Shown one piece after another: positions 1 to 22,289 of a stretch of 22,289 bases of DNA. The notes beneath the pieces were generated by a model. The model made no database searches. It was not told the origin of the DNA and saw only the letters and a list, made by a program, of their open reading frames with translations. A program made the translations under genes and the position numbers. Location of the stretch: the IMG/VR virus record IMGVR_UViG_3300024301_000778, positions 1-22,289 of that record, one strand, 5' to 3'. The DNA is from a virus. Positions within the stretch are counted from its first letter, which is position 1, and each line of letters begins with the position of its first letter.

Positions 1-222
1 CGTTAAGAGTGAAGAAGAAGCGATTGCTGATCCACAGCCGTAGGTTTTGAATTTGGCGTCCGTGATAACATTGTTTTCGTCTACCTCGATCTGGAGACGC
101 ATGACATCGCCACAAGCGGGTGCGCCTACCATGCCTGTGCCTATGTTTGCTTGTGCTGGATCAAATTTACCTACGTTGCGTGGGTTCTCATAATGATCGA
201 TTACTTTATCTGAATATGCCAT
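1..222 (-). CDS. iscU: IscU-type Fe-S cluster scaffold, C-terminus cut by window edge
   Basis: Scaffold on which a cysteine desulfurase assembles [2Fe-2S] clusters for transfer to apoproteins. The first 74 residues are visible, starting MAYSDKVIDHYENPRNVG. They hold the two N-terminal cluster ligands in their family context: Cys37 in GAPACGDVM, with the conserved Asp39, and Cys63 in TYGCGSAIASSS. The third Cys would lie beyond the window. From memory, about three quarters of these residues match E. coli IscU, a very close match for a phage gene, suggesting fairly recent acquisition from a proteobacterium. The start ATG has a good ribosome site (AAGGA, about 5 nt upstream) and lies 13 nt after the preceding gene. 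No IscS, HscA/B or ferredoxin is visible here. The family call is near certain; whether the gene is intact cannot be seen. Confidence 0.95.
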   Translation of the reverse strand, partial: MAYSDKVIDHYENPRNVGKFDPAQANIGTGMVGAPACGDVMRLQIEVDENNVITDAKFKTYGCGSAIASSSLLT

Positions 223-235
223 TTTATTCCTTTTT

Positions 236-1027
236 TTACACGGTCTCGATGCTGTGTATGTATTGATTGTCTGCTATCTTATTTATGTCAGGATCGATAA
301 TTTTTCCTATGGGTATGTGACCCAGTGCGAGTCTTTTGTCTCCTATAGGATAGGGTAGTTTATGTTTTATCTGCTTCAGCCAATTGTCGATGTAGAATTT
401 TAATTGAGGTTCTTTACCTGCCCATCTGTCTTCGTCTAAATGAAACAGCAAATCTGGCTTTACAATGCTTGTAGGAAGAATGTGATGTTCAGGAACTTCT
501 GTGTCGTTGTCTTGCACAATTTCTGTAATGTTTTTACCCACATGAGGATAATTCATGTACACAGTGTTTTCTCTTTTGCCAAGCGTAAACAGGTCGTAGT
601 CTTCGTCTTGTAGAGGTTCTGCTTGAATGTTGCTACAGAATAGAAACTGTCTCTTACCACCATCCCGCATTCTTTCTAGGTGGTGTAAGTGATAATTAAA
701 CATCGCTAGCCAGTGTTTTGTTTCTGAATCCGTTTCTGTGTGTACTAGATCAGGAAAGTTCTCATGTAGTCGATTTAGATCAAAATCGTGCGTAAAAGTG
801 TCAGGTTTTAATCGTTTTAGACGATTTATTGCTTCATTTAGGTCAGTTTCTACTTCTGCCTCACTTTTACCAAACTTGTAGAATTCTGTGCGGGAGACGA
901 AATCTATATCATTTGCTTCTTGTATCATTTCCCAGATACGATGAGCTACTCTGTTGTTGAAGAGTTCTACCGTGAGCGTGTAATCTTTATTGTGTCCTAA
1001 ATGGACTGCTATCGCTCTCTTGTCCAT
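236..1027 (-). CDS. conserved-type hypothetical protein, 263 aa
   Basis: I do not recognise this protein. It is soluble-looking, without signal peptide or membrane segment, and rich in His, Asp and aromatic residues, for example a YHLHHLERMRDGG stretch near residues 112-124. No catalytic signature is clear. The ATG start overlaps the end of the preceding SDR gene by 19 nt, and iscU follows 13 nt after its stop, so it is co-transcribed with both. The composition and position fit a phage accessory gene in the 0-3 kb metabolic cluster. It could be an enzyme working with the adjacent SDR and 2OG oxygenase, but nothing in the sequence shows that. Confidence 0.75.
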   Translation of the reverse strand: MDKRAIAVHLGHNKDYTLTVELFNNRVAHRIWEMIQEANDIDFVSRTEFYKFGKSEAEVETDLNEAINRLKRLKPDTFTHDFDLNRLHENFPDLVHTETDSETKHWLAMFNYHLHHLERMRDGGKRQFLFCSNIQAEPLQDEDYDLFTLGKRENTVYMNYPHVGKNITEIVQDNDTEVPEHHILPTSIVKPDLLFHLDEDRWAGKEPQLKFYIDNWLKQIKHKLPYPIGDKRLALGHIPIGKIIDPDINKIADNQYIHSIETV

Positions 1028-1578
1028 ATACTCAGTTCACCAATCTCCACATCTTGAGGCATTTCTAGCGTCCACATGATCGCATCTGCTATCGCTTCTG
1101 TTGTAAGCATAACCTTGTCTAGGTCTTTTGTTAGCTCAGTGTCAACATAGCCAGGATTTACTGCAATAATCCTGCACTTTTTGTTTCCATGTTTGTTCCC
1201 ATATAATTGAAAACTTTTTACAACCTCGTCCATCATTCTTTTATCAAGAGTATATTCTATAATGTCTTCCGTTAGTCGTGACTGTCCAGTTGGAAAATAC
1301 TTTGCTTTACTTCCCATATGCACAATAGTTTTTGTTTCATCTTCTGACCATTCTGCAATTATCTTTTGCAACAAAGTCAATTGTGCGCCAAGTGTATATG
1401 CGTTATTAATGAATACATCTGCTTCAGCTAAAGTAACTTGTTCTATGATTGAATCTGGATCGTTTATGTCGTCACCTGTTTCTAGATCGAAACCAATAAC
1501 GGTGTGTCCTTTTTCAATAAGAGCTTCTGTTATCGCTGCGCCAATACCATTTGCATGGCCTGTGATTGCTACTAGCAT
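1009..1578 (-). CDS. short-chain dehydrogenase/reductase (SDR), short form
   Basis: NAD(P)-dependent oxidoreductase of the classical SDR fold. The Rossmann glycine motif TGHANGIG is at residues 6-13, with the first Asp after beta-2 (GFDLETGDD) near 31, which by family rules favours NAD(H). NNA is at 58-60, the catalytic Ser is probably Ser90 (HMGSKAKY), the YxxxK pair is Tyr109/Lys113 (EYTLDK), and NPGYVDTE is at 141-148. All catalytic positions are present, so activity is plausible. At 189 residues it is shorter than the usual 240-260, and the C-terminal substrate lid is reduced. The ATG overlaps the preceding oxygenase stop by 7 nt. The substrate is unknown; neighbours (2OG oxygenase, SGNH hydrolase) hint at small-molecule or glycan chemistry, which is inference only. 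Confidence 0.85.
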   Translation of the reverse strand: MLVAITGHANGIGAAITEALIEKGHTVIGFDLETGDDINDPDSIIEQVTLAEADVFINNAYTLGAQLTLLQKIIAEWSEDETKTIVHMGSKAKYFPTGQSRLTEDIIEYTLDKRMMDEVVKSFQLYGNKHGNKKCRIIAVNPGYVDTELTKDLDKVMLTTEAIADAIMWTLEMPQDVEIGELSIWTRER

Positions 1579-2165
1579 AATTTATCCAATCTTCTGTTGA
1601 GTTCTTCCCATGAAATATGAGGAAAGAATGTAGCGGAGAGCGTGAGTCGTTCTTCTGTCGCTTGTGTCATGTCAACTGAGTGAGGTATATCAGTTCTAAC
1701 AAACGCTGACTTTATGTTTATATTTCTTGAGTACACTTTGTGCTGTGTGTCTATCACAGAATAACCAGTTGGTGTGTTCTTTTCTTTTGAACGGTTGTTA
1801 TCAAGTTCAAGAGTGACATGCTTCACTACAGGTCCAACACGCCACCAGTTTAAGTAGCTGTTGTCGCCTTTTGCGTAGTATGCTAGTCGCCAAGAGTAGG
1901 TTGTGTCTGGCTCGCCGTCTATGTGAGGAGCTGAGTTCTCACCTGGCTTCCCCGTGAACGCTGTGATAGATGCCACTTCTAAGTCTAACATCTTAGCGAG
2001 GCGTATCATATTCTTCGTAAAGTCTGTACGAAGAATTCGCTTGTCTTTGATAGCGTGATGGGTTAGTCGTTCGTTGTCTGGATGTTGAACGACAGAAGAG
2101 AAAACTTCTATATCTTTTTCAGTTAATGGATACAGTGTGTTTTCTCTTATGTAGTTTTGATTCAT
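1572..2165 (-). CDS. 2-oxoglutarate/Fe(II)-dependent oxygenase-like protein
   Basis: Likely non-haem iron hydroxylase. The double-stranded beta-helix facial triad is visible: His81-x-Asp83 in APHIDGEPDTT and His162 in DIPHSVDMT, followed by Arg173 (EERLTLSATF), placed where the family binds the 2-oxoglutarate carboxylate. Length 197 residues is normal for the small phage members. 2OG-Fe(II) oxygenases are frequent in marine T4-like phages, mostly of unknown substrate. The gene lies 1 nt after the SGNH hydrolase gene and overlaps the SDR gene, so the three are probably co-translated. A protein, nucleotide or small-molecule substrate is equally possible. The iron need is notable beside IscU. 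Confidence 0.8.
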   Translation of the reverse strand: MNQNYIRENTLYPLTEKDIEVFSSVVQHPDNERLTHHAIKDKRILRTDFTKNMIRLAKMLDLEVASITAFTGKPGENSAPHIDGEPDTTYSWRLAYYAKGDNSYLNWWRVGPVVKHVTLELDNNRSKEKNTPTGYSVIDTQHKVYSRNINIKSAFVRTDIPHSVDMTQATEERLTLSATFFPHISWEELNRRLDKLC

Positions 2166-2166
2166 T

Positions 2167-2991
2167 CTAGCTTTGCACCATTTCTATTACATTGTTAGCA
2201 ACAGTAGCGTGCCAGTCTTCGCCTGGATGTATTCCATCTCTTCCACGAGAAACTAGTTTTATATTTTTTAATTTAATATAATCAACCAAAATTAATTTAC
2301 TGCCAGTGTCGCTTGCTATTTTTTCAATAGCTTCTACGTTTTTGTTAAATGAAAGGTACATATTAGGATCATTCAATTCTTCTGCTAGATGTCTAGTAGC
2401 ACGTTCTTGGTTTCCTTCGTTTAAATCTTTTGCAATAGTCCATTGTCCTATATTATTAAAGATAGTTTCAACTTCATTGACTATAATCTTTTCACATCTA
2501 TAATGAGGAGGAACTGCTAGAACTGTTATAGAAGATTTTGCAACAGGTTGCCATTCTTTATACAATCTATAAGCACTATCTAAAGATCCTCCTGGAACGC
2601 TTAAATTGTATTCGGGTTTTCTAAGAGCTTTTGCAACAAGTGTAGGCCAGGTTTTCTCTTTGTACATGCCAACACCAAAAGTCATGCTACAACCTAAAAA
2701 CATTATGCTGTTAGTGTCTTCTACAATTTCGCTGCATCGATGTCCAAAAGAATTTAAAGAGTACTGTATAGGCTCTTGTTGATTCCAATACCCCTTATGT
2801 TCTTTTGATAATTTTTCAAATTGTTCTTTAGTGTCTGATGGATACCAGTCTATAGTACATGGCAAATCGAAATTACGCAAATACCCTAAGTTGATGCATT
2901 TCAATTGATGTTTTTGTTCGTCTGTTAAAACTCCCCCGTTTGAAATGCTTCTGTAAGTATTGAGCCTGTGCAAATCTTTTTCAGTTTTCAT
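2167..2991 (-). CDS. SGNH/GDSL-type hydrolase-like protein
   Basis: Probable esterase or acyl-hydrolase fold. FLGCSMTFGVG (residues 98-108) matches the block I nucleophile turn, with Ser102 in place of the GDS serine. NLSVPGGSLDS (129-139) fits the oxyanion-hole Gly block. DGIHPGEDWHATVAN (252-266) supplies the Asp252-x-x-His255 dyad of block V. The block III Asn is not obvious. An N-terminal extension of about 95 residues has no recognised domain. No signal peptide is present, so any action is in the cytoplasm or on the virion. The DNA is visibly more AT-rich than its neighbours, suggesting separate acquisition. Its ATG overlaps the previous stop as ATGA. The substrate is unknown; carbohydrate deacetylation is one guess. 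Confidence 0.72.
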   Translation of the reverse strand: MKTEKDLHRLNTYRSISNGGVLTDEQKHQLKCINLGYLRNFDLPCTIDWYPSDTKEQFEKLSKEHKGYWNQQEPIQYSLNSFGHRCSEIVEDTNSIMFLGCSMTFGVGMYKEKTWPTLVAKALRKPEYNLSVPGGSLDSAYRLYKEWQPVAKSSITVLAVPPHYRCEKIIVNEVETIFNNIGQWTIAKDLNEGNQERATRHLAEELNDPNMYLSFNKNVEAIEKIASDTGSKLILVDYIKLKNIKLVSRGRDGIHPGEDWHATVANNVIEMVQS

Positions 2992-3170
2992 CCTAATATC
3001 TCGAATGTTGTCTCTGTGATTTTAATCTTTAGAGTTCCATCTTTATTTGCCATGCTTTCTAGGTATTCAAGAAAGCGCATAACACCTTCCTTTCTTCCTA
3101 TTTGATACGACATAAAGCCACACCCTGCCATGAGGAAGAGCGTAACAGCGTAATAAATTTCCATAGTCAT
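2988..3170 (-). CDS. small single-pass membrane protein, 60 aa
   Basis: A 60-residue protein starting MTMEIYYAVTLFLMAGCGFM. The N-terminal 25 or so residues form one hydrophobic segment, with a GxxxxYQxGRKEG turn after it and a short charged C-terminal domain (MRFLEYLESMANKDGTLKIK). The start at 3170 is preferred over an in-frame ATG at 3197 because it makes an ATGA overlap with the stop of the mini-ferredoxin-like ORF just upstream. Its own stop makes another ATGA overlap with the SGNH gene. The function is unknown. The topology fits a membrane anchor or a small phage inner-membrane protein; nothing points to a holin specifically. Confidence 0.7.
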   Translation of the reverse strand: MTMEIYYAVTLFLMAGCGFMSYQIGRKEGVMRFLEYLESMANKDGTLKIKITETTFEILG

Positions 3171-3274
3171 TTTTTCTTCCTCTCGGATTGAATGCATTTA
3201 CCGCAACAAGTTCCTATCAAATGATATTTATCAGTGTCGCCAGAACGAACATTGTTGCAGATACAAAGGATCAT
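3167..3274 (-). CDS. 35-aa Cys-rich protein resembling a shortened Bfd-type [2Fe-2S] ferredoxin
   Basis: Very small ORF that begins MILCICNNV and ends GTCCGKCIQSERKKK. The pattern CxCN-x-V near the N-terminus, then CGKC followed by a basic tail, matches both ends of bacterioferritin-associated ferredoxin (E. coli Bfd as I recall it: CLCNGI ... CGKCV). The middle is shortened: Cys6 to Cys24 is 18 residues, against about 32 in Bfd. A fifth Cys (Cys23) is present. Reality is supported by ATGA overlaps at both ends, upstream with the MazG stop and downstream with the membrane-protein start. It could bind [2Fe-2S] or zinc; the Bfd likeness and nearby IscU favour Fe-S, but that is inference. Confidence 0.68.
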   Translation of the reverse strand: MILCICNNVRSGDTDKYHLIGTCCGKCIQSERKKK

Positions 3275-3579
3275 TCTTCTTTGATAAAGATGCCGTCTAC
3301 CATCTTGCCTTTACGGTCTTTGATATCGTCATACGCTTGCTGTAAACACTCAGCGATTGTGATATTGTTGCGTTCGGCAATGTTGATTAGCACTACAATG
3401 ATATCACCGATATCGTCACGAATGTCTTTGCCTTTGCATACATTGTCAGACAGTTCGCCTACTTCTTGAATCAGTTTACACACCTGATCCTTGTCAGTAG
3501 CGCCTTCGATTAGATTGCGGTCATGATGCCACTGCCTAATCTTGTAGATTAAATTCTCACACATTCCTTCAGTTGACAT
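3271..3579 (-). CDS. mazG: MazG-like nucleotide pyrophosphohydrolase
   Basis: Hydrolyses (d)NTPs, or ppGpp-type nucleotides in some members, to monophosphates. The 102-residue single-domain form shows the metal-binding helices of the all-alpha NTP-PPase family: Glu39 and Glu42 in KLIQEVGELSDN, and the second acidic helix DDIGDIIVVLINIAE with Asp55, Asp56 and Asp59. MazG genes are common in marine T4-like phages and are thought to reshape the host nucleotide pool. Here the gene sits in an early-type operon with a HAD phosphatase. The ATG overlaps the preceding small ORF by 11 nt; the stop overlaps the Cys-rich ORF as ATGA. Natural substrate not deducible. Confidence 0.85.
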   Translation of the reverse strand: MSTEGMCENLIYKIRQWHHDRNLIEGATDKDQVCKLIQEVGELSDNVCKGKDIRDDIGDIIVVLINIAERNNITIAECLQQAYDDIKDRKGKMVDGIFIKEE

Positions 3580-3676
3580 CTTTTTTATCCTGTAGCTGTT
3601 GAATGAGTTCCATCAAAGCACGAAGCTCGGTAGCATCTCGTTCAGTATCAATTTCAATTTGAATATTAATTAGCAT
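3569..3676 (-). CDS. hypothetical 35-aa helical protein
   Basis: Small ORF, MLINIQIEIDTERDATELRA and then a Gln/Leu-rich tail ending DKKDVN. It fills the gap between the HAD gene and mazG, has a clear ribosome site (GAAAGGG about 7 nt before the ATG) and overlaps the mazG start by 11 nt. A short beta-strand-like start followed by an amphipathic helix is all that can be seen. It may be a tiny protein in its own right or a leader that couples translation to mazG. No family is recognised. Confidence 0.55.
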   Translation of the reverse strand: MLINIQIEIDTERDATELRALMELIQQLQDKKDVN

Positions 3677-3687
3677 AATTTACCCTT

Positions 3688-4293
3688 TCAAGGCCAGACA
3701 GGTCTGCCTCGTAGTATTAGACCATACAGTTCTTGCCAGTTCTTTACCTTTCTGGCTTTACCTTTATAGTTCATGTTATGAGCATGTTCCATTAAATAGG
3801 TATCAAAGCCTAGCCTTACACCAACATCAGCATTTTCTGGCTTGTCTTCAATCCATACTGCACCGGGATACTTTACTGCTGCATGACCCAGTGCATCATC
3901 TTTATCAGCACCACATTCTAGACAGATAACCTCTTTGAATGTGTTAGGACCAAAAATCTTTTTGAGATTGCGTTCTCGTAGCAGTTTAGCATAAGGATCT
4001 AAACTCAGGCTAGTGATTGCCACGAAACGATACTGCTTCTTCTCGTGGAGCTTTTTGATATAGTATTGTGCATCACGCAACGGTGGCAAGAAACCAATCG
4101 CTGCTGATTCGTTAAAGGTCTTGATTAGACGCTTCACTTTATCTGGCGCCATTTGATACGCCATTGCCATTGAATAGACATCTTTCTCGCCTAGTTCATG
4201 GCCTTGCACTTCCATCCATTGATGAAATGCAAATTCCCAATCGAGACATACACCATCTATGTCAGTTAGGATTATTTTTTCTTTAAACATCAT
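3688..4293 (-). CDS. HAD-superfamily phosphatase, nucleotidase-like
   Basis: Probable cytoplasmic phosphohydrolase. HAD motif I is LTDIDGVCLDWE with nucleophile Asp11 and Asp13; motif II is AITSLS with Thr94/Ser95; a Lys around 131 can serve motif III; motif IV is WIEDKPENA with Glu149/Asp150. The overall layout and short cap resemble 5'(3')-deoxyribonucleotidases and other phage HAD proteins. Such an enzyme beside mazG would fit dNMP dephosphorylation, though polynucleotide 3'-phosphatase or repair roles are possible. It starts ATGATG overlapping the preceding stop (ATGA), so it is translationally coupled to the HExxH gene. Confidence 0.8.
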   Translation of the reverse strand: MMFKEKIILTDIDGVCLDWEFAFHQWMEVQGHELGEKDVYSMAMAYQMAPDKVKRLIKTFNESAAIGFLPPLRDAQYYIKKLHEKKQYRFVAITSLSLDPYAKLLRERNLKKIFGPNTFKEVICLECGADKDDALGHAAVKYPGAVWIEDKPENADVGVRLGFDTYLMEHAHNMNYKGKARKVKNWQELYGLILRGRPVWP

Positions 4294-4829
4294 TTTCTTT
4301 TTTTCTCCTTTTTCATTTGAGCTTCACACACTTTGTGTAGAAACAATGCCTCTGCGTTCCAGTCCATTTGTTTCATTGTCCTTGGACTCAGGTCTTTTGC
4401 TTCTTTGAGTGTTATACCCATTTCGTTTTTAATAAATTCTTTTGCTAATTCGTGTTGATTGCCCCATGCCTCAACTTCCCATGGTTGCTTTTTGTATGGC
4501 ACATCAGTGAAGTCCTCACCGTGCCACAGTTCTCTTCTATTGACAGTTTTCAATTCACCAGTAACAAACTGTTTCATGTGAATTGATTCATGTGCTAGAA
4601 AACTGATATAATCATAGAGAGTGCCACGACTGTGAGATTCGATGAGGACTTCATTACGTCCCATCTGTTCACACAAACCAGCGACATCATCCTTGATTAG
4701 ATTTTTAATCTGTAAATCAATTTTGAGACTGCGCTTGCGAGGCATCAGTTTCTTAACAAAGAATCTGATAGCAGACTCACCGAGATTGCGCTGAGTCTTT
4801 GTGCCGCCTTCTATACTGATTAATATCAT
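4290..4829 (-). CDS. HExxH putative metallopeptidase-like phage protein
   Basis: A 179-residue protein with HESIH at residues 80-84 inside a helix (FLAHESIHMKQF), the zinc-binding HExxH signature. It is followed by QPWEVEAWGNQ (116-126), where Glu118 or Glu120 could be the third ligand. The arrangement resembles small phage SprT-like or minimal gluzincin proteins, but the rest is not recognised. I place the start at 4829 (MILISIEG) rather than 4847 because AAAGGA lies about 8 nt before it. The consensus sigma-70 promoter 30 bp upstream makes this the first gene of the leftward operon. Target unknown; peptidase activity is inferred from the motif only. Confidence 0.72.
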   Translation of the reverse strand: MILISIEGGTKTQRNLGESAIRFFVKKLMPRKRSLKIDLQIKNLIKDDVAGLCEQMGRNEVLIESHSRGTLYDYISFLAHESIHMKQFVTGELKTVNRRELWHGEDFTDVPYKKQPWEVEAWGNQHELAKEFIKNEMGITLKEAKDLSPRTMKQMDWNAEALFLHKVCEAQMKKEKKRK

Positions 4830-4858
4830 TTCATTTCCTTTTCTCATTTTGTATAACC

Positions 4859-4887
4859 ATTATAGCACATAGATACGGCAATGTCAA
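4859..4887 (-). promoter_or_regulatory. consensus sigma-70 promoter for the 4829-leftward operon
   Basis: On the minus strand an exact TTGACA (4882-4887) is followed after 17 bp by an exact TATAAT (4859-4864). Transcription would start near 4852, about 23 nt before the HExxH gene. The -10 flank TGTGC-TATAAT-GGT-x-x-TACAAA is nearly repeated at the promoter at 5118-5146, which suggests a phage early-promoter family read by host RNA polymerase. Confidence 0.88.
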
Positions 4888-4917
4888 ATCCGTAAGTCAT
4901 TGATATCCTTGGAGATT

Positions 4918-4945
4918 TAAAATTAATTTCTGTAATGAAATCAAT
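4918..4945 (-). terminator. possible weak hairpin terminator after the 48-aa ORF
   Basis: Minus-strand arms ATTGATTTC and GAAATTAAT pair over 9 bp with one G-U pair around the loop ATTACA, followed by TTTT. The stem overlaps the stop codon of the small ORF and lies just upstream of the next promoter. The stem is AT-rich, so efficiency would be low; the call rests on layout. Confidence 0.4.
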
Positions 4946-5087
4946 CACTTAGAGAAGCGAGCTGTCTTTCTAGGTCAGCACACTGCTTTTCGGCAGCTTC
5001 TATGTCATAATTACTGCCGGAGGTGTAGTAGTTTTCGAGTGCCTGTTCGGCTGAAAATAGCATTTCAATTAGCGTATCTTTTGTCAT
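4941..5087 (-). CDS. hypothetical 48-aa helical protein
   Basis: Small ORF starting MTKDTLIEMLFSAEQALENY and ending ERQLASLSD. It has a strong ribosome site (AAAGGAG, about 7 nt before the ATG) and its own sigma-70-like promoter with -35 TTGACA and -10 CATAAT. Two acidic amphipathic helices separated by a YYTSGSNYD turn are predicted by eye; such helical hairpins are common in small early phage proteins that bind host factors. No family is recognised. A possible weak terminator follows, so it may be a one-gene transcription unit. Confidence 0.72.
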   Translation of the reverse strand: MTKDTLIEMLFSAEQALENYYTSGSNYDIEAAEKQCADLERQLASLSD

Positions 5088-5117
5088 TGCTTGACTCCTT
5101 TATTAATTTGTAATACC

Positions 5118-5146
5118 ATTATGGCACAAATTAGAGTCAGTGTCAA
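5118..5146 (-). promoter_or_regulatory. sigma-70-like promoter for the 48-aa ORF
   Basis: Minus-strand TTGACA (5141-5146), 17 bp spacer, CATAAT (5118-5123). The start site would be near 5111, about 24 nt before the ATG. The spacer end and downstream flank (TGTGC ... GGT-x-x-TACAAA) match the promoter at 4859-4887 closely. Confidence 0.8.
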
Positions 5147-5148
5147 GT

Positions 5149-5156
5149 TATAAATA
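5149..5156 (+). promoter_or_regulatory. T4-type late promoter for the plus-strand cassette
   Basis: An exact TATAAATA, the T4 late -10 element recognised by gp55-type sigma in T4. Transcription would start near 5162, leaving a leader of about 20 nt with GAGG 6 nt before the ATG at 5182. It sits only 2 bp from the -35 of the divergent early promoter at 5118-5146. Confidence 0.78.
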
Positions 5157-5181
5157 GTGAATAAAACAGTTGAGGCTACAA

Positions 5182-6243
5182 ATGGCTACTTTTTCACCTA
5201 AAAACTTTCCGAAAGATGTACCGGGCAACAATACTTTTTCCGGAATAGGAGAAAGGACAATATACGCTCCTGTATCAAAAAGTATGTACAAGTATGATAA
5301 AGGATTTCATACTGATAAAGCCACCAGTATGTATGATACTTCCGGCAAAGCAAAACAACAATTGACTAAAGGCAAGACTGTATACTTTACCTACCCGGCA
5401 AAACTTCTAACAGGACAACAACTCAACATAACAGGAGGTTCTGCTAGATCAACTTTCGTGGGCGTGTCATTGACCTCATGGAAGTCCAAAGTAGATGGCT
5501 ATGTAGTTCTCAGTCACATCGCAAAGCCAGGCGGTGGCGCACAAAATCGTGTTGCGGCTGGTTCAAAAACTCAAGACATGTGTGCTGAAGCTGTAATGAA
5601 GTTAGCATACAAACAGAAAATTGAAGTGAGCGAACAATATAAAACAGCTAGGCCAGGGTCAACTGCACCTGATCTTGAAATGACTATTGGAAAAGCAGGA
5701 GCACAGTTTGAGATTAAAGGAACTAACAGTCGAACTGCCCCTATCACATTTTTTGACAAGTCTGCTAGTAGATCAAAAGCAGTCCCAAAACTATTAGATG
5801 AAATTGCGGTAGAATTTGTAAAGACTCTAAGAAAAGATGGAGCTACACTAGACAAAACGATGGAGTCTATGGGGTATCCAATCTCATTCATAGGTGCTAT
5901 AGACTATTTCAAAAGTATAGACAAGACAATAGGGCTGGCAGGCGATGCTGGCACTCCTGCTTCAGGAAAACTTCCAGCTGAATTTACTACAACAGATACA
6001 ACAATTCTTAAAAAACTCCATAAGAAAATTCTGGAACATTTTAAAGAAGGCGGTGATAATTATTTTGCTATACACAACAGAACACTGGACACGTTTGAAA
6101 TATACTACGTAGGAAAGGGAAACAATGGAAGCGGAAATAAACTAAAGTTGCCTACTCTTCCAAACTTTAAGTCTTTCTCACTAGCTACCTACGGCGGAGC
6201 ATCGTCCGGCTCAACTAGATGCGGTTTAAAAATTAAACTATAA
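5182..6243 (+). CDS. putative PD-(D/E)XK-fold nuclease, late gene
   Basis: A 353-residue protein on the opposite strand to nearly everything else. Residues 163-179 read PD (Pro163-Asp164), twelve residues, then EIK (Glu177-Ile-Lys179, in AQFEIKG). This is the catalytic hairpin of the PD-(D/E)XK superfamily (type II restriction enzymes, Holliday resolvases, some homing endonucleases). An acidic helix (DMCAEAVMKLAYKQ, Glu136) stands where the fold's first helix belongs. The first 120 and last 120 residues match nothing I know. The ATG at 5182 is preferred over a TTG at 5170 because of GAGG spacing and the late promoter. Its stop overlaps the next gene as TAATG. It may be a selfish nuclease, a DNA-processing enzyme or a virion-packaged nuclease. 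Confidence 0.65.
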   Translation: MATFSPKNFPKDVPGNNTFSGIGERTIYAPVSKSMYKYDKGFHTDKATSMYDTSGKAKQQLTKGKTVYFTYPAKLLTGQQLNITGGSARSTFVGVSLTSWKSKVDGYVVLSHIAKPGGGAQNRVAAGSKTQDMCAEAVMKLAYKQKIEVSEQYKTARPGSTAPDLEMTIGKAGAQFEIKGTNSRTAPITFFDKSASRSKAVPKLLDEIAVEFVKTLRKDGATLDKTMESMGYPISFIGAIDYFKSIDKTIGLAGDAGTPASGKLPAEFTTTDTTILKKLHKKILEHFKEGGDNYFAIHNRTLDTFEIYYVGKGNNGSGNKLKLPTLPNFKSFSLATYGGASSGSTRCGLKIKL

Positions 6244-6743
6244 TGAACAAGTCATACTTTCTATTCAAGACCAAAGAAGGTCATTACATAGTCGAGAACA
6301 AAGACGTTCACAAGGTACCTAAGCCTCGTGAGATGCTCACTCGTGCTGCCACTGTAGAGGCAGTGCGTGACTATGCCGCTAAGAATAGAATAGAAGTTGA
6401 CATTGACAAAGCAAGAGCAAAGTCTAAGCACACTGAAGAGACCAAGCTAAAGATAAGCGCAGGCGTGAAGGCTAATCACGGACACAAAGACGGTCTAACA
6501 GAATCTCATAAGTCTAAGATTAAAAAGACTATGACAGGCACACGCCAAGACTACATGAATCCTATGTACGGTAGAAAACATAAAGAATCTACACGACAAA
6601 AGATGCATGAGGCTTGGAAGAAACGTGTACGTAAGCGTTGGATATGTGGCCCAGAAGGAGCTTTCTTAGTTCCTAAACATGAGCCACTGCCCGAAGGCTA
6701 TCAACTTGGAATGAAGTACGACAAATATCGTCCCGAAGACTAG
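6243..6743 (+). CDS. NUMOD3-repeat DNA-binding protein without nuclease domain
   Basis: A 166-residue highly basic protein. Three NUMOD3-like helix modules are visible: HTEETKLKISAG (63-74), LTESHKSKIKKTMTG (85-99) and NPMYGRKHKESTRQKMHEAW (106-125), the last being textbook. NUMOD3 modules normally form the DNA-reading tail of GIY-YIG or HNH homing endonucleases, but no GIY-YIG, HNH or EDxHD catalytic block is present. It is coupled by TAATG to the PD-(D/E)XK candidate, so it may supply DNA targeting to that protein, or it may be the remnant of a homing endonuclease. The C-terminal GPEGAFLVPKHEPLPEGYQLG resembles tails of phage NUMOD proteins. Confidence 0.78.
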   Translation: MNKSYFLFKTKEGHYIVENKDVHKVPKPREMLTRAATVEAVRDYAAKNRIEVDIDKARAKSKHTEETKLKISAGVKANHGHKDGLTESHKSKIKKTMTGTRQDYMNPMYGRKHKESTRQKMHEAWKKRVRKRWICGPEGAFLVPKHEPLPEGYQLGMKYDKYRPED

Positions 6744-7189
6744 AGAATATACTCAAAGTTATTTGTAGTCTCGTTGTCTCCGATCTTCTTCGCCCCATTC
6801 TTCAAATGAAAATTTTCTGCCATCTCTGTCTTAGGAGATAGTGTAACAATTCTAGGCCAATAACTTTTTGAGATTTCTTGATGCTCTTGCTGTACAAAGC
6901 GAAGCAGACATTCAATAATCTGTCTGCCTGCTCCTTTCTTGTAAGACCAAACAGTATAAGGTGACACAACCATTTCATGTCCTTCTTTTGATGTTAAGTC
7001 TTTCTCTTCAGTAGGTACACCGAATGTCAATGCACAACATACTATGGCAAGAACTTCAGTGCCTTCGACTAGTGCAAATGCTTTATTTCTGCCACTTGTT
7101 CTAAACTCAGCAGAAAGATGCGGTCGAACAGGATCATCCTTAATATAAGGTGCGATTTGTTCTTCTGTTAAATGCACGAAATTTCTCAT
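6740..7189 (-). CDS. GNAT-family N-acetyltransferase-like protein
   Basis: A 149-residue protein with a GNAT-like layout: strand pair KAFALVEGTEVLAIVCCAL (36-54), beta-4 and turn YTVWSYKKGAGRQIIECLLRFVQ (78-100) containing the G-x-G acetyl-CoA loop (Gly86, Gly88), and the late helix MAENFHLKNGAKKIG (123-137), typical of the family's C-terminal xxFYxKxGF region. The pyrophosphate-loop arginine/glutamine is replaced, so cofactor binding is probable rather than certain. Acceptor unknown. The gene converges on the plus-strand cassette, sharing a CTAG in which both genes stop. Its ATG lies within the end of the previous gene. Confidence 0.68.
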   Translation of the reverse strand: MRNFVHLTEEQIAPYIKDDPVRPHLSAEFRTSGRNKAFALVEGTEVLAIVCCALTFGVPTEEKDLTSKEGHEMVVSPYTVWSYKKGAGRQIIECLLRFVQQEHQEISKSYWPRIVTLSPKTEMAENFHLKNGAKKIGDNETTNNFEYIL

Positions 7190-7731
7190 CAGATAACCAC
7201 TTCGTCTCGGGCGGATTTGCCTTTCCTAACTCTAGGAGTCTTTGTAGCAGGCTTTTTCTTGGCACTTTTTCGAGGCGGTTTATTATACTCCTCTATACCA
7301 AGAATCGGCAAACACTTCTCTAGTTTAGGATAGAGTTTCAATAACTCTCCATCTTTAACTGCGGTGAGAATCTTAGCTTCTTCGTGTTGTACTGCTTCGA
7401 GAATATTGACCCACTGTTGTTCACGCTTCCATGGCGGTAGATTGCTCATGTTGCTATTAGGATCTACAAACTGTTTTACTCTGCGCCATTCAAGCGTGAG
7501 TGTAGTCTCACCCATGCCCGCAGGAATATCATCTTGAATCTTTGCTGTCTCTGGCATACCTTCTGGCAATTGCCAGTCTACTTTCTCAGCACCTACACCC
7601 ATGCGAACAATAGGCACTACTGTTTGATTCTTAGAAGCCCAAGTCTTGAGTCGCTGTACTTGTTCTTCTGGCTTGTCGGCATCGAACACCCACTTAAAGC
7701 CTTCGTCTACTTGTCTAAAATTATTCTGCAT
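7189..7731 (-). CDS. conserved T4-like phage protein, possibly DUF6433-type
   Basis: A 180-residue protein. The core order (LPEGMP ... G-x-TTLTLEWRRVKQFV ... NLPPWKREQQWVNILEAVQHEEAKILTAVKD ... LYPKLEKCLPILGI) resembles a protein found in many marine T4-like phages that I associate with DUF6433; the number is from memory. The C-terminal 30 residues are Lys/Arg/Pro-rich (RKSAKKKPATKTPRVRKGKS) and may bind DNA. Of three in-frame ATG/TTG codons (7743, 7737, 7731) I choose 7731 because GGAG lies 6 nt before it. Overlaps the acidic 50-aa ORF upstream. Function unknown. Confidence 0.65.
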   Translation of the reverse strand: MQNNFRQVDEGFKWVFDADKPEEQVQRLKTWASKNQTVVPIVRMGVGAEKVDWQLPEGMPETAKIQDDIPAGMGETTLTLEWRRVKQFVDPNSNMSNLPPWKREQQWVNILEAVQHEEAKILTAVKDGELLKLYPKLEKCLPILGIEEYNKPPRKSAKKKPATKTPRVRKGKSARDEVVI

Positions 7732-7873
7732 CTTCATCTCCAAAAGATTCTAACTCATCTTGTTCTATGAGCATAGCAAACTCAGTTTTGATTTCTTCGA
7801 GTTCTCTTGCCTTTCGCTGCTCATCTGTTTCTTTTAAGGTATCAACCTCAATCAAGACTTCTCTATTCGTCAT
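7721..7873 (-). CDS. acidic 50-aa hypothetical protein
   Basis: Protein starting MTNREVLIEVDTLKETDEQR and ending ESFGDEDAE; one long charged helix is likely. The start at 7873 (after GAGATTAAAG) is chosen over an upstream in-frame ATG at 7972 because that reading would lie inside the preceding gene. It overlaps its neighbours by 11 nt and 11 nt. Function unknown; strongly acidic small phage proteins often bind host proteins or mimic DNA, but no specific sign of either is seen. Confidence 0.65.
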   Translation of the reverse strand: MTNREVLIEVDTLKETDEQRKARELEEIKTEFAMLIEQDELESFGDEDAE

Positions 7874-8099
7874 CTTTAATCTCCCAATCCACATCATAAC
7901 CGCCTTTGCGATCTGTCCATAAATCATCTTCACGGTCGTAATCGAATTCCCACATGAATTCATTGAACTCATCTGATTCTTCTTCGTAATGTTCCATGAA
8001 GGATTCTACACTACCAAAAGTTTCGATGATTTCTTCTTCTGGCACATCGTAAGTGAATGTGCTAGTCATTTGATGATATTCACGCTTTTCAATAATCAT
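7863..8099 (-). CDS. acidic 78-aa hypothetical protein
   Basis: Very acidic protein, MIIEKREYHQMTSTFTYDVP at the start and DYDREDDLWTDRKGGYDVDW near the end. It has Phe/Tyr/Trp residues regularly spaced among Asp and Glu, a composition seen in DNA-mimic or inhibitor proteins, though also in ordinary small phage proteins. The ATG follows the RNase H stop directly (TAAATG), so it is translated from the same message. No family recognised. Confidence 0.65.
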   Translation of the reverse strand: MIIEKREYHQMTSTFTYDVPEEEIIETFGSVESFMEHYEEESDEFNEFMWEFDYDREDDLWTDRKGGYDVDWEIKDDE

Positions 8100-8996
8100 T
8101 TAAAAGTCCGCCATAACTTCAAGCATGTTCTTCATTTTGTGCTTGATAAAATAATTTAATAGTTGAGACTTATCGCCTCCCTGTTGTCGTTCGTAACTAC
8201 TTATAATCTCATCTTTGATGTCTTGTGGAGTCTTAGTTAGGTCCACAAGCATTTGATTACGATTGTAACCGTGAGACATATCAGAAGTGATCCACTTCTC
8301 AGGAGGAGTTTTCTTCCACTCTGTTAGTAGATTCTTACGAATAGACTTTTGCCTAATGCCTTCAACAAAACAATTGTCTGCCGATAGCATGTTAGGTACA
8401 CCGTCACCTTTGTCGCCTGTGATGATGTGTTCCATCAATACTTGTTCAGCAGGCTCTTTGATTTTGATCCACTTCTTCTGTGCAGGTGAGTACTGTTTCA
8501 CATTGCTCCACTTCTGTAACTGATTGAAGTCATGATCACCTGACAACACTAGAAAAGGAATCTGTGTGCCTTCATCAAACAAACCACCACCTTCGCCTGC
8601 TGTCTGTGAATATTCAGCGAGTGTACCGATAACATCATCAGCCTCAGCACCGTCAACATCGATTACAGGATAAGGAAAGTATTCATCCAGTTCGTTGCGA
8701 ATAGTAGTCAGTGCCTCGAATATAGCAGACCAATCGTGGGCGCTGTCATCTCGTGCTTTCTTTCGGTGTGCCTTGTAGTAAGGAAATACATCTCTACGCC
8801 AATAGCGTCTGTTGTCGCAAGCGATTACTACCTCATCGCCAAATTCATCTGAGAATTTGTTTTTGTATGAGCGTATTGTGTTGAGTATCATGTGACGCAT
8901 CAATGGCAAATTGACCTCGATGTCTGAACCGCCACGATGACCAATCTCACCCATGAATGTAGCAATTGCTACTTGATTAAAGTCTACTACCATCAT
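8100..8996 (-). CDS. rnh: RNase H / 5'-3' flap exonuclease, T4 Rnh type
   Basis: Removes RNA primers and adjacent DNA from lagging-strand fragments. The FEN/T4 RNase H active-site acids are all placed: Asp5 (VVDFNQ), Asp61 (ACDNRRYWRRDVFPYYK), Glu118, Asp120 and Asp121 (DGAEADDVIG), Asp154 and Asp156 (LSGDHDFNQL), and Asp195 and Asp198 in the helix-hairpin-helix entry GDKGDGVPN. YWRRDVFPYYKAHRKKAR is typical of the T4 group. The 298 residues match T4 RNase H (about 305). Two ATG codons in tandem start it, just after the preceding stop. A replication gene in the operon driven from 10158. Confidence 0.93.
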   Translation of the reverse strand: MMVVDFNQVAIATFMGEIGHRGGSDIEVNLPLMRHMILNTIRSYKNKFSDEFGDEVVIACDNRRYWRRDVFPYYKAHRKKARDDSAHDWSAIFEALTTIRNELDEYFPYPVIDVDGAEADDVIGTLAEYSQTAGEGGGLFDEGTQIPFLVLSGDHDFNQLQKWSNVKQYSPAQKKWIKIKEPAEQVLMEHIITGDKGDGVPNMLSADNCFVEGIRQKSIRKNLLTEWKKTPPEKWITSDMSHGYNRNQMLVDLTKTPQDIKDEIISSYERQQGGDKSQLLNYFIKHKMKNMLEVMADF

Positions 8997-8997
8997 G

Positions 8998-10098
8998 TTA
9001 TATAACCCTCACAATAACCATCGAAGGAAGTAATCGCTTGCGAGGTGCGAGTTTCTTGCCACGAATCGTGTCAACATATTTGTGCAGTCCGTTTTTGCGA
9101 GCTGCCATAAATTCAGGTACCTGTACTTCAGGCTTTCGCATTGTCTTCTCATAAGATTTTGCTTCTGAATAGTTATCTATACTAGTGCCTTTCACACTTA
9201 GCGTACCCTCATACTCTGAGGCATACACACCGATCTTTTTACGAGCAGTGTCATAGACCCACACTTCACTTGCGCCAATGATTTCTACAGGATCAACTGA
9301 CTTGAGATTGAGTTCAGCAAACTCCTTGAGATACTTGAGACGGCGAACAACCTTTGTCTTGTCTGTAGGCTTCTTACGGCGAATACGGACAATCTTCTTT
9401 GACTGTTTAGTTTCAAGTAGACCTGTTTGTAATTGAGCATAAAACTCTACGAGCTTTTTGATTGTAGACAGTTTAAGATGACTGTAGCCTTCTACTAACT
9501 GCTTGTCCCACTCACTAAGATCCCCTTTGAGATTTCGAAGAGATAACAGTTCACGCCACTCAAATGCCATTTCATCTAGCTTTGTGTAGGCTGTTGTGAG
9601 TTCTGCTGCGTTGAGTTTGTATCCCTCAACAAATGATTCTATATTGACTTTGCCGTTCTGTGCAATTGCAGCCTGAACATCTTCTACGCCATCGAGAAAG
9701 TTATCAAGATTTTTTCTGATAGACACCACTTTGGGTGCTTCTTCTTTGTCGGCAACATAAGCATTACCCTTTGCTACCAAATCATCTTTGATAGAGTGAA
9801 GGTACTTTTCATGTGCCTGCGTCATGTAGCCGAGCTTAGACCAAATGTAACCATACTTAGCGATAGAATAGAAAGTAGAATCAGGCGACTTCAGAATGCT
9901 TGTTACATCATCTGCCGAAAAGTTCGCCTTCATCCACTTCTTGATGTGAGGCACACCAGACTTGTCGGCAACTTCGTAGTGAGTGAAATACTCACAGTCA
10001 CGAAATGCTGCCTCACGGTCTGCCTCGTCTGTGTACTCTTTGAATTCTCGCCATTTAGGTTCTGGGAGAACGTAAGTACTGCGTTGTCGTTTTGCCAT
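8998..10098 (-). CDS. conserved-type hypothetical protein, 366 aa
   Basis: A large soluble protein, mostly helical to about residue 230, then basic (KKIVRIRRKKPTDKTKVVRRLKY) followed by a beta-rich segment (EIIGASEVWVYDTARKKIGVYASEYEGTLSVKG). I do not recognise a family, though proteins of this type accompany rnh in marine T4-like phages as far as I recall. The start at 10098 (MAKRQRSTYVLPEP) is chosen over 10119 because AAGGAG lies 8 nt before it. It is the first gene after a perfect sigma-70 promoter, so early expression is likely; the basic centre suggests nucleic acid contact. Confidence 0.78.
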   Translation of the reverse strand: MAKRQRSTYVLPEPKWREFKEYTDEADREAAFRDCEYFTHYEVADKSGVPHIKKWMKANFSADDVTSILKSPDSTFYSIAKYGYIWSKLGYMTQAHEKYLHSIKDDLVAKGNAYVADKEEAPKVVSIRKNLDNFLDGVEDVQAAIAQNGKVNIESFVEGYKLNAAELTTAYTKLDEMAFEWRELLSLRNLKGDLSEWDKQLVEGYSHLKLSTIKKLVEFYAQLQTGLLETKQSKKIVRIRRKKPTDKTKVVRRLKYLKEFAELNLKSVDPVEIIGASEVWVYDTARKKIGVYASEYEGTLSVKGTSIDNYSEAKSYEKTMRKPEVQVPEFMAARKNGLHKYVDTIRGKKLAPRKRLLPSMVIVRVI

Positions 10099-10129
10099 TA
10101 AAGGACTCCTTATTTTCATTACAATAGTA

Positions 10130-10158
10130 ATTATAACACCTAGGAGTCACGTTGTCAA
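10130..10158 (-). promoter_or_regulatory. consensus sigma-70 promoter before the 366-aa gene and rnh
   Basis: Minus-strand TTGACA (10153-10158), 17 bp, TATAAT (10130-10135), both exact. The start site is near 10123, about 25 nt before the ATG at 10098. It occupies the only sizeable gap between 10098 and 10162. Confidence 0.88.
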
Positions 10159-10161
10159 GCA

Positions 10162-10449
10162 CTAATCTGCTGCTCTAACATACTCATTTTGAATAGAAAA
10201 ATCAATGACTTTATCAAACTTGATAGTACGCCAGCCTTTCTTCTCTGTATCGAATACAGTGAGAACACCTGCAGCCTTTGCCTTTCCGGTACCTTTTGTT
10301 TCCGGCACAATAGACTCTTGTAGAGTACATTTCATATCACGCACTGTACCGTCAGCCTTTTCAAACTGGACATTGCACTCATAGCGATTCAGATAGTCTA
10401 CTACTTTGCCTTGCCATGCTGCTTCATTTCTTTCACGGTGGTAGTTCAT
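10162..10449 (-). CDS. Sm-like / WYL_2-type phage protein
   Basis: A 95-residue protein with the pattern of the small SH3/Sm-like phage domain (Pfam WYL_2, formerly DUF2693): VQFEKADGTVRDMKCTLQ (27-44), then a VLTVFDTEKKGWRTIKFDKV strand set (62-81). These proteins are widespread in marine T4-like phages and may bind nucleic acid or a ligand, but the role is not established. Coupled by ATGA to the preceding membrane-protein gene. No membrane or signal segments. Confidence 0.68.
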   Translation of the reverse strand: MNYHRERNEAAWQGKVVDYLNRYECNVQFEKADGTVRDMKCTLQESIVPETKGTGKAKAAGVLTVFDTEKKGWRTIKFDKVIDFSIQNEYVRAAD

Positions 10450-11393
10450 ACTTTAGTTCCTTTCTTATCAATTAACCATTCAAGTTTTTTGCGAACTCGT
10501 CTATCAAGTCGCTGTACATGTTGTAGATCGTCTTCGGTGATTTCCATATCACTTTCTGGTTCAGGCTCAGATTCAGTCTCTTCGATGCCAAACTCTTCTA
10601 CTTCTGGCTCTAAGTCTTTCTCTGATATAAACGTGATACTTTCACCTTTACGCTCTTTCATGCTCATATTAGCCGCTACAACAAGCAAGATAGCCAACGG
10701 GTCAAATACAAGTATTAATAGTATTATAACAAACCTGACAGTTTTGTCAAGTGTTTCTTTATCTGTATCACCATATATCATTTCGGCAACATACAATAGA
10801 GGTCCGACTTCAACCTCAATTAGCAATTGCTCTGTCTCCAGTACTAGTTTTTCTTCCGACAAGGCGTCAATGGCTGCTACTGCTGCATCAATTGAGGCGT
10901 TTAATTCCTCCCTTTCTGCTGCTTGACTCTCTCTTGTAGCTATCGCACCATCATCACCACGAATTCTGTCGTAGTCTATGAGTGTTTGTACTGTGTCGTC
11001 TAACTGTGCTAGTACTGTCTCTGCGTCTGCTATACGTCTCTGCTCAGTTTCTATGCGTCTATCAAGCCTAGCGACTTGTAATGTGTTATCGCCTGTAGAA
11101 ACGCTGTGCTCGAGGTGTGCTTTACTAAGAAAGCCAAAGATGCCCATCGATGTGATGACGGACAGAATGATAACAGCAACCGTAAAGTATGACTTCATGG
11201 CGAGTGCTGTTTTGTTCCAGTATCGATACAGCCACGATGCCGTGACGAGTTTCGCTACCTCTAATACAACACCCATTGCGAGAATAGGTTCTGCTGCTGC
11301 CGGAAAGATTGCCATGAGACCGACAATCGAAAAATAACCTGCTACTGTAGATACTGCCAATGCTGAAAATAGTAAAAGTGCTATGAATAACAT
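10446..11393 (-). CDS. four-TM membrane protein with long periplasmic or cytoplasmic coiled coil
   Basis: A 315-residue integral membrane protein. Hydrophobic segments lie near residues 2-30, 34-55, 70-90 and 220-242; between the third and fourth is a heptad-rich coiled coil (about 105-195, LDRRIETEQRRIADAETVLAQL onward); the C-terminal 70 residues are acidic and then basic. The ATG at 11393 (MLFIALLLF) is preferred to a GTG at 11405, but both are possible. The role is unknown; similar-looking proteins occur in marine T4-like phages. Candidate roles are anchoring replication or assembly to the inner membrane, superinfection exclusion or spanning, all inference. Confidence 0.78.
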   Translation of the reverse strand: MLFIALLLFSALAVSTVAGYFSIVGLMAIFPAAAEPILAMGVVLEVAKLVTASWLYRYWNKTALAMKSYFTVAVIILSVITSMGIFGFLSKAHLEHSVSTGDNTLQVARLDRRIETEQRRIADAETVLAQLDDTVQTLIDYDRIRGDDGAIATRESQAAEREELNASIDAAVAAIDALSEEKLVLETEQLLIEVEVGPLLYVAEMIYGDTDKETLDKTVRFVIILLILVFDPLAILLVVAANMSMKERKGESITFISEKDLEPEVEEFGIEETESEPEPESDMEITEDDLQHVQRLDRRVRKKLEWLIDKKGTKV

Positions 11394-11725
11394 TTTGGTG
11401 TCCACTCTATGGGCTCGAAATCAGCCAGAGGTTCTTTGTTCAGGCGGATATTGAGCATGGAATTTAAACACTTAGGATCGTGTCGTTGTTGCCACTGTAG
11501 GAGAAACTCTTGCATTTTAGCCCACGACTTCTTGTCGAACTCTGCAATAGTTTCCTTCTCAAGTTGTCCTTCGTACTCTAGGACATACTTTGAAGACCCA
11601 TAATATTTTTCATACAGGCGTTGTGTTTTGCCTGAGTAACCTATGTAGTATGTTCCGTCTGGAAAATAGGTACAATAAACTCTATGTACCTGTTTCTCCT
11701 TCGGCTTCTTTTTCTTCACTGCCAT
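11381..11725 (-). CDS. GIY-YIG-domain endonuclease-like protein
   Basis: A 114-residue protein: basic tail MAVKKKKPKEKQ, then VYCTYFPDGTYYIGYSGK (16-33), where YIG (27-29) is the second signature and VYC replaces GIY. Arg36 follows in TQRLYEKYYGSSK; Glu73 (MQEFLLQW) is the likely metal-binding Glu, with Asn88 (CLNSML) after it. Compared with I-TevI/Seg proteins the catalytic core is present and the DNA-binding tail is absent, so it may be a reduced Seg-like homing nuclease. It has its own late promoter inside the preceding gene and a good ribosome site (AAGGAA, 6-7 nt). It overlaps both neighbours. Confidence 0.68.
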   Translation of the reverse strand: MAVKKKKPKEKQVHRVYCTYFPDGTYYIGYSGKTQRLYEKYYGSSKYVLEYEGQLEKETIAEFDKKSWAKMQEFLLQWQQRHDPKCLNSMLNIRLNKEPLADFEPIEWTPKCYS

Positions 11726-11894
11726 CTAGTGTTCCTTCATCATCAGAAACACTATTTATAAAGTCTTCAGCAGTCGTAAACTTCAGGTCAGTATCGTTCT
11801 TCTTGCCGAAGATTTTGTCCCAGTTATCGGCGAACTTTTTATCGTCAGCGCCCTTGCGGCGTGCTGAACCCTTGCCCCCATGCCATTTTGTCAT
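11682..11894 (-). CDS. small basic/acidic conserved-type phage protein, 70 aa
   Basis: Protein starting MTKWHGGKGSARRKGADDKK, followed by FADNWDKIFGKK and an acidic C-terminal half ending EEKEAEGETGT. Short proteins with a W-x-GGKGS-x-RR start and a YDKIFGKK-like motif recur in marine T4-like phages; function unknown. Start at 11894 forms a TAATG overlap with the zinc-ribbon gene. The GIY-YIG gene starts inside its last 44 nt and a late promoter lies within its coding sequence. Confidence 0.72.
   Translation of the reverse strand: MTKWHGGKGSARRKGADDKKFADNWDKIFGKKNDTDLKFTTAEDFINSVSDDEGTLDGSEEKEAEGETGT
11753..11760 (-). promoter_or_regulatory. T4-type late promoter for the GIY-YIG gene
   Basis: Exact TATAAATA on the minus strand, within the coding sequence of the 70-aa gene. 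The start site would be near 11747, giving a leader of about 21 nt with AAGGAA before the ATG at 11725, the same layout as the element at 5149. Confidence 0.65.
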
Positions 11895-12082
11895 TACCAA
11901 TCTTCCTCTATATCGTCTTCATCTATGAAGTCATCGAGCGATGCTTCAATCTCTAACTCTGCACCACAAAAAGAACAAAAACTTACTACATAATGCCTGT
12001 CTGACATGTCGTGGCGTACTTTATATTCTGCCTCACACTCTTCGCATTCTACAGTTTTTTTGATTATGATACTATCTGACAT
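11894..12082 (-). CDS. zinc-ribbon protein, 62 aa
   Basis: Starts MSDSIIIKKTVECEECEAEY. Two CxxC knuckles, Cys13/Cys16 and Cys36/Cys39 (SFCSFCGAELE), 19 residues apart, make a zinc ribbon, followed by a very acidic tail (DDFIDEDDIEEDW). Such small phage proteins may bind RNA polymerase or nucleic acid; which is not shown. Start at 12082 is preferred to one 12 codons upstream, which would extend further into the dCMP deaminase gene. The stop overlaps the next start as TAATG. Confidence 0.78.
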   Translation of the reverse strand: MSDSIIIKKTVECEECEAEYKVRHDMSDRHYVVSFCSFCGAELEIEASLDDFIDEDDIEEDW

Positions 12083-12522
12083 CTTATTCCCGCCTTTTCT
12101 AAAAACTCCTGTCCACAACCTTTTGTTGCGTTATACTCATTTATATAGTACACCTGCGAGATGCCAGCTTGATAGATAAGTTTAGCACACTCAATGCATG
12201 GAGTATGGGTAACAAACATGGTAGCACGTAGGCTTGACTCTGTTGAGCTACATAATTTCATTAGAGCATTTGCTTCTGCATGAAGGACTTCAGGTTTTGT
12301 CGTAAGAAATTTTATGTCTCCGTTCGGCCACTTAATTACTTCTTCACATTCATTGTCCCAGCCAGAGGGAGTACCATTGTATCCTATTGACAGTATTCTG
12401 TTGTCTCGTACAATGACACAACCTACTTGTAGTTTTTTAGCAGAAGATAACAATGCAGTATCTTTTGCTACCTTAACATAATATTCTATCCATCTATCTT
12501 TCAATACTTCCCATTCGGTCAT
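12064..12522 (-). CDS. cd: dCMP deaminase
   Basis: Converts dCMP to dUMP, the substrate for thymidylate synthase (here ThyX). The zinc site of the cytidine/deoxycytidylate deaminase family is complete: His81-Ala-Glu83 (VLHAEANAL), Cys109 and Cys112 (THTPCIECAK). GCVIVRDNRILSIGYNGTPSG (35-54) is the usual substrate-binding stretch. Length 152 is near ComEB-type enzymes. The ATG at 12522 (MTEWEVLKD) overlaps the NrdB stop as ATGA, supporting this start over 12540. Part of the dNTP operon. Confidence 0.92.
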   Translation of the reverse strand: MTEWEVLKDRWIEYYVKVAKDTALLSSAKKLQVGCVIVRDNRILSIGYNGTPSGWDNECEEVIKWPNGDIKFLTTKPEVLHAEANALMKLCSSTESSLRATMFVTHTPCIECAKLIYQAGISQVYYINEYNATKGCGQEFLEKAGIRCQIVS

Positions 12523-13496
12523 GCCCAAACGTCTCCCCAATTGCCTGAAAGTGCTCCACGAGCATAGTCAGTTGCTCTATTCTCAAAAAAGTTTGTGTGA
12601 GTAGGAGCATTAATCATTTCTTCTACCCACGGCAATGGATTCTTCTTAACTTTGAAGATGCCTTTGAGTCCGAGACTAATCAATCGTCTGTCACAGATGT
12701 AACGAATGTATTTCTTCACATCTTCTGCGGTTAGATTCTCCATAGCACCCATCGCAAACGCTAGATCAATGAACTGATCTTCTAATTCTACCATCTTCTC
12801 AGCGATAGTGTAAATCTTACCTTTGAGGCTATCGTTCCATAGGTCAATGTTCTCGTTTACATATTCACGGAACAATTTAATCATGTTCTCGGCGTGTAGA
12901 GTTTCGTCTACGATTGACCAAGTAACAATCTGACCCATGCCTTTCATCTTACCGTGACGTGGGAAGTTCAGCAACATAATGAATGACGAGAACAACTGCA
13001 TGCCTTCAGTAAATGCTGAGAATGCCGCAATGTTAGTAGCGATTGTTGTCTTGTCTTGTGTCTCCATCGAAAGTTCTTGAAGATAATCGTGTTTCTCTTT
13101 CATCGCTTCATATTCAAGAAACTCATTGTAAGTAGACTCAGGCATGCCCAATGTCTCAATGAGGTGGGAATATGCTGCTACATGAAGAGCCTCACGAGCA
13201 GCAAACCCTGCGAGCATCATTCTAACTTCAGGCTGTGGGAAGTTAGGCAAGTAGTTATTTACATAACCACCCGCCACATCGATATCACCTTGAGTAAAGA
13301 AACGGAAGATGTTAGTAAGAAATCCTTTTTCTGCATCAGACAGTTTTGATTTCCAATCTTTTACATCTTCGTTCATTGGTACTTCTGTGTGTAACCAATG
13401 AGACTGTTCGTGCTTTAGCCAAGCATCATATGCCCAAGCGTAGTTGAAAGGTTTGAAGTAACTTCTCTCGTCTGTCAATTTTAATTTTGTTGCCAT
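12519..13496 (-). CDS. nrdB: ribonucleotide reductase class Ia, beta (radical) subunit
   Basis: Houses the di-iron site and tyrosyl radical used by NrdA. Ligands align with E. coli NrdB by spacing: Asp71 (TQGDIDVAGG), Glu102 and His105 (REALHVAAYSH), radical Tyr109, Glu164 (TEGMQLF), Glu198 and His201 (DETLHAENM). The 31-residue gap Asp71-Glu102 and 34-residue gap Glu164-Glu198 equal those in E. coli. The Tyr is retained, so a classical Fe2-Y enzyme is expected. Length 325 is slightly short. The ATG follows the preceding stop directly (TAAATG). Two unrelated genes separate it from nrdA. Confidence 0.95.
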   Translation of the reverse strand: MATKLKLTDERSYFKPFNYAWAYDAWLKHEQSHWLHTEVPMNEDVKDWKSKLSDAEKGFLTNIFRFFTQGDIDVAGGYVNNYLPNFPQPEVRMMLAGFAAREALHVAAYSHLIETLGMPESTYNEFLEYEAMKEKHDYLQELSMETQDKTTIATNIAAFSAFTEGMQLFSSFIMLLNFPRHGKMKGMGQIVTWSIVDETLHAENMIKLFREYVNENIDLWNDSLKGKIYTIAEKMVELEDQFIDLAFAMGAMENLTAEDVKKYIRYICDRRLISLGLKGIFKVKKNPLPWVEEMINAPTHTNFFENRATDYARGALSGNWGDVWA

Positions 13497-14168
13497 TTAT
13501 TCTGCTCTTATTTTATCTAATTTTTTGAAAAGTTCTTTTTGATATAGTTCATCAAACAAATGATATAGTACTATTTGTCTTGTGCCTTTTATGATACAAG
13601 TACCATACTTTTTCATTGGCTGTGTTCGTAAGCCATAATCTTTGTAGTGGCGTGGTTTACACACTCTACCATTTATAAGTTGTGTGTCGTAGTAATAATT
13701 AGGATATCTTTTAGGGTCTGTTATTCTAACAATCTTATCCGCTAATTCTGAGTTATATTCTTCAAGTGTAATTATACCACCTATGTAGCCTTCTGTCAAT
13801 GCTTTATCTGCAATAAGTGAGCCTAATTGATTTGAGGTAGTCATCTTGTCTCTACCTAATGCTTTTATATGTGAAGGAACACTGTACACCCTAGACTGTA
13901 CATACATGTTAGGATCTTCATCAAAAGGATAATAGCCATGTCCTGCTACTATATTTCCATTTTCCCGATAGATATAATAACCAGCTCTATCATCGTATCG
14001 TTTTTCTATGTAAATACAGTATAAAAGAGAATGAGGACTGTTCTGCCAATTTTCTGGCCGCATATTTATAGCTGCTGGTCTCTCATCATCAATCGCAGCT
14101 TCACATAAAGGCATTATTTTTTCTATAGGGTACTTACTTGTTACTCTTTCAACTATTCTTTCTCTCAT
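13497..14168 (-). CDS. unknown protein, possibly GNAT-like, paired with the PP-loop gene
   Basis: A 223-residue protein that I cannot assign. The central part (GYYIYRENGNIVAGHGYYPFDE, then SNQLGSLIADKALTEGYIGGIITLEEYN, residues about 65-148) could be read as a degenerate acetyltransferase fold, but the CoA loop is not convincing. Tyr and Arg are frequent, and no Cys cluster or metal motif is present. Its ATG overlaps the PP-loop gene's stop as ATGA, and both share the AT-rich composition that stands out from nrdA and nrdB. A joint function with the PP-loop ATPase is likely from this coupling; its nature is unknown. Confidence 0.72.
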   Translation of the reverse strand: MRERIVERVTSKYPIEKIMPLCEAAIDDERPAAINMRPENWQNSPHSLLYCIYIEKRYDDRAGYYIYRENGNIVAGHGYYPFDEDPNMYVQSRVYSVPSHIKALGRDKMTTSNQLGSLIADKALTEGYIGGIITLEEYNSELADKIVRITDPKRYPNYYYDTQLINGRVCKPRHYKDYGLRTQPMKKYGTCIIKGTRQIVLYHLFDELYQKELFKKLDKIRAE

Positions 14169-14776
14169 ATTTTACCAGTGTCTTCTAATTCTAATTTTGC
14201 AAATGCCATTTTTCTTTCTTGGCACCAATAACATTGATTGCATCTAGACATAGGTTGCTGAGTGCAACTGTGGGTAACTGGCATTATTGCTTCTAATATA
14301 CCTAGATCTTTTGCAAAATTTACTGTTTCATCTTTTGTATGATAATAGAAAGGCTGTTCCATAATTTTTTTCTGATTGTCATTAGGACGCTTTCTTTCTT
14401 CTGGCGGAGGATCCCAAATTAAATCTTTAAAGTATGAAGTAACGGCAGTCAATACAAATTCTTCATATCGCAATCTGATAACATCTCCTACACCTGATCT
14501 AGTATATTCACCAGGGTCTTCGCTGAACTGTCCTACCATTGTAGTTTCTATTTCAGGAATGCCAAGTAAATTACATGTAGTTTGTAAAACATTTTTCGCA
14601 TGATATTCAGCGCCGTCTAGCTTTGGTATCGTGTAAGGATTACATTGCTGATTTCTTTCTAAGCAAATTTTCTTTACTACATACCAAAGGACGGCACTGT
14701 CAAAACCACCCGATACTAATACACCGATAGTTTTATCTTTAGGTATTATAGAATCTATTTCATCTAAAGTTATCAT
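14165..14776 (-). CDS. PP-loop ATPase, QueC-like with Cys4 zinc cluster
   Basis: N-type ATP pyrophosphatase: LVSGGFDSAVL (20-30) is the SGGxDS PP-loop that adenylates a carboxyl or carbonyl group. Near the C-terminus HSCTQQPMSRCNQCYWCQERK gives Cys171, Cys179, Cys182 and Cys185, a spacing of 8-3-3 that resembles the zinc site of QueC (7-cyano-7-deazaguanine synthase, C-x8-C-x2-C-x2-C). At 203 residues it is a little short, and the region after the PP-loop differs from QueC as I recall it. No queD, queE or folE lies in this window, so a deazaguanine role is unproven; another amide- or thio-forming PP-loop enzyme is possible. TAATG-coupled to nrdA. Confidence 0.78.
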   Translation of the reverse strand: MITLDEIDSIIPKDKTIGVLVSGGFDSAVLWYVVKKICLERNQQCNPYTIPKLDGAEYHAKNVLQTTCNLLGIPEIETTMVGQFSEDPGEYTRSGVGDVIRLRYEEFVLTAVTSYFKDLIWDPPPEERKRPNDNQKKIMEQPFYYHTKDETVNFAKDLGILEAIMPVTHSCTQQPMSRCNQCYWCQERKMAFAKLELEDTGKI

Positions 14777-16578
14777 TAGCCCTCACATGCCAAGCATTCG
14801 TCATTGTTTACAAGTGCTGTCATGTCAATCTCTTTGATGATTTGACGTTCAATGCGATTAGATACTTTATCTGCTTTGCCTAGTTTCTCTGAACGACAAT
14901 AGTAAAGTGTCTTCAAGCCTTGCTTCCATGCCATGTAGTGAATAGCATGTAGATACTTGATGTTAGAGTCAGGACGGAAGAATGTGTTGAGTGACTGTGC
15001 CTGATCGATAAACTCTTGTCTATCAGCAGCGTGTTCAATCACCCATCGCTGGTCGATCTCCATTGAGGTCTTGAATACATCTTTCTCCCACTGGTCCAAG
15101 AAAGTTAAGTGTTGGACTGATCCGTCATTTGAGATGATTGATGACCAGATTTCGTCTTCTGCCTGTTTTGTTTCGCCAGCTTCAATCTTACTCTTAATGA
15201 GTTGTACCAGATACTTATTTTTGTTGAGATAAGCTCCAGAAAGAGTGTCTTGTCTATAAGCGTTCGCCCTAAAAGGTTCAATGGAAGGCGAAGTGTTGCC
15301 CATAATAATACTGCTACTAGCATTGGGAGCAATAGCCATAACATGACTAAATCTAAGACCTCGTCCCCTAGCGTCTGGGGCTTCTCCTCTGGATTCTCCC
15401 AGTTCTTTATTTGCGTCATCGAGTTTTCCTCTTATGTGCTTGAACATTCTTAAGTTAGCGCCTTTAGCCATTGCGCTTTCCCACGGCAGATTGTTCTTCT
15501 GTAAATAAGCATGAAAACCTAGTGCGCCCACACCAATACTTCTCTCACGGCTAGCTGAGAATTTGGCACGAGCAACTTCATCAGGAGCATTGTCAATGAA
15601 AAACTGTAGTACATTGTCTAACATCTCTGCGATATCTTTGAGGAACAAACTGTTCTTGCTCCAAGCATCGTAATGCTCAAGATTTACAGAAGACAAACAA
15701 CAAACTGCTGTTCTGTCTTTGTTTGTAGGCAGAATAATTTCTGAACACAGATTTGATTGATGTACCTTCAGTCCTAATTCTTTTTGCCATTCAGGCAAGT
15801 GACGATTACTTGTGTCAATGAAGTGAACATACGGCTCGCCTGTCTCCATACGAAGTTCAAGAATCTTTTGCCACAAATGCTTTGCTGATACAGTATCTCT
15901 GATTTCACCTGAGTGAGGATCAATAAGATTCCAACCATCGTCAGAATCAGGATCAGTCATACATCGTTCAATGATTTCCATGAACCGATCTGAGATGTTA
16001 ATGCCGTGATGAAGATTCAAACAGCGAACATTCGGATCACCTGTCGGCTTTCGCATCTCAAGATACATCATCACATCTGGGTGAGATATATCAAGATAAG
16101 TAGCGTAAGAGCCCCGTCTAGTGCGACCTTGGCGATATGCGAGGCACGATGCATCGTAAGTCTTGAGATGAGGCATAACACCAACAGACTTATCATCAGA
16201 GGAACGGATACCAAAACCAATCCCAACACCACCCCCAAGCATAGAAAGCCAATTTGTTTCAGAAAGATTTTCAACGAGACCCTCCGCAGTATCATTAATG
16301 TAGTTTAGAAAGCATGAAATAGGCATGCCTTTCTTTGAACGACCAAAAGAGAGAATAGGAGTAGAATAGGAAAGCCAATGTTTGCTACTGTAATCATATA
16401 AACGCTGTGCGTGTTCTGGATTGCTACCAAACTTGCTACTAACATAAGCAAATCGTTCTTGAGGAGACTCTTCGTCTTCTCGCATGTAGCTTTCTTTAAG
16501 TCTAGATAGTCCTAACTTATCAAATAGCGCATCTCTGCCATAATCTATTTGAATTCCCATATACTCTTTTTTTGCCAT
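14776..16578 (-). CDS. nrdA: ribonucleotide reductase class Ia, alpha (catalytic) subunit, no ATP-cone
   Basis: Reduces NDPs to dNDPs with NrdB. Catalytic residues: Cys89 (PISCFLN), the Asn276-Leu-Cys278-Ser-Glu280 thiyl-radical site (SNLCSEI), partner Cys293 (VCCLSSVNL), radical-transfer Tyr559-Tyr560 (KTLYYCRSE) and the shuttle pair Cys595/Cys598 at the very end (DECLACEG). At 600 residues it is much shorter than E. coli NrdA (761): the N-terminus goes almost directly into the catalytic domain, so the allosteric ATP-cone (about 90 residues) is missing and dATP inhibition through it would be lost. The start at 16578 forms TAATG with the thyX stop. Confidence 0.95.
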   Translation of the reverse strand: MAKKEYMGIQIDYGRDALFDKLGLSRLKESYMREDEESPQERFAYVSSKFGSNPEHAQRLYDYSSKHWLSYSTPILSFGRSKKGMPISCFLNYINDTAEGLVENLSETNWLSMLGGGVGIGFGIRSSDDKSVGVMPHLKTYDASCLAYRQGRTRRGSYATYLDISHPDVMMYLEMRKPTGDPNVRCLNLHHGINISDRFMEIIERCMTDPDSDDGWNLIDPHSGEIRDTVSAKHLWQKILELRMETGEPYVHFIDTSNRHLPEWQKELGLKVHQSNLCSEIILPTNKDRTAVCCLSSVNLEHYDAWSKNSLFLKDIAEMLDNVLQFFIDNAPDEVARAKFSASRERSIGVGALGFHAYLQKNNLPWESAMAKGANLRMFKHIRGKLDDANKELGESRGEAPDARGRGLRFSHVMAIAPNASSSIIMGNTSPSIEPFRANAYRQDTLSGAYLNKNKYLVQLIKSKIEAGETKQAEDEIWSSIISNDGSVQHLTFLDQWEKDVFKTSMEIDQRWVIEHAADRQEFIDQAQSLNTFFRPDSNIKYLHAIHYMAWKQGLKTLYYCRSEKLGKADKVSNRIERQIIKEIDMTALVNNDECLACEG

Positions 16579-17231
16579 TATAGTTCCTCTACTGCTTTCG
16601 CTACATCTGGGAAATGTTGACTGATAACATCCCAACATTGTTCTGCGATTTCAATATGTTCTTTTTGTGTGCCGTTAGCCATTCTCAATTTGCAGTAATG
16701 TACCCACGATCTGAGAGTGCCTGACATGTATAGTGTTGTTTCAGTATTACCTTCTGGTAGTACTGCTCTTGCTTGCTCTTTTGCTATTCCGTTCTCTAGC
16801 GCCCACTGGTAGGCATCGTTCGCTGCGTTGATGACTGCCTTTTGGGCCATGTTCCAACTCTCTGCCAATTCACGGTCTTCTGTTTCGATGCTGTTTTGAC
16901 GATTCTTCTCGTCTTGTAATCGACATTCTCTCGTCTCGAAGTTGGTTGATTTTGCATATCTTTGTGAAAATTCCTGGAAACTGAAGCTACGATGCCTTAT
17001 AATCTGTCTAGAGATGTCACGAGTAGTGGTAATCTCCATTGTAACGGAAACCATCTCAAATGGGCTCCAATGTTCGTGTTTTATGAGATATCCGAGTAGT
17101 TTTGATGCAGTTTTTGGGTTGTTTTGATTGTCCGGGTTACTTACTCTTGCTGCGTATGCGATTAACTCATTTGCCGTGTAGCAACCTGTGGCTGCTGATG
17201 GCTGGGTCATACCGACTAGACTAACACTCAT
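16578..17231 (-). CDS. thyX: flavin-dependent thymidylate synthase ThyX
   Basis: Makes dTMP from dUMP using FAD and methylenetetrahydrofolate. The ThyX signature is complete at residues 79-91 (RHRSFSFQEFSQR; Arg79, His80, Arg81, Ser89, Arg91). Other family parts include HEHWSPFEM (52-60), the catalytic-type Ser near AVLPEGNTETTLYMSGTLRSWVHY and the C-terminal KEHIEIAEQ helix. Length 217 is normal. Start at 17231 (MSVSLVGM) makes TAATG with the primase stop and has GGAG 9 nt upstream; ATG codons at 17237 and 17246 are alternatives. Works downstream of dCMP deaminase. Confidence 0.94.
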   Translation of the reverse strand: MSVSLVGMTQPSAATGCYTANELIAYAARVSNPDNQNNPKTASKLLGYLIKHEHWSPFEMVSVTMEITTTRDISRQIIRHRSFSFQEFSQRYAKSTNFETRECRLQDEKNRQNSIETEDRELAESWNMAQKAVINAANDAYQWALENGIAKEQARAVLPEGNTETTLYMSGTLRSWVHYCKLRMANGTQKEHIEIAEQCWDVISQHFPDVAKAVEEL

Positions 17232-18256
17232 TAACATTTTCTCCATGCTGTAAATTCAAGTTCTGCCTCAAGCCCTTCATAAGTATTACTATCTATAATA
17301 TACTGAATGTCTTCCTTTGTCAAGCCTGATGTTATCATATCGTTAATATCTTTCTCTTCAATGTCACTCGGCCACAAACAAACCCGATTGCCGGCTTTTA
17401 TCTGCTTATGTATCAACGAACAAATTTCTTTGTTTCTGGGTTGATTGTCGAAGATTACCGTGAAGTGAGTCAAACCTATCTTGTCAATTTTATGAAACGA
17501 TGAACCGGCTGCTGCGATTGCGTTGTCTAGAAAAAGACTGTCAATAGGACCTTCAACGATATAAACTTCTTTCTCTCTATCTATAACATCTAGACCGAAA
17601 ATAGTAGGATCTTCTTCTTTTATTTTGAGATTTATGTATCGGAGTTTTTCGCCACGAATACCTCTCAATGCCATGCCTGAAAGTTGTCCATCTTCACGAA
17701 TGAAAGGCAGACAAATTCTCGGCTGCTTTATATTTAGTGCTTTTGAATATTTAGGATTTAGTTGTGACAGATTGCGAATATCGTCTACATAATACAAACG
17801 ATTGAACTGCGACTCTGGGATCATTCTGTTCTTTACATACTGAACTGCCTCGTGATCTTTAGGCAACGTGTCTAGTCTATCCATCAGACCGTCAATAATG
17901 CTAAGGGGCTTATCGAATGTAGGCTTGAAATTAAATGCGTATGATGGATCAGGTTCTTTCTTAGGCTCAGGCTTTTCGTCTTGCTTGACAAACTTCTCTA
18001 GTACATATTCTTTGTACAGCATAGGATCCAACTGCTCGATAAACTTACCGACAGTTGTGCCGTAATCACAGTTATGACAGCGATAGAACATGTTGGCTTC
18101 TTTCTTGTAGAAATAGCCACGAGCTTTGTTCTTCTTTTCTGAGGAGTCACCACATATGATGCAGCGACAATTGAACAGATAATCGTCCTTGCGTGTAAAC
18201 AGAGGCAAGCGATTCGATATCATGTTAATGTATTTCAGATCAATATAAAGAGACAT
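17231..18256 (-). CDS. DNA primase, T4 gp61 type
   Basis: Synthesises RNA primers for lagging-strand replication with a gp41-type helicase (outside the window). An N-terminal zinc ribbon is formed by Cys32/Cys35 (RCIICGDSS) and Cys60/Cys63 (YRCHNCDYG). The TOPRIM domain has VYIVEGPIDSLFL (231-243) with Glu235 and the VIFDNQPRN Asp270. Length 341 equals T4 gp61 (about 342). The ATG lies directly after a U-tract hairpin and has only an AGG, within the hairpin arm, as ribosome site. First gene after the promoter at 18286-18314. Confidence 0.93.
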   Translation of the reverse strand: MSLYIDLKYINMISNRLPLFTRKDDYLFNCRCIICGDSSEKKNKARGYFYKKEANMFYRCHNCDYGTTVGKFIEQLDPMLYKEYVLEKFVKQDEKPEPKKEPDPSYAFNFKPTFDKPLSIIDGLMDRLDTLPKDHEAVQYVKNRMIPESQFNRLYYVDDIRNLSQLNPKYSKALNIKQPRICLPFIREDGQLSGMALRGIRGEKLRYINLKIKEEDPTIFGLDVIDREKEVYIVEGPIDSLFLDNAIAAAGSSFHKIDKIGLTHFTVIFDNQPRNKEICSLIHKQIKAGNRVCLWPSDIEEKDINDMITSGLTKEDIQYIIDSNTYEGLEAELEFTAWRKC

Positions 18257-18285
18257 AAAAAAACCTACACGTTTAGTATAGGTTT
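18257..18285 (-). terminator. hairpin with U-tract between virion-type and replication genes
   Basis: Minus-strand arms AAACCTATAC and GTGTAGGTTT pair over 10 bp with one G-U pair around a 5-nt loop (TAAAC), followed by four more T. It would stop or slow transcripts arriving from 18318 upward. The promoter just upstream starts transcription near 18279, inside the 5' arm, so its own transcripts would not form the full stem. Confidence 0.6.
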
Positions 18286-18314
18286 AGTATAGTATACTAA
18301 CGATGTAATGTCAA
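18286..18314 (-). promoter_or_regulatory. sigma-70-like promoter for primase-thyX-nrd operon
   Basis: Minus-strand TTGACA (18309-18314), 17 bp spacer, TATACT (18286-18291). TATACTAAAC occurs twice in tandem from 18286 downward, so a second -10 about 11 bp further on is possible. The start site from the first would be near 18279, giving a leader of about 22 nt to the primase ATG. Confidence 0.8.
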
Positions 18315-18317
18315 GTG

Positions 18318-18794
18318 TTAGTTTAAAAGGAATGCTAAAAAGTTGGGCATTTCTGGTATGAGTACGGCAGCCACAAATACAGCCCCAACAAGTATCCATC
18401 TCCAGCGTTCTAATGCGGTTAATCTTTCTTCTATCTTATCGTTCTTATCAATAAGATGCTCTTTGAGGTCCTTAATTGAATCTAGGACTTTATCTATTTC
18501 TTTGGACATTTTGTTTTCGATCTCTCTAGTGTTTGATGTTAACCTCGAATGGAGGTCTTTTACTTCATTATCAAACTTGTCTTCAGCGTTGTTCATATCG
18601 GATCTCAAAGTTTCGAATTCCTTCTCGCCGTCTTGCAATCGTTGTTCATGAACAGCAAGAATTTGACTGATATTATTTGAAACATCTGTAATCTTATCGA
18701 GTGCTGTTTCCAGTTTTGAAAACAACTGCCCGATTTGACTAACATCCTGTTTGACTAACGCCACTTGTGTTTCTAGAGACTTAACTGTTGGCAT
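18318..18794 (-). CDS. coiled-coil protein with C-terminal membrane anchor
   Basis: A 158-residue protein. Residues 1-128 are almost entirely heptad-patterned coiled coil (LETQVALVKQDVSQIGQLFSKL onward), ending in ERLTALERWRW. Residues 132-157 form one hydrophobic segment (ILVGAVFVAAVLIPEMPNFLAFLL), so it is a tail-anchored, probably oligomeric inner-membrane protein facing the cytoplasm. Its ATG lies 14 nt inside the previous gene. Function unknown; resembles coiled-coil membrane proteins of marine T4-like phages and could act in lysis timing, exclusion or anchoring of assembly. Confidence 0.76.
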   Translation of the reverse strand: MPTVKSLETQVALVKQDVSQIGQLFSKLETALDKITDVSNNISQILAVHEQRLQDGEKEFETLRSDMNNAEDKFDNEVKDLHSRLTSNTREIENKMSKEIDKVLDSIKDLKEHLIDKNDKIEERLTALERWRWILVGAVFVAAVLIPEMPNFLAFLLN

Positions 18795-19314
18795 CTTTCT
18801 TCTTCTTTTTTCTACGAACCATTGGCATCATGACTGGATCTCTTCCAGGCTCGCCTTTAGGTCCTACACCAATACCATCGATGCCGCCTGCGCCAACTGC
18901 ATTTGCGACAACACCTTCTTCCTTCAAGAAAGCGCTAAAAGGTATCAGATTGTGTTCTAATAGTTTTGCTTGTTGCTCGACATCTTCAAAGGCAGAATAC
19001 ATTTCTAACAATGGTTCTACATCTAATGAGTCTAAGTCTTGTTCTTTATGATCTTTAAGTATACTAAGTGCTGCGGCTACTGTCAAGAGTCTTTTTGCAT
19101 TTCTGTCTGGAGACTTGACTAATGCTCGTTGAACTTTGAATACGAATCGTTGTAGTAAGGAATATGCGTCTTTTTCAGATGAAGTGGTAGGATTCTTAAT
19201 TTTCTTACCGTCAGCATTCACAATGCCCATTTTGTAGGCATCAGAATTTTCAATAGGAGTGGCAAGCATCCTAATGATTCTGTATGTTACATAGGCATCT
19301 GTTAATCTTGACAC
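18781..19314 (-). CDS. virion-type conserved phage protein, 177 aa
   Basis: The N-terminal part (YRIIRMLATPIENSDAYKMGIVNADGKKIKN, residues 11-41, then EKDAYSLLQRFVFKVQRAL) matches a pattern I recall from structural or head-associated proteins of T4-like phages (DAFKLGLID-x-x-GK). The C-terminus changes to a Gly-rich collagen-like stretch (GGIDGIGVGPKGEPGRDP) and a five-Lys basic tail. The start is GTG, shown by a TAGTG overlap with the preceding gene. Probably a virion or prohead component, not certain. Confidence 0.66.
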   Translation of the reverse strand: MSRLTDAYVTYRIIRMLATPIENSDAYKMGIVNADGKKIKNPTTSSEKDAYSLLQRFVFKVQRALVKSPDRNAKRLLTVAAALSILKDHKEQDLDSLDVEPLLEMYSAFEDVEQQAKLLEHNLIPFSAFLKEEGVVANAVGAGGIDGIGVGPKGEPGRDPVMMPMVRRKKKKKDANS

Positions 19315-19691
19315 TATAGTTTCCTTAAGACTTGTATAAGTTCTTGGTTTAAAGGTATATCTGTTTCTTTAATACCAGGAGAAACTACAGTCTCTAACGG
19401 CATTCTTTGTAAATATACTAAATATGTCTTTAAATCTGACCAATATTCTTTGCCTATCTTGTAGAATAGCATATCGGTCGTAGCATCACCAAAGACATTA
19501 TATAAAACTACTAGGTGATTAAGAACCAAACGCTCGTTAATCTCACCAGACATTTTATATCTGCTTAGAAGACGTTTGAGATATTTAAATCTCTTCATAT
19601 CTTCTTCTAAGTCTTTCATTCCGAGTGATCCCGGACTATGATAATTTTTTATTGCATAAATCAAAAAATTATCTTCATTCAATTGCAACAT
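19314..19691 (-). CDS. conserved T4-like phage protein (possibly DUF7207)
   Basis: A 125-residue helical protein. LNEDNFLIYAIKNYHSPG at the start, then DMKRFKYLKRLLSRYKMSGEINERLVLNHLVVLYNVFGDATTDMLFYKI and a C-terminal YWSDLKTYLVYLQRMP, follow a layout common to many T4-like phages and that I associate, from memory, with DUF7207. Function unknown. A good ribosome site (GGAAG) precedes the ATG. It lies between virion-type genes and is likely expressed with them. Confidence 0.72.
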   Translation of the reverse strand: MLQLNEDNFLIYAIKNYHSPGSLGMKDLEEDMKRFKYLKRLLSRYKMSGEINERLVLNHLVVLYNVFGDATTDMLFYKIGKEYWSDLKTYLVYLQRMPLETVVSPGIKETDIPLNQELIQVLRKL

Positions 19692-19701
19692 TATTTACTT
19701 C

Positions 19702-20142
19702 CTATAATACTGTAGCGGTACCTCCAATGAAATACCATGTGCCATTAGTATATAGTAGGGTTGCAGTTTCGCCTGCTGCATCAAATGCTATATCGTTTGC
19801 TATATTAGAACCTTGTAATGTTACTACATGACCACCAATATTAGCTGTCATAATAACAATTTTAACTTGACCATCTACACCTGTACCAATAGAACAATTA
19901 CCACCATTACTCACATTACTGATATAGGTAACATTAGTAGTAGTGATAATTTCGCCTACAGCGTTCATAGTGTTAGTATCAGTGATAGCAATTGTATCAC
20001 TGAAAGATACTGGCGTTGCTACATCAGCAAACAAGGTAGCGACAGACATTTTATTGCTTTCGCTACCTCGTACTGTATAAAATACATCAGTTCCAGCGGC
20101 CGCAGAGACCGCTGTTAGTTCTGATAGTTTCGCATCTGCCAT
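19702..20142 (-). CDS. virion structural protein, beta-rich (decoration or fibre type)
   Basis: A 146-residue protein, low in charge and rich in Thr, Val, Gly and Asn. The N-terminus MADAKLSELTAVSAAAGTDV, followed by FYTVRG, fits the short leader common to phage tail-fibre and decoration proteins (KLSELT ... TDxFYxV). The rest alternates like beta strands (GQVKIVIMTANIGGHVVTLQ; ATLLYTNGTWYFIGGTATVL), typical of a sandwich or fibre-head domain. Strong ribosome site (AAGGAG, 8 nt). A near-consensus late element lies about 25 nt upstream. Exact position in the virion unknown. Confidence 0.7.
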   Translation of the reverse strand: MADAKLSELTAVSAAAGTDVFYTVRGSESNKMSVATLFADVATPVSFSDTIAITDTNTMNAVGEIITTTNVTYISNVSNGGNCSIGTGVDGQVKIVIMTANIGGHVVTLQGSNIANDIAFDAAGETATLLYTNGTWYFIGGTATVL

Positions 20143-20166
20143 ATTAAATACTCCTTAAATAAAAAG

Positions 20167-20174
20167 TATTTATT
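20167..20174 (-). promoter_or_regulatory. near-consensus late promoter (AATAAATA)
   Basis: Minus-strand AATAAATA differs from the T4 late element in its first base. The start would be near 20161, about 19 nt before the ATG at 20142 and with AAGGAG between, the same geometry as the exact elements at 5149 and 11753. It overlaps the stop of the preceding gene. Confidence 0.4.
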
Positions 20175-20574
20175 AAGCGTCTGGGAACTCAGTATCGTCA
20201 TCGTCTGCTGTAGCGACAACTGTACCAGTACCTGCACCTGGACCAGTGGCAGTGAATACTGTGCCTGGATTTGAATCTACTGCACCAACTAATGTGAAGT
20301 CTGTGTCACCTGTAGTAAGAATCTTATACTCTGTGCCGATTTCAAGTGCGCCGCCAGCTAAACCAACTGCGGCTTCGTATTCAGCATCAGTAGCCGGATC
20401 TGCCATTGCTACGAGAGTTTCGTATTTGATTCGTGAACCTACAGTAGTTCTGCGCACCCAACCCGGCTGTGTGATGCCTGGAGTTGCTGCTACTTCTGCT
20501 TCGTCTACCATAAAGATTTCTGAAGCGGGTACACCAGTGATTACTGGCTTAACTGATTTTGACCATGCGGACAT
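20173..20574 (-). CDS. virion structural protein with YKI...GTGTV module
   Basis: A 133-residue protein. Residues 37-57 (PGWVRRTTVGSRIKYETLVAM) resemble the PGWV-x-x-R-T ... K-x-E-x-LVAM pattern of head or virion proteins in marine T4-like phages. Residues 79-120 hold a module (IGTEYKILTTGDTDFTLVGA ... GTVFTATGPGAGTGTVV) that I recall as recurring in many phage fibre and capsid proteins, inserted in diverse contexts. The acidic tail ends DDDDTEFPDA. Stop of the preceding gene overlaps its start region (20574), so it is co-translated with the scaffold-like protein. Confidence 0.7.
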   Translation of the reverse strand: MSAWSKSVKPVITGVPASEIFMVDEAEVAATPGITQPGWVRRTTVGSRIKYETLVAMADPATDAEYEAAVGLAGGALEIGTEYKILTTGDTDFTLVGAVDSNPGTVFTATGPGAGTGTVVATADDDDTEFPDA

Positions 20575-21707
20575 TAGAGTTCTCCCGTTGTTTTAAATTG
20601 TTCTATAATTGTGTTGAGTTCTTTGTAGGCTTCAATTTTTTCTTTTGCCGAGCCTTCTTTAATTACTTTTCTGATTGACATTACTTGCTCTTCTACATCT
20701 TTCTTAGTAGGAGCCATGCCCTTTTGAGCACCTTTCTGCTTCATGTCAGACTTAGCTATTTTTTTAACATCTTTAGCAGCTTGTCCGCTTTGTACTCTGT
20801 CAGCCGCTCTTCTAATCATGGCAAGTCTGTCAGGAGTAGCAGCAGGGTTGCCGTACTCGTCTAGCTGTTCAATTTCTTCTTCGACTTCTACTTCTTCTTT
20901 TTTCATCAAAGAAGCTCTAGCTGCTGGATTGCTCATGTTGCTTTTACCAGCGTCTGGACCAAATCCTTTAAGTTTGATTGCTTTCTTGATAGCTTTGTCT
21001 TTAGAACCCATGTACTCTGCTGTAGAAGTTTCTACTTTGCCGTCGCCGTCGTGGTCTTTCTTAGCCATCTTAGCTTCTTCAAGAGCTACGTCTACAACTT
21101 TAAAGAATTCTGCTTTCTTCTCTTCTGGAAGATCACGGATGTTATCAACACCGTAGTACTCTAGAGCAGCTTCAAACTGTTCTTTATACATGTCGTTGAA
21201 GTTGATAACTTCTTCTTCTACGCCTGCTTTCATCTTCTCTTTCTTGAGTTCAGAAGGAAGCATACGGAACTTATCTCTTTTGCGAATAGAGAGGCGTCTA
21301 GCCTTGTTCTCTTCTTTCTTTCGCATTCTTTCTTCTTCGTCACCTTCTCTAGACTCTTTCATGTCTTTTTCTTTCTTCTTCATTTTCATTTTCTTGTTTT
21401 CGTCTTCGGGACCGTCTAGTATCTCAACCCCATCAACCATCTTTTCATCCAAGTCCACGGTAGTCTCCTCCGTTTGATATTTTGTTCGTTGCGTATGTAA
21501 TTTTGTACGATTAAAGACAGTATCATCCTTCAACATGATATCAGTCATGTTGTGCATGTATTTTGCTAGGATATCTCTCTCAGTAGGCGTGAGTTGCTTG
21601 CCCATGTGAAGACTGCTCATGGCTTGCATGAGCATAGGGAGTTTTCGGCTAGGCACAAGACCTTGACGTACTAGCTGTTCTAATCGTTGTTTGTTTTGTT
21701 TTTCCAT
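20574..21707 (-). CDS. charged prohead-core or virion-type protein with Asp-rich calcium-type loop
   Basis: A 377-residue protein. An N-terminal helical domain (QLVRQGLVPSRKLPMLMQAM, 11-30) is followed by a highly charged Lys/Glu/Met segment (104-160), a region EQFEAALEYYGVDNIRDLPEEKKAEFFKVVD (176-206) that recalls head or scaffold proteins of marine T4-like phages, then DHDGDGKVETSTAE (218-231) like a DxDxDG calcium loop but with Thr instead of Glu at position 12. The rest is helical and charged, as in scaffolds. No membrane or signal segment. The ATG lies directly after a late promoter and without a Shine-Dalgarno, so a leaderless message or a later start is possible. Confidence 0.62.
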   Translation of the reverse strand: MEKQNKQRLEQLVRQGLVPSRKLPMLMQAMSSLHMGKQLTPTERDILAKYMHNMTDIMLKDDTVFNRTKLHTQRTKYQTEETTVDLDEKMVDGVEILDGPEDENKKMKMKKKEKDMKESREGDEEERMRKKEENKARRLSIRKRDKFRMLPSELKKEKMKAGVEEEVINFNDMYKEQFEAALEYYGVDNIRDLPEEKKAEFFKVVDVALEEAKMAKKDHDGDGKVETSTAEYMGSKDKAIKKAIKLKGFGPDAGKSNMSNPAARASLMKKEEVEVEEEIEQLDEYGNPAATPDRLAMIRRAADRVQSGQAAKDVKKIAKSDMKQKGAQKGMAPTKKDVEEQVMSIRKVIKEGSAKEKIEAYKELNTIIEQFKTTGEL

Positions 21708-21712
21708 ACTTG

Positions 21713-21720
21713 TATTTATA
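21713..21720 (-). promoter_or_regulatory. T4-type late promoter before the prohead-core-type gene
   Basis: Exact TATAAATA on the minus strand in the gap 21708-21740. The last A is only 5 nt before the ATG at 21707, so initiation 5-7 nt downstream would fall on or next to the start codon. Confidence 0.72.
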
Positions 21721-21740
21721 ACAAAACAAACTTAGACCAG

Positions 21741-22289
21741 CTATCTTTTTATCTTAAATTTCTTTGCTGTTTGCTTCTTAGCAGTAGGTTTTGCTGCTTT
21801 ATACTTCTTAGCTTTTTGTGCGCCGCCTTTTCTGTTCTTCATGCGATTGATTTCTAGCTTACGCATTCCAGGAAGCATTCTTTGCGCTAGTCTTGATACT
21901 AAAGGAGCGTACATACCAATCAACTTCTCAAGACGACCTTTCTCTGCTGGTGGGAGCTTTGACTTGTCTCGTCCCTTCAGTAGTCGCTTGTATATCATAC
22001 CCTTTGCGCCACGTTGTGCTCTTTTCTTCAAACGATCTGGTGATGATCCTCTTCTAAGAGCAATACCACGAGCAACTTTTAGTCTTTGTCTATTCTTTCT
22101 AGCGGTAAACTTACGCTTGAGTCTTCCTTGAACAGATAAAACCTCAGTGATGTTTACTTCATCATGTGGATCTGCTGAATTCAAATCATCTTCGAGTTCG
22201 TTCGGATCATACATGCCAAGTGCTATGGCTTGTTCCCAAGTGATAGCATCTGCTTCGTGTTCAAGTTCTTTGATGTCTTGCTTTGTGAG
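21741..22289 (-). CDS. basic virion-type phage protein, N-terminus outside window
   Basis: The reading frame stays open to the right edge, so the start lies beyond 22289 (an internal Met at 22214 is not needed). Visible residues begin LTKQDIKELEHEADAITWEQ. There follow GMYDPNELEDDL and a very basic region (SVQGRLKRKFTARKNRQRLK, then ARGIALRRGSSPDRLKKRAQRGA, and later LAQRMLPGMRKLEINRMK) and a Lys/Ala tail. The arrangement resembles a DNA- or capsid-associated protein common in marine T4-like phages, where a QGRxKKxxxxRRNKxxLxxAR pattern recurs. Function unknown; its basic character suggests nucleic acid packing or head assembly. Confidence 0.72.
   Translation of the reverse strand, partial: LTKQDIKELEHEADAITWEQAIALGMYDPNELEDDLNSADPHDEVNITEVLSVQGRLKRKFTARKNRQRLKVARGIALRRGSSPDRLKKRAQRGAKGMIYKRLLKGRDKSKLPPAEKGRLEKLIGMYAPLVSRLAQRMLPGMRKLEINRMKNRKGGAQKAKKYKAAKPTAKKQTAKKFKIKR

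Follow-up and report, generated by a model that had tools for sequence, protein, structure and literature searches.

What is encoded by a 35-codon reading frame that carries two pairs of cysteines and overlaps the gene on either side of it in a viral genome? The frame lies in IMG/VR virus record IMGVR_UViG_3300024301_000778, of which positions 1 to 22,289 were analysed as a single stretch of 22,289 nucleotides, referred to here as the window. A preliminary description, made from the letters alone, had proposed that the frame encodes a Bfd-like mini-ferredoxin next to mazG that keeps both ends of the Bfd cluster-binding pattern and lacks about half of the sequence in between. The features on which the following analysis draws are these:

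1-222, minus strand: iscU, an Fe-S scaffold of the NifU_N type, cut by the window end (PF01592, 6.9e-32; phrog_8429)
2988-3170, minus strand: downstream small ORF, likely start MTMEIYYAVTL, with a hydrophobic N-terminal stretch (homologues in L090, L116 and L140)
3167-3274, minus strand: mini ORF, Bfd-like, 35 residues, translation MILCICNNVRSGDTDKYHLIGTCCGKCIQSERKKK followed by a stop
3271-3579, minus strand: MazG-like pyrophosphatase, upstream of the mini ORF (PF03819, 2.9e-5; phrog_1992, 1.1e-39)

Residues 4-7 of the mini protein read CxCN and residues 24-27 CGKC, followed by a basic tail, so both ends of the Bfd pattern are present in the translation. The proposed ATGA overlaps were also confirmed: the mazG TGA (3273-3271) overlaps the mini ATG (3274-3272), and the mini TGA (3169-3167) overlaps an ATG at 3170-3168 that lies inside the next ORF, for which position 3197 had been listed as the start. 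This inner ATG is the likelier start because the homologues of the downstream ORF are 59-60 residues long, which fits 3170. The estimate that about half of the intervening sequence is gone was close, as 17 residues separate C6 from C24 compared to 31 in Pseudomonas Bfd, leaving 14 missing. The motif C.C[NH].{5,40}CG.C in an open frame occurred once in the window and at a mean of 0 in 400 triplet shuffles. A second 35-residue ORF (MLINIQIEIDTERDATELRALMELIQQLQDKKDVN; window 3569-3676, minus strand) overlaps the mazG start and has no family match.

Relatives were first reached via mazG homologues in IMG/VR, with the mini ORF itself unused as a query, and this search showed mazG to be followed by this small ORF in L001-L004 and L006. 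Since every pattern scan fixes some residues and is open to ascertainment bias at those positions, we compared scans that fixed different ones. Scanning for YHLIGTxCGKC returned 61 contigs, and CxC[NH]x[VI], which the pattern did not require, was found upstream at a constant distance in 61/61. Conversely, CxCxxV-x14-CGKC gave 70 matches, with YHLIGT or a near form in ~68 of the 70, again outside the pattern, while a less strict pattern with YHLI and the Lys unconstrained returned 89. The IMG/VR scans yielded 57 distinct homologous cores in which the layout C-x-C-[NH]-x-V-x7-[YH]HLIGT-x-CG-x-C was invariant. All four cysteines (C4, C6, C24 and C27), the loss of which in homologues the preliminary description had named as grounds for rejecting it, were kept in 57/57 cores, as were L19, I20 and G21; H18 was kept in 56/57, and the cysteine pairs were 17 residues apart in every family member.

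We assessed substitution patterns in pairs of loci that were found via mazG only and so carry no pattern bias. Synonymous changes far exceeded replacements between the window and L004 (Sd 10/16, Nd 1/65, P = 4e-8) and between L003 and L004 (12 synonymous, 3 replacements, P = 1e-8), which indicates that the protein is what is conserved and bears out the predicted coding selection. Across the whole set, mean pS was 0.81 compared to a mean pN of 0.19 that is partly biased by the scan patterns, and third codon positions were near free (entropy 1.29 bits compared to 0.38-0.56). It is highly improbable that the ORF is untranslated and its conservation that of an RNA or DNA element: the location of the ORF, frequently right at the boundary of a gene, tRNA or tmRNA, might suit such an element, but the near freedom of third positions, the excess of pS over pN and the unbiased window-L004 pair refute this in practice. 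Given also that the motif was absent from the shuffles and the layout was kept in 57 cores, the mini ORF is not a product of chance; it is a real gene under protein-level purifying selection.

The suggestion that homologues may be unannotated proved right. Neither tblastn of members of 35, 42 and 79 residues against 50,697 phage records nor searches of the window mini ORF by itself against Pfam and PHROG gave a relevant or usable match, no copy of the family was found above threshold with Pfam, and we found no description of the family in the literature. Two exact-pattern scans, run without a positive control across 257 Gb of genome sequence from bacteria and archaea, gave no match, and no mini ORF was found in cultured-phage records. 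The mini protein is thus a member of an unannotated, apparently virus-only protein family, which appears to be virus-specific and uncultured as far as exact patterns reach, and which has been overlooked because gene callers and profile libraries do not reach down to proteins of this length.

Kinship with Bfd was assessed with the 57-member profile against 177,635 PDB sequences, where Bfd structures were the best matches (4E6K, 6E6Q/R/S; E = 3e-5 to 1e-4), followed by a DUF35 zinc ribbon at E = 0.21. The Bfd matches were collinear and in two pieces, with Bfd 1-13 aligned to profile positions 1-13 and Bfd 34-47 to positions 20-33. Aligning the family with Bfd in hhalign gave a probability of 97.1% (E = 5.9e-11) and a single gap of exactly 14 residues, where the Bfd side comprised six sequences. 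Four of these came from records in the phage collection, and one of the four has the same sequence as Pseudomonas Bfd and is possibly host DNA. Shuffles that preserved the cysteines and the start Met lowered the alignment score by z = 2.9-5.9. Sub-threshold PF04324 matches occurred in ~20 whole records, where they were in order and nearly confined to the two termini of the mini ORF, with scores of at most ~14 bits and no record above the curated cut-off of 26 bits. Fer2_BFD weakly matched 38/57 members and zinc_ribbon_6 weakly matched 43/57; because no Pfam score is strong by itself and the count for zinc_ribbon_6 is similar to that for Fer2_BFD, the case for Bfd kinship is a joint one, to which the PDB profile search, the shuffles and hhalign give statistical support.

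The likeness to Bfd covers an M-Y-x-C-x-C start equally far from the first residue, [NQH]-x-V after the start motif, a [VI]-G-T-x-C-G-K-C end, and both loops in the same order. Unlike Bfd, the mini protein appears to lack a conserved third helix, is not linked to a ferritin gene and has an extra invariant YHLI. Two tested features set it apart from standard PF04324 members, namely the cysteine-pair spacing, which is 17 in every mini protein rather than the ~31 of Bfd/Fer2_BFD, and the Pfam score below the cut-off. AlphaFold models from two runs on family alignments were too low in confidence to be informative, with a mean pLDDT of 57 and 54 and no Bfd-like helices before the second cysteine pair. 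Full-length Bfd proteins of cultured phages (e.g., Klebsiella phage vB_KpM_FBKp34) are likewise phage-borne, and the FBKp34 end VATCCGKCKQ resembles IGTCCGKCIQ of the window, but that protein is full length at 63 residues, has PF04324-type spacing and occurs in another gene setting. The family nevertheless most likely descends from a PF04324 member, and it may work like one.

A further candidate role is an action on host bacterioferritin: M1, Y2 and I5 would dock the mini protein at the Bfd site, where it would drive iron release, as Bfd does, or act as a decoy that blocks host Bfd. In Pseudomonas Bfd, the residues that contact bacterioferritin are Y2 and L5 (PMC13136788). M1, an aromatic residue 2 and a hydrophobic residue 5 of this edge are kept in the family, and the core begins at the start codon in nearly all members including fusions, as an N-terminal docking edge requires. 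The contacts are only loosely kept, however, since residue 2 is Y, F, I or L (I in the window) and residue 5 is I, V or L, and four invariant cysteines would be superfluous in a pure decoy. No ferritin gene (PF00210) was found in 50 mini-bearing records, many of them fragments, although a host bacterioferritin could serve. We therefore consider a bacterioferritin role unlikely, though possible.

Bfd ancestry does not settle the metal, as a domain left over from Bfd might by now have turned to zinc. The preliminary description had placed the ORF in a mazG neighbourhood, which proved not to be general: only five mini-bearing genome types show it, and iscU cassettes, permuted tmRNA genes and in-frame fusions also recur. 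Its description of the ORF was confirmed, and its interpretation was partly supported, in the cysteines, the Bfd kinship and the absence of annotation, with [2Fe-2S] binding a candidate property. A function deduced from the mazG association was considered and rejected, as other mini loci have other neighbours. Fusions in frame join the mini protein to UvsW helicase (L139:3802-5391, L256:1230-2825), to T5orf172 (L092:428-883, L110:1513-2001, L265/L268) and to unclassified proteins (L257, L258, L259). Fused copies continue stop-free to the start Met that belongs to the following gene (UvsW, T5orf172 and others; also L114 and L276), a pattern that looks as if a short cassette had been inserted between two genes.

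A rival reading, to which the UvsW and T5orf172 fusions lend support, is a minimal zinc-binding domain that would coordinate a single Zn(II) through the four cysteines, H18 or H7 being alternative ligands. It would be a module that stabilises or targets phage proteins acting on nucleic acids, with the free copies as small regulators. The HL-x-G-x-x-C-x-x-C spacing equals that of DUF723 fingers, the mini ORF in L092, L110 and L136 lies just before T5orf172 where Vibrio phage D181 has a DUF723-type finger, and H18, kept in all but one core, has no counterpart in Bfd; the zinc_ribbon_6 matches point the same way. Against the DUF723 or treble-clef fingers of phage T5orf172 endonucleases, however, the likeness is confined to the H-L-x-G-x-x-C-x-x-C half and the position before T5orf172: hhalign gave 35% for the C-terminal half only, compared to 97% at full length for Bfd, and the first half is C-x2-H in the fingers but C-x-C-[NH] in the mini protein, with no profile similarity. 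The combination of C-x2-H ... H-x5-C-x2-C with profile similarity that marks a DUF723-type finger was not found. C6 is invariant, though it would be dispensable in a C-x2-H finger, position 7 carries Asn in 35/57 cores, and no zinc-finger chain fell below E = 0.2 in the PDB search. Nor does zinc binding predict linkage to iscU and A-type carriers, and we regard it as a serious alternative, though a less probable one than a [2Fe-2S] cluster.

Seven distinct mini ORFs were located inside permuted tmRNA genes (L091, L096, L105, L111, L113, L123 and L128), for example at L096:7987-8172 within a tmRNA at 7891-8285. These genes were called by ARAGORN as tmRNA*, and all six loci that were scanned with Rfam matched RF04321 (96-124 bits). 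The nested ATG follows the CCA of the acceptor piece by 2-3 bases and the core ends ~9 bases before the GGGGGTG of the coding piece; as there is no in-frame stop before the coding piece, the excised spacer would be a non-stop mRNA. The literature searched contained no account of a permuted tmRNA whose spacer harbours a protein gene.

Linkage to iron-sulfur genes is the setting that tells us most. The window iscU lies ~3 kb downstream of the mini ORF on the same strand, and seven distinct mini ORFs either adjoin iscU or sit in an iscU/A-type-carrier cassette, usually with a stop-start overlap. Four loci (L085, L104, L112 and L153) have the mini ORF directly after iscU, starting inside the iscU stop codon (1-base overlap). 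L115 and L121 have iscU followed by an A-type carrier (IscA/ErpA type) and then the mini ORF, which starts inside the carrier stop, and L103 has iscU, a 79-residue ORF, mini and A-type carrier. Physical linkage of the mini ORF to iscU/iscA-type genes is thus present in several genomes. NifU_N was found in 12/50 mini-bearing records compared to 3/50 mazG control records (one-sided P = 0.011), with control records of somewhat larger total length and records that were not fully independent. A-type carriers were adjacent in three loci and not enriched in mini-bearing records overall (7/50 compared to 10/50 controls). Most mini loci do not adjoin iscU, and in the reverse direction only 1/80 sampled phage iscU loci had a mini ORF, so the mini protein is not a general partner of phage iscU. 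For 40 of the 60 distinct mini ORFs, an upstream open frame of 50 codons or more ends at the mini start, its stop overlapping the start codon or lying no more than 4 bases from it; this arrangement suggests translational coupling to the upstream gene. In three loci iscU, the mini ORF and tRNA-Cys(gca) succeed one another within a few bases (L085:1708-1815; also L126 and L144).

In cellular systems Fdx serves the isc operon, and a BFD domain sits inside NifU. Both resemble the mini protein in being associated with an IscU-type scaffold, and in the phages the mini ORF is a separate gene coupled to that scaffold gene. The mini protein differs from the NifU domain in being a separate protein of 31-80 residues with no Nfu domain, and from isc Fdx in that the latter is a much larger plant-type ferredoxin of different fold. 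Marine phages and viromes are known to carry iscU and A-type carrier genes (PMC5332604, PMC9038755).

Our main reading, to which we assign a probability of about 0.5, is that the mini protein is a phage-specific minimal [2Fe-2S] ferredoxin, derived from a Bfd/Fer2_BFD domain, that serves phage IscU in Fe-S assembly. The domain would have lost 14 residues between its cysteine loops M-Y-x-C-x-C and I-G-T-x-C-G-K-C, both of which stayed. In Bfd the two loops flank the first two of three helices, so on this coordinate-free argument the loss would shorten the helical hairpin and could leave the cluster-binding base, where the four cysteines would hold one [2Fe-2S] cluster. Produced by coupling to the upstream gene, as the stop-start overlaps suggest, the mini protein would donate electrons to, or take a cluster from, phage IscU, with or without an A-type carrier, in the infected cell, a role modelled on Fdx and the NifU domain and suggested by the gene neighbourhood. 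More tentatively, the family may comprise the smallest natural [2Fe-2S] ferredoxins, virus-only and cut from Bfd, which act as the ferredoxin of phage iscU/A-type-carrier cassettes and were also put to use as an N-terminal enzyme module and lodged, as a gene, within the segment that is excised from split tmRNAs. If cluster binding is true, the family would define how small a natural [2Fe-2S] ferredoxin can be and show which part of the Bfd fold is dispensable, and a coupled mini-ferredoxin would be a directly testable answer to the question of where viral scaffolds obtain electrons.

A small unannotated protein with the motif [KQS]xFA/ExNWD[KR]IFG[KR]K lies directly before or after the mini ORF, or is fused to it, in L095, L103 (L103:10729-10968), L114 (L114:3309-3602) and L117, and a similar protein occurs elsewhere in the window at 11682-11900. 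The window also encodes the following proteins:

12519-13496: phage class I ribonucleotide reductase, small chain
14165-14776: QueC-like protein
14776-16638: phage class I ribonucleotide reductase, large chain

The small chain of the ribonucleotide reductase is a possible iron-dependent client of a phage iron/Fe-S system.
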